A stretch of 64,000 nucleotides of DNA, taken from NCBI RefSeq assembly GCF_003403315.2, contig NZ_CP048407.1, positions 310,001 through 374,000 on the forward strand, read 5' to 3'. Both the position numbers and the translations under genes were made by a program. This stretch comes from Thermaerobacter sp. PB12/4term (GTDB lineage Bacteria; Bacillota; Sulfobacillia; Thermaerobacterales; Thermaerobacteraceae). Positions 1 to 64,000 of the stretch are shown here, one piece after another; positions within the stretch are counted from its first letter, which is position 1; every line of letters starts with the position of its first letter. Under the pieces are notes generated by a model. The model saw only the letters and a program-made list of their open reading frames with translations, made no database searches and was not told the DNA's origin.

Positions 1-1
1 C

Positions 2-193
2 GAGGCACCGTTCCTGGACATCGGCGACGAGACCCTGATCGAGCCGGGCATGGTCTTTTCCGTCGAACCCGGGCTCTATGTGCCCGGCCTGGGCGGCTTC
101 CGCCACTCGGACACGGTGCTGGTCACCGAGACCGGGATCGAGCTTCTGACCTATTACCCGCGGGATCTGGAAAGCCTGATCTGCGGGGTGTGA
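2..193 (+). CDS. M24 family metallopeptidase (Xaa-Pro aminopeptidase type), C-terminal fragment
   Basis: Only the last 63 codons are present; the gene starts before the window. The fragment carries the end of the pita-bread fold: [18 protein letters not shown] supplies a metal-binding Glu in the SxEPG motif, followed by a [15 protein letters not shown] stretch typical of prolidase and Xaa-Pro aminopeptidases, with the second conserved Glu in the TETG motif. The family removes N-terminal residues preceding proline using two metal ions in the cytoplasm. It lies on the same strand as gatCAB, about 100 bases upstream. The family is clear; exact substrate class (aminopeptidase or dipeptidase) cannot be told from the fragment. 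Confidence 0.85.
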
Positions 194-266
194 CGGGGGT
201 GAGGCGACCCGTGCCTGCGGCGCCGGGCGGCGCTGCCGGTTCCTCCGGGGCCGGGAAGCCTTGGTG

Positions 267-272
267 TATAAT
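267..272 (+). promoter_or_regulatory. Probable -10 element upstream of gatC
   Basis: A perfect TATAAT lies 23 bases before the gatC ATG in otherwise GC-rich sequence, followed by AGAGGAGG as ribosome-binding site. I see no convincing -35 hexamer 16-18 bases upstream; TG directly precedes the hexamer, so recognition may resemble an extended -10. It would give a very short leader for gatCAB. Confidence 0.4.
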
Positions 273-295
273 GGCCGCACGAGAGGAGGACGAGC

Positions 296-589
296 ATGGC
301 CGACATCACGCGGGAGGAGGTGCGGCGCATCGCCGCCCTGGCCCGGCTGGGGCTCGATCCGGCGGAAGAGGAGCGCCTGGCCGGCCAGATGGTCCGCATC
401 GTCGAGGCCATGGCCCAGCTGCGCCGGGTCGAGACCGGCGACGCCCAGCCCCTGACCCACGTTCTCAGCGGCCTCGGCAACGTCACCCGGCCCGACGAGC
501 CCCGGCCGGGGACCGACCGCGAGGCGCTGCTCGCCGCCGCCCCCGATCGCAGCGGCCCATTCCTGCGCGTTCCCCGGGTGATCGAATGA
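296..589 (+). CDS. gatC: Asp-tRNA(Asn)/Glu-tRNA(Gln) amidotransferase subunit C
   Basis: 97 residues, the usual GatC length. It begins [20 protein letters not shown], the conserved helical start of the family, with the [18 protein letters not shown] segment that wraps the GatA/GatB interface. GatC stabilises the GatCAB heterotrimer that converts misacylated Glu-tRNA(Gln) and Asp-tRNA(Asn) to Gln-tRNA and Asn-tRNA. AGAGGAGGACGAGC precedes the ATG at good spacing. Its TGA overlaps the gatA start, so translation of the two is coupled. Confidence 0.95.
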
Positions 590-2055
590 TGGAGGAACTC
601 TGGTTCGAACCGGCCCACCGCCTGGCCCAGCGCCTGGCGAAGGGGGAGGTCAGCTCGCGGGAGCTGACCCGCCTCTTCCTGGACCGGATCCAGGAGCTGG
701 ACGGCACGGTGGGGGCCTACCTGACGGTGACGGCGGAGCTGGCCCTGGCCCAGGCCCGCGAGGAAGACGAAAGGCGCCGCCGGGGCGAGGCGGCGGGGCC
801 CCTGGCGGGAGTCCCCGTGGCCATCAAGGACAACCTTTGCATCCAGGGCGTTCCGACCACGGCTGCCTCCCGGCTGCTGGCCGGCTACCGGCCGCCGTAT
901 ACGGCCACGGCGGTGGAGCGGCTGCGCCGGGCGGGGGCCGTGATCCTGGGCAAGACCAACATGGATGAGTTCGCCATGGGGTCGTCCACGGAAAACTCCG
1001 CCTTCCGCATCACCCGCAACCCCTGGGATCCCCAGCGGGTTCCCGGCGGATCCAGCGGCGGGTCGGCGGCGGCGGTGGCGGCGGGCGAGGCGCCGGCGGC
1101 CCTGGGCTCGGACACCGGCGGCTCCATCCGCCAGCCCGCGGCCTTTTGCGGCGTGGTGGGTCTCAAGCCCACCTACGGCCGGGTGTCCCGCTACGGGCTG
1201 ATCGCCTTCGCCTCGTCCCTGGACCAGATCGGCCCCCTGGCTCGCGACGTCACCGATGCGGCCTTGCTGCTGGAGGCCATCGCCGGGCCGGATCCGGCCG
1301 ACGCCACCTCGGCGCCCGTGCCGGTGACCGCCTGGCGGGACGCCCTGACGGGGGAGGTGGAGGGCCTGCGCATCGGCCTGCCCCGGGAGTTCTACGGCGA
1401 GGCGGTGGAACCCCCGGTGGCGGAGGCGGTCCGGGCGGCGGTGGAGCGGCTGGTGGCCGACGGTGCCGTGGCGGAGGAGACCTCCCTGCCGTCGGCGGAG
1501 CACGCCCTACCCGCTTACTACCTGATCGCCACGGCGGAGGCTTCCTCCAACCTGGCCCGCTACGACGGCGTGCGGTACGGTTTCCGGGCCGAAGCCGGCG
1601 ACCTGGCGGGCATGTACCTGGAGACCCGGAAGAACTTCGGCCCGGAGGTCAAGCGCCGCATCCTGCTGGGCACCTTCGCCCTGCGGGAAGGCTACTACGA
1701 CGCCTACTACCGCAAAGCGCTGCAGGTGCGCCGGCTGATCAAGGACGACTTCGACCGGCTCTTCGCGACCTTCGACGTGCTGATCACGCCCACCTCGCCG
1801 GTGGTGGCCTTCCCCCTGGGCGCCCGCACCGAGGACCCGCTGGCCATGTACGCCGCGGACATCTGCACGTTGCCCGTCAACCTGGCGGGCCTGCCGGCGG
1901 TGTCGGTCCCCTGCGGCTTCGCCGGCGGGCTGCCCGTGGGGCTGCAGATCATCGGCCGGCCCTTCGCCGAGGACGCGGTGCTGCGCGTCGCCTACGCCAT
2001 CGAGCAGCGGCTGCGGCTGGACCTGCGGCCGCCTGTGGGGAGGGTTGCGGCATGA
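586..2055 (+). CDS. gatA: Asp-tRNA(Asn)/Glu-tRNA(Gln) amidotransferase subunit A
   Basis: 489 residues, full length. This is the amidase subunit: it hydrolyses glutamine and channels ammonia to GatB. The amidase-signature catalytic triad is visible as Lys81 (VAIKDN), cis-Ser156 (GGSSGGS) and nucleophile Ser180 (DTGGSIR), with the spacing known for GatA. Start codons ATGATG at 586 and 589 overlap the gatC TGA; either works and both give the MEELWF N-terminus. The longer upstream open frame (from 190) runs through gatC and is not the gene. Its TGA overlaps the gatB ATG. Confidence 0.96.
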
Positions 2056-3692
2056 CGGGTGCGGCGGAAGCCCATCGCCCCCGCGACGCCGCGGCGATGC
2101 CGTCCCGGGCCGCCATGGCGCCGGCCGCGGCGACTGGGGTTGCGGTGCGCGATGCCGCTGCGGGGCAGGCCGCTGCGATCCCTGCCGCCGGCGGCCCGCG
2201 GCCTGCGGCCGGTTCGTCCGCGGAACCGTGGCAGGAGCAGGACGGGCTGCGCTACCGGGTGATCGTGGGGCTGGAAGTCCACGTGGAGCTGCGCACCCGG
2301 ACCAAGATCTTCTGCAGCTGCCCGAACCAGTTCGGCGCCGAGCCCAACACCCACGTCTGCCCGGTGTGCATGGGCCTGCCCGGCACCTTGCCGGTCCTCA
2401 ACCAGCAGGCCCTGGAGTACGCCGCCCTGGCGGCCCTGGCCCTCAACTGCCGGATCGCCCGGGAGACCAAGTTCGACCGGAAGAACTACACCTACCCCGA
2501 CCTGCCCAAGGGCTACCAGATCTCCCAGTACGACCAGCCCCTGGCCACCGGCGGCTGGGTGGAGATCGACACGCCGGAGGGGCCGAAGCGAATCCGCATC
2601 CGGCGGCTGCACCTGGAGGAGGATGCCGGCAAGTCCGTCCACGACCAGGACGCCACGGGTACCCTCCTGGACTTCAACCGGGCGGGGGTGCCCCTGATCG
2701 AGATCGTCACCGAACCCGACCTGGCCTCGCCCGAGGAGGCGCGCCTGTTCCTGCAGGAACTGCGGGCCGCCATCCTCTACACCGGCGTCTCCGACGTGCG
2801 CATGGAGGAGGGCTCCCTGCGCTGCGACGCCAACGTCAACGTGGTGGTGGCGGGGGCCGGGCCGGGCGGGACCGATCTGCGCACCCCCATCACCGAGATC
2901 AAGAACCTCAACTCCTTCCGCTCGGTGGTGCGGGCCCTGGAGCATGAGGTGGCCCGGCACCTGGACGCGGTGCGCCGGGGCGAGCCGCTCCAGCGGGAGA
3001 CCCGCCACTGGGACGAGGGGCGGGGCGTGACCCGGCCCTCCCGCGGCAAGGAGGAGGCCCACGACTACCGCTACTTCCCCGAGCCCGACCTGCCCCGGCT
3101 GGTGCTGGACGAGGCCTGGGTCGAGGGCTTGCGGGCGCGGCTGCCCGAGCTGCCCCGCCAGCGCCGGGCCCGGTACGTGGAAGAATTCGGCCTGCCGGCC
3201 TACGACGCGGGCGTGCTGACCGCCGATCCGGCCCTGGCCCGGTTCTTCGAGGACGTGGTGGCGGCAGGGGTGGCGCCCAAGGCGGCCAGCAACTGGATCA
3301 TGAGCGAGGTGCTGGCCCACCTCAACGCCACCGGGCGAACGGTCCAGGACCTGCCCTTCGGGCCGGGGCAGCTGGCGGCCCTGCTCCGGCTGGTCGACCA
3401 GGGCACCATCAGCGGCAAGATCGCCAAGCAAGTCTTCGCCATCATGCTGGAGGAGGGCGGCGACCCGGAGGCCATCGTCCGGGAGCGGGGCCTGGTGCAG
3501 GTGACCGACGAGGCCCAGCTGGCGGAGTGGGTCGACCGGGCCATCGCCGAGAACCCCGAGGCGGTGGCCAACTACCGGGGCGGCAAGGAGACGGCCCTGG
3601 GCTTTCTGGTCGGCCAGGTGATGCGCTTCAGCAAGGGCAAGGCCAATCCCCAGCGGGTCAACGAGCTCCTGAGAGAGCGGCTGAAGGGCTAG
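2052..3692 (+). CDS. gatB: Asp-tRNA(Asn)/Glu-tRNA(Gln) amidotransferase subunit B
   Basis: 546 residues from the ATG that overlaps the gatA stop. GatB phosphorylates the tRNA-bound Glu or Asp and amidates it with ammonia from GatA. The kinase core starts at about residue 70 ([14 protein letters not shown]), followed by a CSCP...CPVCMG zinc-binding cysteine set, the [19 protein letters not shown] motif and the C-terminal YqeY-like tRNA-binding domain ([24 protein letters not shown]). Odd: about 65 Ala/Pro-rich residues precede the core, absent from typical GatB. An internal start closer to the core is possible, but the coupled ATG makes the extension likely real. Confidence 0.95.
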
Positions 3693-3838
3693 ACGGCCGA
3701 ACCGGTGGCTCCGGCCGGGCCCCGGCTGGGCTCCCGAGCCTTCGCCGGGGGTGCCCCCGGGTCCGGAGCGGAGCGGAAACCACCGGGCCCGGAGCGGAAA
3801 CCAGCGGATAAAACGGGGGCCGGCGGGCCACCCTCCCA

Positions 3839-3870
3839 ACCGGCGGCGCCTGCGCGCCGCCGGTCCTTTT
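3839..3870 (+). terminator. Rho-independent terminator after gatCAB
   Basis: A perfect 11-bp inverted repeat (3839-3849 with 3854-3864, loop CTGC) is followed by CCTTTT. It lies between the gatB stop and the next gene and ends only 15 bases before that gene's start, so it separates gatCAB from the RND transporter or attenuates read-through into it. Confidence 0.75.
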
Positions 3871-3885
3871 CGGGGAGGGTCCGCG

Positions 3886-6800
3886 GTGCCGGTATGGCGC
3901 TGGGCCATCGCACGGCCGGTGGCCACCCTGATGGCCATGGGGGTGCTGGTGTGGGCCGGGTTCTTCGCCCTGCGCACCTTGCCCGTCGGCCTGTTGCCCG
4001 CCCTGAACCCGCCGGTGCTGACGGTGGTCGCCTCCCTCCCGGGGGCCTCCCCGGAGGCCATCGACCAGCTGCTGGGCCAGCCCCTCACCCAGGCCCTGCG
4101 GACCGTCAGCGGGGTCGACGAGATCACCACCCGCTCGGGTGACGAGACGGCCGTGGTGGTCTTGCGCTTCCACTGGGGGACCGACCTGGAGGTCGCCCGG
4201 GAGCAGGTGCACCAGCGCCTGGACGCCGTGCCCCTCCCGCCCGGGACGGGCCGGCCCCAGATCCTGCGGTTCGACCCCCAGCAGCTGCCCGTCATGGAGG
4301 TCAGCCTGGCCGGTCCCGGCGATGCGGTGGAACGGGCCCGGCGGGCGGAAGAGGCCCTGCTGCCGCGGCTGGAAGCGGTGCCCGGCGTGGCCGCCGTCAC
4401 CCTGCGCGGCGCTCCCGCGGAGCGGGTCGAGGTGGTGCTGGACGCCGCAGCGCTGCGGCGGCACGGGCTGGTGCCGGGGCAGGTGCAGGCCGCCGTGGCG
4501 GCTGCCGCGGCCACCGTGCCGGCGGGCGCCGTGGCGGGGAGCGACGGGAGCCGCCGCTGGCCCGTGGAGGTGGAGGGCGGGTTCCACCGCCTGGACGCCC
4601 TGGAGCGGGTGGTCGTCGGCCTGTCCTCGCCGGTGGCGGTGCCGGCTCCGGCGGCGCCGGGCGGCGTCCCCGGCGTCCCGGGCGTCCCGGGCAGCGAGCC
4701 CGGCCTGCCGCTCCCGCCCGGCAGGACGGCGGAGGACCTGCTGCTGGACCCGGGAGCGTTGCTCCGGAAGCTGGGCGGCGGGTTGCTTCCCGGCCTGTTC
4801 CCTGGCCGGTCCCGGGACGGGATGGCGGGGGCAACGGATCTCGCCGAGGCCCCGGGTGGCGCGGCCCCCGGTGGTCGAACGGGGCGGGCTCCGGGACCCG
4901 GGAGTGCCGCGGGGCTCGCTCCGGGCCGGGCTCCGGGATTCGATGGCGCCACCGGGCTGGTTGTGGGGCGGGCTCCGGGGTCCGATGGCGCGGCGCCCGG
5001 CCAGGCTCCGGGGTGGGGCGCCGCGGCCGGGGGTGGAGGGGACCCGGCCGCGGTGGCGGCCGGCGTCCTCGGCCGGGCCGCGGGGCAGGGGACGCCGGTG
5101 CTGGCCGGCGCCGTGCCGGTGCGGCTCGGCGATGTGGCCCGGATCCACATCCGGCGGGATCCGCCCGGCAGCCTGGAGCGGCTGAACGGCAGGGACGGCC
5201 TGGGCCTGGTGATCTACCAGGAACCCGCGGCCAACACCGTGTCCGTCAGCCGGGCGGTGCGCGCGGCCCTGGCGGCCGCCCTGGCCTCCCTGCCGGGCTG
5301 GCAGGCCACGGTGACCTACGACGGCGGCCTGCTGGTGGAGCGGGCGGTGCGGGGCGTGGGGCAGTCCCTGCTGGCCGGCAGCCTGCTGGCCGTGGCCATC
5401 CTCTGGCTCTTCCTGCGCCGCGGCCGGGCGGTGCTGGTCATCGCCGCCGCCATTCCCGTCAGCGCCTGCGCCACCCTGGCCGCCATGCACCTGGCCGGCA
5501 TGACCCTCAACGTGATGAGCCTGGGCGGCCTTGCCCTGAGTGCGGGCGTGCTGGTCGACCAGGCCATCGTGGTGCTGGAGAGCATTGCCCGGCGCCGGAA
5601 GGAAGGCCTCCCTGCCGCCGAGGCCGCCGCGGCCGGCACCGAGGAGGTGGCGGCCGCCATCGCCGGCTCCACCGTCACCAACCTGATCGTCTTCCTGCCC
5701 GTGCTCTTCCTGGGCGGGCTGCCTGGCCAGCTGTTCCACGACCTGGCGGTGACCAACGCCCTGGCCCAGGCCGCCTCCCTGCTGGTCGCCGTCACGGTGG
5801 TGCCCGCCCTGGCGGCCTGGTGGCTGGAAGAACCGGCCGCTGCGCCGGCCGGCTCTCCAAGCCCCCAGGATGTCGCCCCTGCGCCTCCCGGCCCGCGGTC
5901 TCCCGCCCGCGGATGGCCGGCCTCCGCACCGTTCGGCCGGCCCGCTGCGCCCGCATCCGCCGCCGGCATGAGAGGGGCGGCCGCAGCCGGCCGGTTGCCG
6001 CGGCCGGTGGAGGCCTGCCTGGCCCGTCCGGGTCTGACGCTGCTGGCGGCCCTGGTGCTGGTGGCTGCTTCCATCCCGGCGGCGGCGCGCCTGGGGACCG
6101 AATTCCTGCCCGCCGTGGACGAGGGCGCCGTGGACATCGCCGTGACCCTGCCCGAAGGGGCGTCCCTGGCCGCCACCGCCGACGCCATCCGGCAGGTGGA
6201 GTCGGCCCTGGCCGGCCTGCCCGGGGTCCAGGCGGTGATCAGCCGGGCGGGCGGCGGCCCGTGGCCGGGGCAGGCGGGAGGACCGAATCAGGGGCTGGTC
6301 AGGGTCCAGCTGGCGGCAGGGGCCGGTTCGTCCCAGGCCTGGGCCGAGCGCATCCGCCGGCTCCTGGCCCGGGCCGGGGAAGGCCGCGACGGCCTCGGGG
6401 GAGCCGAGGTCACCGTGCGGCCGCGCAACCTCTGGGCCGAAGTGGGGGCCGGGGCGCCGGTGGTGGAACTGGCGGTGCGGGCTCCCGACGCCGCGACCCT
6501 GGCCCGGGCGGCGGAACGGGCCCGCCGTGCCCTGGCGGCCACCCCCGGGCTGGCCGACGTGGCGGTCGATCTGGACCGCACCGAGCCCCGCCTGGCCGTC
6601 CGGGTCGACGCGGCGGCCGCGGCGGGCTTCGGGCTGGCCCCGGTCCAGGTGGGACAGCAGCTGCGCCTGGCCCTGGCCGGCGAGACGGTGGCCCGGGCGC
6701 GGGTGGAAGGGCGCTGGCTGCCCGTGGTCCTGCGCCTCGACGAGTCGCCGGCCGGGGTGGCCACCCCGGCCCTGGCCGCGGCGGCAGGCGGCGCCGGCGG

Positions 6801-7662
6801 CGCGGGGGGTGCCGGGGGCCGGGAAGGTGGCGGGGGACCCCAGGATGCCGGGGGCCGGGAAGGTACCGGAGCACCGCAGGGCACCGGGGGGCCGGGCCTG
6901 GCGGGCCTGCCCGTGGCAGGAGGAGCGGGCTGGGCGCGGCTAGGCGACCTGGCCGTGGTGCGCCCCGGCCACACGCCGGCGGCCCTGGTGCGGCGGAACG
7001 GCTGGCTGGCGGCGACCCTGACGGCCCGGGTCCAGGGGATCGACCTGGGCACCGCCGTGGCCCGGGCGCGGGAGCGGGTGGCCGCCGTGCTGCCGCCGGG
7101 CGCCGCGGTGGAACCGGCGGGCACTGCCGTGCTGATGGCCGAAGGGTTCGGCACGCTGGTGCCGGCGGCCCTGGGCGCTCTGCTTCTGATCTACATGGCG
7201 ATGGCGGCCCAGTTCGAATCCCTGGTGCATCCGCTCCTGATGATGGTGACCCTGCCCCTGGCCCTGACCGGCGCCGTGGCGGGCCTGGCCGCCACCGGCC
7301 ATGCCATTGGGCTGACGGCGGTGATGGGGGCCGTGGTCCTGGCGGGGATCGCGGTCAACAACGGCATCGTGCTGGTCGACGCCGCGCGCCGTTACCGGGC
7401 GGCCGGTGCGGATGCCGCGACCGCCATCCGCCTGGCCTGGAGCCGGCGGCTGCGGCCGGTGTTGATGACGGCCCTGACCACTTTGCTGGGCTCCCTGCCC
7501 ATGATCCTGGTGCCGGGGCAGGGCAGCGAGCTGGAGGTGCCCCTGGCGGCGGTGCTGGTGGGCGGCTTGTTCACCTCCACGGCCCTGACCCTGGTGGTCT
7601 TGCCCTGTGCCTGGCTGCTGGCCGAAGGCCGGCGACGGCCCGGTGCGGCCGACCGGGCCTGA
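3886..7662 (+). CDS. RND-superfamily efflux transporter, orphan
   Basis: 1258 residues from a GTG behind CGGGGAGGG (VPVWRWAIARPVATLMAMGV). AcrB/MdtB-like architecture: N-terminal TM helix, first porter region, TM block with GGLALSAGVLVDQAIVVLES, second TM1-like helix (about residue 710), second porter region and C-terminal TM block (GLTAVMGAVVLAGIAVNNGI). The family drives export by proton exchange. Two low-complexity insertions interrupt porter regions: one near residues 250-400, with GVPG triplets and repeated GRAPGxDGA units, and one near 965-1005 (Gly/Gln-rich). No membrane-fusion or outer-membrane partner is next to it, which suits a monoderm. Substrate unknown. Confidence 0.88.
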   Translation: MPVWRWAIARPVATLMAMGVLVWAGFFALRTLPVGLLPALNPPVLTVVASLPGASPEAIDQLLGQPLTQALRTVSGVDEITTRSGDETAVVVLRFHWGTDLEVAREQVHQRLDAVPLPPGTGRPQILRFDPQQLPVMEVSLAGPGDAVERARRAEEALLPRLEAVPGVAAVTLRGAPAERVEVVLDAAALRRHGLVPGQVQAAVAAAAATVPAGAVAGSDGSRRWPVEVEGGFHRLDALERVVVGLSSPVAVPAPAAPGGVPGVPGVPGSEPGLPLPPGRTAEDLLLDPGALLRKLGGGLLPGLFPGRSRDGMAGATDLAEAPGGAAPGGRTGRAPGPGSAAGLAPGRAPGFDGATGLVVGRAPGSDGAAPGQAPGWGAAAGGGGDPAAVAAGVLGRAAGQGTPVLAGAVPVRLGDVARIHIRRDPPGSLERLNGRDGLGLVIYQEPAANTVSVSRAVRAALAAALASLPGWQATVTYDGGLLVERAVRGVGQSLLAGSLLAVAILWLFLRRGRAVLVIAAAIPVSACATLAAMHLAGMTLNVMSLGGLALSAGVLVDQAIVVLESIARRRKEGLPAAEAAAAGTEEVAAAIAGSTVTNLIVFLPVLFLGGLPGQLFHDLAVTNALAQAASLLVAVTVVPALAAWWLEEPAAAPAGSPSPQDVAPAPPGPRSPARGWPASAPFGRPAAPASAAGMRGAAAAGRLPRPVEACLARPGLTLLAALVLVAASIPAAARLGTEFLPAVDEGAVDIAVTLPEGASLAATADAIRQVESALAGLPGVQAVISRAGGGPWPGQAGGPNQGLVRVQLAAGAGSSQAWAERIRRLLARAGEGRDGLGGAEVTVRPRNLWAEVGAGAPVVELAVRAPDAATLARAAERARRALAATPGLADVAVDLDRTEPRLAVRVDAAAAAGFGLAPVQVGQQLRLALAGETVARARVEGRWLPVVLRLDESPAGVATPALAAAAGGAGGAGGAGGREGGGGPQDAGGREGTGAPQGTGGPGLAGLPVAGGAGWARLGDLAVVRPGHTPAALVRRNGWLAATLTARVQGIDLGTAVARARERVAAVLPPGAAVEPAGTAVLMAEGFGTLVPAALGALLLIYMAMAAQFESLVHPLLMMVTLPLALTGAVAGLAATGHAIGLTAVMGAVVLAGIAVNNGIVLVDAARRYRAAGADAATAIRLAWSRRLRPVLMTALTTLLGSLPMILVPGQGSELEVPLAAVLVGGLFTSTALTLVVLPCAWLLAEGRRRPGAADRA

Positions 7663-8174
7663 ACGGGAGTCGCCGGCGGTCCGCGCTGGTGCGCCGCCGC
7701 CGGCCCCCGGCACGCCGCCGGCGGGGGCTCGCGGTCCCTCCAACGCGGCCACAGGCCCAAGAACTTCAACCGGAGGGGGCCGCGTTGCTCCTCCGCCGCG
7801 GCCACTGGCCGTGGCACTCCGCCGGCGGGGCCCGCCGCCTCCCTTCAGCGCGGCCGTGCGCCTCGGGGACGCCGGGGCCCGGCGCGCGAGCCTGCGGGAT
7901 GCCATCATCGACGTGGCGAGCTATGGTCTCCATGCACGACCTGCGCCACCTCCTCACTCCTTTTGCCACAACCGCCCAGCCAGGTGCCGCCGCCAGGCGC
8001 GTACCATCGCGCCGCGCCGCGGCTACTGCCCGCCGGGGGTGCGCGGAGCCAGCATTCGCCAGACAACAGGGCAGGGGCCGCGGCCGCCGGTGGCGAAGCG
8101 AGCCTGCCGGGCCCGCCGCGGGCCCCGTCCGCCTGCGGGCCCAGGGCCCGCGGTCATGGCATGGGGGGAAGGGG
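7663..8174. other. Intergenic region without a supported gene
   Basis: About 510 bases of GC-rich sequence. It is rich in GCCGCCGGC-type inverted repeats just after the RND stop, which may form a structured 3' end, but there is no T-run. Open frames here (both strands) are extensions of frames opposite or beside known genes and show no recognisable domain or ribosome-binding site. Confidence 0.5.
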
Positions 8175-8930
8175 ATGGACTGGCGGAACTGGCGCCATGT
8201 GGTCAAGCTGGATCCCGCCCGCCCGCTGGATCCGGCGGTCATCGCCCGGCTGCCGGCCACGGGCACCGACGCCCTGGTCCTGGGCGGCAGCGACGGCATC
8301 CGGCGCGGGGCCGTGTTCGGCCTTCTGGGTACGGCCCGGGAGACGGGGCTGCCCGTGGCCATCGAGGTCTCGTCGGTGGAGGCGGTGGTGCCGGGGGCCG
8401 ACTGGTACCTGATCCCCATGGTGCTGAACACCACCGACCCCCGCTGGCTGGTGGGCGCCCACCAGGAAGCCTTTGCGAACCTGCACCGCATCGCGCCGGG
8501 CATTCCCGTTCCCTGGGACCGGGTGGTGACGGTGGCCTATGTGGTCTGCAACCCCGCCGCCACGGTGGCCCGGGTGGCGGCGGCGCGGCCGCCGGAAGGA
8601 CCCGGCGCGGTGGCGGCCTGGGCGACGGTGGCGGAGAGGCTCTTGCGCGCAGACATCGTGTACATTGAGTACAGCGGCCGGTTGGGCGACCCGGCGTGGG
8701 TCGAGGCGGCGGCCGGTGCCCTGCGGAGGGCCCGCCTGTTCTACGGCGGCGGGCTGAGCACCGCCGAGCAGGCGGCGGTCATGGCCGCCCGTGCCCACAC
8801 CGTGGTGGTGGGCAATGCCCTCTACCGGCCGGACGGGCTGGAATGCATCCGGGCCACCGTGCGGGGCGCGCGCCAGGTGCGGCCCGGAGAGGGAGGGGAA
8901 CCCTTTGCCGCCGGAAGTCGTCTTCCTTAA
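8175..8930 (+). CDS. pcrB: Heptaprenylglyceryl phosphate synthase / GGGPS family (PcrB)
   Basis: 251 residues from ATG 8175 behind GGGGGGAAGGGG. The start WRHVVKLDPARPL, TDALVLGGSDGI, VLNTTDPRWLVGAHQEA, IEYSGRLGDP and FYGGGLSTAEQAAVMAARAHTVVVGNALY are the ordered motifs of the TIM-barrel GGGPS/PcrB family. In Bacillus PcrB joins heptaprenyl diphosphate to glycerol-1-phosphate, giving an archaeal-type ether lipid precursor. The chain length used here cannot be judged by eye. It overlaps the next gene by 26 bases, so they are co-transcribed. Confidence 0.9.
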   Translation: MDWRNWRHVVKLDPARPLDPAVIARLPATGTDALVLGGSDGIRRGAVFGLLGTARETGLPVAIEVSSVEAVVPGADWYLIPMVLNTTDPRWLVGAHQEAFANLHRIAPGIPVPWDRVVTVAYVVCNPAATVARVAAARPPEGPGAVAAWATVAERLLRADIVYIEYSGRLGDPAWVEAAAGALRRARLFYGGGLSTAEQAAVMAARAHTVVVGNALYRPDGLECIRATVRGARQVRPGEGGEPFAAGSRLP

Positions 8931-9783
8931 CGGATCCTTTGTTCCCTACGAGCAGGCCGTGGTGCCCGTGGAGGACCGCGGCTTCCTCTTCGCCGACGCG
9001 ATCTACGAGGTGATCCGCTGCTACGGCGGCCGGTTCTTCCGCCTGGACGATCACCTGGAGCGGCTGGAGCAGAGCGCCGCGGCCCTGGACATCCCCCTGC
9101 CCTATGACCGGGCGCGGTGGGCGGCCCTGCTGGACGAGCTGATCCGGCGCAACGGGGTGCGGGACGGGTCGGTGTACGTCCAGGTGAGCCGCGGGGTCGC
9201 CCCGCGCAGCCATGCCTGGCCCCAGGGGCTGCAGCCCACGGTGGTGGCCATCGCCCGGCCGGGCGGCACGCCGCCGGCGGAGGCGGTGGAGCGGGGCGTC
9301 AAGGCCATTACCGTGCCGGACAACCGCTGGGGGCTCTGCTGGGTGAAGACCACCGGTCTTTTGCCCAACGTCCTGGCCAAGCAACAGGCGGCGCGGGCGG
9401 GGGCCTACGAGGCCCTGTTCGTCCGGGACGGCCTGCTGACCGAGGGCACGTCGAGCAACGTGTTCGTGGTGCTGGACGGGGTCTTATACACCCACCCCCT
9501 GGCCAACATCCTGCCCGGCGTCACCCGGGCCGTGGTCCTGGACGTGGCGCGGCAGGCGGGGCTGGCGGTGAGGGAACAGGCCATCCCCGCCGGCTGGCTG
9601 GAGCGGGCGGAGGAGGTCATCCTCTCGGGGACCAACAGCGAGGTGCTGGCCGTGGTGGAGGTCGACGGGCGGCCCGTGGGCGGCGGCCGGCCCGGACCGG
9701 TGTTCGCCCGCTTGCGGGAGGGCTACCTGGCCCGGGTGGCGGCGGAGACCGGCGCGGCGGTGCAACCGGGCCCGGGCGCCTGA
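8905..9783 (+). CDS. dat: D-amino acid aminotransferase (class IV PLP enzyme)
   Basis: 292 residues from TTG 8905, chosen because AGGGAGGGGAACCC precedes it and the protein then begins PPEVVFLNGSFVPYEQAVVP, the family N-terminus. DRGFLFADAIYEVIRCYGG is the class IV signature start. The PLP lysine is in WVKTTGLLPNVLAKQQA, and LTEGTSSNVFVV binds the cofactor phosphate. Length and motifs match D-alanine aminotransferase, which makes D-Glu or D-Ala for peptidoglycan; a branched-chain or 4-amino-4-deoxychorismate lyase role is less likely. The start lies inside pcrB. Confidence 0.85.
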   Translation: MPPEVVFLNGSFVPYEQAVVPVEDRGFLFADAIYEVIRCYGGRFFRLDDHLERLEQSAAALDIPLPYDRARWAALLDELIRRNGVRDGSVYVQVSRGVAPRSHAWPQGLQPTVVAIARPGGTPPAEAVERGVKAITVPDNRWGLCWVKTTGLLPNVLAKQQAARAGAYEALFVRDGLLTEGTSSNVFVVLDGVLYTHPLANILPGVTRAVVLDVARQAGLAVREQAIPAGWLERAEEVILSGTNSEVLAVVEVDGRPVGGGRPGPVFARLREGYLARVAAETGAAVQPGPGA

Positions 9784-9807
9784 CGGCCTCTCCGGAAGGT
9801 GAGCCCC

Positions 9808-10320
9808 GTGGCGACGCGGGTCCTGGTGCTGTCCGACACCCACATCCCCGGCCGGGCGCGGGCGCTGCCCCCCGCGGTGCTGGAGGCGGCCGCTGCGGCC
9901 GACCTGATCATCCATGCGGGGGATCTGGTGAGCCTGGACGTGTATGATGAACTGGCCCTGCTGGCGCCGGTCGTCGCCGTCCACGGCAACGTGGACGGCC
10001 CGGAGGTGTACCGGCGGCTGCCGCCACGGGCCGTGGTGGAACGGGACGGGGTCCGGGTGGGGGTGACCCACGGCCATCTGGGCCGGGGACGGTCGACCCC
10101 CGAGCGGGCCCTGGCGGCCTTCGCCGGCGAGGAACCGCCGCCGGCGGTGGTGGTCTTCGGCCACAGCCATCAGCCGCTGCTGGAGCGGCGGGGCGGGGTG
10201 CTGTTGCTGAACCCGGGTTCGCCCACCGACCCGCGCTGGGCGCCGGCGCCGAGCTATGGGTGGCTGGAGCTGGAGGGGGGCGAGGCCCGGGCGCGGCTGG
10301 TCCAGCTGCCCCGGCGGTAG
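9808..10320 (+). CDS. Metallophosphoesterase, YfcE/MJ0936 family
   Basis: About 170 residues. Metal-binding motifs of calcineurin-like phosphoesterases occur in order: VLSDTHIPG, IIHAGDLVS, VHGNVDGPEV, VTHGHLG and FGHSHQPLLE, ending LLNPGSP. The family hydrolyses phosphodiesters in vitro; the cellular substrate is usually unknown. GTG at 9808 sits 8 bases after GGAAGGTGA; GTG at 9799 is in frame but too close to that site. It follows dat by 24 bases. Confidence 0.88.
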   Translation: MATRVLVLSDTHIPGRARALPPAVLEAAAAADLIIHAGDLVSLDVYDELALLAPVVAVHGNVDGPEVYRRLPPRAVVERDGVRVGVTHGHLGRGRSTPERALAAFAGEEPPPAVVVFGHSHQPLLERRGGVLLLNPGSPTDPRWAPAPSYGWLELEGGEARARLVQLPRR

Positions 10321-10434
10321 GGACGGGGGAAGGGCGGCCGTCCCCCGCGGCGCCGGGGCGGGGCCCGGGCAGGGCAGGCAAGACCCTTGCCGCAGCGCGC
10401 CATGGGTGAGCAACGGGTAGGGAGAGGATGGCGC

Positions 10435-12237
10435 TTGACCGAGCAGACGCTGAGCTGGCGGCGCCGCCTGGGGGCGGCACTGATCCTGGCCCTGGTGATC
10501 ACCGCCGTGGCAGGAATCTGGCGCATGGCCGGCACCACGGGTCGCGCCCCCGCGATGCCGGCCGGCGGTGGCGCGACGCCTGCGCCGGCGCCCGGGGACG
10601 GCCCCCAGCCGCCCCAGCTGGTGCTGGGCAGCCTGGGCGGGTTTGAAGGGTGGAACCCGCTCTTGACGGAGCGCCACCCCCTGCAGCCGCTGCTCTTTCG
10701 CAGCCTGGTGCGGTACAACGACCGGATGGAAGTGGAACCGGACCTGGCCGCCTCGTGGGAGGTCGGCAAGGACGGGCGCGTCTACACGCTGCACCTGGCG
10801 GAGGCCACCTGGTCGGACGGCCGGCCCGTGACGGCCAGCGACGTGGTCTTCTCCCTGACCACTCGCCTCCACCCCCGGGCCGACCGCCTGGCGGCCTACA
10901 ACCTGGCCGCCTTGAACGGCGCCGAGACCTACCTGGCGGAGCTGGAGCGGCTGGACCGGGACCGCCAGGCAGGCCTGCTGGATGAAGCCGCCTGGGAGGC
11001 CCGGGCCATGGCGGCCTACGACCGCTGGCTGGAACGGGGAGCGGTGCGGGCTCCCGATCCCCGGACGGTGGTGGTCACCTTTTCCGAGCCCTACGCGCCG
11101 GCGCTGGAGCTTTTCACCCTTCCCATCGTTCCGGCCCACGCCTTCGCCAGCCAGGCCGAGGCGCTGGACCCCCGCAACCCCTTCCATACCGGTCACCCCG
11201 TGGGTTCCGGGCCCTATCGCCTGGACAGCTGGGTGCCGGGTGTCCAGGCGCGGCTGGTGGCCCGGGAGGACCTGCCGAGGGAGCAGGCCCCCGGGTACCC
11301 GGTGGTGGTGGTCCGGTTCTTCCGCGATCAGGAGGAGCTGGACCGGGCGGTGCTGGCAGGCGAGGTCGACGCCGGCAGGCTTTCGCCGGAGGCCGCCCGC
11401 CGGGTGGTGGCGGGCCAGGAGCCGCTGCGCCTGGTGGAGTTCCCGGACCTGGGCTATACCTATCTGGCGTACAACCTGGCCGACCCGATCCTGGCCGACC
11501 CGGCGGTGCGCCAGGCCATGGAGCAGGCCGTGGACCGGCCGGCCCTGGTGGGCGCGCTGTTCGGCCGCTATGCGGAGGTGCTGGCGGGACCGGGCCTGCC
11601 CGGGACCTGGTGGGCGGCGACCCAATCCCCGCCGCGCTATGATCCGGAGGCCGCCCGGGCCCTGCTGGAACAGGCCGGGTGGGTCGACGGCGACGGCGAC
11701 GGCGTGCGCGAGCGGGGCGAACAGCAGCTGGCCATCCGTATCATCACCCACCGGGAGAACCGCTACCGCGAGGAGGCGGCAGACATGCTGGCCGGGTTCC
11801 TCCGCCAGGTGGGCATTGCCGCCGAGGTGCAGGTGGTGGACTGGCCCGACCTGGTGGCAGCCCTCCGGGAGGGCCGGTACCAGGCGGCCCTGCTGGGGGT
11901 CGGCGTGGGCGTCGACCCCGACGGGTACGCCCTCTGGCACTCCACGGGCCACCTCAACTTCACCGGGCTGCACGACGCCGAGGTGGACCGGCTGCTGGAG
12001 GAGGGCCGGCGCGGCGGGGACCGGCGGGTGATCTACCGCCAGGTCCAGCAGCGGCTGGCCGAGCTGGAGCCCGCCCTGTTCCTCTGGCAGGAGATCCTGG
12101 TGCTGGGCGTGCGGCAGGGGGTGGAAGGCCCCATCAGCGGCTCGCCGGGCGGGTTCTTCTGGAACGTGGCCGCCTGGCACCCGGCGGACGAACCCGGCCC
12201 CACCAGCGGGCCGGCGGCGGCAGGGGGCGGGACCTAG
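10435..12237 (+). CDS. ABC transporter substrate-binding protein, family 5 (peptide/opine type), orphan
   Basis: 600 residues from TTG 10435, chosen for GGGAGAGGA upstream; an ATG at 10402 is in frame but lacks a good site. After a basic start, residues 13-30 form one hydrophobic helix, then a Pro/Ala-rich linker. The SBP_bac_5 fold follows: FEGWNPLLTERHPLQPLLFRS, VYTLHLAEATWSDGRPVTASDVVFS, HPVGSGPYRLDSW and VRQAMEQAVDRPALV. There is no lipobox cysteine, so it would be held by its uncleaved helix or released. No permease or ATPase gene is nearby; ligand unknown. Confidence 0.85.
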   Translation: MTEQTLSWRRRLGAALILALVITAVAGIWRMAGTTGRAPAMPAGGGATPAPAPGDGPQPPQLVLGSLGGFEGWNPLLTERHPLQPLLFRSLVRYNDRMEVEPDLAASWEVGKDGRVYTLHLAEATWSDGRPVTASDVVFSLTTRLHPRADRLAAYNLAALNGAETYLAELERLDRDRQAGLLDEAAWEARAMAAYDRWLERGAVRAPDPRTVVVTFSEPYAPALELFTLPIVPAHAFASQAEALDPRNPFHTGHPVGSGPYRLDSWVPGVQARLVAREDLPREQAPGYPVVVVRFFRDQEELDRAVLAGEVDAGRLSPEAARRVVAGQEPLRLVEFPDLGYTYLAYNLADPILADPAVRQAMEQAVDRPALVGALFGRYAEVLAGPGLPGTWWAATQSPPRYDPEAARALLEQAGWVDGDGDGVRERGEQQLAIRIITHRENRYREEAADMLAGFLRQVGIAAEVQVVDWPDLVAALREGRYQAALLGVGVGVDPDGYALWHSTGHLNFTGLHDAEVDRLLEEGRRGGDRRVIYRQVQQRLAELEPALFLWQEILVLGVRQGVEGPISGSPGGFFWNVAAWHPADEPGPTSGPAAAGGGT

Positions 12238-12388
12238 AAGGCCCGCCGGCAGGCGGTGCAGGGTGGCCGGCGGGCCCGGCCCGCACCGGCTCGGGCCCCG
12301 GTGACCGCGGCCTGCGGGGACCCGGTTGCCCGCCGGGGGGAGCCCCGGGCGGCGCCCCGGGAGTCCACGAGGCCGCATGGCGCTTTGG

Positions 12389-12418
12389 TTGACACCCATT
12401 TTTGCTTCTCCATATAAT
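12389..12418 (+). promoter_or_regulatory. Sigma-A promoter of the complex I operon
   Basis: A consensus TTGACA (12389-12394) and consensus TATAAT (12413-12418) are 18 bases apart in a short AT-rich island. Transcription would start near 12425 and leave a leader of about 150 bases before nuoA. This is the clearest vegetative promoter in the window. The rest of the 12238-12575 gap shows nothing else I can support. Confidence 0.8.
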
Positions 12419-12575
12419 GTGGATGGCTTTCGGGCGGGCTCCGTCATGTTCCGAATTTCACGAAGTCCCGCCCGTCGCCTTTCTTACCTCTTGCCCGGTG
12501 ACGCCTTCCCGGTAACGCCGGCCGGTAGACGGTGTCCGGTGGCGGCAGCCCGCCGGGGGAACGGGGGTCGGCCAG

Positions 12576-12944
12576 TTGGATTCCCGGATCTGGATCGACG
12601 TGCTGGTCTTCCTCATCGCCGGGGCCAGCTTCCCCATGGTCAACGTGGCCGTGAGCCGGCTGCTGCGGCGCGACTGGCGCGAGCCCAGCAAGCTCACCAC
12701 CTACGAGACCGGGATCCGCCCCTACGGCGATGCCCGCGTGCGGTACAGCATCCACTATTACATCTTCGCCCTGATCTTCCTGGTGTTCGACGTGGAAGTG
12801 GTCTTCTTCTATCCCTGGGCCGTCCGCTTCCGCGAGCTGGTCCAGGCGGGTCCCTTCGCCTTCATCGAGATGGCCCTGTTCATCGTCATGCTGGGTGTGG
12901 GCCTGATCTACGCCTGGAAGAAGAAGGTGTTACGATGGGCGTGA
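12576..12944 (+). CDS. nuoA: NADH-quinone oxidoreductase subunit A
   Basis: 122 residues from TTG 12576. Three TM helices; the conserved loop [47 protein letters not shown] is diagnostic of NuoA/NdhC, including the Glu/Asp pair in FDVEVVF. It sits at the junction of the peripheral and membrane arms. First gene of an 11-gene operon; it overlaps nuoB by 10 bases. Confidence 0.95.
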
Positions 12945-13516
12945 CCAACCCGCGGGTGACGGGTCCCTCCGGCATTACCCTGGCCGACGTGGCCTGGGAC
13001 GAGACGGACCCCGAGCACCTGATCGACCGGGCGGCGGAGCGCCTGCCGGGCGTCTGGGAGTACCTGCCCGGCGTGATCACCACCAACCTCCAGACCCTGG
13101 TCAACTGGGGCCGCAAGAACTCCCTCTGGTACCTGCTCTTCGGCATTGCCTGCTGCGCCATCGAGATGATGGCGGCCGGCGCCTCCCGCGTCGACCTGGA
13201 CCGGCTGGGGTCGGTGTTCCGTGCCTCGCCGCGCCAGGCCGACATGATGATCGTGGCGGGGACCGTCACCGAGAAGATGGCGCCGGTGATCAAGACCCTG
13301 TACGACCAGATGGCCGAGCCCAGGTACGTCATCGCCATGGGCGCCTGCGCGTCCAACGGCGGGCCCTACTACCAGGGCTACAATGTGGTCGACGGGGTCG
13401 ACAAGATCGTCCCTGTGGACGTGTACGTGGCCGGGTGCCCGCCGCGGCCGGAAGCGCTGATCTACGCCATCATGAAGCTGCAAGACAAGGTGGCCCGGGC
13501 GAACCTGCCGGCCTGA
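12935..13516 (+). CDS. nuoB: NADH-quinone oxidoreductase subunit B
   Basis: 193 residues from ATG 12935. It carries the terminal [4Fe-4S] cluster N2, with ligands Cys73 and Cys74 (IACCAIEMM), Cys138 (GACASNGG) and Cys168 (GCPPRPEA), matching NuoB. N2 passes electrons to quinone at the NuoB/NuoD interface. Followed by a 200-base gap with a hairpin, unusual inside a nuo operon. Confidence 0.96.
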
Positions 13517-13528
13517 GATCCGTTGGTG

Positions 13529-13551
13529 CAGCCCCGCGGGGAGCGGGGCTG
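13529..13551 (+). terminator. Hairpin between nuoB and nuoC (possible attenuator)
   Basis: A perfect 9-bp stem (CAGCCCCGC with GCGGGGCTG, 5-base loop) begins 13 bases after the nuoB stop and is followed by GCGTTTGCC. The T-run is weak, so termination would be partial at best. It may set the AB:C ratio or protect the nuoAB mRNA end. Confidence 0.4.
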
Positions 13552-13716
13552 GCGTTTGCCTGGGGCCCCGCACCGGCGGCGGCCGCCGGAGCGGACGAGC
13601 CGGCGCCAAGGGCCGGGCCCGGCTGGATCCGCCAGGCAGGACGCCGGTGCGTCCCGGCTGCCTAGGCCCGGCGGCCCCGGCCCGGCGGCGTGCCCGAAGG
13701 ATGGGGGGAAGAACCT

Positions 13717-14373
13717 GTGGCCGAACACCCTGAGGCGGCGCCCGCCCAAGCCGGGGACGGCCGCCCGCTGCACACGCACCAGGACGACAAGCCCCTTCTT
13801 GAAGCGCTGCCGCTTCCGGCGGAGGGGACCTTCGTCGATCCCAAGGCCAAGAAGAAGGCACCCGCCGGAGAGGCTGGCGCCGAGCCGGGGGTGGATCCGG
13901 TGGTGGCCCGCCTGCGGGAAGCCTTTCCCGACGTGAGCTTCGATCCGGTGGCTGCCACCGCCGACGGCTGCCCCATCGTGACCGTGCCTGCGGAGCGGTG
14001 GCTGGAGGTGGCCCGGTTCCTCCGCGACGATCCCCAGCTGGGGTTCGACTACCTGTCCGATCTCTGCGGCGTCGACTACAAGGACGCTCTGCAGGTGGTC
14101 TACCAGCTGCGGGGAGTGGGCCACGACCGGCGCCTGACGGTCAAGGTCAACGTGAGCAAGGAGCAGCCGGAGGTCCCCAGCGTGGTGGAAGTCTGGCCCG
14201 GCGCGGGCTGGCATGAGCGGGAGGCCTTCGACATGTTCGGGGTCCGCTTCAGCGGCCACCCGGACCTGCGGCGGATCCTGATGCCGCCGTGGACGCCGGA
14301 CGACGTGTTCCCGCTGCGCAAGGACTTCGTCGACCGGCGGCCCAAGCGGGAGCGCAAGGTGCGGCCGCGCTGA
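13717..14373 (+). CDS. nuoC: NADH-quinone oxidoreductase subunit C
   Basis: 218 residues from GTG 13717 behind GGGGGGAAG; GTG 13690 is in frame but less well placed. Residues 1-70 are a low-complexity leader. The 30-kDa subunit domain follows: LGFDYLSDLCGVDYKD, VVYQLRGVGHDRRLTVKV and the signature WPGAGWHEREAFDMFGVRFSGHPDLRRILMP. It is a structural part of the Q-module. Not fused to NuoD, unlike in E. coli. About 125 bases separate it from nuoD. Confidence 0.94.
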   Translation: MAEHPEAAPAQAGDGRPLHTHQDDKPLLEALPLPAEGTFVDPKAKKKAPAGEAGAEPGVDPVVARLREAFPDVSFDPVAATADGCPIVTVPAERWLEVARFLRDDPQLGFDYLSDLCGVDYKDALQVVYQLRGVGHDRRLTVKVNVSKEQPEVPSVVEVWPGAGWHEREAFDMFGVRFSGHPDLRRILMPPWTPDDVFPLRKDFVDRRPKRERKVRPR

Positions 14374-14497
14374 CGGCGGCGGAGGGACCGCCTGCCGGTG
14401 CGCCGGCCCGGCGGAGCGGGTGCCGGTGAGGGCGCGGCGAGGGGCCGGCAGGGCATGAACGCGCCGGAAGGGCTGGTATGGGCATAGGGAAGGCGAG

Positions 14498-15682
14498 GTG
14501 AGGGCCGTGAGCCTGACGCGGGAACCGGTGCAGCCGCTGGAGCTGGATCCACGCCTGGGGGACCGGGTGCGGATCGAGCCCCTGGAAGGCGGGCGCCAGA
14601 CCATGACCATGAGCATGGGCCCCCAGCACCCCAGCACCCACGGGGTGTTGCGGGTCGTGCTCAGCCTGGACGGCGAGACGGTGGTCGACGCCCAGCCCGA
14701 CATCGGCTACCTGCACCGCAACTGGGAAAAGATCGCCGAGTACATGACGTACGCCATGACGGTCCCCTTCTCGGACCGGAACGACTACCTGGCCGCCATC
14801 ACCAACGAGCTGGCCCTGGTGCAGGCGGTGGAGAAGCTGACGGGCCTGGAGGTGCCCGAGCGGGCCCAGATCCTGCGGGTGATCTTCTCCGAGCTGCAGC
14901 GCATCACCAGCCACCTGCTGTGGTTCGGTACCTTCGGCCTGGACCTGGGTGCGGTGACGGCGTTCCTCCACGCCTTCACCGCCCGCGAGTACTGCTACAA
15001 GCTCTTCGAGCAGGCCACCGGCGCGCGGTTCCTCTACGCATACCTGCGCATCGGCGGCCTGCGCAACGACGTGCCCGACGGCTGGATCGAAGACCTGCTC
15101 TCCTTCCTGGACCAGCTGGAGAACAAGTACTGGCCCGAATTCATGAAGCTGCTCATCGAAAACCCAATCTTCATTCGCCGCACCCGGGGCATCGGCGTGC
15201 TGAAGCCGGAGGTGGCCGTGGCCTACGGCGCCAGCGGGCCGGTGCTGCGGGGTTCGGGCATCAAGTACGACGTGCGCAAGGCCGACAACTACCTGCCCTA
15301 CGACCGGTTCGAGTTCGACGTTCCGGTGGGGGAGAACGGCGACGTCTACGACCGGGCCCTGGTCCGCATGTACGAGATGCTGGAGAGCGCCCGGATCATT
15401 CGCCAGGCCGTCAAGGAACTGCCCGACGGCCCGGTGATGGCCAAGGTACCGCGGGCCATTCGCCCCTACGGCGAGGTGTACCACCGGGTGGAAGGACCGC
15501 GGGGCGAGGTGGGCGTCTACCTGGTGGCGGCCGGTGACACCAACGCCTACCGGGCCCGCTGGCGCTCGCCCTGCTTCGTCAACCTGCAGCTGCTGCCGAT
15601 CCTGGCGAGGGGGCACCTGGTGGCCGACGTGGTGGCCATCATCGGCAGCATCGACATCGTCCTCGGGGAGGTCGACCGCTGA
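14498..15682 (+). CDS. nuoD: NADH-quinone oxidoreductase subunit D
   Basis: 394 residues from GTG 14498; GTG 14507, also behind a good site, would shorten it by three. The 49-kDa subunit motif MGPQHPSTHGVLRVVL, with the quinone-site His, is present, as are IGYLHRNWEKIAEYMTY and the C-terminal ARGHLVADVVAIIGSIDIVLGEVDR. It forms the quinone pocket with NuoB. Its stop overlaps the nuoH ATG. Confidence 0.96.
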   Translation: MRAVSLTREPVQPLELDPRLGDRVRIEPLEGGRQTMTMSMGPQHPSTHGVLRVVLSLDGETVVDAQPDIGYLHRNWEKIAEYMTYAMTVPFSDRNDYLAAITNELALVQAVEKLTGLEVPERAQILRVIFSELQRITSHLLWFGTFGLDLGAVTAFLHAFTAREYCYKLFEQATGARFLYAYLRIGGLRNDVPDGWIEDLLSFLDQLENKYWPEFMKLLIENPIFIRRTRGIGVLKPEVAVAYGASGPVLRGSGIKYDVRKADNYLPYDRFEFDVPVGENGDVYDRALVRMYEMLESARIIRQAVKELPDGPVMAKVPRAIRPYGEVYHRVEGPRGEVGVYLVAAGDTNAYRARWRSPCFVNLQLLPILARGHLVADVVAIIGSIDIVLGEVDR

Positions 15683-16644
15683 TGCCGGAGTGGCTGGTGG
15701 CGGTGCTGTGGGCCATCCTCAAGGCCACCATTGCCCTCGCCTTCATCGGCGTGAACTTCATGTTCCTGGTCTGGCTGGAGCGGAAGGTGTCCGCCCGGAT
15801 GCAATACCGGGTGGGGCCCTACCGGGTCGGCAAGCCCCACGGCTGGGCCCAGCTCTTCGCCGACGCCATCAAGATGTTCTCCAAGGAGGACGTCATGCCC
15901 GCGGCGGCGGACCGCTGGGTCTGGGCGGCGGCGCCGGTGGTGGTGTTCGCGCCGGCGGTGCTTTTGTTCGTCATCCTGCCCGTGGGGCCCGGTTTCGGCG
16001 TCCAGCCCGACTTCAACCTGGGGCTGCTGTTCCTCAGCGCCGTCTCGTCCTTCACCCTGTTCGGCATCTTCATGGCCGGGTGGGGTTCCAACAACAAGTA
16101 CTCCCTGATCGGCGCCATGCGGGCCGCGGCCCAGCTGATGGCCTACGAGATCCCGCTGGTGCTGGCGGTGCTGGGCGTGGTCATGCTGGCGGGCAGCCTC
16201 AGCCTGCAGGACATCGTGGAGGCCCAGAAGCGGTACTGGTTCGTCTTCCCGCAGTTCCTCGGCTTCATCGTCTTCCTCATCGCCGCCATCGCCGAGCTCA
16301 ACCGCACGCCCTTCGACCTCTCCGAGGCCGAATCGGAGCTGGTGGCGGGCTACTTCACCGAGTACAGCGGGATCCGCTGGGGCATGTTCATGTTCGCCGA
16401 GTACACCAACCTCTTCACCATGTCCGCCATCGCGGCCAGCCTGTTCTTCGGCGGGTGGAACGGGCCGATCCTGCCGCCGGTGGTGTGGTTCCTGATCAAG
16501 ACCTACGCCTTCGTCCTGCTGGCCATGTGGATCCGCTGGACCCTGCCGCGCATCCGCATCGACCAGCTGCTGGACCTGGGCTGGAAGTTCCTCGTCCCGG
16601 TGGGCCTGCTGAACCTGGTCATCACCGGGTTGTTCCTGGTCTGA
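15682..16644 (+). CDS. nuoH: NADH-quinone oxidoreductase subunit H
   Basis: 320 residues, eight predicted TM helices. Motifs WLERKVSARMQYRVGP, GWAQLFADAIKMFSKED, FIAAIAELNRTPFDLSEAESEL and the surface loop after VAGYFTEYSGIRWGMFMFAEY are those of NuoH, which links the quinone site to the proton channels. GGGGAGG precedes the ATG. Confidence 0.96.
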   Translation: MPEWLVAVLWAILKATIALAFIGVNFMFLVWLERKVSARMQYRVGPYRVGKPHGWAQLFADAIKMFSKEDVMPAAADRWVWAAAPVVVFAPAVLLFVILPVGPGFGVQPDFNLGLLFLSAVSSFTLFGIFMAGWGSNNKYSLIGAMRAAAQLMAYEIPLVLAVLGVVMLAGSLSLQDIVEAQKRYWFVFPQFLGFIVFLIAAIAELNRTPFDLSEAESELVAGYFTEYSGIRWGMFMFAEYTNLFTMSAIAASLFFGGWNGPILPPVVWFLIKTYAFVLLAMWIRWTLPRIRIDQLLDLGWKFLVPVGLLNLVITGLFLV

Positions 16645-16660
16645 AAGGCGGTGACCACGG

Positions 16661-17140
16661 ATGAGCGTCCTGGCTGAGATCTGGCAGACCGCGAAGAGCC
16701 TGGTGGCGGGCCATGCCGTGACCTGGCGGTCGGCCGCCCGCCCGCCGGTGACGGTGAACTATCCGGACGAGCGGCCCGACCTGCCCAAGGGCTACCGCGG
16801 CATCCCGGTGCTCAAGACCAACCTGGAGACGGGCGACCTGAACTGCACGGCCTGCGGCCTGTGCGCCCGCTCCTGCCCGGTCAACGTCATCGAGGTCATT
16901 GAGGAGACCGACGAGAACGGCAAGCGCCTGCGCCGGCCCAAGGTCTTCAACATCGACATGTCGCGCTGCATGGTCTGCAACCTGTGCGTCGAGGCCTGTC
17001 CCTTCGACGCCCTGGAGATGGCGAACCACTTCGAGATCGCCGACTACTCGGTGCCCAACCTGATCTTCAACAAGGAGCAGCTGGCGGAGATCTGGAAGCA
17101 GTACGACGCCGTCCGGCTGGCCGGAGGCGAGAAGCCATGA
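16661..17140 (+). CDS. nuoI: NADH-quinone oxidoreductase subunit I
   Basis: 159 residues with two 4Fe-4S motifs, CTACGLCARSCPVNVIEV and CMVCNLCVEACPFDAL, binding clusters N6a and N6b. In this complex without NuoEFG it is the likely docking point for an external electron donor. AAAGGCGGTGA precedes the ATG; its TGA overlaps the nuoJ start. Confidence 0.95.
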   Translation: MSVLAEIWQTAKSLVAGHAVTWRSAARPPVTVNYPDERPDLPKGYRGIPVLKTNLETGDLNCTACGLCARSCPVNVIEVIEETDENGKRLRRPKVFNIDMSRCMVCNLCVEACPFDALEMANHFEIADYSVPNLIFNKEQLAEIWKQYDAVRLAGGEKP

Positions 17141-17877
17141 GCGGGACGGCCGTCATCTTCGCCGTGCTGGCGGCGGTGGTGCTGCTGGGTGCCTGGCGGG
17201 TGGTGACCAGCGAGCAGATCGCCCACAGCGCCCTGTTCCTCGGGCTCACCTTCGTCGGCATGGCGGGCCTGTTCATCCTGCTCAAGGCGCCGACCTTCGC
17301 CCTGCTGCACGTGCTGGTGTACGTCGGGGCCATCCTGACCGTGGTGGTCTTCGCCATCATGCTCTCGGACCCCGAGGAGCTGCGGGGCGCGGGCGACCTT
17401 CCCCTGGGCGAGCGCCTGCGGCGCCGGTTCCTGTCGCCCTACTACGGCTGGCTGCCGGTGGTGGTGGCCGGGGTGCTGGTGGCCGTGGTCCTGGCCGGCC
17501 TGGCCGCCGCCCAGCTGCCCCGGGTTCCCCTGGGCGAGCCCGTGGCCGACGACCTGCGGGCCATCGGGGGCGAGATGTTCACCCGCTACGCCATCCCCTT
17601 CGAGGTGGCCTCGGCCGCGCTATTGGCGGCCCTCATCGGCGCCATCGGCCTGACGCGGCGCGAGACGGCGGAAGAACGCGGCCGTGCCGGGCGCGACGGG
17701 GGGGCGGCCCGCACGGCGCCGGTCGCCCGGGTGCCGGGCGCCATGGCGGCGCAGGGCGCGGGTGACGGGGCGCCGCAGGTCGGGACGCCCGCCGGATCCT
17801 CGCCGGCCGGGGACCGGGTGACGGCGGCGGCCGGTTCGTCCGGTGGAGCCGGTGCGGCAGGGGAGGTGGGCCGCTGA
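17137..17877 (+). CDS. nuoJ: NADH-quinone oxidoreductase subunit J
   Basis: 246 residues. Five TM helices; SALFLGLTFVGMAGLFILLKAPTFALLHVLVYVGAILTVVVFAIML is the conserved NuoJ core including the TM3 pi-bulge region. After the last helix (about residue 170) comes a 75-residue Ala/Gly/Pro-rich tail not needed in the family. Overlaps nuoI and nuoK by a few bases on either side. Confidence 0.93.
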   Translation: MSGTAVIFAVLAAVVLLGAWRVVTSEQIAHSALFLGLTFVGMAGLFILLKAPTFALLHVLVYVGAILTVVVFAIMLSDPEELRGAGDLPLGERLRRRFLSPYYGWLPVVVAGVLVAVVLAGLAAAQLPRVPLGEPVADDLRAIGGEMFTRYAIPFEVASAALLAALIGAIGLTRRETAEERGRAGRDGGAARTAPVARVPGAMAAQGAGDGAPQVGTPAGSSPAGDRVTAAAGSSGGAGAAGEVGR

Positions 17878-18191
17878 TGGGCGGCATTCCTTTGCTGGAT
17901 TATCTCGTGGTGGGGACCCTGCTCTTCGGCATCGGCCTGTGGGGCGCCCTGACCCGGACCAACGCCATCCGCATCCTGATGTGCATCGAGCTGATGCTCA
18001 ATGCCGTCAACCTCAACCTGGTGGCGCTGAACCAGTACCTGGACCCCGGGTCGGTGGAAGGGCAGATCTTCGGCCTGTTCATCATCGCCATCGCGGCGGC
18101 GGAGGCGGCCATCGGCATCGGCATCGTGCTGATGGTGGTGCGGCGCCGCGGCGAGGTGGACATCAACAAGATCCGGCTGATGCGCGGTTGA
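17877..18191 (+). CDS. nuoK: NADH-quinone oxidoreductase subunit K
   Basis: 104 residues, three TM helices. The conserved Glu of the proton path lies in RILMCIELMLNAVNLNLVA, with the second in IIAIAAAEAAIGIGIVL. Length is typical. GGGGAGGTGGG precedes the ATG, which overlaps the nuoJ stop. Confidence 0.95.
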   Translation: MGGIPLLDYLVVGTLLFGIGLWGALTRTNAIRILMCIELMLNAVNLNLVALNQYLDPGSVEGQIFGLFIIAIAAAEAAIGIGIVLMVVRRRGEVDINKIRLMRG

Positions 18192-18252
18192 GCCCGCGAC
18201 GGTCAGGCCGGGGTGCGATACGGAACGGGCTGGGTACGGACGGGACTGCGAG

Positions 18253-20145
18253 GTGAGCGGCGTGGTGGAATCGGCCTGGTTGATCCCGCTCTTCCCCCTG
18301 GCGGCCTTCGTGCTGACGGTCTTCTTCGGCCGCCGGCTGGGCGAGCGGGCGGGCTGGATCGGCGTCACCGGCATGGTGGCGGCGGCGATCCTGTCCCTGG
18401 GCGTATTCCGGGACGCGGTGGCCCGCCCCGAGGCCTACGAGGCCGCGTGGCGGTGGCTGCAGTTCGGCTCCTTCGAACTGCGGGCCGGGTTCCGGGTCGA
18501 CAACCTGGAAGCGGCCCTGCTCTTGATGGTGTCGTTCGTCAGCTTGATGGTGCACATCTTCTCCCTGGGCTACATGCATGGCGATGCCCGCTACAACCGC
18601 TACTTTGCCCTGATCTCCCTGTTCACGGCGGGCATGCTCGGGCTGGTCATCGCCGACAACGCCGTCTTCTGGCTGATCTGGTGGGAGATCATGGGCGCCT
18701 GCTCCTACCTGCTCATCGGCCACTGGTTCGAGGAGCGGGAGAACCAGGCGGCGGCGTACAAGGCCTTCATCACCACCCGTATCGGCGACGTGCTGATGAT
18801 GGCCGGCTTCTGGTACATGTTCCACCTGACGGGCAGCCTGCGTTTCGCCGACTGGCAGGCCTGGGTGGAGCACCAGGCGGGGGCAGGGACCCCGGACTTC
18901 GCCCGGGCCATGACCGTGGCGGCCCTCCTGATCTTTGGCGGCGCGGTGGGGAAGTCGGCCCAGGCGCCGCTGCACGTGTGGCTGCCCGACGCCATGGCCG
19001 GTCCCACGCCCGTCAGCGCCCTGATCCACGCCGCCACCATGGTGGCCGCGGGCGTGTTCCTCGTCGCCCGGACCTACTTCATCTTCGCCGAGTCGGCCAC
19101 GGCCCTGGCAGTGGTGGCCTTCTTGGGAGCTTTCACGGCCTTCCTGGCGGCAACCATCGCCGTGGTGCAGACGGACATCAAGAAGGTGCTGGCCTACTCG
19201 ACGGTCAGCCAGCTGGGCTACATGGTGATGGCCCTGGGGGTGGGCGGCTACGCGGCGGCCATGTTCCACCTGTGGACCCACGGCTTCTTCAAGGCCCTGC
19301 TGTTCCTGGGCTCGGGGGCCGTGATCCACGCCGTGCACACCCAGGACATGCGGGAGATGGGCGGCCTGGCCGGCAAGATGAAGCTGACGGCCCTGACCTT
19401 CATCGTCGGCACCCTGGCCCTGGCCGGCATCTGGCCCTTCGCCGGGTTCTACTCCAAGGACGAGATCCTGCTGGCGGCCTACCACTCCCCCTACCCGGTG
19501 CTCTTCTGGGTGGGCACCCTGACCGCCGGGCTGACGGCCTTCTACATGACCCGGGCCGTGGTGCTGACCTTCTTCGGCCGGCCGCGGGATGTCCACAAGT
19601 ACGAGCACGCCCACGAGGGCGGGCCGGAGCTGCGCTGGCCGCTGGTCTTGCTGGCCATCCCGGCCTTTGCCGCGGGCTTTCTGGCCCCGGCCCTGTTCGG
19701 CGCACCGGTGCACGAGTTCATCACCTTCGGCGAGCACGTGGCGGGTCACGAGCCCGAGTCCGTCGTGGTGCTGCTCGGCACCTTGTTCGCCGTGGGCGGC
19801 ATCCTTCTCGGCATCGTGGTGTACGGCCTGGGCTGGATCTCGCCCGAGACCCTGCGCGCGGCCTTTGCCACGCCCTACTTCGTCCTGCAGGAGAAGTGGT
19901 TCTTTGATCGGGCCTACCAGGTGGTGGTCCTGGGCGGTTCGTCCGCGCTGGCGCGGCTGGTGGCCGGCTTCGACCGGCTGGTGGTGGACGGCATCGTCAA
20001 CGGCGTGGCCCGCCTGGTGGCCGGCGTGGGCGAGGTGGTGCGGCGCTGGTCCACCGGCCTGGTGCAGGGGTACATGCTGACCCTCTTCGCCGGCGTGGTG
20101 GTGCTGGCGCTGCTGATCCTGCAAGTGACGGGAGGCCTGAGGTGA
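18253..20145 (+). CDS. nuoL: NADH-quinone oxidoreductase subunit L
   Basis: 630 residues from GTG 18253; GTG 18262 is an alternative. An antiporter-like proton-pumping subunit: NAVFWLIWWEIMGACSYLLIGHW holds the TM5 Glu, VGKSAQAPLHVWLPDAMAGPTPVSALIHAATMVAAGVFLV the TM7 Lys and conserved loop, and KKVLAYSTVSQLGYM the next motif. The C-terminal long lateral helix and last TM are present. Full length for NuoL. Confidence 0.95.
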   Translation: MSGVVESAWLIPLFPLAAFVLTVFFGRRLGERAGWIGVTGMVAAAILSLGVFRDAVARPEAYEAAWRWLQFGSFELRAGFRVDNLEAALLLMVSFVSLMVHIFSLGYMHGDARYNRYFALISLFTAGMLGLVIADNAVFWLIWWEIMGACSYLLIGHWFEERENQAAAYKAFITTRIGDVLMMAGFWYMFHLTGSLRFADWQAWVEHQAGAGTPDFARAMTVAALLIFGGAVGKSAQAPLHVWLPDAMAGPTPVSALIHAATMVAAGVFLVARTYFIFAESATALAVVAFLGAFTAFLAATIAVVQTDIKKVLAYSTVSQLGYMVMALGVGGYAAAMFHLWTHGFFKALLFLGSGAVIHAVHTQDMREMGGLAGKMKLTALTFIVGTLALAGIWPFAGFYSKDEILLAAYHSPYPVLFWVGTLTAGLTAFYMTRAVVLTFFGRPRDVHKYEHAHEGGPELRWPLVLLAIPAFAAGFLAPALFGAPVHEFITFGEHVAGHEPESVVVLLGTLFAVGGILLGIVVYGLGWISPETLRAAFATPYFVLQEKWFFDRAYQVVVLGGSSALARLVAGFDRLVVDGIVNGVARLVAGVGEVVRRWSTGLVQGYMLTLFAGVVVLALLILQVTGGLR

Positions 20146-21695
20146 TGTCCGCGTCGCTGCCCTATCTCAGCCTGATCCTGGGGGTGCCGGCGGCGGGCGC
20201 GCTGCTTACCCTCCTGATCCCCCGGGAGAACCACCGGGCCATTCGCCTCGTGGGGACCGTGGCCCTGGCCGTGCCGCTGCTGCTGGTGGCGGCGGTCTGG
20301 GCCGGGTTCGACCCGGCCGCGGGCGGCCCGCAGTTCGTGGAGCGCTACCGCTGGATCCCCACCCTGGGCGCCTGGTACTACCTGGGCGTCGACGGGCTGT
20401 CCCTGCCCCTGGTGGCCTTGACGGCGCTGGTCGCGCCTCTGGCGGCCCTGGCTTCCTGGGGCATCGAGCAGCGCGTCAAGGAATACTGGGTGCTGCTGGG
20501 CATCCTGGTGACCGGGATCTTCGGCGTGTTCCTGGCGCTCGACTACCTGCTGTTCTACGTGTTCTTCGAGCTGTCCCTGATTCCCATGTACTTCCTTATC
20601 GGCATCTGGGGCGGCCCGCGCCGGGACTACGCCTCCCTGAAGTTCTTCATCTACACCCTGGTCGGCAGCATCGTGCTGATCGTGGGCATCCTGGGCCTGT
20701 ACTTCCTCACGGGCGCCAGCACTTTCGACATGGTGGAACTGGCGCGCCGGGCGCCAGCGGCGGTGCCGCAGGCGCTCAAGCTGCCGCTGTTCGTGCTGCT
20801 GTTCGCCGGGTTCGCCATCAAGACGCCCATGTGGCCGGTGCACACCTGGCTGCCCGACGCCCACGTGGAGGCGCCGACCCCCATCAGCGTGATCCTGGCC
20901 GCGGTCCTGCTGAAGATGGGCACCTACGGCATGATGCGCATCACCTGGCCCACCATGCCCGACGTGGCCCGGGACCTGGCCGGCACCCTGGCCGTGCTGG
21001 CGGTGATCGCCATCCTCTACGGCGCCTTCACGGCGCTGGGCCAGCGGGACTTCAAGCGGCTGGTGGCCTACTCGTCGGTCAGCCAGATGGGCTTCGTGGT
21101 CCTGGCCCTGGCGGCCGCGGCGGCGGCGCCGGCGGCGGCGGAGGCGGCCCAGCTGGCGGGGCGCGATCCCCAGGTGGTGCTCCAGGCGGGCCAATCGGCG
21201 ACCATGGCCGCGGTGTTCATGATGGTGGCCCACGGCCTGGCCTCGGCCCTGCTGTTCCTGCTGGTGGGCTTCTGGTATGACCGCACCCACACGCGGGATT
21301 TCGACCGGCTGGGGGGCATGTTCCGCACCACGCCGGTGGCGGCCACCTTCCTGGGCATCGCCGCCTTTGCCAACCTGGGACTGCCCGGGTTCAGCACCTT
21401 CATCGGCGAGTTCTTCACCCTGATGGGGACCCTGCCGGTGTTCCCGGTGGCGGTGTACGTCGCCCTGATCGGCCTGGTGGGCGGTGCCATGTACAACCTC
21501 ACCATGCTGCAGCGGGTGACCATGGGCGGGCCCAGGCCGGAGTGGCAGGGGTTGCCTGACGTGTCGGCCCGCGAGCTGGTGACCTTCGTGCCCCTGGTGG
21601 CGGCCATGCTGCTTTTGGGCTGGATGCCGGGGTTGCTGACCCAGGTCCTGAGCACGCCCGTCGCGCAATTCGTCGCCAAGTTGGGGGGGATGTGA
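20145..21695 (+). CDS. nuoM: NADH-quinone oxidoreductase subunit M
   Basis: 516 residues from ATG 20145 (GTG 20142 is adjacent in frame); the nuoL TGA overlaps and GGAGG lies 9 bases upstream. Antiporter-like subunit with LLFYVFFELSLIPMYFLIG (TM5 Glu), FAIKTPMWPVHTWLPDAHVEAPTPISVILAAVLLKMGTYGMMR (TM7 Lys) and KRLVAYSSVSQMGFVVL. An Ala-rich loop at about residues 322-342 is longer than usual. Confidence 0.95.
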   Translation: MSASLPYLSLILGVPAAGALLTLLIPRENHRAIRLVGTVALAVPLLLVAAVWAGFDPAAGGPQFVERYRWIPTLGAWYYLGVDGLSLPLVALTALVAPLAALASWGIEQRVKEYWVLLGILVTGIFGVFLALDYLLFYVFFELSLIPMYFLIGIWGGPRRDYASLKFFIYTLVGSIVLIVGILGLYFLTGASTFDMVELARRAPAAVPQALKLPLFVLLFAGFAIKTPMWPVHTWLPDAHVEAPTPISVILAAVLLKMGTYGMMRITWPTMPDVARDLAGTLAVLAVIAILYGAFTALGQRDFKRLVAYSSVSQMGFVVLALAAAAAAPAAAEAAQLAGRDPQVVLQAGQSATMAAVFMMVAHGLASALLFLLVGFWYDRTHTRDFDRLGGMFRTTPVAATFLGIAAFANLGLPGFSTFIGEFFTLMGTLPVFPVAVYVALIGLVGGAMYNLTMLQRVTMGGPRPEWQGLPDVSARELVTFVPLVAAMLLLGWMPGLLTQVLSTPVAQFVAKLGGM

Positions 21696-21697
21696 GG

Positions 21698-23260
21698 ATG
21701 CCAGTGCCATCGGCTGGAGAACTGGTCTATCTCCTGCCCGAGATCGTCCTGGTCTTCACGGCCATGATCCTCCTGCTGGCGGACGCCTTTGCGGGCGGGC
21801 GGGTGGAAGCCCAGGGGGCCGTGGCCTCGGGGGCGGGAACCGGCTCCGTCCCTTTGAGCAGCGCCGCAGGGGCGCGCCGGGACTGGATCGGTTACCTGGC
21901 CGTGCTGGGGGTGGTCGTGGCCATGATCCTCATCCGGCGCGACCTGACCCAGCCGGGGCCCATCCTGGGGAACATGGTCGCCAGCGACGGCTACGCGGCC
22001 TTTTTCAAGGCCGTGTTCCTCATCGCCACGGCGCTGGTGGCCCTGATTTCCATCGACTACGTGGCCGCCCGGGGCATCGCCGCGGGGGAGTACTTCAGCC
22101 TGCTGCTGCTGGCCACCACCGGGGCCCTGTTCATGGCAGGAGCGGCCAACCTGCTGACCTTCTACCTCGGCCTGGAGCTGCTGTCCCTCAGCTCCTACGC
22201 GCTGGCCGGCCTGATGCGCACCGATCCACGCTCCCAGGAGGCCTCGCTGAAGTACTTCCTCAACGGCGCCTTGAGCTCAGGTATCCTGCTCTTCGGTATC
22301 TCCCTGCTCTACGGGGCCACGGGCACCTTCGACCTGGTCGAACTGGCCCAGCAGGCGGGCCAGGCCCTGCAGGGCGGCGCCACCGCGGGGCCGCTGCCGG
22401 CGCCGGTGCTGGCCCTGGGCATCGCCTTCCTCCTGGCCGGGCTGGCCTTCAAGGCGGGCGCGGTGCCCTTCCACCTGTGGCTTCCTGACGCCTACCAGGG
22501 CGCGCCCACGCCCATCACCGCCTACCTGGCGGTGGCGTCGGAGGGTGCGGCCTTCGCCGCCATCCTGCGGGTGTTCTACGGCGGCCTGGGCGGCGCCCAG
22601 GGCAGCTGGCAGCTGGCCTTCGTCCTCCTGGCCGTGCTGACCATGACCGTGGCCAACGTGGCGGCCCTGCGGCAGACGGACGTCAAGCGCCTGATGGCCT
22701 ATTCGTCCATCGCCCAGGCAGGGTACATCCTGGCGGCCGTCGCCGCGGCCACCGAGCTGAGCCGGCCGGCCGTCCTGTACTACGTGATGGCCTATACCTT
22801 CATGAACGTGGGGGCCTTTGCGGTGATCACCGCCCTGCAGGTCCAGGGCGAGGGCCGGGAGGTGCGGGATTTCGCCGGCCTAGCCCGCCGGGAGCCGCTG
22901 CTGGCCGCCCTGCTGGTGGTGTTCCTGGTCTCCCTGGTCGGCCTGCCGCCCACGGCCGGGTTCATGGCCAAGTTCTCGGTGTTCCGGTCCCTGGTGGCCG
23001 CGGGCAACTACTGGCTGCCTGTGGTGGTGGCCCTCAACAGCGTGATCTCCGTGGGCTACTACTACAACCTGGTGCGGTACATGTACGTGGTGTCGCCGGA
23101 GAAGGAGCCCGTCCCCGACACCCCGGTGGCCGTGCCGGCGCCCATCTGGACCGTGCTGGTGGTGTGCGTGTTCTTTACCCTGGTGCTGGGGCTCTGGCCC
23201 GAGGCCTTTGTCCGCTGGGCCGAGGTGTCGCTGATGGCCATGGGGGGCCGCAGCTTCTAA
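21698..23260 (+). CDS. nuoN: NADH-quinone oxidoreductase subunit N
   Basis: 520 residues from ATG 21698, 7 bases after a run of G; GTG 21692 is in frame. Third antiporter-like subunit: LLTFYLGLELLSLSSYALAGLMR, FKAGAVPFHLWLPDAYQGAPTPITAYLAVASEGAAFAA and KRLMAYSSIAQAGYILAAVA. Last gene of the operon; nuoE, nuoF and nuoG are absent. Confidence 0.95.
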   Translation: MPVPSAGELVYLLPEIVLVFTAMILLLADAFAGGRVEAQGAVASGAGTGSVPLSSAAGARRDWIGYLAVLGVVVAMILIRRDLTQPGPILGNMVASDGYAAFFKAVFLIATALVALISIDYVAARGIAAGEYFSLLLLATTGALFMAGAANLLTFYLGLELLSLSSYALAGLMRTDPRSQEASLKYFLNGALSSGILLFGISLLYGATGTFDLVELAQQAGQALQGGATAGPLPAPVLALGIAFLLAGLAFKAGAVPFHLWLPDAYQGAPTPITAYLAVASEGAAFAAILRVFYGGLGGAQGSWQLAFVLLAVLTMTVANVAALRQTDVKRLMAYSSIAQAGYILAAVAAATELSRPAVLYYVMAYTFMNVGAFAVITALQVQGEGREVRDFAGLARREPLLAALLVVFLVSLVGLPPTAGFMAKFSVFRSLVAAGNYWLPVVVALNSVISVGYYYNLVRYMYVVSPEKEPVPDTPVAVPAPIWTVLVVCVFFTLVLGLWPEAFVRWAEVSLMAMGGRSF

Positions 23261-23304
23261 GCAGTGCACAGGTGCCGTGGCGGAAGGTACCGCAGGAAAA
23301 CGGG

Positions 23305-23345
23305 CAGGGGCCGGCGCGGGCCAACGGCGCCGGCCCCTGTTCCTT
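23305..23345 (+). terminator. Terminator of the complex I operon
   Basis: A perfect 13-bp inverted repeat (23305-23317 with 23327-23339, 9-base loop) starts 44 bases after the nuoN stop and is followed by TTCCTT. It lies between convergent operons and may stop transcription from both sides, although the minus-strand T-run is less clear. Confidence 0.75.
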
Positions 23346-23400
23346 GGCCCCCGGTCCTTGCGGGCCGGGTCCTTGCGTTGCAGCCCTGGCCCTTGCCTCG

Positions 23401-23823
23401 CTACTGGACGACGAGCACCGGCCCGTCCCAGTGCTCGATCACATAGGAGCTCACGCTGCCCAGCAGCGCCGCCTGCAGCCGGCCCAAGCCCCGGCGGCCG
23501 ACGACCAGGAGGTCAGGCCTTTGTTCCCGGGCCACCGCCACGATCTCGCGGCCCGGGTCACCGCGGTGCAGCAGCTGGAGGACCGGGGGGCGGGGCTCGG
23601 GCAGGCGCCGGGCGGCGGCGTCCAGGATGGACCGGCCGAGGCGCTCCGATTCCTCCATGAACCGGTACACGGCGTCAAGACCGACGAACAGGTCACCGCT
23701 CATGCCGGATACGCAGTGGATCAGGATCACCTGGGCGCCGTCCCTTCCCTGGATGAGGCGCCCGGCCATGTCCACGGCCCGGGCCGAGGGCGGCGAGCCG
23801 TCGACAGCGACCATCACTTTCAA
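23401..23823 (-). CDS. Universal stress protein, UspA family
   Basis: 140 residues from TTG 23823, chosen because GGAAGGGGG precedes it and the protein then begins LKVMVAVDGSPPSARAV as the family does. ATG 23850, overlapping the antiporter stop, is in frame and would add nine residues. The ATP-binding motif GRRGLGRLQAALLGSVSSYVIEH (G-2x-G-9x-G-S type) is complete, so it is probably a nucleotide-binding Usp. Its position after a cation/proton antiporter suggests it modulates that transporter, as in other bacteria. Confidence 0.88.
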   Translation of the reverse strand: MKVMVAVDGSPPSARAVDMAGRLIQGRDGAQVILIHCVSGMSGDLFVGLDAVYRFMEESERLGRSILDAAARRLPEPRPPVLQLLHRGDPGREIVAVAREQRPDLLVVGRRGLGRLQAALLGSVSSYVIEHWDGPVLVVQ

Positions 23824-23849
23824 ACGGTTCCGACCCCCTTCCGGCGCCA

Positions 23850-25181
23850 TCAGCCGGCTTCTCCCGAGCGGGTACCCGGGATGGGCGAGTAGGCGGCGGC
23901 ACCCGACGGCGATCCGGGAGCCCTGCCGAAGGACCAGCGCAGCAGGATGGGCGTGATCAGGGTGGTGAAGAGGGTCATCACCACCATCACGGAGAACACC
24001 GCCTGGGAGATGACGCCCTCCTGAAGCCCGATGCCGGCCACGATCAGGGCGACCTCGCCCCGGCTGACCATGCCGATGCCCACCCGCAGCGCCTCCATCC
24101 AGCCGAAGCCGAAGGGGCGCACCCCCAGCCCGGAACCCACGATCTTCCCCAGGACCGCCGCCACCAGGATGAGGACGAGAAAGCCCGGGCCGCTGGCGGC
24201 CACCGACTGGACCAGGTTGGCTTCGAGGCCGATGTTGACAAAGAAGATGGGGACGAAAAAGCCGTAGGCCAGGATGGCCAGCCGTTCTTCCACCGCCTGC
24301 TTCAACTCGGGGACCAGGGCGAGCATCACGCCCGCCATGTACGACCCGGTGATGGCCGCCACGCCGCCCAGTTCCTCCGCGGCGACGGCCAGCAGCAGGC
24401 CGGAGACCAGCGCCATGGCAAACTGGGGTTCCGTGCCAGGCCACCGGCCAGCCTGGCGGAGCAACCAGGGCAGGACCCACCGCCCAGCGGCGAGGGCAGC
24501 CGCGAAGAAGGCGGCCATGCGGAGGAGGATGAGGGCCACGGTCGCCAGCCCTGCCGCACCGGCTCCGGCTGCGGGCCCCTCGGAACCGGCGGCCGCGGCG
24601 GCCTGGCCCGCCAGGGGTGCCGTGGCCATCCCGGCCTGATGCAGCGCCACCACCACCGAGAGGATCACGATCCCCATCACGTCGTCGATGACGGCGGCAC
24701 CAAGGACCGTGGTGCCTTCGCGGGACCGCAGCCGGCCCAATTCCAGCAAGGTCTGGGCGGTGATGCTGACGGAGGTGGCGGTCAGGATGGTGCCGATGAA
24801 GATGCTCTCGTAGACGGGAAAGCCAAAGGCGAGGCCGAGGGCCGTGCCGCTCAGGAAAGGCAGGGCCACCCCGCCGGCGGCGCCGGAGAAGGCGGCCGCG
24901 CCCACCTTGCGCATCTCCTGCAGGTCGGTCTCCAGACCGGCCAGGAACATCAGAAAAATCACACCCAGCTCGGCCAGGTCGCCCACCAGATGCTCGAGAT
25001 ATTGGGGATCGGAGAACAGCGGCCAGTGGAGGATGTCCAGCAGGGTGGGACCCAGCAGGATCCCGGCCAGCAACTCCCCAAATACGGCAGGCTGGCCGAG
25101 CCGCTTGGAAAGCGCGCCGGCGCCCTTCGCCGCGGTGATGACCAGCGCCAGCAGAACCGCCACCTGCAAGAACGAGGGCAT
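23850..25181 (-). CDS. Cation/proton antiporter, CPA2 (KefB/NapA) family
   Basis: 443 residues from ATG 25181 (MPSFLQVAVLL), which follows CGGAGGAGGACC at 11 bases; the open frame extends 15 codons further without a better site. About 12 TM helices. GQPAVFGELLAGILLGP, LGVIFLMFLAGLETDLQEM and AVIDDVMGIVILSVVVA, which contains the paired transport aspartates, identify CPA2. No C-terminal TrkA-N domain. Likely Na+/H+ or K+/H+ exchange next to a respiratory cluster. Confidence 0.88.
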   Translation of the reverse strand: MPSFLQVAVLLALVITAAKGAGALSKRLGQPAVFGELLAGILLGPTLLDILHWPLFSDPQYLEHLVGDLAELGVIFLMFLAGLETDLQEMRKVGAAAFSGAAGGVALPFLSGTALGLAFGFPVYESIFIGTILTATSVSITAQTLLELGRLRSREGTTVLGAAVIDDVMGIVILSVVVALHQAGMATAPLAGQAAAAAGSEGPAAGAGAAGLATVALILLRMAAFFAAALAAGRWVLPWLLRQAGRWPGTEPQFAMALVSGLLLAVAAEELGGVAAITGSYMAGVMLALVPELKQAVEERLAILAYGFFVPIFFVNIGLEANLVQSVAASGPGFLVLILVAAVLGKIVGSGLGVRPFGFGWMEALRVGIGMVSRGEVALIVAGIGLQEGVISQAVFSVMVVMTLFTTLITPILLRWSFGRAPGSPSGAAAYSPIPGTRSGEAG

Positions 25182-25292
25182 GTCCAGCAGGTCCTCCTCC
25201 GCAAGGGAACGGTCCGGCAGCGGCAACGCGTCCGGGACCGTTCCTGTACCTCGCCCGGCGGGAACGCCGGCCGGATCGGCTCCCCTCGATCC

Positions 25293-26090
25293 TCAGGAGC
25301 GCGAGGGGGTGCCGGCTCGCCCGCGCCGCTCTGCGGCATCGGAGGCATCCTCCGGCCGGGGAGGTTTCCCGGCAGCCGCCGCGGCGTACCACGCGGTGAG
25401 CCGCTCCGTCACGTGAGGGGATCCTTGAGCCTCGGCCGATTGCAAAACCAGCCGGCCGAGGTGCTCGGGATTCAGCTGCCAGCAGCCGTGCTCCAGCACC
25501 GGCCCGCCGGCCGGGCGCCGGGTCAGCACCAGGACCGGCTGTAGGGATTCCGGCCAGGCAAGGCCGGCGGCGGCCAGCGACTCGCCCAGCGACCTGGCAC
25601 CTGCCTGCAGCAAGTCGCAGGCCCGCCGGAGCTGCTTTCGGGCTGATCGTGGCCGGGCGGCGGCCGACAGATCCAGCGTACCCAAAACCCACGCCCGGTT
25701 GGAGCCCACCAGCAGGATCTCCGCACCGCCCCGCCCGGCTGGACCCCTGTGGGCCGCGGGCAGGGCCACCCGCAAGATGCCCGGTGGCAGCTGGTCCACC
25801 GCGTCCAGCAAGCGCCGCCGGCCGTCGGCCACCTGCAACAGGGTGAAGAAGCGGGCCGCCGCCAGCCCGGCCCCCACCAGGCACCAGAATCCGAACATGT
25901 CCAGGACGTTCACGCCGGTCAGCTGGCGCAAGCGGAACAGCGAACCCGCGCCCCACCCGAAGGCGAGGCACGCCGCAGCCCAGCCCCAGGGCAGCGGCGG
26001 GGGCCGGAGCGGGGTGCCGATCCAGCCTTGCTGGTTAGCGGCCCCGGTGGTGGACGTAGCCGGGCCTGCCGTGCTGGAGGAACCGCTCAT
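25293..26090 (-). CDS. Membrane protein with a possible NERD-like domain
   Basis: 265 residues from ATG 26090 behind AGGAGGTCGTGAGGGT, a very strong site. After a Ser/Thr-rich start there are two TM helices (about residues 37-55 and 62-82). The soluble part has EILLVGSNRAWVLGTLDLSA, a stretch of Arg/Ala helices, then LQPVLVLTRRP, an order that resembles a weak nuclease-related (NERD) domain where a secreted or stored 'private' sequence is flanked by such strands. I do not see the catalytic residues clearly. Function unknown; co-oriented with the cytochrome genes. Confidence 0.6.
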   Translation of the reverse strand: MSGSSSTAGPATSTTGAANQQGWIGTPLRPPPLPWGWAAACLAFGWGAGSLFRLRQLTGVNVLDMFGFWCLVGAGLAAARFFTLLQVADGRRRLLDAVDQLPPGILRVALPAAHRGPAGRGGAEILLVGSNRAWVLGTLDLSAAARPRSARKQLRRACDLLQAGARSLGESLAAAGLAWPESLQPVLVLTRRPAGGPVLEHGCWQLNPEHLGRLVLQSAEAQGSPHVTERLTAWYAAAAAGKPPRPEDASDAAERRGRAGTPSRS

Positions 26091-26247
26091 ACCCTCACGA
26101 CCTCCTGTGCGACGGGCGAAGGGTCCGCAGAGGGGGGACCCGCACAAACCATAGGGGGCACCGGCTCACGGCACCCGGTGCCCCTCCCCTGAGACGCGGC
26201 GCGATGCGGCCACCAGCTGGGCGGCCTGAAGTAGGCATGGGCGGCGG

Positions 26248-27303
26248 TCAGGAGCCACCGCCGGCGCCACCACCCTGGGAACCCGACCCGCCGCCTTGTC
26301 CTTGCCCCTGCTCACCCGTATTGCCGGCACTTTCAGCCGGGTTGGGCTCCTGGGCGGCGCGCTGGTCCACGTCGCCGAGACCCATCAAGAAGCGGGCCAG
26401 CAGGCGAATCTCCTCCTGTGACAGGGCATCCTTGTACGGCGGCATGATGCTGCGGAACTTCTCCGCTTCCTTGCGATACACCTCGGTCAGGTCCACCGGG
26501 GTGCCCTGACCATGCCACACGGAGGGCATCCGCTCCCAGGGCTCGAAGGACTGCGGGTCGGTGATCCAGCGCTCGGTGAACTCCAGGCTGGGGAGCCATT
26601 CCCCGGCGCGGGTCAGGTTGGGCCCGACCACCCCGCCGTAGCTGCCCAGGGTGTGGCACTGGATGCAGTTCATCTTGACGAAGAGTTCCTTGGCCCGCTG
26701 GTTCTCTTCGTCCGTCAGGCCCGCCGCCTTGACGTCCAGATCCTGCGCCGTCACCGGCCGGGTACGCTGCTCCTGCTGGCCGGTATCCTGGTTCTGGACG
26801 TATTCCGTCACGGTGAGGCGCGCCACCTCGGGAGCCGCGGCATGCTTGCTGGGCTCCTGCCAGTTCCCGTACATCAGGAAGGTCACCAGGTCGCGGATCT
26901 GCTGCTCGTTGAGCGGCCCGTTATCCGCGGTCGACCAAGTGGGCATCCGGGTATACGAGTGGATCTTGCCGTCCTCGATCTCCCACGTGTTGTGGTCGAA
27001 CCCCGGCCGGCCGCGAGCGATCACCTTGGTCAGGAAGTCCTGGATGGTCGCGGCCTGGATGGGCGTCTTGCCCTCGGCCCGGAACTCCTCCCGGTTCAGG
27101 GGGGGGCCGATGATGCCCTCGCCCACCGGCCCGTGGCACAGCATGCAGTTCTGGGCGTAGAGCTGGGCGCCGTGGGCGGCCTGTTCTTCCCGCGCCGCCG
27201 CCGACGCCTTGGTCATGCGCTGGCTTTCGAAGAGCCAGTACCCCTGGATGATCAGGATCAGCACCCAGAGCAGTGACAGGGCGACGACTTTGCGCTTGCT
27301 CAA
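26248..27303 (-). CDS. Membrane-anchored di-haem cytochrome c
   Basis: 351 residues from TTG 27303 behind AAAGGAG. An uncleaved N-terminal helix (residues 7-24) anchors it outside the membrane. Two c-haem sites: CMLCH (Cys53, Cys56, His57) and CIQCH (Cys213, Cys216, His217). Methionine axial ligands are plausible in YTRMPTW and SIMPPYKD. The C-terminus is a Gly/Gln/Ser-rich tail. It would accept electrons from the bc complex encoded just upstream and pass them to a terminal oxidase, not found here. Confidence 0.9.
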   Translation of the reverse strand: MSKRKVVALSLLWVLILIIQGYWLFESQRMTKASAAAREEQAAHGAQLYAQNCMLCHGPVGEGIIGPPLNREEFRAEGKTPIQAATIQDFLTKVIARGRPGFDHNTWEIEDGKIHSYTRMPTWSTADNGPLNEQQIRDLVTFLMYGNWQEPSKHAAAPEVARLTVTEYVQNQDTGQQEQRTRPVTAQDLDVKAAGLTDEENQRAKELFVKMNCIQCHTLGSYGGVVGPNLTRAGEWLPSLEFTERWITDPQSFEPWERMPSVWHGQGTPVDLTEVYRKEAEKFRSIMPPYKDALSQEEIRLLARFLMGLGDVDQRAAQEPNPAESAGNTGEQGQGQGGGSGSQGGGAGGGS

Positions 27304-27333
27304 GGCTGGGACTCCTTTCCGCGCGGGCGGGAG

Positions 27334-27462
27334 TCAGTCGTCCTCGCCGGACTTCTCCAGCGGGCGTCCCGTGAACCGCTCCACGGTGTCAACCGCCACC
27401 AAGCAGAGAAAGATCACGATCATCACGGCCAGAAGTTCAACGGATTCCAGTACCTCGAACAT
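27334..27462 (-). CDS. Small single-span membrane protein in the bc-complex operon
   Basis: 42 residues from ATG 27462, preceded by GAGGAGGTTGGGACC, a strong site. MFEVLESVELLAVMIVIFLCLVAVDT forms one TM helix, followed by an acidic, soluble C-terminus ending KSGEDD. It sits 30 bases upstream of the cytochrome c gene and after the Rieske gene. I do not recognise the family. By position and size it could be a small subunit of the complex, comparable to the single-helix Pet subunits of b6f, but that is inference. Confidence 0.6.
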   Translation of the reverse strand: MFEVLESVELLAVMIVIFLCLVAVDTVERFTGRPLEKSGEDD

Positions 27463-27612
27463 GGTCCCAACCTCCTCGCCGTGGCACCCGGCCTCACCGG
27501 CCCCTGGCCCCCGTCGCAACCGGCGGGACGAAGCGGGTACGGGACGCCCTCACGCTCCGCCGGATCCGCCTCCGGACGGCCTCCCCGGGGGACGACCCCC
27601 GGGACGGCCGGA

Positions 27613-28476
27613 TTACGAGACCGGTGTCAGCTGGCTGGGGTCAAAGGCCTGGCGCTGCTGCACACGGCCGGTGTCGACCCACACGTTGCCCGCGGCATCG
27701 ATCTCGATGGGGAAGTAGTCCATAGGCCGCGGGGCAGGGCCGCCGATCTTCTCACCGACCTTGTTGAACTGCGAACCGTGGCAGGGGCAGCAGAAGCAGC
27801 CGCCCGCGTCGGGCCGTTCTTCCGGCTTCCACGGCACCGTGCAGCCCAGGTGGGTGCAGCGCCAGTACAGGGCGATGAGCCCCTGCTCCGTGTGCACCAG
27901 GTAGAACTTGCCCGCGTCCACCTTGGTGACCGACCCCACCGGGAAGTTGGACACCGGCCCGATGTTGATCTTCTGCCCGAAGAAGCCGACCTTCCGCGGC
28001 CAGAAGTAATAGGCGAAGTTCCCGGCGAACTGGCCGAGCCAGAGCAAGGCCGATCCCCAGAGGGCCCAGTGCAGGAAGTCGCGGCGCGTAACGGGCTCGT
28101 CCCGGCGGGCGGCGGCACCATGCCCACCGGCCCGGGCCGCGGGTCTGGCCGCCGCACCGGCTGCGGATCCCGGCCCCCCGGCTCCGCCACCCTTGCCCGC
28201 TCCGGCCTCCGCCTTCGCAGCTGCCGCCTTGGCTGCGGCTGCCCTGGCTGCGGCCAGCTTTTCCGGATCCACCTTGGGCCGCGCCGACGCGCCGGCGGCC
28301 TCCTGCCCCCCCTGGCCTCCCTGGCCCGCAGACGCTCCGCCCGCGGCTACGGGAGTACCCTGGGAGGTGCCGGACGCTCCGCCTGCCGGCTCGGCCTGGT
28401 CCGGGCTTCCCGCTTCAGCGCCGGTCGCCGGCTGATCCTTGCCGACTTCCGGGCTGCGCTCGCGTTCGTCGGCCAT
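27613..28476 (-). CDS. qcrA: Rieske iron-sulfur protein of the cytochrome bc complex
   Basis: 287 residues; GGAGGG precedes the ATG. Residues 1-125 are a low-complexity Ala/Gly-rich cytoplasmic extension. RRDFLHW followed by a TM helix (about 131-155) is the Tat-like anchor. The [2Fe-2S] ligands are Cys207 and His209 (CTHLGC) and Cys230 and His233 (CPCHGSQF), with the Cys212-Cys232 disulfide. It takes the first electron from quinol. The long extension is odd; Rieske proteins of Bacillus are about 170 residues. Confidence 0.94.
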
Positions 28477-28524
28477 GTGCCAATCCCTCCAGCCATCAAG
28501 AGCATCCCGATGCCTATTGCACGA

Positions 28525-29304
28525 TCAGTGGGGCGGTTCCAGCTGCCACGGCCACACCAGGTGCAGGCTCTCGCCGCGGAAGCCGGTGCCGATGATGGTC
28601 AAAACGAAGTACGAGGCGACGAACACCGTGAACAGCGCGATGATGGTCTCCCGGGTGTTGGCCTGGTAACGCCGGCGCACGATGACCGCCAGCACGCCCG
28701 GCACCGCCGCCATGACGATCAGCGGGATCACCACGCCGGCGATGTGCTCCACCAGCTGCGCCTGGGCGTGGATCGCCTCGGGGCTCATGAACAGGCCGAA
28801 CACCGCGGCGACCAGGCCGCGGGTGCCGATGTAGTCGACGCCCCCTACGTTGACCGCGAAGAAAGCGTCAAACAGGATCAGGCCCAGCACGATCAGCGAC
28901 GTGTACAGGAAGGAGAACTTGAAGATCCGCAAGCCTTTCTCGCCCGCGAACCACACGCCGGTATCCGAGGGGTCCGTATCGATGTAGGGGATGGCCGCGA
29001 TCAGCACCAGCACGAGCCCCGGCACGATGACGCCGGCCAGGCTGGGGTGCATGTGCAGCAGCAGCTCCTGCAGGTTGAGGAAGTACCAGGGCGCCTTGGC
29101 CGGGTTGGGCGTGTGGGACGGGTTGGCCAGCTCCAGAAGGGGCGCCTTGATCAGGATGGCCAGAAGCGACAGGCCGATGGTGTAGATCAGGGCCCCGACG
29201 AATTCGATCAGCAGCAAGTGGGGCCAGACCGTCACCTGTTCCTTGGGGTTCGGCCGCTGCGGCTCCTCGCCGGTCGCGGCCGGCGCCGGTTGTGGCTGTG
29301 CCAC
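28525..29304 (-). CDS. petD: Cytochrome bc complex subunit IV-like protein
   Basis: 259 residues from GTG 29304 behind AGGAGGGAG. NPSHTPNPAKAPWYFLNLQELL holds the PEWY-equivalent quinol-site region (here APWY) of the C-terminal half of cytochrome b. Unlike plastid subunit IV (three helices) it has about six TM segments: after the conserved part come IVPGLVLVLIAAIPYID, FSFLYTSLIVLGLILFDAFF and two more helices. No haem c motif is fused to it, unlike Bacillus QcrC; cytochrome c is separate. Confidence 0.88.
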   Translation of the reverse strand: MAQPQPAPAATGEEPQRPNPKEQVTVWPHLLLIEFVGALIYTIGLSLLAILIKAPLLELANPSHTPNPAKAPWYFLNLQELLLHMHPSLAGVIVPGLVLVLIAAIPYIDTDPSDTGVWFAGEKGLRIFKFSFLYTSLIVLGLILFDAFFAVNVGGVDYIGTRGLVAAVFGLFMSPEAIHAQAQLVEHIAGVVIPLIVMAAVPGVLAVIVRRRYQANTRETIIALFTVFVASYFVLTIIGTGFRGESLHLVWPWQLEPPH

Positions 29305-29402
29305 GGGACTCCCTCCTCGTGCCCTACGTTGCTGGCGTGTTCGGCGGATGCGGCCTCTGGCCGGGCTCGGGCGGCGAACCGCCCGTTCCCCGGGCTACTG
29401 CC

Positions 29403-30173
29403 TCAGCGGGAGAAGCCGTCCTTGCGGACCCGCCAGAAGTGCATCCCCATGAACACGGCCGCCACCAGCGGCAGGGCGAAGACGTGCAGCGTGTACCACC
29501 GGATCAGGGTGTTCTGGTTGATGTCGTAGCCGCCGATCAGGAGGAACTTCAGCTTGTCGCCCACGAAGGGCGTCGCGCCGGCCATGTTGGTACCCACCGT
29601 CACCGCCCAGTAGGCCAGCTGGTCCCACGGCAGCAGGTAACCGGTGAAGCTCATCAGGAACGTCAGCACCAGCAGGATCACGCCGATGACCCAGTTGAAC
29701 TGCCGGGGCGGCTTGTAGGCGCCGGTGTAGAAAACCCGAACCATATGTAGAAACACCAGCAGCACCATGGCGTGGGCCGCCCAGCGGTGGATGTTGCGGA
29801 AGAACTGGCCGAAGGCCACGGTGGTCTCCAGGTCTTCGATGCTGAAGTAGGCCTGGGGGACCGAGGGGATGTAGTAGAACATCAGGATGACGCCGGTGAC
29901 CGTCAACAGGATGAACATGAAAAACGACGTGCCGCCGAGCCCGAAGGTGTAGCGGAACGTCAGCGCCTGCCGGGTGATCCGGCCCGGGTGCAGGTGCAGG
30001 AACAGGCTGTTCAGAACCGCCAGGCCGCGGGTGCGCCGGTCCCGCGGGTAGGGGTTCATGTACATCGACTTCCAGAGGGCGCTGTTGAAGATCCAGTCGG
30101 CAAGCCGCCCGATCAGCGACTTGCGCCCCCCGGACGCCGGCGGCTGTTGCTCCGGTGTACCAACCCGGCTCAA
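29403..30173 (-). CDS. qcrB: Cytochrome b6-type subunit of the bc complex
   Basis: 256 residues from TTG 30173 behind AAGGAGGAG. Four TM helices bind two b haems through His129, His143, His230 and His245; the 13- and 14-residue spacings between ligands are those of b6. The lumenal loop [19 protein letters not shown] is conserved. The residue matching Cys35 of b6, which covalently holds haem c(n), is Gly78, and the protein has no cysteine at all. First gene of the minus-strand cluster. Confidence 0.93.
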
Positions 30174-30827
30174 CGGGAAGCTCCTCCTTCCGGCCGACGA
30201 TGGTTGCCGCCCTGCGGAGCCGGCCGCGCGGGACCAGGCCCCAGCCCTGGAACAGCGCCCTGTCGTGCAGGCGGGATGGGCGCCAGGGGGCGGCGTGCCG
30301 GCGGGGCCGGACCGGACGAGCCGCCGGCCACAACCCGGGCCACCCGGGTGTCCGGACGCCCGGACCGCGGCTCAGCGGCAGGGCCGGTTCGCACGGGGCC
30401 CCGCATGTCTACCACTCAACACTACACAAAGTCGCTTTCCACCCGCAAGGGTCGCACACCGGATTATGCCTGGGCCGGCTCCGGTGACCATCCGAGCCGG
30501 GCCACGCCGGACGCCTGCTGCCCGTTCCCGGACGCCGGGACCCCTGCCACGGCGAAGGCTCCCGAACCAGGGCGTTAGTATTCCCTCCCTGCGCAGGATC
30601 CCGTCCCACGACCTGTCAGGGGAGTTGCATCGGCAACGCGGCTGTCGCACCCTGCAGGGGGCAGCCCTTCGGACAGGTTCCTGGCATCCGGAAGGAAACC
30701 GGGGGGCGGTGGCGAATCCCGCCCTCGTAGACGGGACTACATATGGTGGAGAATGATGTCGCGGCGCCTAGATGTTGTTGCTTGGCGCCGCCGTCGTTCC
30801 CCCGGGGCATGGAAAGGAGGTGAGCCG
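30174..30827. other. Divergent intergenic region between qcrB and nrdR
   Basis: About 650 bases between divergently transcribed operons, so it must hold promoters both ways. It includes AT-richer patches near 30410-30440 and 30570-30580 and a short one near 30735-30750. I could not match a consensus -35/-10 pair, an NrdR-box pair or the B12 box of an adenosylcobalamin riboswitch. No open frame here looks like a gene. Confidence 0.5.
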
Positions 30828-31448
30828 GTGCGCTGTCCCCGCTGTCTCGCACCGGACACGCGGGTGCTGGACTCCCGCCCGACGGAAGAGGGCATGGCCA
30901 TCCGCCGCCGGCGGGAGTGCCAGGCGTGCGGCGAGCGCTTCACCACTTACGAAAAGGTGGAGGTCACGCCGCTCCTGGTCATCAAGAAGGACGGCCGGCG
31001 CGAGGCATTCGACCGGGACAAGGTGCTGCGCGGCATGCTCACCGCCTGCGAGAAGCGCCCGGTCGAGCTGGAGCGCCTTCAGGCCATCGCCGCCGAGATC
31101 GAGCGCGAACTCCAGAGCCGGTACGACAAGGAAGTGGAGTCCCGGGTCATCGGCGAGATGGTCATGGAGCGCCTGCGGCGCCTGGACCAGGTGGCTTACG
31201 TTCGCTTTGCATCGGTCTACCGCCAGTTCAAGGACCTGGAGACCTTCCGCCGCGAGCTGGACCGCCTGCTGGCGGGGGACGAACCGGCTCCCGATCCCCG
31301 CAGCGCCGGGGAGGCCCCCTCCGATCCTGCCGGGGACCACCAGGCGCCGGCGCCCGCCTCCGGCGGTGGCGCCGGCCCGGTTCAGGCGGGGGACGGGCAC
31401 CCCGCGGCCGGTATCGTGCGGGGGACAAGCCCGGTAGACCCCTGCTGA
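30828..31448 (+). CDS. nrdR: Transcriptional repressor NrdR
   Basis: 206 residues from GTG 30828, 6 bases after the ideal site AAAGGAGGTGA. The N-terminal zinc ribbon has Cys3, Cys6, Cys31 and Cys34 with [28 protein letters not shown], followed by the ATP-cone ([20 protein letters not shown]). NrdR senses ATP/dATP and represses ribonucleotide reductase genes. The last 50 residues are a Pro/Gly-rich tail. It is 15 bases upstream of nrdJ, its expected target. Confidence 0.95.
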
Positions 31449-31463
31449 GAAGGAGGACCGCCG

Positions 31464-34052
31464 ATGGAACTCACGGGTATCCGGAAGACCGTGTTCCTGG
31501 ATCGGTATGCCCGCAAGGGGCCCGACGGGAAACCGGTGGAGTCGTCGCCGGAAGAGATGTGGGACCGGGTCGCCCGGGCCATCGCCGAGGTGGAGGAACC
31601 GGACCGGCGGGAGGTCTGGGAACGGCGCTTCCGCCAGGCCCTGGAGGGATTCAAGTTTGTTCCCGGCGGTCGTATCCTGGCCGGCGCCGGTACCGGGAAC
31701 AAAGTAACTTATTATAACTGCTACGTGATCCCGTCCCCCGAGGACAGCCGCAAGGGGATCATGGACAACGTTTCGCTCATGGTCGAGATCATGTCCCGGG
31801 GCGGCGGCGTGGGGGTGAACCTCTCCACCCTGCGCCCGCGGGGCACCTACGTCAAGGGGGTGAACGGCACCGCCAGCGGCCCCGTGTCGTGGGCCGAGGT
31901 GTACAGCACGGCCACGGGCAGCGTGATCCAGGGCGGCAGCCGCCGGGGCGCCCTCATGCTGATGCTGGACGACGACCACCCGGACATCGAGGAGTTCATC
32001 ACCGTCAAGCGGGACCTGACCAAGATCACCAACGCCAACCTTTCGGTGTGCATCAGCGACGCCTTCATGGAGGCCGTCCAGCAGGACCTGCCCTGGGACC
32101 TGAAGTGGAACGGCAAGGTGTACAAGACGGTGCGCGCCCGCGACCTTTGGGAGCTGATCTGCGAGTCGGCGTGGGCTTCGGGCGAGCCCGGCGTGGTCTT
32201 CATGGAGCGGGTCAACAAGCGCTCCAACACCTGGTACTGCGAGACCATCAACTGCGTGAACCCCTGCGGCGAGCAGCCGCTGGGCCCCTGGGGCGTGTGC
32301 AACCTGGGCGCCATCAACCTGGCCGCGTTCGTCCAGGACGGCGAGCTGGACCTGGAGGGCTTGCGGGAGACGGTCGGCGTGGCCGTTCGCTTCCTGGACA
32401 ACGTCATCGACGCCACCGAGTACTTCTTCCCGGAGAACGAAAAGGCCCAGCGCTACGGCATCCGGCGCATCGGCCTGGGGACCATGGGCCTGGCGGATAT
32501 GCTGATCAAGCTGGGTGTGCGCTACGGCAGCGAGAAGGCCTTCGAGGTCTGCGACCAGGTGTACCGGCTGATCCGCGACGAGGCATACCGGGCGTCGGCG
32601 CTGCTGGCCCAGGAAAAGGGGCCCTTCCCCCTGTTCGACCGGGAGAAGTACCTGCAGGGCTGGTTCATCCAGCGGCTGCCCGAGGACATCCGGCAGCTCA
32701 TCGCCCAGCACGGGATTCGCAACGGCTTCTTGCTGACCCAGGCGCCCACCGGCACCACCAGCCTGCTGGCCGGCGTCAGCTCGGGCATCGAGCCGGTGTT
32801 CGCCTTCTCCTTCAAGCGGACCGATCGCACCGGCACCCACATCGTCTACCACGAGCTGTACCAGAAGTGGCTGGACGAGCATCCCGGCGAGCCGGTGCCG
32901 GACTACTTCGTGTCGGCGGACCAGCTGACGCCGGAAGAGCACGTGCGCATGCAAGCGGTGATCCAGCAGTACGTGGACGCCTCCATTTCCAAGACCGTCA
33001 ACGCGCCGCGGGAGCATACCGTCGACCAGGTGCGCACCCTGTACCGGTTGGCGTACGAGCTGGGCTGCAAGGGCATCACCTACTACCGCGACGGCAGCCG
33101 GGAAGGCGTGCTGCACAAGCTGGACGACGGCGAGAAGGGCCGGCAAGGCAAGGGGGCGGCCCAGGGGGCCCAGGGCGATGCAGCCGCAGGGGCCGGGGCG
33201 GGGCCGGAGACGGGCGGCGCAGGCGAGCCCCAGCAGCCGGCGGCCGTGGCGGTGACGGGCGCTCCCGGTACCACTGTCGGCCTGCAGGTCACCTGGGGGC
33301 AGATCCGGCCCATCGAGCGGCCGAGCAAGCTCAACGGCTTTACCGTGCGGCGGACCACGCCTCTGGGCAACCTCTACCTGACGTTGAACACGTTCAACGG
33401 CTACCCGTTCGAGCTGTTCGCCCAGATCGGCAAGGCGGGCTCCGACGTGGCGGCCTTCACCGAGGCCATTGCCCGTCTGGTGTCCCTGGCCTTCCGGGCC
33501 GGTATCGACCCCCACGAGGTGGTGGAGCAGCTGCGCGGCATCGGCGGCAGCCGCTCCGTCGGGTTCGGTCCCAACCGGGTGCTGTCGGTGCCCGACGCCA
33601 TTGCCCAGTTCCTTGACGATTACCTGGCCGGCAAGATCGAACGGGATCCGGTGGATGAGGTGGCCGCCGGGCAGCTGACGGTCTTCCCCGGCGACCCCGC
33701 CCAAGAGGCGCGGGAGGTCGTGGCGGCGGCGCGGGCGGGCCAGGGGGCTGCCGCTGCGGACGAACCGGCCGGCGGCACCGGGGCGGGTCCCGCCGGCGAT
33801 GCCGGGACCGGTCTCCAGGGAGCCGGTGGAGCGGCCGGCAACGGCGCGGCCCGGACCGATGGCGTCACGGCGGGCGGACAGGCCCTTGCCGCCGGAGGCA
33901 CGGCGGGCCACGGGCGGCAGGGGGCAGCGCCCATCACCGGCGGCAACGGCCGGGAGCTCAGCATGAACCTGTGTCCAGAGTGCGGCAGCCACGCCCTGGT
34001 GCATGAAGAGGGCTGCAGCAAGTGCCTGGCCTGCGGCTACAGCGAGTGCTGA
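31464..34052 (+). CDS. nrdJ: Adenosylcobalamin-dependent (class II) ribonucleotide reductase
   Basis: 862 residues; AGAAGGAGG precedes the ATG. It makes deoxyribonucleotides with a B12-generated radical, with no need for oxygen. FKFVPGGRILAGAGTGNKVTYYNCYVIP includes redox Cys86. NPCGEQPLGPWGVCNLG supplies the thiyl Cys268 and the second redox Cys279. GTTSLLAGVSSGIEPVF follows. A Gly/Ala-rich linker separates the barrel from a second domain at about 610-720. After another low-complexity stretch, a zinc-ribbon tail (CPECG, CSKC, CGYSEC) carries the cysteines that re-reduce the active site. Confidence 0.96.
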   Translation: MELTGIRKTVFLDRYARKGPDGKPVESSPEEMWDRVARAIAEVEEPDRREVWERRFRQALEGFKFVPGGRILAGAGTGNKVTYYNCYVIPSPEDSRKGIMDNVSLMVEIMSRGGGVGVNLSTLRPRGTYVKGVNGTASGPVSWAEVYSTATGSVIQGGSRRGALMLMLDDDHPDIEEFITVKRDLTKITNANLSVCISDAFMEAVQQDLPWDLKWNGKVYKTVRARDLWELICESAWASGEPGVVFMERVNKRSNTWYCETINCVNPCGEQPLGPWGVCNLGAINLAAFVQDGELDLEGLRETVGVAVRFLDNVIDATEYFFPENEKAQRYGIRRIGLGTMGLADMLIKLGVRYGSEKAFEVCDQVYRLIRDEAYRASALLAQEKGPFPLFDREKYLQGWFIQRLPEDIRQLIAQHGIRNGFLLTQAPTGTTSLLAGVSSGIEPVFAFSFKRTDRTGTHIVYHELYQKWLDEHPGEPVPDYFVSADQLTPEEHVRMQAVIQQYVDASISKTVNAPREHTVDQVRTLYRLAYELGCKGITYYRDGSREGVLHKLDDGEKGRQGKGAAQGAQGDAAAGAGAGPETGGAGEPQQPAAVAVTGAPGTTVGLQVTWGQIRPIERPSKLNGFTVRRTTPLGNLYLTLNTFNGYPFELFAQIGKAGSDVAAFTEAIARLVSLAFRAGIDPHEVVEQLRGIGGSRSVGFGPNRVLSVPDAIAQFLDDYLAGKIERDPVDEVAAGQLTVFPGDPAQEAREVVAAARAGQGAAAADEPAGGTGAGPAGDAGTGLQGAGGAAGNGAARTDGVTAGGQALAAGGTAGHGRQGAAPITGGNGRELSMNLCPECGSHALVHEEGCSKCLACGYSEC

Positions 34053-34284
34053 GGCGGCAGGGGCCGGGCGCCGGTGGCCGGGCACAGGGCGGGACACCGG
34101 AGGCGGAAGGCAAGACGGGGCCTGAGGCCCCAGGGCAAGGGGGCAACCGGGCCGCCGCCCGGCCGCAACGGGCAGGGCCGGCACGGGCGGCGGAACCGGC
34201 CCCCAAGCCGGGCCGAGACGGCAGAGCCGTGGCAGGGGGCGGGGACAGGATCCCCGCCCTCGCCTTCCATGGGGCCAGCCTGTC

Positions 34285-34514
34285 ATGGCCCGGGCCGCCC
34301 GGCAGCCCATGGTCCCAGACAGCTCATTCTATCCGCCTATGACGCCGGGCGAACAGCGCCCCCGGCGATTCGCGCCGGCCGCTCCGACAAGGCCTGCGTC
34401 GACTGCCTGCTGGCTGCCCTGGCAAAGGATCAGGGAGGGGCCGTCTGCACTGTCCACGCGGACGACATCCTCGCGTTGGGAGCCAGGGCCGCCCCGCCGG
34501 AGGAAATCGTGTGA
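34285..34514 (+). pseudogene. Possible relic of a PIN-domain (VapC-like) toxin gene
   Basis: In one frame LILSAYDAG is followed after a short gap by AGRSDKACVDCLLAALAKDQ, then GGAVCTVHADDILALGA. This order resembles the ends of PIN ribonucleases: the N-terminal LIxDAG strand and the C-terminal GTSDVVDAxVxxLA...GGxVxTSDPDDIxAL. The middle of the domain is missing, the first Asp is lost and there is no start or ribosome-binding site. MVPDSS in an adjacent frame may be the original start. It reads as a deleted, frameshifted relic; chance resemblance cannot be excluded. The rest of 34053-34681 shows nothing. Confidence 0.35.
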
Positions 34515-34681
34515 TCTGCCGATCCGGCCAAAGAGAGGCTGGAAGAACCCCGGGGGCCGGACCGGCGGACCTGCGGGCACCCTTCACCGGCCGTGGCCCG
34601 CGAGGGCGGCTTTCCCTGCGTGGTCATGCGGCGGTCCATGCCGCATCCGGTCCCCAAACCCATGACCAGGGAGGGGCCAAG

Positions 34682-35428
34682 GTGCCGGAGCGAAACCTGT
34701 CGGACCAGGTCTGGGTCATCACCGGCGGCGCCGGGGCCATCGCCGGCAGCGTGGCCCGCGCCTTCGCCGCTGCGGGGGCGCGGCTGGTGCTGGCGGACGT
34801 GGCCGGCGAAGCCCTTGAGGCCCGGGCCCGGGAGCTGGGGGCCGGGTTCGTCCCGGTGGACCTGACCCGGGCCGAGGAGGCCGAGGGGCTGGCCCAGCAG
34901 GTCCGGGCCCGCCTGGGGCGGATTGACGGGCTGATCCACACCGTGGGCACCTACGCCGGTGGCCGGGTGCACGAGGTGGACCCGGCCCAGTACGACCGCC
35001 TCTTCGACCTGAACGTGCGGACCCTGTTCTACTGCGTGCGGGCGGTCCTGCCGGTGATGCTGGAGCAGGAGGAGGGCTTCATCGCCGGTTTCGCCTCGGG
35101 TCCCGCCTGGCGGGGCGCAGGACCCCGCGCCGCCCTGTACGCGGCGGCCAAGGGCGCCGTGGCCACCTTCCTCCGCTCCCTGGACGAGGAACTGCGGGAG
35201 GGGCAGCCGCCGGGGTCCGGAGGTGCGCCCCCGTCCAGGGGGCGCATCCGCGTGGCCGTGGTCTATCCCATGGGGGTCGTGGACACCCCTGCCAACCGGA
35301 AGGCCATGCCCGGTGCCGGTCCGGCGGGCTGGATCGACCCCGGCGAGATCGCCGCGGCCCTGCTCTTCGCCGCCACCCGGGGACCCGGCGGCCGGCTGCT
35401 GGAACTGCCCGTCTACCCGGGACGATGA
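34682..35428 (+). CDS. Short-chain dehydrogenase/reductase
   Basis: 248 residues from GTG 34682 behind AGGGAGGGG. Classical SDR: NAD(P)-binding TGGAGAIAG at residues 13-21, VLADVAGEA (acidic residue after beta-2 suggests NAD+), catalytic Tyr in YAAAK, and a Ser in FASGPAW. No substrate-specific neighbour; the physiological reaction is unknown. The open frame extends upstream to 34511 but without a site. Transcribed toward the EamA gene, from which it is separated by about 145 bases. Confidence 0.88.
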   Translation: MPERNLSDQVWVITGGAGAIAGSVARAFAAAGARLVLADVAGEALEARARELGAGFVPVDLTRAEEAEGLAQQVRARLGRIDGLIHTVGTYAGGRVHEVDPAQYDRLFDLNVRTLFYCVRAVLPVMLEQEEGFIAGFASGPAWRGAGPRAALYAAAKGAVATFLRSLDEELREGQPPGSGGAPPSRGRIRVAVVYPMGVVDTPANRKAMPGAGPAGWIDPGEIAAALLFAATRGPGGRLLELPVYPGR

Positions 35429-35574
35429 GGGACGGCACCGTGACGGTCCGGCAGCCGCCCCGGCCGGAGGGGCGCTTGCTGGGCAGGCGGCGGAGGATAC
35501 CGCCCAGCCAGCGGGCCGCCGGGGCCGGGCCGGGGCGGCCCGGGGACTGCCTGGGGAGCGGGCCGGGGTACCGC

Positions 35575-36558
35575 TCAGCCCGCGGCCGCCGGTCGCTGGG
35601 GACCTGTCGCCGCGCGGCTCGAGAGCAGGAGGGTCGCCGCCAGCACCGCCGCGCCGCCTGCCAGCATGGGCGGCGTGAAGGGAACGCCCAGCCAGAGGGT
35701 GGCCGAAGCGGCGGCGGCCAGCGGTTCCATGCAGGCCAGCAGGCTGGTCTGGGACGGGCGCAGGTGGCGGAGGCTGGCCAGGTACAGGGTGAAGGCCAGG
35801 AGGGTGCCGCCCAGCACCACGAAGGACCACAGGCCCGCCGCCACGCCGTTCCAGGGGACGGGACGGGGACCGGGGTGCCACGGCGGCGCCACGATGCCCA
35901 TGGCCACCCCGCCCAGCCCCATGGCCCAGCCGATGACCAGCGCCGGTGGCCACCGTCGCAGGAGGCCGGCACCGGCCACGGTGTAGAAAGCCAGGGTCAA
36001 GGCCGAGACCAGGCCCCAGGCCACGGCCCCGGCCGGTACGGCCAGCCGGCCCACGGACCCGCCCGTGGCCAACAGCAGCGTGCCGCCCAGCGCCAGCAGC
36101 AGGGCGGCCACCTCATGGTTGCGGGGCCGGCGCCGCCAGCGCAGCACCTCGTACACCGTGACGAAGGCCGGCCCGAGGTATTGGAGGAACGTGGCCGTGG
36201 CCGCGTTGCCCAGGGCAATGGAGGCCATGTAGCTGTACTGAACCCCGACCAGGCCGCCCAGGGCGAAGGCGACCAGCTGCCGGCGGGACGCCTCGTCCCG
36301 CCAGGGCGCCAGGCGGTCGCGGGCGCCGAGCCACGGGCTGGCCAGAAGCAACACCACCCCCGCCACCAGCATGCGGGTGGTGACCAGCCACTGGGGGGTG
36401 ACGCCGTAGCCCTGCATCAGCTGCTGGGCGGCAGTGCCGGAGAGGCCCCAGAGGCCGGCGCCGGCCAGCACGCCGGCCATGGCCCGCCGCACCTGGGCGG
36501 CGGTGCTGCCCGTGCTCGCAGGGAACCCGGTCGGGGAAAGGGCCTGGGGAGATGCCAT
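35575..36558 (-). CDS. EamA/DMT-superfamily transporter
   Basis: 327 residues from ATG 36558; the site upstream is poor and the frame continues, so the start is uncertain. Ten TM helices in two repeated EamA halves: GLWGLSGTAAQQLMQGYGVTPQWLVTTRML begins the first, with the AATATFLQYLGPAFVTVYEVL pattern at its end, and PSQTSLLACMEPLAAAASATLWLGVPFTPPMLAGGAAVLAATLLL closes the second. The family moves metabolites such as amino acids or nucleotides; substrate not predictable. Shares a divergent region with the CBS gene. Confidence 0.85.
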   Translation of the reverse strand: MASPQALSPTGFPASTGSTAAQVRRAMAGVLAGAGLWGLSGTAAQQLMQGYGVTPQWLVTTRMLVAGVVLLLASPWLGARDRLAPWRDEASRRQLVAFALGGLVGVQYSYMASIALGNAATATFLQYLGPAFVTVYEVLRWRRRPRNHEVAALLLALGGTLLLATGGSVGRLAVPAGAVAWGLVSALTLAFYTVAGAGLLRRWPPALVIGWAMGLGGVAMGIVAPPWHPGPRPVPWNGVAAGLWSFVVLGGTLLAFTLYLASLRHLRPSQTSLLACMEPLAAAASATLWLGVPFTPPMLAGGAAVLAATLLLSSRAATGPQRPAAAG

Positions 36559-36749
36559 GATGGCTTGGTGATTCGTGGCCCCGGCCCGGGATCCTGCCGG
36601 TTGGGCAGGCCCGTTTCGCGGGCCCGTGTCACGGCCGCCGGCGGCCCCGCCCGGGCGGCCCCGGGTCGCCAGCGGCGCCCGGCGCAACCCGGCCGGCCCT
36701 GGCCCGGGGCGCCCCCCCAGCCAGCCTGGCCGGTCGCGGCTGGCGTAAG

Positions 36750-37196
36750 ATGAAAGCGGTGATGGCCGTGAACGTGGCCTTTTTTCTCCTGCCCAAGTCC
36801 GACGTGGTCTGGCTCAGCCCCCGCAACACCCTGCGCCAGGCCATGGAGCGGATGGAGCACCATCGCTACACGGCGGTCCCCCTGGTCGACGACGAAGGCC
36901 GCTACGCCGGTACCCTGACGGAAGGCGACCTGCTCTGGTACATCAAGGGCACCCGGAACTTCTCCTTCGACCGGGCCGAGCGGATCCTGGTGGCCGAGGT
37001 GCCGCGGCGTTTCCGCTATGAGCCCGTCTCCATCTACGCCGAGGTGGCCGACCTGATCCGGCTGGCGGCAGCCCAGAGCTTTGTTCCGGTGGTGGACGAC
37101 CGCGGCCTGTTCATCGGCATCGTGCGCCGGCGGGAGATCATCGAGTACTGCGCCCGGCTGCTTTTCGAGGGCGGTGCCCCAGAGGGGGCGGGCTAG
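36750..37196 (+). CDS. CBS-domain pair protein
   Basis: 148 residues with two CBS motifs, about 18-70 (LSPRNTLRQAMERMEHHRYTAVPLVDDEGRYAGTLTEGDLLWYI) and 88-140 (VSIYAEVADLIRLAAAQSFVPVVDDRGLFIGIVRRREIIEYC). Stand-alone CBS pairs bind adenine nucleotides (ATP, AMP or c-di-AMP) and regulate partner proteins; the linker here begins after the typical GDLLWYIKG. No partner is apparent. The ribosome-binding site is weak and ATG 36762 is an alternative. Confidence 0.85.
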   Translation: MKAVMAVNVAFFLLPKSDVVWLSPRNTLRQAMERMEHHRYTAVPLVDDEGRYAGTLTEGDLLWYIKGTRNFSFDRAERILVAEVPRRFRYEPVSIYAEVADLIRLAAAQSFVPVVDDRGLFIGIVRRREIIEYCARLLFEGGAPEGAG

Positions 37197-37331
37197 ACTG
37201 CACCCCGGCCGGTTCGGTGGGCCGGGACCGGCGCCTCGCCGGCTGAAGCGTGCCGTCTCCTGGCCGCCGGCCTGCTCCAGGTCGGCCTGACGCCGGGGCC
37301 TGCCAGGGGGCCTGCCCCCGCCGCCGGGCCC

Positions 37332-38648
37332 TTACAGGCGCCGCCAGCGCCGGACGAACCGGCTGGCCGCCAGGCACAGGCGGGCGCCGGGCCCGCCGGC
37401 GGCCACCAGCTGGCGGGCCACGGGTTCCAGGCCCTGGCGCGCCACCTTGGGGTCCGTCAGGTACAGGCCCAGCAGGCCGTCGACCACCAGCCGGTGCAGG
37501 GCGGCATCCGGCAGAAGTTCCGCCTGCCGGGCCGCCTGGCGGGCAAAGGCGGCGAGACCGGCCGCTGCCCGCTGGGGGTCGCCGTAAGGCCGGACCAGGT
37601 TGAGGTCGCCTCCCGCCCGGTCCTCCGCCTGGTCGATGAGGTAATCCAGCAGGATGTGCAGCCCGCCGATCCAGGGGAAATAGGCGCCGGCCAGGGCCTT
37701 GACCCGGGCCGGCGACGGCTCGGCAGCCAGCAGGGCTTCCCGGAACAGGGCGAAGACCCCCAGGGTCGAGCCGCAGGCGGCGGCGAACTCCCACCAGGCC
37801 AGCCGTTCCTGCCACGGCCCCGCCTCCCGCCGGTACCAGGCCGCCAACCGGGCCAGGCGCCCTTCCCGGTCCCCGTGCTTGTTCACCTGCAGGTCGCTGT
37901 ACAGGGACACCAGCCGCTGGATCGTCCCCGCCACCTGCGGGTAACCGGGGAAGCGGGCCAGGGCCTGCTGGCAGGCCGCCACAAGGGACTCCAGGTAGCC
38001 ACCGTCGTCCCGGTGGGGGTGAAGGCGGTAGTAAGACCGGCCGTCGCGGGCAGGGCCGGGGGAGCGGGACGGGAAGCCTGGGGCGGCCCGGCGCCCGGGC
38101 TCTTCGGGCCCGCCGGACAGGAGCTTGGCGGGCAGGGGACCGCCTGGTAAAGGCCCGCCGGGCAGGGGCCTGCCGTCTCCCCCGCGCCGGGGCCTCCCAG
38201 GCCCTGCCGGCAGGGACCTCCCGGGCACCGCCACGGCGTCCAGCATGGCCTGATGCAGCTGCCGGTAGTCGGCCGGGTCCAGGCTCTCGCTGCGGTCGCA
38301 GAGGTTGTCCAGGTAGTCGCTAATGGTTTGCAGGGCGACCACGGCCTCGATCAGCAGCGGCCGCCGGTGCGCAGGTACCGCGGCGGCGAAGACCGCCCCA
38401 CCCTGGCAGTGGAAGCGCTTGGTCCGCAGGCTGGCCAGGGCCTGGCGGCGCAGCTCGGGGTCCGGGATGTGGCTCGCCCGTTCCTGCCAGCGGTGGAGGA
38501 GCCGGTCGACCGCCGGCAGGACGGCGCCCACGTAGACGGCCAGGAGAGCGGCCTCCCCGGCGAAGAGTCCCAGCGGCCCGAGGGCCGGGGCGCGCCCGCC
38601 GGCCGCGGCCTGGGGAGTATCCTGCGGCGTGCCCGTGCAGGTGTCCAT
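37332..38648 (-). CDS. ytpB: Tetraprenyl-beta-curcumene synthase family protein (YtpB, DUF2600)
   Basis: 438 residues from ATG 38648. All-helical terpene cyclase related to Bacillus YtpB, which makes C35 terpenes in spore-formers. Recognised by TISDYLDNLCDRSESLDP, the Asp-rich metal site, YLESLVAACQQAL, LYSDLQVNKHGDREGRL and WWEFAAACGSTLGVFALF through FPWIGGLHILLDYLIDQAEDR. About 50 residues of Pro/Gly-rich repeats (PGGPLPGGPLP) are inserted after the first motif block. The prenyl donor synthase is not in the window. Start site weak; the frame runs 46 codons upstream. Confidence 0.82.
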   Translation of the reverse strand: MDTCTGTPQDTPQAAAGGRAPALGPLGLFAGEAALLAVYVGAVLPAVDRLLHRWQERASHIPDPELRRQALASLRTKRFHCQGGAVFAAAVPAHRRPLLIEAVVALQTISDYLDNLCDRSESLDPADYRQLHQAMLDAVAVPGRSLPAGPGRPRRGGDGRPLPGGPLPGGPLPAKLLSGGPEEPGRRAAPGFPSRSPGPARDGRSYYRLHPHRDDGGYLESLVAACQQALARFPGYPQVAGTIQRLVSLYSDLQVNKHGDREGRLARLAAWYRREAGPWQERLAWWEFAAACGSTLGVFALFREALLAAEPSPARVKALAGAYFPWIGGLHILLDYLIDQAEDRAGGDLNLVRPYGDPQRAAAGLAAFARQAARQAELLPDAALHRLVVDGLLGLYLTDPKVARQGLEPVARQLVAAGGPGARLCLAASRFVRRWRRL

Positions 38649-38708
38649 GGAATTAACATGCCCCGTTGTTGGCCTGCGCCGCGTCCCAGGGGACAGGATC
38701 TTGGCAGG

Positions 38709-38745
38709 AAAAGGGCGGCGCGGCCCGGAGGCGGGGCCGCGCCGC
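38709..38745 (-). terminator. Terminator on the minus strand after the hpt-small protein pair
   Basis: A perfect 12-bp inverted repeat (38715-38726 with 38734-38745, 7-base loop) is followed, reading on the minus strand, by CTTTTCC. It lies about 175 bases after the small gene ending at 38922 and about 65 bases before the ytpB start. The rest of 38649-38921 shows no gene. Confidence 0.6.
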
Positions 38746-38921
38746 GGGGCCGGGTTCGTCCCGAAAAGGTCCCTGGCGCGTGTCAAGGACGGCCGGTCGG
38801 CATGCTGTCGTCTGCGGCAGGGGACTGGCCTGCCGGTGCAAGGGCGGCTGCCCGGCGGGCACCATCGCGCCGGGTTCGCCGCCCGGGAAGGGCGGGCACT
38901 GCCTGGCCGGTGGCCTTGGGC

Positions 38922-39155
38922 CTACTCGCCCGAGGCGCTGCGCCGGCCGGTGGCACCGTTGCCGCTGGAGGCCAGGAACCGGGCGGGATCGACCCCCGGC
39001 GGGGGATCCCACGGTTCGACGTCATCGGATGTGCATTCTTGCTCGTGACCGGATTGCCAGCGTACGCGGATGGATTGGCGGGAACTGCGGAGCCGGACGA
39101 TGATCCCCAGCTCACCGGACCGGCGGTGGCGCACCCACTGGCCGCGACGGAACAC
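38922..39155 (-). CDS. Small basic protein of unknown function
   Basis: 77 residues from GTG 39155, with GGAAAGGGGG upstream at good spacing. VFRRGQWVRHRRSGELGIIVRLRSSRQSIRVRWQSG looks like one small beta-barrel of the KOW/SH3 kind (the G-x-V...G-x-I-V pattern), followed by EQECTSDDVEPWDPPP and a polar tail. Possibly nucleic-acid binding, but this rests on the pattern only. It is 113 bases downstream of hpt on the same strand. Confidence 0.5.
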   Translation of the reverse strand: MFRRGQWVRHRRSGELGIIVRLRSSRQSIRVRWQSGHEQECTSDDVEPWDPPPGVDPARFLASSGNGATGRRSASGE

Positions 39156-39268
39156 GGCATCGCCCCCTTTCCGGTAATCGGGCTTTGCCAGTATAGACTT
39201 CGGGGCCAGGGGGGCGGTTTCCTTTTACTGGGGCAGCCTGGGCGCCGGCGGCCCGCCGTCGACCCCCG

Positions 39269-39922
39269 TCAGTCCTCCAGCCGCACACACGCGATGTAGG
39301 GCAGGTACCGGAACTGCTCGGCGTAGTCGATGCCGTAGCCCACCACGAACTCGTCGGGGATGGTGAAGCCCACATACTCCACGGGCACGTCCACCACCCG
39401 CCGCTCGGGCTTGTCCAGCAGGACGCACGCTCTCAGGGAAGCGGGATCCTGGGCCAGCAGGTGTTCCCGCAGGTAGCGCAGGGTCAGGCCCGTGTCCACG
39501 ATGTCCTCGATGAGCAGCACGTGCTGGCCCCGGATGGGCCGGTCCAGGTCCTTCAGGATGCGGATGATGCCCGACGTCTGGGTGGCCGAGCCGTAGCTGG
39601 AGACGGCCATGAAGTCGACCTGCAGGGGGACCCCCTGTTCACCCAGGGCCCGCACCAGGTCGGCGGTGAAGACGAAGGCCCCCTTGAGGATCCCCACCAC
39701 CGTCAGGGTGGGAAGGCCGCCATGGCCACCGGCCGCCCCCTCGGGGACCGGGCCGGCGGCAACCCGCCCGGCAGTTTCGTAGTCGTGGCGTATCCGTTCC
39801 GCCAGCTCCCGCACCTTGCGGGCGATGGCCTCCTGGGAGAAAAGGATCCGGTCGATCCGGGCCTTGCGCGGGGCCGCGGGCGGCATGCCGCCCGTGACGC
39901 CGCCCGTGTCGTCGCCGTGCAT
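39269..39922 (-). CDS. hpt: Hypoxanthine-guanine phosphoribosyltransferase
   Basis: 217 residues; GGAGGAGCGTGAACC precedes the ATG. The PRPP loop HVLLIEDIVDTGLTLRYL, the LTVVGILKGAFVFTADLVRAL strand-loop, SSYGSATQTSG and the C-terminal EYVGFTIPDEFVVGYGIDYAEQFRYLPYI are all HPRT features. It salvages hypoxanthine and guanine to IMP and GMP. About 20 extra residues (VAAGPVPEGAAGGHGG) are inserted after DYETAG. In many Bacillota hpt sits between tilS and ftsH; here it is isolated. Confidence 0.93.
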   Translation of the reverse strand: MHGDDTGGVTGGMPPAAPRKARIDRILFSQEAIARKVRELAERIRHDYETAGRVAAGPVPEGAAGGHGGLPTLTVVGILKGAFVFTADLVRALGEQGVPLQVDFMAVSSYGSATQTSGIIRILKDLDRPIRGQHVLLIEDIVDTGLTLRYLREHLLAQDPASLRACVLLDKPERRVVDVPVEYVGFTIPDEFVVGYGIDYAEQFRYLPYIACVRLED

Positions 39923-40123
39923 GGTTCACGCTCCTCCGGGTCGGGGGAGCCGGTCACCGGCTGCCGGCCGCGGGACGCAGTCCTCACCGGTCCCCGGCCC
40001 CCGTGGGACCGATCCACCAGCGGTGGAATCCACGGACGATTGTGGCCCATGAACCCGCTTCTGTCCAGGCACCATTAACTTTTGTCGGCCCGATCCGGTT
40101 TGCCGTTCGGAAACCGCCGCCTG

Positions 40124-42703
40124 TCAGGGGCCGGCCCGGTGACGGGGGCCGGGACCCGCCGGACGGCCGGAACCGGCACGGGGGCCGGCCGGCACCAGGC
40201 GCGCCCTCCGGGGAAGCCGCGCTTTCACCGCTACCGCCAGGGCGGTGCCCCATCTCCTGACCCGCCGTGCCGCGGCCTGGGCCAGGGCGGCGGTATCCGG
40301 CACCAGCAGCACCCATCGGAACCGCCAGCCAAAGTGGCGTTCCAGATCGCGGCGCAGGGTGCGGGCGATGTCCCGCACCGCCTCGCCGGACAGGGCGGCG
40401 GGCTCCGGCGCATACCGGGCGCTCTCGTAGAGGGTGGCCAGCCGCTCCCAGGCCGGCGCCAGCTGGGGCAGGCGCCCCTGGAGCCAGCCGGCGTACTCCC
40501 GTGCCGTCATGGCCGGAGGCCGCCCGTAGCCCAGGCGATCCAGCCACCGCTCCACCCGGACGAACACGGCCCTCGCCGCCCGGGCCGGGTCGGCCGGAAG
40601 CCCCCGGCGGCGCCGCCGCCAGAGCACGGTGGCCGCACCGCCGGCCAGCAGCCCCCCCAAGGCAAGCCCTGCTGCCCACCCCCAGGATGCTCCCTGGCGG
40701 GCACCGGCTCCGGCACCGTCCCTCCGCGCACCCGGTGCCGGGGCAGGCTCCGCCGGGTCCTCCACCGGTTGGGGTCGCCGGGTGGGGAGCGGCAGCTCAG
40801 GGCCGGTGGCTCCCTCGTCCCCGCCGGTCCCGGGGCCTTCCCCGGTCGAAGCGGGCAGCAGCGGGCCTTCGGGGTAGGCCGGCGTGGGCTCCAGGGGGAT
40901 CCAGCCGTAACCGGGGATTAGCACCTCCGGCCAGGCGTGGGCCTGGGCGTAGGTGACGGGGTAGGTCCCCGGCCGCCCTCCCGTGGGGATCACAAAGCCC
41001 TCCACCCACCGGGCAGGAAGCCCGGCGCTGCGCAGCAGCACCACCGCAGCCGAGGCGAAGGCGACACAGTACCCCCGCTGCAGGTCGAAGAGGAAGAAGT
41101 CAACGAAATCCCGGTCCCGGGGCATGAAGGGCATGTTGGGGTCGTAGCGGAAGCCGCGCAGGTAGCGCTCGATGGCCCGGGCCTGGTCATAGGCGTTGCC
41201 CTGGCCGGCCGTCAGCCGGGCGGCCAGATCCCGCACCCGCTGGGGAAGACCCTCGGGCAGCTGCAGGTACACCCTCAGGGCCGGGTCGTCCCGCCACCGG
41301 GGATTGAGGGCTTCCGCCCGGGCGGCCGCCTCGCGGGCCGCGGCCGGGTCAACCCGCGGCACCAGCGACCGGACGGTGTAGGGCTGCTCCACGGGGTGGA
41401 GGACCATCAGGACGCTGTCGGCGGTGCGCATCACCGGGTTCTCCCGGCCGGGGTCGTAGTGGATCCCCGGCTGCGGCCGCTCGACCAGGGGCGGCCGGCC
41501 GTCGACCTCCCGAACCTCAAAGGCACCGTAAAGATACGGGTGAACCGGCACCTGCGGCGTGATCTCCTGCTCCAGGGTCCGGGCATCGCGCAGCACCGGC
41601 AGCGGGGCGCCGGGGTCGCCGTAACCGTTGACATGGTACCAGGCGTCGCCGCCGGGGCCGCCCCCGGCCAGCCAGCCGGACAGGCCCTGCCGGCTGGCCC
41701 AGGCCACGTCCACCGGCGGGCCCCAGGAGCGGCCGTCGTAGGCCACCCGCACCGGGCCGCGCAAGTAGACCGTGGCCGGGATGTCCTCCCCCGCCAAGCG
41801 AACCTCAAGCAGCGGCGTCGGGTCGGGGAAGAAGGGCCCGCCCAGGAACTGGCGGGAAGCGGCGGTCAGCCGGCCCGCCGCACCGGGGACGGCACCCCAG
41901 CCGCCGGTCCGGTCGGCCACGGTGAAGGGCAGCAGCCGGTTGGCCACGCTGGTGACGGCGACCCAGTCTGCGGCGGGTTCGTCCAGGAAGGGGACGGCAC
42001 CGGCCAGCAGCGCCGCCACCAGGATCACCGCCAGGGCCTGGACCGCCACGGGAAGAGCCAGCCGGCCCGGCACCGCCCGCCGGGCCGGCCCGGCGCTGGC
42101 TCCCCGCGCCAGGGCCACGAAGGTAAAAGCCAGGCACAGGTAGGCCAGCAGCGCCCCTTCCGGGCGGGGGAGGTCGCCGTAGAACCAGGCCAGGAGGAGC
42201 AGGAGGCCGCCCGCCACCGGGGGGACCAGGGCGAGGCCGGGGCGCCGGGAGGCCAGGAAGACCAGGCCCAGGTGGAGCCCGGCCACCAGGGCGGTTCCGC
42301 TCCACAGGAGATCGGAAGGCAACTGCTCGTAGGCCCCGAGCCACAGGTCCTGGAGAACCGGCCCCCAGCGGGCGGCCATGCCCGCCCCCAGCCCCGGGAC
42401 CGCCCCGTCCAGGAAGGTGGCCAGCCGCTCGGGATGGCGCAGGGCCAGCCAGCCCACCCATGCGGCTGCACCCCCGGCCAGGGCGAGGAGAAGCCAGGGG
42501 AAGGTGAGGGGCGCCCACAGCAAGGCTGCCAGGGCCAGGACCAGGTCCAGGGGCTCGGGCTGGAGCGGCGGCCAGCCGAGGAAAGGCATCAGGCCCCGCA
42601 CCAGGGCCAGGGTGCTGGCGACACCCGTGACCACCAGGAGGGCATACCACGGGCTGAGCACCGGCACCCGGGCCGGCCCGGGACCGGCGGGCGTTCGCCT
42701 CAT
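40124..42703 (-). CDS. Transglutaminase-like protein with multi-span N-terminus (DUF3488-TgpA type)
   Basis: 859 residues from ATG 42703, overlapping the DUF58 stop. Residues 1-230 hold about seven TM helices. The extracellular part carries the transglutaminase core: DFFLFDLQRGYCVAFASAAVVLLRSAGLPARWVEGFVIP with the catalytic Cys, THAWPEVLI-type AHAWPEVLIPGYGW with the His, and the Asp near LEPTP. One more TM helix and a cytoplasmic DUF4129-like tail follow. Together with MoxR and DUF58 this is a widespread three-gene set of unknown but probably cell-surface function. Confidence 0.9.
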   Translation of the reverse strand: MRRTPAGPGPARVPVLSPWYALLVVTGVASTLALVRGLMPFLGWPPLQPEPLDLVLALAALLWAPLTFPWLLLALAGGAAAWVGWLALRHPERLATFLDGAVPGLGAGMAARWGPVLQDLWLGAYEQLPSDLLWSGTALVAGLHLGLVFLASRRPGLALVPPVAGGLLLLLAWFYGDLPRPEGALLAYLCLAFTFVALARGASAGPARRAVPGRLALPVAVQALAVILVAALLAGAVPFLDEPAADWVAVTSVANRLLPFTVADRTGGWGAVPGAAGRLTAASRQFLGGPFFPDPTPLLEVRLAGEDIPATVYLRGPVRVAYDGRSWGPPVDVAWASRQGLSGWLAGGGPGGDAWYHVNGYGDPGAPLPVLRDARTLEQEITPQVPVHPYLYGAFEVREVDGRPPLVERPQPGIHYDPGRENPVMRTADSVLMVLHPVEQPYTVRSLVPRVDPAAAREAAARAEALNPRWRDDPALRVYLQLPEGLPQRVRDLAARLTAGQGNAYDQARAIERYLRGFRYDPNMPFMPRDRDFVDFFLFDLQRGYCVAFASAAVVLLRSAGLPARWVEGFVIPTGGRPGTYPVTYAQAHAWPEVLIPGYGWIPLEPTPAYPEGPLLPASTGEGPGTGGDEGATGPELPLPTRRPQPVEDPAEPAPAPGARRDGAGAGARQGASWGWAAGLALGGLLAGGAATVLWRRRRRGLPADPARAARAVFVRVERWLDRLGYGRPPAMTAREYAGWLQGRLPQLAPAWERLATLYESARYAPEPAALSGEAVRDIARTLRRDLERHFGWRFRWVLLVPDTAALAQAAARRVRRWGTALAVAVKARLPRRARLVPAGPRAGSGRPAGPGPRHRAGP

Positions 42704-44619
42704 GACCACCACCCCCGGGTGCGGGCGATGGGGGCCGCAGCATCCTGCGCGGACCGGCGGAGCCCGGTTCCCCCTGGCCGAACCCGGCCGGGCGGGGTGC
42801 CCGGCCAGGGGACTGCCGGCCCCGACGGCCCGGGCCCGCCAGGGCTGGGGTGCTGGTGGGTCCGGCGCCCTGCTCCACCAGGGGGCGGGGCAAGGGGCCC
42901 GCGAAGCCCGGGGGGGCCGTCCGCTCCTTGCGGGCCGGCCGGTGCGGCGAGGGGGGGCTCCGCCGCCCCGGCACCCGCTCCGGGGCCCGCCGGCCATGGC
43001 AGCGGATGGATCGCCACCCCTTCCGACAGCAGCCAGCGCACCAGGGCGGGATCGACACCCGGGATGCCGGCGCTCGCCCCGGCGGCGCCGCCCGCACCCG
43101 GCGGAGACGGGTCGGAACCTTCGCCCGCGCTCCCATCGGCCGCTGCAGGAGGCCCGCCGGAAGGAAGCCCGGGACGGCCGCCCCCGGCTGCCGGCGTTCC
43201 TTCCCGGGTGGCCGCGGCAGGTGCCGGGGCGGTGACCGCGGCCGCCGCGCCCCCGTCCTGGTGCAGGCACCACACCCCGACGGCATGGCCCTGGCCCCGC
43301 AACTGGACCAGCACCCGGCCCAGGCGCCGGTCCAGCTGCGGCGTGACCACCAGCACCGCCGACCGGGGGGTCAGCCAGCTCCGCTGGGCGGCGAGAAAGT
43401 CGGCCAGCGGCATGGTGCCGGGCTGGTTCACGTCGACCAGCCACTCCAGCAGGCGCCGGTATTGCTGCGGTCCCCGGCCCGGCGCGAGCCGGTGGGGCCG
43501 GCCGGTATGGGCGGCCGCGGCCACCACCAGCTCGCGGTGGAGGGCCAGGGCCGCGATCCCCGCGGCCACGCCCGCCACCCCCTCGCTGATGTCCAGGGGG
43601 AGCGGCTCTGGGCCCGGCCTGGTGAGAGGCGGCTCAGCCGCGGCCGCTCCCGGGCCCGTCACCGGTGCCCGCGCCGGCCCACCCCTCAGGGGTTTCCCTG
43701 CCGTCGCCATGCCGGCAGCCAGCGGTCCGCCCAGGCTCGCCGGGAGTTTCGGGCCCGCCGGGCCGGCCGGTTCGTCCGGTGACGCCCGGCGGCCGCCCGT
43801 CCAGGGGTCACCCTCGGCGTAGAGGTCGAGGAACAGGAAGCAATCCGTCGTCGCCCGCAGGTCGAACTCTTTGACGTGCAGCTCGTCCAGGCGGGCCGAC
43901 ACCTTCCAGTGGATGTGCTTCGGGTTGTCTCCCGGCTGGAAGGGGCGGACGTCGGCCAGGCTGGAGGGGTCCTGCCAGGCCCGGGTGTCCACCCGCTGCC
44001 GCCCGAAGGGCTGGCGGGGAAGGACGGGCAGCCCGTCCACGGGCACGGGCCGCGGGTACACCACCAGGACCGGCTCGGCGAACACGGCCCGCCGCACCCG
44101 GAACAGGCCCAGGGGTTCCTGCACTTCGACCACCACGGGTCCCAGGCGATACCGGCCGCGCCGCGGCAGGAGCACCGCTTCCCGGTGCAGCAGGTTCCCC
44201 AGGGGTCCCAGGCTGCGGTAGAGCACCCGGCCGGGTGCCGGCCAGGGGCTGGAGCGGCCCTTGCCGCCGGTGCCCGCCTGAACCCGGGGGGTGGCGTCCC
44301 CCGGGCCCGGCGACCAGCCGCCCGGCCGGAGCGGCTCGTCCCAGGCAGGCAGGGCGATGGCCAGCCGCGGTACGGGCAGGACGGACTCGTTGTGAACGAA
44401 GACCTCCAGCTCCACCCGCTCGCCCGCTACGGCCCGGCCCCGGTCGACCCGGGCCTCCACGTCCAGCCCGCGCGCCAGCAGCCAGGCCCAACCGGCCCCC
44501 AGCAGGTGCAGCGCCAGCAGGAACTTGAACAGGAACCAGGGTACGGGCCCGCCGGTGGTCAGGGCAAAGACCAGCGCCGCCAGCGTCCACAAGGGCAGGC
44601 CCCAGCTCTGCAGCCGCAT
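42700..44619 (-). CDS. DUF58 domain protein (MoxR-associated)
   Basis: 639 residues from ATG 44619 behind GGGAGGCGAGCC. Two TM helices at the N-terminus (about 8-45), then a beta-rich domain (VFVHNESVLPVPRLAIALPAWDE) and the DUF58 signature QPFGRQRVDTRAWQDPSSLADVRPFQPGDNPKHIHWKVSARLDELHVKEFD. A vWA-like region follows. Two Pro/Ala/Gly-rich stretches lie in it: about 290-350 between strands, and the last 120 residues, which are fully low-complexity. Proteins of this family work with MoxR ATPases. Confidence 0.9.
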   Translation of the reverse strand: MRLQSWGLPLWTLAALVFALTTGGPVPWFLFKFLLALHLLGAGWAWLLARGLDVEARVDRGRAVAGERVELEVFVHNESVLPVPRLAIALPAWDEPLRPGGWSPGPGDATPRVQAGTGGKGRSSPWPAPGRVLYRSLGPLGNLLHREAVLLPRRGRYRLGPVVVEVQEPLGLFRVRRAVFAEPVLVVYPRPVPVDGLPVLPRQPFGRQRVDTRAWQDPSSLADVRPFQPGDNPKHIHWKVSARLDELHVKEFDLRATTDCFLFLDLYAEGDPWTGGRRASPDEPAGPAGPKLPASLGGPLAAGMATAGKPLRGGPARAPVTGPGAAAAEPPLTRPGPEPLPLDISEGVAGVAAGIAALALHRELVVAAAAHTGRPHRLAPGRGPQQYRRLLEWLVDVNQPGTMPLADFLAAQRSWLTPRSAVLVVTPQLDRRLGRVLVQLRGQGHAVGVWCLHQDGGAAAAVTAPAPAAATREGTPAAGGGRPGLPSGGPPAAADGSAGEGSDPSPPGAGGAAGASAGIPGVDPALVRWLLSEGVAIHPLPWPAGPGAGAGAAEPPLAAPAGPQGADGPPGLRGPLAPPPGGAGRRTHQHPSPGGPGPSGPAVPWPGTPPGRVRPGGTGLRRSAQDAAAPIARTRGWWS

Positions 44620-44653
44620 GGCTCGCCTCCCATGGCTCGCCTTCCACAGCCTT

Positions 44654-45646
<993 letters not shown>

Positions 45647-45914
45647 GGGCCACCTCGGTTCGCAGGGGAATGGATCGGGAAGAACCCGCGCCGCGCCAAC
45701 CTCGCGCCCCCCGGCCCTGAAGACCCGCGCGGTCGCGGCCGGGGTGCAGCGAAGGCCGGCCCTAGGTCCAGCAGGGATCCGCCCGGGGCACGGCCGCGGA
45801 CCGCGGCGGAACCCTGGCAGTAGCTTTCCACTTGCGAACAGCTATTCCCTGCGCCCGGGTTGCAGGTTTGCCGTGCCAAACCCTGCCCGGCGCCCATGGG
45901 GAGGAGGGAAGACC

Positions 45915-47132
45915 GTGGCCGGAACCGGGGCCGGGGACGTGCGGTTCGACTACGATGCGGTGTTCGACCCCGACGACTATCTGTACTTCTATGAACCCAT
46001 CCTGACTCCCGAGCGCAACCAGCGGGAGGTGGCCCTGGTCTGGACACTGCTGGACCTGCGGCCGGGAGAGGCGGTGCTGGACCTGGCCTGCGGCCACGGC
46101 CGGCTGGCGGTACCCCTGGCCACCCTGGGTGCCCGGGTGACGGGGCTCGACCGCAGCGCGGGGTTCCTCGCCCGGGCGCGGGAGGAGGCGGCCCGCCAGG
46201 GTGTGGAGGTGGAATGGGTCCAGGGCGACATGCGCCGGCTGCCCTGGCGGGACCGGTTCGATGCCGCCTTCAACGTGTTCACCAGCTTCGGCTACTTTGC
46301 GGACGAAGAGAACCTGGCTGTGCTGCGGCAGGTGGCGCAGGCCCTGCGGCCGGGAGGCCGGTTCCTCCTGGAGACGGTGTTCCGGGACGCCGTGCTGGCC
46401 CGTTTCGCCCCCTACAACGTGGTGGAACGGGGGGACGACGTCCTCATCGACGCCCACCGCTGGGATCCGGTGACGGGGCGGATGATCACCCGGCGCACCG
46501 TCCGGCGGGCGGGGCAGGTACGGCGGGGGGAGTTCTTCGTCCGCCTGTACACGCCGCCGGAGCTGGCGACCCTGTTCGAGCAGGCAGGGCTCGAGGTCAC
46601 GGGGTTCTATGACGAGACGGGAGCCGCCCTGTCGGCCCAGAGCCGGCGCCTGGTGGTGGTGGGCCGCAAGCGGCCGGCAGGCCGCCGGGTGCAGGGGGGC
46701 GGGGCGGAGGGAACCCCGCCGGGGGCCCTGGTGCCGGCGGCCCTAGCCGAGTTCCTCCGCCTCTACCATGCCGGCCGGTTCTTCGAGAGCCACGAGGTGC
46801 TGGAAGAGGCCTGGCACCGCACCCGCAGCGATTTCTACCACGGGCTCATCATCCTGGCCGCCGCCTTCGTGCGGCGGGACCGGGGAACGCCCCGGGGCGT
46901 GCGGCGCAACCTGGCCAAGGCCCGCCGGTACCTGGAACGTTATCGTCCCCGCTACCTGGGGCTCGACGTGGAGGCCGTCCTGGCCTTCATCGACCGCCAG
47001 ATCCCGGCGGTGGAACAGGCCGGCGACCCCGAGGGGGATGCGCTGCGCCGGCTGGTGCCGGACCTGCCCCTTCCGGTTCATCCCGGCTGGGTGCGGGGGG
47101 ACGAGCCGGAGTGGCAGGACGAGGTGGTGTAG
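45915..47132 (+). CDS. SAM-dependent methyltransferase fused to a DUF309 domain
   Basis: 405 residues from GTG 45915 behind GGGGAGGAGGGAAG. Residues about 35-200 are a class I methyltransferase: VLDLACGHGRLAVPLATLGARVTGLDRS (motif I and the acidic end of beta-2), VQGDMRRLPWRDRFDAAFNVFTSFGYF (motifs II-III). After a Gly-rich linker, residues 275-345 are DUF309: FLRLYHAGRFFESHEVLEEAWHRTRSDFYHGLIILAAAFVRR and the RNLAKARRYLERYRPRYLGLDVEAVL tail. DUF309 is normally a separate protein of about 130 residues. Substrate unknown. A frame-preserving junction with no stop argues against misassembly. Confidence 0.85.
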   Translation: MAGTGAGDVRFDYDAVFDPDDYLYFYEPILTPERNQREVALVWTLLDLRPGEAVLDLACGHGRLAVPLATLGARVTGLDRSAGFLARAREEAARQGVEVEWVQGDMRRLPWRDRFDAAFNVFTSFGYFADEENLAVLRQVAQALRPGGRFLLETVFRDAVLARFAPYNVVERGDDVLIDAHRWDPVTGRMITRRTVRRAGQVRRGEFFVRLYTPPELATLFEQAGLEVTGFYDETGAALSAQSRRLVVVGRKRPAGRRVQGGGAEGTPPGALVPAALAEFLRLYHAGRFFESHEVLEEAWHRTRSDFYHGLIILAAAFVRRDRGTPRGVRRNLAKARRYLERYRPRYLGLDVEAVLAFIDRQIPAVEQAGDPEGDALRRLVPDLPLPVHPGWVRGDEPEWQDEVV

Positions 47133-47326
47133 GGAGAGCGGTGGCGGGGCTTGCGGAGGCTTGCGGCCTGGCCTGGGCGGCCAGGTTCGGAAAGCGGCTC
47201 CCGCCGGCGGGCGGTGAACGGGTCCGATAGAATGGGTTCGGCAAAAGGCGGGGAACGTCCTGGGCGGCACTAAGAAAATCCGCGTGCCGAGGTAACAAAA
47301 GCCACGTGCTGGGGAGGGACAAGCCC

Positions 47327-47788
47327 ATGGTGAAGGTGGGCGAGCAGGCGCCGGACTTTACCGCCGTGAACGACCGCGGGGAGACGGTGCGGCTGTCCGA
47401 TTTCCGCGGCCGCAAGGTGGTGCTGTACTTCTACCCCAAGGACGACACACCCGGCTGCACGCGGGAAGCCTGCAGCTTCCGGGACGACTATGGGCAGCTG
47501 CAGGAAGCCGGCGCGGTGGTACTGGGGGTGAGCCCGGATCCGGTGGAATCCCACGTTAAATTCCGGGAGAAGTACGGCTTGCCCTTTCCGCTCCTGTCGG
47601 ACCCCGATCACCAGGTGGCCGAGGCCTACGGGGTCTGGAAGGAGAAGCGGATGTACGGCCGGACCTACTGGGGCATCGAGCGGACCACCTTCGTCCTGGA
47701 CGAGGAGGGCAAGGTGCTGGCGGTGATCCGGGGCGTCAAGCCCGAGGAGCACCCGCGCCGGGCCCTGAAGGCGCTGGGGGCGGCCTAG
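47327..47788 (+). CDS. bcp: Thioredoxin-dependent peroxiredoxin, Bcp/PrxQ family
   Basis: 153 residues from ATG 47327, behind GGGGAGGGACAAGCCC; a GTG seven codons upstream is less likely. Atypical 2-Cys peroxiredoxin: peroxidatic Cys44 in [14 protein letters not shown] with resolving Cys49 five residues later. [27 protein letters not shown] and the [14 protein letters not shown] strand complete the fold. It reduces hydrogen and organic peroxides with thioredoxin. A TAGAAT hexamer at about 47228 may belong to a promoter but no -35 is obvious. Confidence 0.93.
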
Positions 47789-48126
47789 GCAGGCCCGGGC
47801 GGGGCCGGTGGGGACGGTCGAGCCGTGGGGCCGAGGGGCTGGGGCGGATGGTGGCACCGGTGGAGCGGCCGGGTCAGGAGGACCGCGACCTGCTCTGGTG
47901 GTGCATCCGCGAGACGCCGGCCGCGGTCCCGCTGGGTGAAGGGCCGCCGGGTGGGCTGCCGGCGGTACCGGTGCGGTGTACCGGGGCGGGGCCGGGTCTT
48001 GTGCGCGGGATGGCCTGTCGCCGCCAGCCGCCGTTTGTACGCTGGGGAGGCCGCTCGCTGCGTACCCCTGCTTGTACGCTGCTTGTACGCGGCTGGCGCG
48101 GTCGCCGCGGGCCGCCGCTCGGGCAG

Positions 48127-48234
48127 GGGATGGGCGGTGGCCGTCTGGCGCTGATGGACCGCGGGATGGGCGGTGGTGTCCTGGCGCTGCTTGAGCGCGG
48201 GATGGGCGGTCGCCGCCTGGTGCTGCTAGTGCGC
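48127..48234 (+). repeat. Three imperfect 36-base tandem repeats
   Basis: Three consecutive 36-base units (48127-48162, 48163-48198, 48199-48234) each begin GGGATGGGCGGT. Read in the frame of an open stretch 47848-48276 they give the 12-residue unit GMGGGRLALMDR with variations. Just upstream, GCTTGTACGC occurs twice. The open frame (142 residues, Arg/Gly/Pro-rich, start ATG 47848 without a clear site) is not convincingly a gene. The remainder of 47789-48249 has no other feature. Confidence 0.6.
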
Positions 48235-48249
48235 TTTCCTGGTGTTGCC

Positions 48250-48279
48250 TTGCTGTCCGAGGATGTCGATTGCTAGGAT
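48250..48279 (+). promoter_or_regulatory. Possible promoter of selC
   Basis: TTGCTG (48250-48255) and TAGGAT (48274-48279) are 18 bases apart, each matching four of six sigma-A consensus bases. The tRNA 5' end is 22 bases after the -10, so the leader would be about 15 bases. Confidence 0.4.
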
Positions 48280-48300
48280 GGGGGCGGCGGTCGCCGTCGA

Positions 48301-48394
48301 GGGAGCAGCTGGTGACTGGTGTCGCCCCTGGTCTTCAAAACCAGTGGGGGGCGGCGATACCGTCCCCGGTGGGTTCGATTCCCACATGCTCCCG
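48301..48394 (+). tRNA. selC: Selenocysteine tRNA (anticodon TCA)
   Basis: 94 bases ending in discriminator G, CCA not encoded. Features special to tRNA(Sec) are visible. The acceptor arm is extended (48301-48308 with 48386-48393; seven pairs, the eighth G-A). The D-stem is six pairs with a four-base loop (48311-48316, 48321-48326). The anticodon TCA at 48335-48337 lies in loop CTTCAAA. The variable arm is long, with an eight-pair stem (48347-48354, 48360-48367), and the T-stem GTGGG/CCCAC has loop TTCGATT. It decodes UGA as selenocysteine with SelA, SelB and SelD, none of which is in the window. Confidence 0.93.
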
Positions 48395-48475
48395 CAAGGT
48401 TGGCATTCCGTGGTGCCAGTGCACCGTGCGTCCGGCGCACCGTGCCGGCGGCACGCCGTGCAACAGGATCCGCGT

Positions 48476-48523
48476 GGTGAAGGGCCATGCCCGGGGCGGC
48501 GTCCCTTGGCATGGCCCTTCACC
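48476..48523 (+). terminator. Large perfect hairpin downstream of selC
   Basis: A perfect 16-bp inverted repeat (48476-48491 with 48508-48523, 16-base loop) is followed by TTACCTTCC. It lies 81 bases after selC and 81 bases before the next gene's start. Best read as the selC terminator, though the T-run is interrupted. The sequence between selC and the hairpin has two GCACCGTGC copies. Confidence 0.55.
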
Positions 48524-48604
48524 TTACCTTCCTCGCGGCAGGGGCCCCGAGGCGGCTCGCCGAATCCATGGAGTGGAAAGGTTCTCCAGAGGGAGGGGCG
48601 GCCC

Positions 48605-49285
48605 TTGCAATACCGGATCCTGCACCAGCCCAGCTACGCCCTGGCCATCGTCGAGCTGGAGCCGGGAGAGGAACTGCAGGCCGAGCCTGGGGCCCTGGTC
48701 TCCATGAGCGGCAACGTATCCCTGCAGGCGGAGGCCCGGGGCGGGCTGCTGGGCGCCCTGAGCCGCTCCCTCCTGGGCGGGGAGTCCTTCTTCACCAGCC
48801 GGTACCGGGCGGACGGGGCGCGGGGTGAGGTGATGCTGGCCCCCGCGTTGCCCGGCGACATCACGGTGCTGGAGCTGGCCGGCGAGGTCGTGTACCTCAA
48901 GTCGGGTGCCTTCCTGGCCGGGGCCACGACCCTGACCGTCGACGCGCGCTGGGGTGGTGCCCGGGGCTTCTTCGGCAGCGGGGGGCTCTTCCTGCTGCGG
49001 GTCGCGGGGCACGGGCCCCTCTTCATCAACAGCTACGGGGCGCTGCACCGCAAGGAGCTGGCACCAGGCCAGCGCTATGTGGTCGACACCGGCCACGTGG
49101 TCGCCTTCACCGACGGCATGGCCTTCCAGGTGCGAGCGGCCGGGAGCGGCTGGTTCAGTTCCATCGCCAGCGGCGAAGGCCTGGCCTGCGAGTTCACCGG
49201 ACCCGGCGCCGTCTACATCCAGACCCGGTCGGAGGCCTCATTCCTGGGCTGGCTGATCCCGAAGCTCCCGTCCAGGCGGGAATGA
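48605..49285 (+). CDS. AIM24/TIGR00266 family protein
   Basis: 226 residues from TTG 48605 behind GAGGGAGGGGCGG. Double-psi beta-helix family: LQYRILHQPSYALAIVELEPGEELQAEPGALVSMSGNVSLQ, LLGGESFFTSRYRA, LAPALPGDITVLELAGEVVYLKSGAFLA and the Gly-rich SGEGLACEFTGPGAVYIQTR tail are typical. The family is widespread; the mitochondrial Aim24 helps shape inner-membrane complexes, but the bacterial role is unsettled. No signal or TM segment. The upstream open frame passes through selC and is not coding. Confidence 0.88.
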   Translation: MQYRILHQPSYALAIVELEPGEELQAEPGALVSMSGNVSLQAEARGGLLGALSRSLLGGESFFTSRYRADGARGEVMLAPALPGDITVLELAGEVVYLKSGAFLAGATTLTVDARWGGARGFFGSGGLFLLRVAGHGPLFINSYGALHRKELAPGQRYVVDTGHVVAFTDGMAFQVRAAGSGWFSSIASGEGLACEFTGPGAVYIQTRSEASFLGWLIPKLPSRRE

Positions 49286-49442
49286 AGGCCTCCGTCCAGA
49301 AGGACGCCAGAGACGGGTGCCCGGTGAAGAACGCTCCGGAGAGGGACAGCAGGCGAGGGACCGCGGGCGGAACCCGGTCCCCGGCCCGTGCCCTCCCGTC
49401 CATCCGGGCTCCCAGGTACGGGGCGGCTCCCGGATACGGGCG

Positions 49443-50366
49443 CTAGAATCCGAGGAACCGCCGCACCTCCGCCGCGTAGCGCTCGGGCTCCTCGATGTCG
49501 GGGAAGTGGGCGCTGCGCTCGAAGATCACCAGGCGGCCCTGAGGCAGCCTGGCACTGATGTCCCGGCAGAGGTCGACCCCGACGTTGCGGTCGTGCAGCC
49601 CCACCATGACCAGGGCGGGGACCGGGATCCGGGACAGCGCCTCCATCCGGCTGGGGGGCTGGGGCTGGGCGGCCAGGGCGCGTTGCATGTCGCCGGTGTT
49701 GACGAGCCCGCTTTCCTCCCACAGCCGGCGGTTGAGCCGGGCGGCGGCGGGGTCGAAGAACAGGAAGCGGTCCACCGTTTCCGTGTCCACCAGGTTCCAG
49801 GCCTGCTCCAGGCGGGCCGGGGCCGGATCGTCCCCTGCAAGGAGCCGGGCGATCCGGTCCTTCAGTTCGCCCGTCGCCACGTGGTAGAAGCCGTACAGCT
49901 GGATCCATGCCAGCCGCACCGGGTCGCAGAAGGTGGGGGCCTGGAGGATCATCCGCTCCACGCGGCCGGGGTGGGCCAGGGCATACTCCAGAGCGAGTTC
50001 CCCGCCGAAGGAGAAGCCGAGGGGGATGAAGCGGTCCAGGCCCAGCCGGGCCCGCAGGCCTTCGAGGTCCGACACCAGCAGCGACAAGGAATAGCCGGCG
50101 GGGCTGGCCGGCCGGTCCGACCGGCCGCAGCCCCGCTGGTCGTAGTAGATCACCGTCGCAAAGGCCTCAAGGAGAGGGCCGATGGTGCGCTCGAAGTTGT
50201 AGACGTTGCCACCGGGCCCGCCGTGGATCACCACCAGCGGTGTCGTGCCCTTCGCCGCGCCGGCGATCCTGCACCAGTGGCGGATCCCGTTCACGGTGAC
50301 GTAGAACGCGCCGTCCTCTAGCGGTGCCCCGGGCATCGGGCCGTCGTGGGATGGGCCGTCGTGCAA
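49443..50366 (-). CDS. Alpha/beta hydrolase, proline iminopeptidase-like
   Basis: 307 residues from TTG 50366, chosen for AAAGGAG nine bases upstream; ATG 50336 gives a ten-residue shorter protein. VVIHGGPGGNVYNFERTIGPLL is the oxyanion-hole HGGPGG motif of proline iminopeptidases, GFSFGGELALEYALAHP the nucleophile elbow (Ser in GFSFGG), VGLHDRNVGVD the Asp and FERSAHFPDIEEPERY the His. It removes N-terminal proline or hydrolyses a related amide or ester. An independent gene; about 157 bases separate it from the convergent AIM24 gene. Confidence 0.87.
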   Translation of the reverse strand: MHDGPSHDGPMPGAPLEDGAFYVTVNGIRHWCRIAGAAKGTTPLVVIHGGPGGNVYNFERTIGPLLEAFATVIYYDQRGCGRSDRPASPAGYSLSLLVSDLEGLRARLGLDRFIPLGFSFGGELALEYALAHPGRVERMILQAPTFCDPVRLAWIQLYGFYHVATGELKDRIARLLAGDDPAPARLEQAWNLVDTETVDRFLFFDPAAARLNRRLWEESGLVNTGDMQRALAAQPQPPSRMEALSRIPVPALVMVGLHDRNVGVDLCRDISARLPQGRLVIFERSAHFPDIEEPERYAAEVRRFLGF

Positions 50367-50556
50367 CGCGCCTTGCTCCTTTCCGGCTGGTGGACGCTCC
50401 CCGCTCAGGATGACCGCTCGCCGCACAGGGGGCCAAGCCCCCAAGGGCAGGGGACCCCGGGCAAAGGCCCCGGGCCATGGATCCCGGGCGAAGGAACCCG
50501 GATCGGACCCGGGGTCGCCGGCCGGCCCCCCGGCGCTTCCTCTCCGCCCGCGCGGG

Positions 50557-51591
50557 TCACTGGCCGAACCAGCTGCGGACGGCGTCCACGGCCGCCAGGA
50601 CCCAGTCCCACAGGCGGTTGAAGAAATCCCGGATGATGGGCGTGTCCTCGCCCAAGAAGCGGTTCACCTGCTCCCGCACCTGCTGCAACTGGGCCGTCAC
50701 CGCCTGCCAGTCGATGCCGGCGTCCCGCAGCTTTTCCACCAGGGTGGCCAGTTCTTCCCGGAGGGCGTCGCTGAGCTGGATGCCCAGCTGCTGTTCCAGC
50801 TCGCGAATCAGGGCCAGGATCTCCTCCCGGCTGGTCGGCGGGTGCTCGGCCATGCGCTCCTTGAGCAGGGTCAGGAACTGGCTGGCCTTCTCGGGGCTTC
50901 CGATCTCCTGGGCGATGCGCACCATGACGCCGATCTCCCGGGCGCCCAGGTCCTTGCGCCCGGCGTCCAGGTTCTCGCCGGCGGAGACCTCGTAGGCCTT
51001 GTAGATGCCCGCCAGGGCGGCCGTACCCGAGACGTCGAAGGGCGCCGCCACGTAGACCACGGCGTCCTTCACCCCGGCGGTGGCCAGGGCCTCGGCGTAC
51101 ATCTCCGGCGCAACCCAGGTGATGTGCTTCGTCTCCACCCGGATGCCGCTGCCCGGCTCCGCCGGTTCGACCCGGACGGACGAGATGGCCCGGCTGCCCA
51201 GCTGCTCCCGCGGCACGTAGTCGCCCACCAGGGCCACTTCCTCCTGATGGGTCAGGATCAGGGGCTCGCCGTCCCAGGTGGCGGGGTCGAGGCCCAGGAG
51301 GCGCAGGACCTCCTGGCGCTGGGCTTCCGTCAGGTCGGCCCCCAGGACGACCACGGCTTTCCCGGGGGCGGGCGCCTCCTGCGGGCTGGCCTCCGGTGAG
51401 CCCGCAGCGCCGGCGGGCGCACCGGCACCCGCTGGCGCGGCCGAACCGCCCGCGCCGGTGGACGGGCCTGCGCCCGAGGACGCCGCGGTCAGGGCGGGCG
51501 CCAGCGTCATCAGGACGAAGGAGGCGACCAGGGTCAGCACCAGGGCGACCCATACCCAGCGCAGCTGCTGTTTCCGCCTGCCGGTTCCCAT
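50557..51591 (-). CDS. DUF1002 secreted protein
   Basis: 344 residues from ATG 51591, eight bases after GAGG; ATG 51597 is in frame. A TM/signal helix (residues 10-30) is followed by a Gly/Ala/Pro-rich linker to about 70. The DUF1002 domain runs from VVVLGADLTEAQRQEVLRLLGL through VEPAEPGSGIRVETKHITWV and AGVKDAVVYVAAPFDVSGTAALAGIYKAYE. It ends in a helical region (LLKERMAEHPPTSREEI...RLWDWVLAAVDAVRSW) with an amphipathic last helix. Exported protein of unknown function found in Bacillota. Confidence 0.85.
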   Translation of the reverse strand: MGTGRRKQQLRWVWVALVLTLVASFVLMTLAPALTAASSGAGPSTGAGGSAAPAGAGAPAGAAGSPEASPQEAPAPGKAVVVLGADLTEAQRQEVLRLLGLDPATWDGEPLILTHQEEVALVGDYVPREQLGSRAISSVRVEPAEPGSGIRVETKHITWVAPEMYAEALATAGVKDAVVYVAAPFDVSGTAALAGIYKAYEVSAGENLDAGRKDLGAREIGVMVRIAQEIGSPEKASQFLTLLKERMAEHPPTSREEILALIRELEQQLGIQLSDALREELATLVEKLRDAGIDWQAVTAQLQQVREQVNRFLGEDTPIIRDFFNRLWDWVLAAVDAVRSWFGQ

Positions 51592-51812
51592 GGTCATCAC
51601 CTCGCCGTTGCTTGCTGCGCCGCCTGCCGTGGCCCGGCCGGCCGCCGCCCCGCCCGGGACGGCCCGGCCGGCGTCGCTCCCGCGGGGTGATCCGGTCCCG
51701 CGTCGCTCCCGCTCGGGGCGATCCGGCCCGCGTGCCCCCGCCTGGCGTGACCTGCTGCGCCAGGCTCGGCAGGGCGCCGTCAGGCCAGCAGGCTGCCCGC
51801 ACCGGGACCTGC

Positions 51813-52418
51813 TCAGCGCCGGGGCCATCCCGCCAGGCGCAAGCCGATGCCCACGGCGGCGGCCGCCAGGATCACCACCAGCAGCACGTGCTGGTAGACC
51901 CGGACCCACTCCTGGACCAGGGGCCAAGCCGCACCCAGGGCCGCCCCTGCCGCGGCCAGGGCGGTGTTCCACACCAGCGTGCCCAGGACGGTGTAGACCA
52001 CGAAGACCGCCGCCGGCATCTCGGCGATCCCGGCCGGAATGGAGATCAGGCTGCGCACGATGGGCACCACGCGCCCCGCCAGCACCGCCCAGGGCCCGTG
52101 GCGGGAAAACCACGCCTCCGCCTTTTCAACCTGTTCGACATGCACGCCCAGGTAGTGGCCGTAGCGCCGGGTCAGGGCCTCCAGGCGCCGGCGTCCCAGG
52201 ACGCGGCCCAGCCCGTACAGGACCAGGGCCCCCAGCACCGAGCCCGCCGTCGAGGCGGCGATGACGCCCGGCAGGGTGAGGACGCCCAGGCTGGTGAGGA
52301 ACCCGGCAAAGGGGATCACCACTTCCGACGGAATCGGCGGGAACAGGTTCTCCAGGGCCACCACGGCCACCAGGCCAAGGTAGCCCCAGCGCTCCACCAC
52401 CTGGGTCAGCCAGTCCAC
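51813..52418 (-). CDS. DedA-family membrane protein
   Basis: 201 residues from GTG 52418 behind AAGGAGG. VDWLTQVVERWGYLGLVAVVALENLFPPIPSEVVIPFAGFLTSLG has the ExxxPxPSE re-entrant motif, and FSRHGPWAVLAGRVVPIVRSLISIPAGIAEM the GRxxPxxRxxxxxxAG motif. DedA proteins flip undecaprenyl phosphate or other lipids. Length and start are standard; the upstream open frame is not coding. About 220 bases upstream of the DUF1002 start. Confidence 0.92.
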   Translation of the reverse strand: MDWLTQVVERWGYLGLVAVVALENLFPPIPSEVVIPFAGFLTSLGVLTLPGVIAASTAGSVLGALVLYGLGRVLGRRRLEALTRRYGHYLGVHVEQVEKAEAWFSRHGPWAVLAGRVVPIVRSLISIPAGIAEMPAAVFVVYTVLGTLVWNTALAAAGAALGAAWPLVQEWVRVYQHVLLVVILAAAAVGIGLRLAGWPRR

Positions 52419-53191
52419 GGCCTGCCCTCCTTGCTCAGGGCTGCGCGGCCCCCGGAGGTGGGGCACCGCCTTGTCCACGGGCTGGTTCATCCTACGCGGC
52501 CTGTCCCCGATTCTTGCCTGGTTCTTTCCCCGGTTCCTGCCGGGTTCGGCCGCGGGGTTGGGCCGCTTGACTGGGCTGCCGGGCAGGCCGGCCTTGGGCC
52601 GGCTGCCGGGTAGGGCGGCCGCCGCCGCGACCCGTGGCGCCCCGTCCATTATTGCGGAGGAACGCCCCCCGGCCAAGCGGGCAGCGGGGGAGCCCTGCAC
52701 CGCGCCGTTCCCCTGGTCGCGCCGCAGGGGGCCGGTCCGGGAAGCGGTCCCGGGCCGTCTGCGGGAAGGACCGCATCCCAATGCATCCGGTCGTGCTACA
52801 ACTGCACCGGGCTTCCGGCCCTGCCACCTCCGGTCCACCTTCCGGGCGCCCCCGGGCTCTGCGCTGTGCCTCCGCTGCCTGGGCCGGGCCGCCAGGGAGG
52901 GACCGGGCGGCCAGGGAAGGAGCGGAGGGCGGCGGAATATGGCACAATGGGCGCGGCGGGGCGGCCCGTGGGGTGGACGGCACGGGCCGCCGGGGCGCCG
53001 GGCGGCCCGCGTCAGGGCAAGAGCCGCAGAACGGGCGGCGGCCTCCGGGACCGCTTGCGGTTCCGCTGGGCGTGACGTCTGCGCCCCAGACCCCGCTGCG
53101 GCCGCTACGGCCCGGGTTCCGCGGATCACGGCTTGCCCGAAGGACCCAGGAAGACAGGGCCACAGGACCGAGGGCCAGAGGAGGGACCGGC
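52419..53191. other. Long divergent intergenic region without a supported gene
   Basis: About 770 bases between the divergent DedA and membrane-protein genes. It contains a near-perfect inverted repeat near 52570-52605 (GGCAGGCCGGCC with GGCCGGCTGCC). Reading frames in all phases lack ribosome-binding sites and recognisable motifs. No promoter consensus is clear. Confidence 0.5.
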
Positions 53192-53791
53192 ATGCCAGGG
53201 GGCTGGACCACGCTGCTCGTCACGGCCGCGGTGCTGGCGGCGCTGGTGCTGCTGGGCCGCTCGCTCTTGCGGGCGCGGCCACGGCTGGAGGCCATGCGCC
53301 GGCAGCGGGAATGGGAGGCGAACCGGCAGGCCGACCGGGAGGCGGCGCGGCGCGTCCTGTCCGTTCCGCCCGGGGAGTGGCCGCTGCTGGAGCGGCTCCC
53401 CGAAGGGGTACCCGACCGGCCGGCGTATTATGCCGCCCGCTGCACCCTCCTCCAGGAACGCCCCGGCGGGGGCTATGGCTCCCTGGCCCGGGGCTGGCTA
53501 GTGGTGGGGCGGGACAGCCTGTTCTTCCATCCCGACGAGGGGGCCCCGGACACATCGCCCGACGCCCCCGGCGCCTCCCACGGCGGCCCCGGGACCCTCA
53601 CGGCAGGCCCCCTGGACATTCCCTACGCCGCCATCGAGCGGGTCGACTCCCCCTACGTCAACGTGCTGGAGGTCATCGAGCAGGATCCGGTGACGCGGGT
53701 GTGGGTCACCCATGCCTTCCGCCTGAACCGGCCCCTGGTGGTGGCCGCCTACCTTTCCCGGCTGGCGCACTTCGAGCTGATCCTGTCCTGA
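53192..53791 (+). CDS. Membrane-anchored protein of unknown function
   Basis: 199 residues from ATG 53192 behind GAGGAGGGACCGG. One N-terminal TM helix (residues 6-26), then a charged helix, then a beta-rich domain: AARCTLLQERPGGGYGSLARGWLVVGRDSLFFHPDE and IPYAAIERVDSPYVNVLEVIEQDPVTRVWVTHAFRLNRPLVVAAYLSRL. The order (strands, then an 'I-pY-xx-I-xxV' strand, then a final amphipathic helix) resembles PH/GRAM-like domains. I do not recognise a specific family. Confidence 0.7.
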   Translation: MPGGWTTLLVTAAVLAALVLLGRSLLRARPRLEAMRRQREWEANRQADREAARRVLSVPPGEWPLLERLPEGVPDRPAYYAARCTLLQERPGGGYGSLARGWLVVGRDSLFFHPDEGAPDTSPDAPGASHGGPGTLTAGPLDIPYAAIERVDSPYVNVLEVIEQDPVTRVWVTHAFRLNRPLVVAAYLSRLAHFELILS

Positions 53792-53955
53792 CGGCGTGGC
53801 TCCGCGGATGCCGGGGATGCCGGCGAGCCGGCATCGTGGGCAGGTCCGGCCTTCGGGCTCCGGGTTCGCGGTGCAGCTGGGGCGTAGCGGCGCAGCCGGT
53901 GCCGGTGCACGACCTGCCGGTACAGCTGCGCTGCCAACCGGTCCAGCCGCATCCC

Positions 53956-55113
53956 TTACCGGTACAGCTGCACCACGGCGGTGCCTGGGTAGTAGTGGGC
54001 CAGGATGTCCCGGTAACCCCGCCCCTGCCGGGCCATGGCCTGGGCGCCCCACTGGTCCAGGCCCACGCCATGACCCCAGCCCCGGCCGCGGAAGATCCAC
54101 ACCCCGCCTTCCAGCGGCTCGATCTCGATCAAGTAGGTGGACTTGAGCCGGTTGGGCCCGATCTGCCGCCGCAGGGTGGCGGCGTGGACCAGGCGCGGCC
54201 CGATGCGCACCAGCACCGCCCGCCCCGAGGGCCCGCGGCGGGCGATGGAGACCTGCTGGACCAGGGAGGGGGCCACCCCGGCGACCCCTGCCAGCTCGCC
54301 GGCCGTCAAGGCCACCGACCAGCGCCGGATGAAATCGGGCGCCGCCCGCTCACAGGGCGAGGGGACGGGGCGCAGGTAGGGCGCCTGCCGGTCATCCCCC
54401 GGGAAGGATTCCCTCAGCCCGGCGGTGCGGTCACCCGCACAGGCGCTGAACAGGGCAACGATGGGTTTGCCATCGTAAACCACTATCTCCCCCCGGGTGG
54501 CCTTGACGGCCGCAGCCACCGGGGGCGGGACCACCGGGTTGAAGGCCTGCGCTTCGGCGGGGTCGGTGGAGGTGTCGGTGCCGTACAGCCGGCGAGGCGT
54601 CGACTGCTCGCCCGCCAGCAGCAGGGACACGGTGTAGGTCCGGGCGGCCACCGCCTGGGCCCGCAGGGCGTCGGCATCCCATGAGGGGACGGCCTCGCCG
54701 GCCACCACGTGGGCGACGTACTCTTCCATCGGCATCGCCCGGGGCCCGCCGGCGGCATGGTCGAACACGGTGATCTGGGGTTCCCGGGCGAAGCGCCGGG
54801 CGATGGCGGTATCGACCCGGCCCCGGCCGGCAGCGCCGTCGCGGGTGCCAGGTCCCTCCTCATCTCCCGTGCCCGGGGCGCCGGGCCGGGCCCCGGACAG
54901 GGGCGGCTTGGTGGCAGGCCCTCCGGCCAGCGGCGCCGGACCGGCGGCCAGCAGGGCCTGCACCAGCACCAGGGCCACCAGGGCCCAGGCGGCGACAGGC
55001 GGCAACAGGTTCCTCCCACCGGGCCCGGGTGCCTTCCGCGGTCGGGCCCGGTGGTCTCCCGTCCCGGGTCCGGCGCCGCCCCCGGCGGCGCCAGGGCGGG
55101 CATGACCGGTCAT
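53956..55113 (-). CDS. spoIID: Stage II sporulation protein D (lytic transglycosylase)
   Basis: 385 residues from ATG 55113; an ATG seven codons further upstream is an alternative. A TM helix at about 38-56 anchors it. PMEEYVAHVVAGEAVPSWDADALRAQAVAARTYTV carries the catalytic Glu. TDPAEAQAFNPVVPPPVAAAVKATRGEIVVYDGKPIVALFSACAGDRT and the C-terminal FRGRGWGHGVGLDQWGAQAMARQGRGYRDILAHYYPGT are diagnostic. SpoIID cuts denuded glycan during engulfment with SpoIIP, whose gene is directly upstream. Confidence 0.93.
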   Translation of the reverse strand: MTGHARPGAAGGGAGPGTGDHRARPRKAPGPGGRNLLPPVAAWALVALVLVQALLAAGPAPLAGGPATKPPLSGARPGAPGTGDEEGPGTRDGAAGRGRVDTAIARRFAREPQITVFDHAAGGPRAMPMEEYVAHVVAGEAVPSWDADALRAQAVAARTYTVSLLLAGEQSTPRRLYGTDTSTDPAEAQAFNPVVPPPVAAAVKATRGEIVVYDGKPIVALFSACAGDRTAGLRESFPGDDRQAPYLRPVPSPCERAAPDFIRRWSVALTAGELAGVAGVAPSLVQQVSIARRGPSGRAVLVRIGPRLVHAATLRRQIGPNRLKSTYLIEIEPLEGGVWIFRGRGWGHGVGLDQWGAQAMARQGRGYRDILAHYYPGTAVVQLYR

Positions 55114-55301
55114 CCCACATCCCCCGGCCATAACCTGGGGCGAAAGGGTGCCCGGACATACCCGGGGCCTACCCCGGGCCCCGGCCTGCCCGTCCGGAGG
55201 CGGGGGGTGGCGGCGGGGAGCCAAGGATGGGCAACGGGCGGGGGACTTGCGCTGGATGCCGCAACGGGTGCCCCAAGGCCGCGGCGCTCGAGGCCGTGGC
55301 G

Positions 55302-56207
55302 CTACAGCCCGGCGGGCGGGCCGTACCCCAGCAGCGCGCCGCTCCCGGGTGGCGGCAAGAGGGTCGGCCGGGCGGGAGCCCCGTCCGGCCGGATGGACAA
55401 TGCTTCGACCAGGGCGTCGGCCACCCAGCGGGCCGTGCGCAGCGACTCGGCCAGAGTGTTTTCCGCGCCGCCGATCTCCACGATCAACGATCCCGGCAGA
55501 AGATCCTGGTTGTAGTGCCACGGTTTGAGGGCGATGCCCCGCACCAGCTGCGGGTGGATGCGCCGCAGGCGGCCGGCCAGTGCCTCGGCCAGGGCCAGGT
55601 TCTGGTGCCAGCCCGGGTGGCCGGCTCCGACCACCAGCAAGACGCCGGCGGCCGGCTGGCCGCCCACCTGGACCCGGGTGCTGACGGCGTCGCGATGGAT
55701 GTCCAGGGCGATGCGCAGGGTGGGATGCCGGTGCAACAGGTCCTGAAGGCCCGCCCGGGCGCGCTCGTAGGCATCGTCGCGGCCGGCGGCGTCATACACC
55801 GTGCCCGACCAGATGACGTCAAGGCCCCGCTCGGCCAGGCGCCGGGCCACCGCCTGCCCCAGGGCCCGTACCGAGCGCTGGGCGTCGCGGGTGAAGGCGT
55901 CGCGGTGGATGTCCCGGTCCGGGCGGCGGCCGGCCGGCAGGTCGGGCAGGAACCCTTCCGTCGCGTGGGTGTGGTAGACCAGAACCAGCGGCCTTTCGCC
56001 CCACTGCAGGGTTTCCGGTAGCGACCGGGCGCGCCACCAGAGGGAAGCGCCCACCACCACGGCCACCGCCAGAAGGACCCACAGGACGACCCGGCCTCCC
56101 GGCCCCGCCAGGAGCCCGGCCGGCAGGGGCCCCCGCAACCCGCGGCCTGGGCCGGTGGACGAACCTGCCATGCGCCGCACCCCCACCGGCGGCCCAATGA
56201 CCCGCAT
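55302..56207 (-). CDS. spoIIP: Stage II sporulation protein P
   Basis: 301 residues from ATG 56207 behind AAGGGGCAGGCGGC. A TM helix (about 42-60) is followed by the SpoIIP amidase/endopeptidase domain: LVYHTHATEGFLPD (zinc His), RIALDIHRDAV, HYNQDLLPGSLIVEIGGAENTLAES with a zinc Glu region. SpoIIP removes stem peptides, providing substrate for SpoIID in the engulfment machine. Shorter than Bacillus SpoIIP (about 400) by loss of the N-terminal linker region. 188 bases upstream of spoIID, same strand. Confidence 0.9.
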   Translation of the reverse strand: MRVIGPPVGVRRMAGSSTGPGRGLRGPLPAGLLAGPGGRVVLWVLLAVAVVVGASLWWRARSLPETLQWGERPLVLVYHTHATEGFLPDLPAGRRPDRDIHRDAFTRDAQRSVRALGQAVARRLAERGLDVIWSGTVYDAAGRDDAYERARAGLQDLLHRHPTLRIALDIHRDAVSTRVQVGGQPAAGVLLVVGAGHPGWHQNLALAEALAGRLRRIHPQLVRGIALKPWHYNQDLLPGSLIVEIGGAENTLAESLRTARWVADALVEALSIRPDGAPARPTLLPPPGSGALLGYGPPAGL

Positions 56208-56363
56208 GCCGCCTGCCCCTTACCTCTATTCCAGGACCCTGCCGGCCATGTCAGAGCCCGTCCCGCAGCCCGCCGCGGGCCGCGACGTATGGCCTCAGCG
56301 GCGGTTACGGTCAGATTACAGCCGCTCATCAGAGCCAAACTAAGGCACCGGAGGTGGGAACCG

Positions 56364-57029
56364 ATGCAGCCTGCGGAACCCGCCGGCCGCCCGGCGGGCT
56401 GGACGGATGACGAAGCAAGCGGCGCGGCAGGTCATGCTGCGCCGTCGCAAGAACTCAGCGGTGCCGGCGCGCCCGCCCCCGAGCCCCAGGGGGCGGCCGC
56501 CGGCCGGGCCGGCACCCCGGAGGGGGCCATACGGGCGCCCCAAGCCCCGGCCGCGGCCGCCGGTCTTGAGGATGCGCCCAAGGCGGAAGGCCACCCCGCT
56601 GCAGGCGTCCCGGCCGGCAGCCCGCAGGGGGAGGGGCTGGAGGCGGCCACTTCCTTTCCGGCGGAACCGGCGGCCGTGACCTCGCCCTGGGCCGGCATCG
56701 AGCTGCCGCCCACCGCCACCTCCCGGCGCCGGCGCAAGCGGGGGCACCGGGGCGGGGTGGGGCGGCGGGGCGGCCGGCGCGTGGCCCAGCCCAACCCGGA
56801 GGACGACCCCCTCTACCCGTTCAAGGTCCAGGCGGCGCAGGAACTGGGCTTGTGGCCGAAGGTGGAGGCCGAGGGCTGGGGTGCCCTGACGTCCCTGGAG
56901 AGCGGCCGCATCGGCGGCTACATGCAGCGCCTGCTGAAGGAGGCCGTCGAGGAGGGCCGCCTCTCCGCGGAAGAGATGCAGCGCCTGCTGCAGCAGCGCA
57001 GGATTCGACCGGCCTCCACGGAAACCTAA
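56364..57029 (+). CDS. Alpha/beta-type SASP domain with long basic, disordered N-terminus
   Basis: 221 residues; GGAGGTGGGAACCG precedes the ATG. Residues 1-118 are Ala/Gly/Pro-rich, 120-140 a basic patch (RRRRKRGHRGGVGRRGGRR). Residues 152-195 match alpha/beta small acid-soluble spore proteins: FKVQAAQELGLWPK, then a turn, LTSLESGRIGGYMQRLLKEA, equal to the usual KxEIAxELG...LTSREAGxVGGxxVxRL. Such proteins coat spore DNA. At the GPR cleavage site the usual E-I/F is Q-A (VQAAQE). Normal SASPs are 60-90 residues, so this is a much enlarged form. Confidence 0.75.
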   Translation: MQPAEPAGRPAGWTDDEASGAAGHAAPSQELSGAGAPAPEPQGAAAGRAGTPEGAIRAPQAPAAAAGLEDAPKAEGHPAAGVPAGSPQGEGLEAATSFPAEPAAVTSPWAGIELPPTATSRRRRKRGHRGGVGRRGGRRVAQPNPEDDPLYPFKVQAAQELGLWPKVEAEGWGALTSLESGRIGGYMQRLLKEAVEEGRLSAEEMQRLLQQRRIRPASTET

Positions 57030-57157
57030 CGGAAATCCCGAGGACCCTTCCCGAAATCCGAGAACCCTTCCGGCGCCCGTGCCGGACGGAGGGCCTGGCG
57101 TCGAGGACGTCGCCGGGTCCGTGGTGACGGGGGGCGGAGACGAGGAGGCGGCGGCCC

Positions 57158-57898
57158 ATGCGCCTCACCATCCTGGGCCGGGACGGGCCGTACCCGGGTC
57201 CCGGAGGTGCCTGCGCCGGCTATCTTCTCGAGGGCCCGGAAGGCCCCGTGTTGCTGGATTGCGGCCCCGGGGTGGTGGCCCGCCTGCGCCAGCGGGTCGA
57301 CCCGGCCGGGCTGGCGGCGGTGTTCTACTCCCACTACCACCCCGATCACAGCAGTGACCACTTTGTCTTGCGGTACGTGCTGGACATCGCCCGCTACCTG
57401 GGCCGGCCGCGGCCGCAGCCCATGCCGCTGTACGGGCCCGCCCGGCCGCCGGAGCTGGCGGGACGCATGCCGTACAAGGACGTGTTTGCACCGCATTTCC
57501 TCGAATCCGGGGACCGGATCACGGTGGCGGGGTGGGCGGTGGAGGTGCGGGCCACCGACCACCCCCTGCCCTGCCTGGCCTCCGCCTGGAGCGCCGGGGG
57601 GCGGCGTCTGGTGTATTCGGGGGACACGGGCCCGGAGGCCGCCGCCCAGCTGGTCGAACTGGCCCGGGGCGCGGACCTCCTGCTGATCGAAGCCAGCCTG
57701 CTGGCGCGGCGGGGCGACCGGGCGCCGGGCCACCTGACCGCCCGCCAGGCGGCGGAGATCGGGCAGGCGGCCGGGGTGAAGCGCCTTCTTCTCACCCACC
57801 TCCTGCCCGAGTACGATCCGGACGAGGTCCTGGGGGAGGCCCGGGAGGTGTTTCCCGCCGCCCAGCTGGCAGAGCCCGGGGCGGTGTTCGACCTCTGA
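57158..57898 (+). CDS. Metallo-beta-lactamase fold hydrolase (ribonuclease Z-like)
   Basis: 246 residues; GGAGGCGGCGGCCC precedes the ATG. YSHYHPDHSSD supplies His59, His61, Asp63 and His64; RATDHPLPCLASAW, LVYSGDTGPE and LLLTHLLPEYDP give the remaining metal ligands. The layout (short, LLDCGPGVVARL near the start) is that of RNase Z-like and related phosphodiesterase hydrolases, but the RNase Z exosite is absent, so another phosphodiester or small-molecule substrate is likely. Confidence 0.88.
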   Translation: MRLTILGRDGPYPGPGGACAGYLLEGPEGPVLLDCGPGVVARLRQRVDPAGLAAVFYSHYHPDHSSDHFVLRYVLDIARYLGRPRPQPMPLYGPARPPELAGRMPYKDVFAPHFLESGDRITVAGWAVEVRATDHPLPCLASAWSAGGRRLVYSGDTGPEAAAQLVELARGADLLLIEASLLARRGDRAPGHLTARQAAEIGQAAGVKRLLLTHLLPEYDPDEVLGEAREVFPAAQLAEPGAVFDL

Positions 57899-57993
57899 TC
57901 CCGGGCACCTGGCCAGGGCACCGGGACGGGCGGCCCGGGCCGTCCCATGGCGAGGCCACTCACGAGCACACTCCAGGGAGAGGATGAGCCGCG

Positions 57994-59181
57994 ATGCACC
58001 TGTCGACCCGAGCTCGGGGCATCCAGCCCTCGGTGACCATCACCATCGACGCCCGTGCCAAGGAACTCAAGGCGGCGGGGGAGCAGGTGATCAACCTCAG
58101 CGCCGGCGAGCCCGACTTCCCCACCCCGCGCCACGTGCGGGAAGCGGCCAAGGCCGCCATCGACGCGGGTTTCACGCGCTACACCCCGGCCGCCGGCATC
58201 GCCGAACTGCGGCGGGCCATCGCCGAGAAGCACCGCCGGGACAACGGCCTGGAGTATGCCGAGGACGAGATCGTCGTCTCGGCCGGCGGCAAGCACGCCC
58301 TGTTCAACGCGTTCATGGCCATCTGCGATCCCGGGGACCAGGTGATCATCCCCGCGCCCTACTGGGTCTCCTACCCGGAGATGGTGCGGCTGGCGGGCGG
58401 CGAGCCGGTGATCGTGGAGACCGGGCCCGAGACCGGCTTCAAGCTGGCGCCCGAGGCCTTGCGGCGGGCGCTGACCCCGCGCAGCCGGGCCCTCATCCTC
58501 AACAGCCCCAGCAACCCCACGGGCACGGTCTACACCCGCCAGGAACTGGACGAGCTGGCCGCCGTGGCGGCGGAGGCGGGGCTGTGGATGGTGACGGACG
58601 AGCTCTACGAGCATCTCATCTACGAGGGGGAGCACGTGTCCGTCGCGGCCCTGCGCCCTGAATACAGGGAGCGGGTGATCCTGATCAACGGCGTCTCCAA
58701 AGCGTACGCCATGACGGGCTGGCGCATCGGCTGGGCGGCGGCCCCGCGGCCCGTGGCCCGGGCCATGGCGGCCATCCAGTCCCAGGCCACCTCGTCGGTC
58801 AACTCCATCGCCCAGAAGGCCGCGGTGGCGGCTTTGACCGGCCCGCAGGACGAAGTGGCCGCCATGCGGGAGGAGTACCGGCAGCGCCGGGACCTGCTGG
58901 TGGAGGGGCTGTTGCGGCTGCCGGGGATCGAGGTGCTCCGGCCGGCGGGGGCCTTCTACGTCTACCCGTCGGTCCGGGGACTTCTGGGCCGGCGGCTGGC
59001 CGGCCGGACCGCCGGCGACGACGTGGCCCTGGCGGAGCTCTTGCTGGACGCGGCACGCATCGCCGTGGTGCCGGGCACGGCCTTCGGCACGCCGGGCTAC
59101 CTCCGGCTCTCCTACGCCACCTCCCGGTCCGACCTGGAAGAGGCCCTGCGGCGCCTGGAGCGCCTGCTGGAGGGAGCCTGA
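57994..59181 (+). CDS. Class I aminotransferase (aspartate/aromatic, AspB type)
   Basis: 395 residues from ATG 57994 behind GGGAGAGGA. Fold-type I PLP enzyme: INLSAGEPDFPTPRHV, SAGGKHALFNAFMA, PAPYWVSYPEM, NSPSNPTGTVY (Asn ligand), VTDELYEHLIY and the Schiff-base Lys near 236 in VSKAYAMTGWRIGW. The late Arg in RLSYATS binds substrate carboxylate. Motifs are those of AspB aspartate aminotransferases; some relatives act on prephenate. Its stop is followed immediately by the murD ATG, so they are co-translated. Confidence 0.92.
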   Translation: MHLSTRARGIQPSVTITIDARAKELKAAGEQVINLSAGEPDFPTPRHVREAAKAAIDAGFTRYTPAAGIAELRRAIAEKHRRDNGLEYAEDEIVVSAGGKHALFNAFMAICDPGDQVIIPAPYWVSYPEMVRLAGGEPVIVETGPETGFKLAPEALRRALTPRSRALILNSPSNPTGTVYTRQELDELAAVAAEAGLWMVTDELYEHLIYEGEHVSVAALRPEYRERVILINGVSKAYAMTGWRIGWAAAPRPVARAMAAIQSQATSSVNSIAQKAAVAALTGPQDEVAAMREEYRQRRDLLVEGLLRLPGIEVLRPAGAFYVYPSVRGLLGRRLAGRTAGDDVALAELLLDAARIAVVPGTAFGTPGYLRLSYATSRSDLEEALRRLERLLEGA

Positions 59182-60831
59182 ATGCCGGCGGAGGGGCACG
59201 CGGGGCCGCCACCGGCGGCAAGGGGGGTGCCGCTCCCGCCAGGGAGCATGGTGCGGCAGCCCGAGATGAGGGCGGCAGGGCGGCCGGGGCACGGCGCCGC
59301 CGGGCTGGCGGTGGGGCACCCGAGCCGGGGGCCTGGAGAGCCCGCGGCCCGGCCCCCGGGGGAGCATGGGGTCCGGCGTCCGGGAGCCACGCCGCCCCTG
59401 GCCGGTCCGGTGGCCGTGGTGGGACTTGGCCGCAGCAACCGTGCCCTGGTCCGGTACCTGCTGGACCGGGGCATTGCCGTGGTGGGCTGCGACCGGGTGC
59501 CACCGGAGCAGGCGGACCCGGAGATCCACCAGCTGGCCCGGGCCGGGGTCGAACTGCACCTGGGGCCCGGCTACCTGCGCGTCCTCCAGGAGCGGCCCTT
59601 CGGCACCGTGTTCCTCACCCCGGGGATGAAGAAGGACCTGCCGGAGATCGCCGCCGCCCGGGCCGCAGGGGCTGCCATCCGCGGCGAGATCGACCTGTTC
59701 CTGGAACGGTGCCGGGGCAGGGTCCTGGGGGTCACCGGCAGCGCCGGCAAGACCACCACCACCTCCCTGCTGGCCGAGGGGCTGCGCCAGGCGGCGGCGC
59801 CCGGCGGGCCGCTGGCGGGCCGCCCCATCTTCGTCGGCGGCAACATCGGGCGCCCCCTGATCGAAGAGGTCGACCGCATCCCGCCCGAGGCCCTGGTGGT
59901 GCTGGAGCTCTCCAGCTTTCAGCTGGAGCTCTGCCACCGGGCGCCCGACGTGGCCGTGTACCTCAACCTGCGGCCCAACCACCTGGACATCCACGGCACC
60001 ATGGAGGCCTATGCCGCGGCCAAGGCCCGCATCGTCGAGCTCCAGGAGCCGGACGGCTGGGCGGTCCTCAACGCGGACGAACCGGCCCCGGCCGGGCTGG
60101 CAGGCCGGGCGCCCGGCCGCGTGGCGGCCTTTGCCGCCTCGGCCCGGGCGGCGCGGGAGCTGGCGGAGCGGGAAGCGGCCCGGCGGGGCGGGCCGGTCCG
60201 GGCGGCCTACCTGGCGGGTGAGCGGCTGGTGGTGTGGGACGGGTGCGGGGAGCGGCCCCTGCTGGAGGCGGGCGCCATGCACCTGCGGGGCGCCCACAAC
60301 CGCCTCAACGCCCTGGCGGCCATCCTGGCCGGATGGGTGGCCGGTGCCGATCCGGCCGGCATGGCCCAGGCCGCCGCGGCGTTCCGCGGGGTCGAGCACC
60401 GGCTGGAGCCGGTGCGGGAGCTGGACGGGGTGCGGTACTACAACGACTCCATCGCCACCGCCCCCGACCGGACCCTGGCGGCCCTGGAGGCTTTCACCGA
60501 GCCCGTGGTGCTGATCGCCGGGGGCTATGACAAGGGCATCCCCTTCGATCCCCTGGGGCCGACCCTCTGCCGGCGGGCCCGGGCGGTGGTGCTGCTGGGC
60601 AGGACGGCGGAAGCGATCCAGCGGGTGATCGAGGAGGCGGCCCGGCGGGAAGGCAGGGCGCCGCTGATCCGGCGGGTGGCCTCCCTGGAGGAGGCGGTGG
60701 CGGAGGCCCGGCGCCTGGCTCGGCCGGGCGATGTGGTGCTGCTGTCCCCGGCCTGTGCCAGCTACGACATGTTCCGGGACTTTGCCGAGCGGGGCCGGCG
60801 GTTCAAGGAGCTGGTGATGGCCCTGTCCTGA
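59182..60831 (+). CDS. murD: UDP-N-acetylmuramoylalanine--D-glutamate ligase
   Basis: 549 residues from ATG 59182, directly after the aminotransferase stop and behind GGAGGGAGCC. N-terminal Rossmann domain from VAVVGLGRSNRALVRYLL (about residue 77), ATP loop GSAGKTTTTSLLAEGL (about 186), YLNLRPNHLDIHGTMEAYAAAKARI and AHNRLNALAAILAGW, and the C-terminal YYNDSIATAPDRTLAALEAF. The first 75 residues are low-complexity. In the last motif Ile replaces the Lys of the common MurD NDSKATN; clostridial MurDs often have this form. It lies outside any dcw cluster, so a second murD may exist. Confidence 0.88.
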   Translation: MPAEGHAGPPPAARGVPLPPGSMVRQPEMRAAGRPGHGAAGLAVGHPSRGPGEPAARPPGEHGVRRPGATPPLAGPVAVVGLGRSNRALVRYLLDRGIAVVGCDRVPPEQADPEIHQLARAGVELHLGPGYLRVLQERPFGTVFLTPGMKKDLPEIAAARAAGAAIRGEIDLFLERCRGRVLGVTGSAGKTTTTSLLAEGLRQAAAPGGPLAGRPIFVGGNIGRPLIEEVDRIPPEALVVLELSSFQLELCHRAPDVAVYLNLRPNHLDIHGTMEAYAAAKARIVELQEPDGWAVLNADEPAPAGLAGRAPGRVAAFAASARAARELAEREAARRGGPVRAAYLAGERLVVWDGCGERPLLEAGAMHLRGAHNRLNALAAILAGWVAGADPAGMAQAAAAFRGVEHRLEPVRELDGVRYYNDSIATAPDRTLAALEAFTEPVVLIAGGYDKGIPFDPLGPTLCRRARAVVLLGRTAEAIQRVIEEAARREGRAPLIRRVASLEEAVAEARRLARPGDVVLLSPACASYDMFRDFAERGRRFKELVMALS

Positions 60832-60879
60832 CCCGGGGGCCCGGCCGCGGGGGCCCAGGGCCGGCTCTGCCCCTTCCCT

Positions 60880-61371
60880 TCAGGGCCCGTCCCGGCTTCC
60901 CGCACCGGGGGCGGTGGGGACCGGTTCGACCCGCAGGCGCAGCAGGGCGCGGGGACCCAGGACCATGCTCTCCACGGTGATCCGGTAGAGGGTGTCGCCC
61001 ACCTGCAGGCGGCGCCGGTCGAACAGGTCCCGCACCACCGCCGGGCTGAGGTCGTAGACGTCCTCCCCTACCAGCCGCTGGGCCAGCGGGTCCAGCTCCT
61101 GCCGCAGGACCACTTCGGTGGCGGGCGGCAGCCGCTGGCCCCGGGCGTCCACCAGCTCCAGCCGGGTCTCGTACACGGCGACGGACGTCGGCGGCTCTTC
61201 CCGCAGGCGGGCCAGCTCGTTCTCCGCCTCGGCCAGTTCCCGCAGGAGGTCGGTGGCCAGCAGGGTCAGGGTGTCGACCCGGCGGGCCGCCAGGGGCAGG
61301 GTCAGGCTCGCGCCCAGGAAGGCGCCGACGGCCAGGGCGGCCAGCAGCCGCAGGCGGGGCGACGGGGACAC
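60880..61371 (-). CDS. Membrane-anchored protein next to ytrH (possible YtrI counterpart)
   Basis: 163 residues from GTG 61371. One TM helix (about 8-30), a coiled-coil-like Leu/Glu-rich segment (LLRELAEAENELARLREE) and a soluble domain with strands such as VAVYETRLELVDARGQ and TLYRITVESMVLGPRALLRLRVEPV. It follows ytrH by 36 bases. In Bacillus the partner of YtrH is YtrI, a protein of similar size and layout, so it may be the local YtrI; the sequence alone does not prove it. Confidence 0.6.
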   Translation of the reverse strand: MSPSPRLRLLAALAVGAFLGASLTLPLAARRVDTLTLLATDLLRELAEAENELARLREEPPTSVAVYETRLELVDARGQRLPPATEVVLRQELDPLAQRLVGEDVYDLSPAVVRDLFDRRRLQVGDTLYRITVESMVLGPRALLRLRVEPVPTAPGAGSRDGP

Positions 61372-61407
61372 GGCAGGGCTTCCTCCTGACGGGTGACCGG
61401 CGCCGGT

Positions 61408-61767
61408 TCAGGACCCGGGGGGCGACCCGGCCAGATAGCGCAGGGCGACGTAGGCCAGGTGGGCCCCGGTGAAGGCGCTCAGGATCAGGAGCAGCTGGGT
61501 GGCGGCGACCCCGAAGGACCGGCCCAGGATGCCCGACTCCAGGTGCTGCAGGGCCGTCAGGGTCCCGCCCAGGGCGGCGAAGGTGCCCCAGAGCTTGAGC
61601 CGGCTGGCCAGGTCGGGCAGGGAGCCCACGGGCAGGCTGCTGGGCGCATCCAGGGGCACCTGGACGAACAGCAGGCGGGCCAGCCCGCCCGCCAGAGACC
61701 CGCCCACTACGATCCCCGCGGCGACGCACGCCACGTACATCAGGTGTCCGAGGGACAGGCGCGCCAT
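61408..61767 (-). CDS. ytrH: Sporulation membrane protein YtrH
   Basis: 119 residues; GGAGGGATCCCACC precedes the ATG. Three TM helices with the YtrH pattern: AAGIVVGGSLAGGLARLL, LPDLASRLKLWGTFAALGGTLTALQHLESGILGRS and QLLLILSAFTGAHLAYVALRYL. In Bacillus ytrH is expressed in the mother cell and is needed for full spore quality. Next to spoIID/spoIIP and the SASP gene it helps define a sporulation stretch. Confidence 0.8.
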   Translation of the reverse strand: MARLSLGHLMYVACVAAGIVVGGSLAGGLARLLFVQVPLDAPSSLPVGSLPDLASRLKLWGTFAALGGTLTALQHLESGILGRSFGVAATQLLLILSAFTGAHLAYVALRYLAGSPPGS

Positions 61768-61832
61768 GGTGGGATCCCTCCACCCGAGCCTATGCCCGGG
61801 GGCGCCGGACCAGAAGCTCGGCGTGGCCGCCC

Positions 61833-61865
61833 CAGCACGCGGCCCCTCTTCCGGGCCGCGTGCTG
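61833..61865. repeat. Perfect 13-bp inverted repeat upstream of ytrH
   Basis: CAGCACGCGGCCC pairs with GGGCCGCGTGCTG across loop CTCTTCC. No T-run on either side, so it is a poor terminator. It marks the boundary between the GC-rich ytrH promoter region and the transposase relic, and could be an operator, an mRNA hairpin or part of the old element's edge. Confidence 0.5.
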
Positions 61866-61879
61866 CCTAAAGTTTCGGT

Positions 61880-62440
61880 AGGTGCAGGTGGCGGAAAAGC
61901 GAGACTTTCGGCCGCTGGAGGTGGCCGTGATCCAGGCGACGCAGGAGGCCGCGCGACAGCTTGTGGTCACGCCCTGGAAGCGCTGGACCGGCAGCTGATG
62001 GAGCAACAGGACCGGCGACAACCCGAGTGCGTCAAGAGCGGTCACGGAGCTTGGTGACGTGGAGGGCGCGATCCAGTGGGAGCGACGGTATGACCAGGAC
62101 CGGCAAAGCGGAGCACGGCGGTTCTTGCTGGGGGAGGTACTGGGATGGAGCCGCGGCCGCCGTATTCGCCCCTGGTGCAGGAAGGATTCAGCTGTGTACG
62201 CAGGCACCCTATGCCGCGGCGATGGACTGGCTGGGGGGGTGAACATGCGGGGCCGTCCGGCTGGGCGCCATGCCGCCGTGGGCGGACGTGCAGGCGGACG
62301 GGGCCCGGGCGGACCACGAGACAGAGGCGCAGCGGGAGGCGGGGTTGGAGCGGGGCGACGTCCCCGTGGTGAGTCGGCCGGCGGCGACTGTGGATCTGGA
62401 GTTTGGCAAGCTGTGGGTCTGGGGTCGGCGGCGAGGGCCT
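61880..62440 (+). pseudogene. Decayed UPF0236-family (ISLre2-like) transposase
   Basis: Pieces of one protein appear in order in different frames: LEVAVIQATQEAARQLV, ALEALDRQLMEQQDRR, IQWERRYDQDRQSGARRFLL, PPYSPLVQEGF, EAGLERGDVPVV. They match the N-terminal half of UPF0236 transposases (helical start, then the WERRYYRDR-type segment and LLDExLGL, YSPLVQE). Several frameshifts and loss of the catalytic half make it non-functional. No terminal repeats identified. Confidence 0.6.
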
Positions 62441-63168
62441 GTTGATGCGGTCATCCGACGCACTCTGCTAAACTTCGACATCCTACCTGTGTTAGCCTTG
62501 CTCCAGAAAACACCTTATGGCCCTGGTCGTTTATGACAACTGTTTCTCCGTCTAGACGAGGTGACTGTTGGACGCAGACGGAAGGGGTGATTGCCTACCC
62601 AAAGCACCGCTCGCCCACAGGTTACGAACCGAGCCGGGGTCTAGAAGGCCGTGGGGAAACCGGCTCGGTGGCGTGCTGAGGTTGATACGAGCCCAGCACT
62701 TAGTGAGTTTATTGCAAGAGCGACATAGCGACGTCACCATGCATAGCCCGTCCCAGAGCACAGAGGCAACCCGTTGTGGCAGCGGCCGACGCGGATGACC
62801 TCTGGCATGCCCCTAGTGGCTACGGGCGCATTATACGGGTCCCATTCAGAGGCGGGTGGGTCCGCACGTCCCACCATTCCGCGGGGCGTGCGGTGGTCTA
62901 CGCCAAAGACGAACCCGAGGCTCCGCCTCCCGGACCTTTATGCGGTTCGTTCCGGCGCTCGGTTTGCTCCTCCAGCAGGCATCATCCATTTTGGAGGAAA
63001 CGGGCCATGTGCTGGTTTGTCCTGCTAAGCAACGTGGCATCGTCATGTCCTGTAGGGATCGCAACCGTTAAGGTGCTGAATTTTCTTGGGGATCGCCGAT
63101 TATCAAGCCGCACTTCAGGCATGACTTAACCATTACGGCGTGTGTCCTACAGGAAGGGACGACAGACA
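62441..63168. other. AT-richer intergenic segment without a supported gene
   Basis: About 730 bases with composition unlike the rest of the window. Short open frames exist on both strands, but none has a ribosome-binding site plus a recognisable domain. The only structured element is an inverted repeat at 62628-62669. Probably decayed mobile or transferred DNA. Confidence 0.5.
62628..62669. repeat. 10-bp inverted repeat in the AT-richer segment
   Basis: ACCGAGCCGG (62628-62637) pairs perfectly with CCGGCTCGGT (62660-62669) across a 22-base spacer. Could be a regulatory site or a relic of an element end; nothing further can be said. Confidence 0.35.
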
Positions 63169-64000
63169 ATGATGAGACTCTTTCTAATTTTAATTCTGTT
63201 TTAGTCCTGGTTGTGGCCCCATTTGGATTCAGCCTTGCCCATACTTCTACGATTTCTTCGTGGAACTCCGCTAATGCCACATATGAGCCTGATCGGGGGC
63301 TGTATGAATTGTTTTCGTTTGAAAGCGGTTCTGATTACTACGTGAGATGCGACTCTAATTTTACTTACAGTTCATCCGATATCAACGCCATCCAGTCTTA
63401 CTATCGCAATAACAGCCACTATCCAGGAGCTGACTGCACTGATATGACGTCAGCATGGCTTGACCACTGTTCGTCCTTAACCACCTTGCCAGATGCGCAT
63501 TTTGATCAAGATGACGATGACGGTAATGCCTTATGGGAAGAGGCAGAGGTAACGTCAGAATCCCCGCTTTCGATCAAAGCTGGTCTTGAATACACATGGA
63601 GGGCACAGTTTTGTGATTTTTCCCTGTTCGGGAATATGACAGGGGAGATGCAACATACATTTCATGAAAGTTATTGGTCAAGTTTCTGGCGTGAGTATCA
63701 AACTCAATACTGGACGGGGTATGGAACAACAGACGGCGTAAATACTTATTATACCCATGGTGGACACACGGCTGACCTTATTGCTAACCATACCTTCGCT
63801 AGTTCGAATCGTCGTCAGAACGAGGCCTTCGCTCGAGACCCCGTACCGGTTTGGCGTGCCGACGAATCGGCAAGAGTCAAGGCGGTGGCAATTAAGGACA
63901 ATGAACTGAGCAAGGAAATCGAACTCAATGTTGCGGGGCCGAGAAATGCGGATGAACTTAAAGGATATGTACGAGAAAATGAAGAACTTATCAATTCATT
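63169..64000 (+). CDS. Secreted protein, frameshifted in the signal peptide, truncated by the window end
   Basis: ATGATG at 63169 follows AGGAAGGGACGACAGACA and reads MMRLFLILILF then TAG (63202). The frame one base back continues LVLVVAPFGFSLAHT and stays open for about 265 codons to the window end. One extra T in the TTTT run at 63199-63202 would give a continuous signal peptide. The mature part is rich in Ser, Tyr, Trp and Asp, with Cys in YVRCDSNFTY, GADCTDM and LDHCSSL and an acidic DQDDDDGN loop. I do not recognise the family. Codon use is far less GC-biased than elsewhere, suggesting recent transfer. Confidence 0.6.

Follow-up and report, generated by a model that had tools for sequence, protein, structure and literature searches.

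A conserved 42-codon gene in the cytochrome bc operon of Thermaerobacter encodes a candidate small subunit of a b6-type complex

An open reading frame of only 42 codons lies among the cytochrome bc genes of the window, by which we mean the whole 64,000-nucleotide stretch of Thermaerobacter sp. PB12/4term DNA analysed here, and a preliminary description read from the letters alone had taken its product for a possible undescribed small subunit of the bc complex. We asked whether this frame is a gene and, if it is, what its protein does beside the complex. The features concerned are as follows.

29403..30173, minus strand: cytochrome b6 (Pfam Cytochrome_B, 7.7e-48; four hydrophobic segments)
28525..29304, minus strand: subunit IV, 259 aa (Pfam Cytochrom_B_C, 3.9e-9; five hydrophobic segments)
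27613..28476, minus strand: Rieske iron-sulfur protein (Pfam Rieske, 1.2e-8)
27471..27477, minus strand: Shine-Dalgarno GAGGAGG of the small gene, assigned from the sequence, with the ATG 8 bases downstream
27334..27462, minus strand: gene of a small single-helix membrane protein (42 aa, ATG start, TGA stop included)
26248..27303, minus strand: diheme cytochrome c (Pfam Cytochrome_CBB3, 1.2e-18, in two stretches; two CxxCH motifs)

On the minus strand the order is b6, subunit IV, Rieske, small ORF and diheme cytochrome c with gaps of 98, 48, 150 and 30 bases, and the cytochrome c, which starts with TTG in the ORF list, carries an N-terminal membrane anchor. Subunit IV of the b6f complex is described as having three helices (PMC7143216). 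Downstream of the cytochrome c, ORF 25293-26147 on the minus strand is a second uncharacterised gene of the window bc operon; of 11 loci tested, 8 have a counterpart with a GSLFR-like N-terminal motif after the cytochrome c gene (L052, L054, L058, L062, L063, L064, L065 and L082), and neither the window copy nor three relatives scanned matched a Pfam model. Elsewhere the window holds a selenocysteine tRNA at 48301-48393 on the plus strand (82.2 bits).

The 42-codon ORF at 27462..27334 on the minus strand is a real gene. Its translation from ATG to TGA is MFEVLESVELLAVMIVIFLCLVAVDTVERFTGRPLEKSGEDD, in which a sequence scan finds one hydrophobic segment and AlphaFold2 models one helix at residues 6-31 with a mean pLDDT of 80.3. 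Its calculated mass is about 4714.5 Da, or 4742.5 Da in formylated form. The 42-residue single-helix protein of the preliminary description is thereby recovered, as are its very strong ribosome-binding site (GAGGAGG, 8 bases 5' of the ATG) and its placement between the Rieske and cytochrome c genes, 150 and 30 bases away. An alternative TTG start in the window frame would give 61 aa; the same open frame is just 44 codons long in two relatives (G002 and G003), so ATG/GTG is the conserved start. Among members from the genus and family the protein is 79-100% identical, and in nine pairs the gene shows dN/dS of 0.09-0.38 (dN 0.056-0.176 vs dS 0.208-1.374), the near-identical pair G000/G001 (dN 0, dS 0.033) being left out of this range. 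Relatives down to about 20-30% identity are found at the matching genomic place, and across the family the gene has about 33-80 codons. Conservation of the frame in relatives, the first of the checks named in the preliminary description, extends through the class, other Bacillota classes and Chloroflexota.

Our alignment of the small proteins has 48 rows and leaves out members found later. Two motifs are near-fixed, an N-terminal [D/E]-x-x-E-[L/V] and a C-terminal Q-[R/K]-W. The first position is E or D and the second Glu is kept in all 48, while three later-found members (G823, G851 and G872) carry Gln at the position of that Glu; at the C-terminal end of the helix Q stands in 36 rows, followed by R/K in 43 and W in 37. 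Lysine and arginine average 1.75 on the C side vs 0.19 on the N side, some N-termini being trimmed, and the C side exceeds the N side in 45 of the 48 proteins. Because these residues gather on the C side, the positive-inside rule would place the N-terminus outside. The alignment has no conserved Cys or His.

Curated libraries hold no credible counterpart of this family in Pfam, NCBIfam or the PDB, and the window protein itself matches no Pfam or NCBIfam model at E <= 1. What matches did appear we judged to be chance: NCBIfam cytochrome b559-beta with two of 19 members (best E 0.0017), five other NCBIfam models and ten Pfam models (best E 0.033) each weakly with single members, and PDB entries (best E 0.19), most of them photosystem II b559-beta matched around an FIQR end. 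Among the papers listed in searches of the open-licence literature, no title or abstract opening describes this gene or, for Bacillota or Chloroflexota, any small subunit of a bc complex.

With which genes does the small gene occur? A profile of eight small-protein members was searched against 154 genomes of the window's own class, matches being read down to E 8.8e-4 and weaker ones dropped unread except for four that were viewed (G047, G050, G040 and G030; E 0.2-0.8); one match, in G077, was an unrelated long frame. A Rieske profile finds the window type at 24 loci in 22 genomes (E <= 3.1e-53, the next match 2.6e-29). When the loci were read, 21 of the 22 genomes had a free small gene between Rieske and cytochrome c. 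The two extra loci (L132 and L133, in G046 and G146) are lone Rieske genes with no b6, subunit IV, cytochrome c or small gene in the stretches read.

In a Bacillota sample of 398 genomes, 55 gave a cytochrome b match, 14 of them of the window type, which score 337.9 bits or more where the best of the rest reaches 224. The small gene is present in 12 of these 14, and in six of the 12, which lie outside the window's class, it again sits between Rieske and cytochrome c. It is missing from G261 and G428, whose related b6 belongs to another operon layout, in which Rieske leads and is followed by b6, subunit IV, cytochrome c and a large protein resembling an oxidoreductase; subunit IV has three hydrophobic segments and 87 residues after WYF in G261 and is apparently joined to b6 in G428. 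Among the 41 genomes with other cytochrome b types only, no small-gene match was judged real, the weak matches there being assessed by match and frame length rather than one by one. Six of the 18 genomes matched in this sample (G171, G320, G446, G463, G489 and G499) were dropped as chance, as was a second match in G452; these matches, not inspected singly, were short, partial and mostly in long frames. By eye, two loci (L206 and L207) have a related Rieske-b6-IV-cytochrome c cluster followed by genes for an 874-960-residue protein and a 314-318-residue ferredoxin-like protein, which may mean that the bc complex there is coupled to a second respiratory enzyme.

A Chloroflexota locus found via its cytochrome c (L069) has the small gene just 5' of b6. 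Across the 158 genomes of its class the first profile gives the small gene in 11, all beside bc genes; in G640, on a short contig, its neighbour is cytochrome c. Window-type b6 occurs in 38 of the 158 (at least 312.4 bits, the next match 275.5), and the b6 surroundings of the 27 others, together with those of G640, G536, G261 and G428, were searched with a larger profile. The gene follows cytochrome c in 19 of the 27, bringing the total to 30 of 38. The other eight (G692, G666, G680, G682, G644, G693, G683 and G627) have a contig that breaks off without reaching the 3' end of the cytochrome c gene, so no complete operon of this set is without the small gene.

A wider Chloroflexota sample of 231 genomes gave matches in 23, from which G870, after inspection, and G879, for an internal stop, were dropped. 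The small gene is linked to bc genes in eight (G536, G827, G875, G798, G779, G849, G890 and G807). In thirteen others (G756, G763, G784, G812, G823, G826, G840, G847, G851, G868, G872, G889 and G896) there is no bc gene within, at most, 1.5 kb on either side of it. A window-type b6 lies on another contig in 12 of these 13, a one-sided count in that b6 was scored only in carriers of the small gene; in G847 this b6 is fragmentary, with subunit IV and Rieske after it, and in G823 the b6 search found none. Where the b6 operon of unlinked genomes was read (G784, G826, G851 and G868) it had no copy of the small gene. Twelve genomes of other phyla or other Chloroflexota lines gave no match, which is uninformative by itself. 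The small gene is thus shown in two phyla; all 15 named contigs carrying it in one locus set are metagenome-assembled, and many further genomes are in tens to hundreds of contigs.

Three of the eight relocated small genes whose surroundings were listed (L239, L244 and L245, in G784, G756 and G896) come after genes whose products begin alike (MFKKTEESEW, MFGKKSEESEW and VFSRKSDDQEW), and we take these products to be perhaps bactofilins. In some Chloroflexota operons the cytochrome c subunit has a single heme motif and ends in cupredoxin domains (three Cupredoxin_1 stretches in L180:4105-5718, one Copper-bind stretch in L202:5962-6903); the copper carrier of these bc complexes is built in by fusion. 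Some bc operons begin with a 614-616-residue pyridine-nucleotide oxidoreductase with Fer4 domains (L184:6040-7887, L183, L185 and L187; the Pfam assignment is from L184), and by eye similar-looking proteins of 618 and 653 residues precede Rieske in L206 and L207.

The position of the small gene shifts. It lies between Rieske and cytochrome c in the Bacillota members read, after cytochrome c in 25 of the 30 Chloroflexota-class genomes and in G875, G798, G779, G849 and G807, before b6 in G536, G827 and G890, and before the pyridine-nucleotide oxidoreductase gene that precedes b6 in G537, G624, G625 and G626, with an ATGA overlap in all four. As for subunit IV, the small-gene operons show five hydrophobic segments in 46 of the 50 subunits that the script could read (55 were given) and in 14 of 15 of a further set, and 166-202 residues after WYF in 49 of the 50, the remaining one having 117. 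The small gene goes with the five-helix subunit IV, and it accompanies one type of bc complex even where it has moved. This pairing lends support to the proposal of a possible undescribed small subunit; the spread to Chloroflexota, the shifting position and the link to the five-helix subunit IV go beyond what had been proposed.

In the 22nd genome with a window-type Rieske (G091, locus L066) a free small gene was not found, and the cytochrome c there is extended at its N-terminus by a stretch with GFVELLLIVLF...YLFHIW, possibly the small protein in fused form. The profile scores speak weakly for this possibility. With the first profile the extension alone scored 4.8 bits and its segment 6.6 bits, 19th of 1427 membrane segments; with the larger profile the segment scored 13.8 bits, second of 1229 scored, behind a true member and with the best control at 11.0, but a longer cut, set among 486 segments, scored 10.7 bits, about the same as the 10.6 of an unrelated segment. 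AlphaFold2 places helices at residues 39-67 and 79-133 of this cytochrome c. A C-terminal fusion to cytochrome c in G807 was dropped because the intervening stretch contains a run of N, and there the gene merely follows cytochrome c.

Several known small subunits invite comparison. PetG, PetL, PetM and PetN, single helices of 29-39 residues in a b6-type complex, are like the small protein in size and type of complex; PetG further shares with it an N-terminal Glu and a basic C-terminus, and we take the N-terminus of the small protein to resemble that of PetG. The b6f complex that holds these four differs in that its partner is cytochrome f and not cytochrome c, whereas the subunit IV found with the small protein has five helices. 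Kinship with PetG was looked for, and neither the model search nor the profile comparison gave anything above helix controls. The PetG model (PF02529) exceeded its cut-off in none of 61 relatives (control, 1 of 14 genomes), and a Pfam scan of 19 members at E<=1 did not bring it up for any of them. With hhalign the probabilities against PetG/L/M/N were 0.07-2.04%, compared with 0.03-1.86% when anchors of cytochrome c and Rieske served as controls; the test is weak in that the four Pet alignments hold 3-4 sequences each. The small protein may work like PetG/L/M/N; homology was not detected. In b6f these subunits are peripheral and believed to stabilise or regulate the complex (PMC9279372).

Subunit IV of the Rhodobacter sphaeroides bc1 complex is supernumerary, with a transmembrane domain across the Rieske and cytochrome c1 helices; it is labile, and the complex that retains it is threefold more active (PMC10041115). 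It has been called unique to the complex of that species and, unlike a subunit of the b6c type, belongs to a bc1 with three catalytic subunits; we liken the two from its description. Genome analysis together with mass spectrometry brought to light subunit IIa of B-type (ba3) oxidases, a 41-residue single helix first overlooked, which genomic context revealed in many bacteria as well (PMC3128077). It is a close precedent for overlooking a small-helix gene, but sits in a heme-copper oxidase and stands in for an N-terminal helix lacking in subunit II, unlike the small protein. Within Bacillota, the heliobacterial bc complex shares by its description the split b6/subunit IV and the diheme cytochrome c of the window complex, and is presented as PetABCD in the cited account, the relevant passages of which mention no small subunit (PMC7143216); none of the genomes searched for the small gene was recognised as heliobacterial.

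Tight co-occurrence, a drifting position and a conserved short helix form a pattern that suits either a subunit or an assembly factor dedicated to the complex. The small protein is probably a stoichiometric single-helix subunit of a b6c complex, a quinol:cytochrome c oxidoreductase that would comprise b6, the five-helix subunit IV, Rieske and a membrane-anchored cytochrome c together with the small subunit. As for the small subunits of b6 complexes, the protein is short with one transmembrane helix, and it accompanies b6-complex genes in 21/22, 12/14 and 30/38 genomes (8 cut off) and in 12/13 of those where it is unlinked. We favour a subunit because the protein is nearly all membrane helix and because of the precedents of ba3 IIa, Rhodobacter subunit IV and PetG/L/M/N. 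Against it stand the Glu, which is not strictly invariant, the presence of the gene in G823, where no b6 was found, and the related b6 of G261 and G428, genomes that lack the gene.

Such a subunit would have its N-terminus outside and its C-terminus inside, as the positive-inside rule predicts, and its helix would pack against the outside of the b6/IV core, where the cytochrome c anchor and subunit IV's two additional helices may be its neighbours. It may stabilise assembly or turnover, as do PetG/L/M/N in b6f or subunit IV in Rhodobacter bc1. The nearly invariant Glu is predicted to lie at the outer membrane surface, on the side of quinol oxidation; that it takes part in proton release is speculation.

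The main rival is a dedicated assembly or maturation factor that leaves before the bc enzyme matures, for example one helping the insertion of subunit IV or of the cytochrome c anchor. Such a gene can leave the operon yet still accompany the complex, as it does in the 13 genomes where it is separated, and BRAWNIN, a small-ORF peptide, is needed for complex III assembly in vertebrate mitochondria (PMC7066179). The small protein, however, is very short with nearly no soluble part, it is mostly encoded among the structural genes themselves in the genomes where it was found, and no conserved Cys or His hints at cofactor handling. We consider an assembly role unlikely, and that the protein is a subunit instead is what we infer from sequence comparison. 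A linker bridging the bc complex to a terminal oxidase or an electron carrier would fit a gene that often adjoins cytochrome c and, in G536, the one locus where oxidase neighbours were looked at, a bc operon followed by oxidase-like genes (COX1 and FixO matches); the alignment leaves almost nothing of the protein beyond the membrane on the outer side, and we think such a linker very improbable. That the ORF is a translational leader or coupling ORF for the downstream cytochrome c, its peptide having no role, is suggested by its shortness, its strong ribosome-binding site and the 30 bases to the cytochrome c start, but is scarcely credible and already largely refuted because the gene changes position, standing last after cytochrome c, first before b6 or unlinked in Chloroflexota, and its amino acids are conserved (dN/dS about 0.1-0.4; Glu in all 48 aligned members).

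Read as a subunit, the small protein may have a wider significance, and we regard it as an evenly balanced question whether it is an obligatory and undescribed component that defines a distinct complex III, with an added helical layer absent from bc1 and b6f. This complex would be common to several Bacillota classes and Chloroflexota and would combine a split b6, the five-helix subunit IV and a membrane-anchored cytochrome c; the layer would consist of the small-subunit helix and the two extra helices of subunit IV, with the Glu near the quinol-oxidation side. Complex III is among the best studied respiratory enzymes, and here a candidate subunit from two phyla is without a model in the curated family libraries searched, having been missed probably because its gene is so short. 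The small protein marks a structurally different b6c type and offers a definite target mass for purification and cryo-EM; counts of bc subunits in bacteria may be underestimates where they rely on genome annotation.

What the first reader, a model, noticed from the sequence alone, without database searches (positions are those of the whole stretch)
48250..48523. A selenocysteine tRNA gene with its own promoter and hairpin
The 94-base structure with six-pair D-stem, eight-pair variable arm, extended acceptor and anticodon TCA is specific to tRNA(Sec). So this organism probably recodes UGA, and genes elsewhere that seem to end at TGA may be selenoproteins. It is alone here, without selA, selB or selD.
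Basis: partly seen in the sequence, partly recalled or inferred. Interest (0 to 1): 0.65.

Follow-up and report, generated by a model that had tools for sequence, protein, structure and literature searches.

The report
Selenocysteine tRNA gene, complete pathway elsewhere
This is a genuine gene for the transfer RNA that inserts selenocysteine, and although it sits alone here, the rest of the standard bacterial selenocysteine machinery and at least three selenoprotein genes lie elsewhere on the same chromosome, so it is an ordinary, apparently working example of a well-known system.

Summary
Window 48301-48394 (+) is selC: Rfam tRNA-Sec 82.2 bits against a gathering score of 47, ARAGORN tRNA-SeC; of 31 predicted pairs across relatives, 20 show two-sided compensation. 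The interpretation also holds. Three genes with an in-frame TGA at a conserved redox-active position were found: selD (KAG-U-GCK), a SelW-like protein (CTSU) and a two-domain protein disulfide oxidoreductase (UPYC). Each has a bacterial SECIS-type hairpin with loop NGUNN, 17-32 nt after the UGA. The promoter is plausible: an extended -10 motif is conserved in three of four genus members. The strong downstream hairpin is real but lacks a T-run. Two corrections: the eighth acceptor "pair" is G.A, common in bacterial tRNA-Sec, and CCA is not encoded. Verdict: ordinary member of the known bacterial Sec-decoding trait; low interest.

The parts
48301..48394 (+). selC, tRNA-Sec(UCA), 94 nt including discriminator G48394; CCA not encoded
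   Evidence: Rfam RF01852 82.2 bits over 48301-48393; ARAGORN 48301-48395; covariation across 27 relatives; 3' end GCAA
48335..48337 (+). anticodon TCA, reads UGA
   Evidence: invariant CTTCAAA loop in the class alignment
48311..48326 (+). D arm: 6-bp stem, 4-nt loop, the SelA recognition feature
   Evidence: fold; role of the D arm from PMC7609411
48347..48367 (+). variable arm, 8-bp stem with 5-nt loop
   Evidence: fold, covarying in relatives
48250..48279 (+). promoter-like: -35-like TTGCTG 48250-48255, 18-nt spacer, extended -10 TGC-TAGGAT (TAGGAT 48274-48279)
   Evidence: conserved in three of four genus members, one of which has otherwise unlike upstream DNA; TGNTANNNT enriched upstream of selC in the class; not found by the strict consensus scan
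48476..48523 (+). hairpin with 16-bp outer stem downstream of selC, candidate terminator without a T-run
   Evidence: -42.4 kcal/mol, z -5.5; two other genus members have a hairpin of related sequence directly after selC (by eye); function inferred
47306..47788 (+). upstream neighbour: PrxQ/BCP-type peroxiredoxin with Cys, not Sec; not part of the Sec system
   Evidence: PRK09437 162.8 bits vs cut-off 140; what looks like its C-terminal end also lies upstream of selC in two other genus members (by eye)
48608..49285 (+). downstream neighbour: AIM24 / TIGR00266 protein, not part of the Sec system
   Evidence: TIGR00266 242 bits, PF01987

Best explanation
48301-48394 is selC, the tRNA that decodes UGA as selenocysteine in a complete bacterial Sec pathway. 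It is probably transcribed alone from an extended -10 promoter at 48250-48279 and probably ends at or before the hairpin at 48476-48523; RNase P and the CCA-adding enzyme would finish it, since CCA is not encoded. SerRS charges it with serine, SelA converts Ser to Sec using selenophosphate from SelD, and SelB delivers Sec-tRNA to UGA codons followed by a SECIS hairpin. Targets found here are SelD itself, a SelW-like protein and a two-domain thioredoxin-fold protein disulfide oxidoreductase (PDO, homologue of the AhpF N-terminal domain). Shown by sequence: all genes, the in-frame TGAs and the hairpins. Inferred: transcription, processing, charging and actual Sec insertion.
For: tRNA-Sec model hit and class-wide compensatory pairs. 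selA, selB with C-terminal SelB winged helices, selD in the same single-contig genome. selD TGA at the conserved catalytic position, GKAG-U-GCKLGP, kept in nearly all class SelDs. SelW-like PF10262 protein with CTSU, TGA kept in eight genomes. PDO with UPYC, closest solved relative the protein disulfide oxidoreductase 1a8l at 8e-52, TGA kept in seven genomes. Each has an NGUNN hairpin at the spacing of the bacterial SECIS model; a stem of five or more pairs with such a loop follows only 1.6% of ordinary codons here. The selD hairpin covaries: 6 two-sided cells, 0 of 500 shuffles reach it, while a rival hairpin nearer the UGA does not. Across 61 genomes, 40 have both tRNA-Sec and SelD, none tRNA-Sec only, 4 SelD only, 17 neither; Fisher p about 1e-11.
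Against: No expression or selenium-labelling data. No strict-consensus promoter or terminator. The promoter motif is absent in one genus member, L056. NGUNN was chosen after seeing the hairpins, although it matches the published model. Four class genomes have SelD without a detected tRNA-Sec; all are draft assemblies of 200 or more contigs.
Confidence: 0.97

Rival explanations
1. A relic or pseudo-selC: the tRNA gene survives but Sec decoding has been lost.
For: selC is isolated and CCA is not encoded.
Against: selA, selB, selD all open and above curated cut-offs; tRNA nearly identical in four genus members with the body conserved while flanks diverge; three in-frame-TGA genes conserved across genera.
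Confidence: 0.02
2. A tRNA-Ser, allo-tRNA or suppressor-like tRNA with a UCA anticodon, not tRNA-Sec.
For: tRNA-Ser also has a long variable arm, and other genomic tRNAs reach 47-52 bits with the tRNA-Sec model.
Against: The next-best match in the genome scores 30 bits lower; 6-bp D stem with 4-nt loop is a tRNA-Sec feature; ARAGORN calls SeC.
Confidence: 0.01

Closest known systems
Bacterial tRNA-Sec (selC; Rfam RF01852), e.g. of E. coli and Aquifex aeolicus
   Same: UCA anticodon, 6-bp D stem with 4-nt loop, long variable arm, 8/5-type acceptor branch, G discriminator
   Different: Eighth acceptor position is G.A rather than a standard pair (26 of 30 class members, also seen by eye in other Bacillota); CCA not encoded in this genus
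Bacterial Sec-decoding trait (selABCD plus SECIS-bearing UGA genes), PMC1273633 and PMC1794560
   Same: All four components plus selenoproteins; SelD itself a selenoprotein
   Different: Genes scattered, no ybbB/mnmH, no Sec formate dehydrogenase
Symbiobacterium thermophilum selenoproteome (PMC1794560, Table 3)
   Same: Shares the SelD, SelW-like and AhpF-N-terminal-domain homologue selenoproteins
   Different: Symbiobacterium also has Sec forms of FdhA, GrdA, GrdB, HesB-like, peroxiredoxin and DsbG-like; the FdhA, HesB and AhpC/TSA relatives here carry no TGA; GrdA and GrdB not tested

Membership tests
Bacterial tRNA-Sec (RF01852) | Covariance-model score above gathering | tested here: met
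   82.2 vs 47 bits
Bacterial tRNA-Sec (RF01852) | UCA anticodon | tested here: met
Bacterial tRNA-Sec (RF01852) | 6-bp D stem with 4-nt loop and long variable arm | tested here: met
   fold, covariation
Bacterial tRNA-Sec (RF01852) | 13-layer acceptor/T branch (8/5) | tested here: inconclusive
   7 + 5 standard pairs plus a G.A opposition; G-C at that place in 4 of 30 class members
Bacterial Sec-decoding trait | selA present | tested here: met
   TIGR00474 578 bits, PF03841 498 bits
Bacterial Sec-decoding trait | selB present with SECIS-binding winged helices | tested here: met
   TIGR00475 351 bits; PF09106, PF09107
Bacterial Sec-decoding trait | selD present | tested here: met
   TIGR00476 409 bits
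Bacterial Sec-decoding trait | At least one gene with in-frame UGA at a conserved Cys/Sec site and a SECIS | tested here: met
   SelD, SelW-like, PDO
Bacterial Sec-decoding trait | Selenocysteine actually present in the proteins | not testable with these tools
   needs 75Se labelling or mass spectrometry
Selenouridine trait | ybbB/mnmH present | tested here: not met
   TIGR03167 no match

The most novel reading that the evidence does not exclude
The Sec-decoding trait in this genus may be kept by a very small, purely thiol-redox selenoproteome (SelD, SelW-like, Sec-PDO) with neither Sec formate dehydrogenase nor selenouridine tRNA modification, so that a two-protein redox need plus SelD's own Sec would sustain the whole pathway.
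Probability: 0.35. Interest if true: 0.3.

Novelty: new member of a known kind. Interest (0 to 1): 0.12.

Why it matters
It settles that genes in this genome and its relatives must be annotated with UGA read as Sec where a SECIS follows; otherwise selD, the SelW-like gene and the PDO are cut short or missed. It also gives a class-wide set of covarying tRNA-Sec and selD SECIS sequences. Beyond annotation there is little surprise.

Tried and rejected
Codon-bias scans for in-frame TGA in about 5-6% of the genome recovered selD (only) but missed SelW and PDO, so their negative result for the window is weak; the three window candidates look like neighbouring genes in one frame (by eye). Alignments of relatives that mixed orientations were discarded (in part, replaced). 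The hairpin closest to the selD UGA was considered as SECIS and rejected: 74% of cells paired and little covariation above shuffles, against 90% and clear covariation for the second. The idea that the G.A eighth pair is special to this class was dropped: tRNA-Sec genes from other Bacillota and other phyla near selD show it too (read by eye because the script's parsing of those records failed). The DsbG probe gave no own-genome match; the MsrA and XdhC-like matches had no stop inside in the own genome. Scans of the PDO with wrong coordinates were repeated for Pfam and PDB in the right frame.

Full report
What is there. Window 48301-48393 matches the Rfam tRNA-Sec model end to end at 82.2 bits (gathering score 47), and ARAGORN independently calls tRNA-SeC with anticodon TCA. 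The predicted fold is the tRNA-Sec cloverleaf with a 6-bp D stem and 4-nt D loop, an 8-bp variable arm and a 5-bp T stem. In the whole genome the next-best match to the model is 30 bits lower. Twenty-seven class members align without trouble; of 31 predicted pairs, 20 show at least one two-sided compensatory change.

The extended acceptor stem has seven standard pairs and a G.A at the eighth place; 26 of 30 class members have G.A and four have G-C, and the same G.A is seen in tRNA-Sec genes of other Bacillota and other phyla (read by eye), so it is an ordinary variant. The CCA end is not encoded in this genus (GCAA in four of four), although 24 of 30 class members encode it, so a CCA-adding enzyme would be needed (inference).

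Flanks. The strict sigma-70 scan finds nothing, but TTGCTG, 18 nt, then an extended -10 TGC-TAGGAT at 48250-48279 is kept in three of four genus members, including one whose upstream DNA is otherwise unlike ours. TGNTANNNT occurs in the last 45 nt upstream in 11 of 30 selC genes against about one expected from mononucleotide shuffles (relatedness not corrected for). The hairpin at 48476-48523 is very stable (-42.4 kcal/mol, z -5.5) but is not followed by a T-run. Two other genus members have a hairpin with a similar stem directly behind selC (by eye). A terminator is the likeliest role; this is inference. The neighbours are a Cys-type peroxiredoxin upstream, whose end also seems to precede selC in two other genus members (by eye), and an AIM24-family gene downstream.

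Is the pathway complete? The window is 310001-374000 of a single-contig genome of 2,820,915 bases. It encodes selA at 1381414-1382520, selB at about 1495.4-1497.6 kb with its C-terminal winged helices, and selD at 974 kb. Across 61 genomes of the class, 40 have both tRNA-Sec and SelD, 17 neither, four SelD only and none tRNA-Sec only (Fisher p about 1e-11).

What does it decode? selD has an in-frame TGA at the catalytic position (GKAG-U-GCKLGP), which is also TGA in nearly all class SelDs. A SelW-like gene (PF10262, NF041051, TIGR02174) reads EYCTS-U-GYLP, with the TGA kept in G000-G004, G006, G007 and G013. A protein at 250048-250698 on the minus strand has two thioredoxin-type domains, the first with CPYC and the second with U-PYC. 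Its closest solved relatives are protein disulfide oxidoreductases such as 1a8l (8e-52), and its TGA is kept in seven genomes. These are known selenoprotein kinds: SelD, SELENOW-like CxxU, and the homologue of the AhpF N-terminal domain with UxxC (PMC13188914; PMC1794560).

SECIS. The published bacterial model asks for a 3-9 nt loop with G in its first two positions, a stem of 4-16 pairs and 16-37 nt from the UGA (PMC13188914). All three genes meet it with a five-base loop of form NGUNN: GGUCC in selD and PDO, CGUGU in SelW, with 32, 17 and 21 nt between UGA and loop. After ordinary in-frame codons of this genome such a hairpin with five or more pairs occurs at 1.6%. The selD hairpin is supported by covariation (90% of cells paired, 6 two-sided cells, 0 of 500 shuffles as high) and a rival hairpin closer to the UGA is not.

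What is absent. The only formate-dehydrogenase-alpha-like gene is below the cut-off and has no TGA; no ybbB; no TGA in eight AhpC/TSA matches, in the HesB-like gene or in the MsrA and XdhC-like matches. The list of three is a minimum, because the genome was searched only by family and by targeted stretches.

Verdict. The finding is correct and ordinary: a functional-looking selC of a complete, dispersed bacterial Sec pathway. From memory, genome size and high G+C suggest a Thermaerobacter-like bacterium; this was not tested.

Noticed in passing
L064 / G007 (C48:10398-10491 and C42:15153-15249): One class relative carries two tRNA-Sec matches (76.9 and 61.4 bits); two selC genes in one genome are unusual and could be contamination or divergence.
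   Followed up: no
L037 / G025 (C218:10327-11253 and C180:15216-16133): One relative has two SelD genes, one with and one without the in-frame TGA, and no detected tRNA-Sec.
   Followed up: no
window 23303-23399 (+): ARAGORN reports a tRNA of undetermined type with a four-base anticodon gttc; Rfam does not support it, so probably a false positive.
   Followed up: partly
G000 1841750-1842418 and 2115423-2116583 (-): Two XdhC-like genes match the N-terminal part of E. coli YqeB; whether they serve selenium-dependent or ordinary molybdenum hydroxylases is open.
   Followed up: no
window 45582-47132 (+): A methyltransferase domain is followed in the same open frame by what looks like a DUF309-type segment (FFESHEVLEEAW), a possible fusion; the second part was not scanned.
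   Followed up: no
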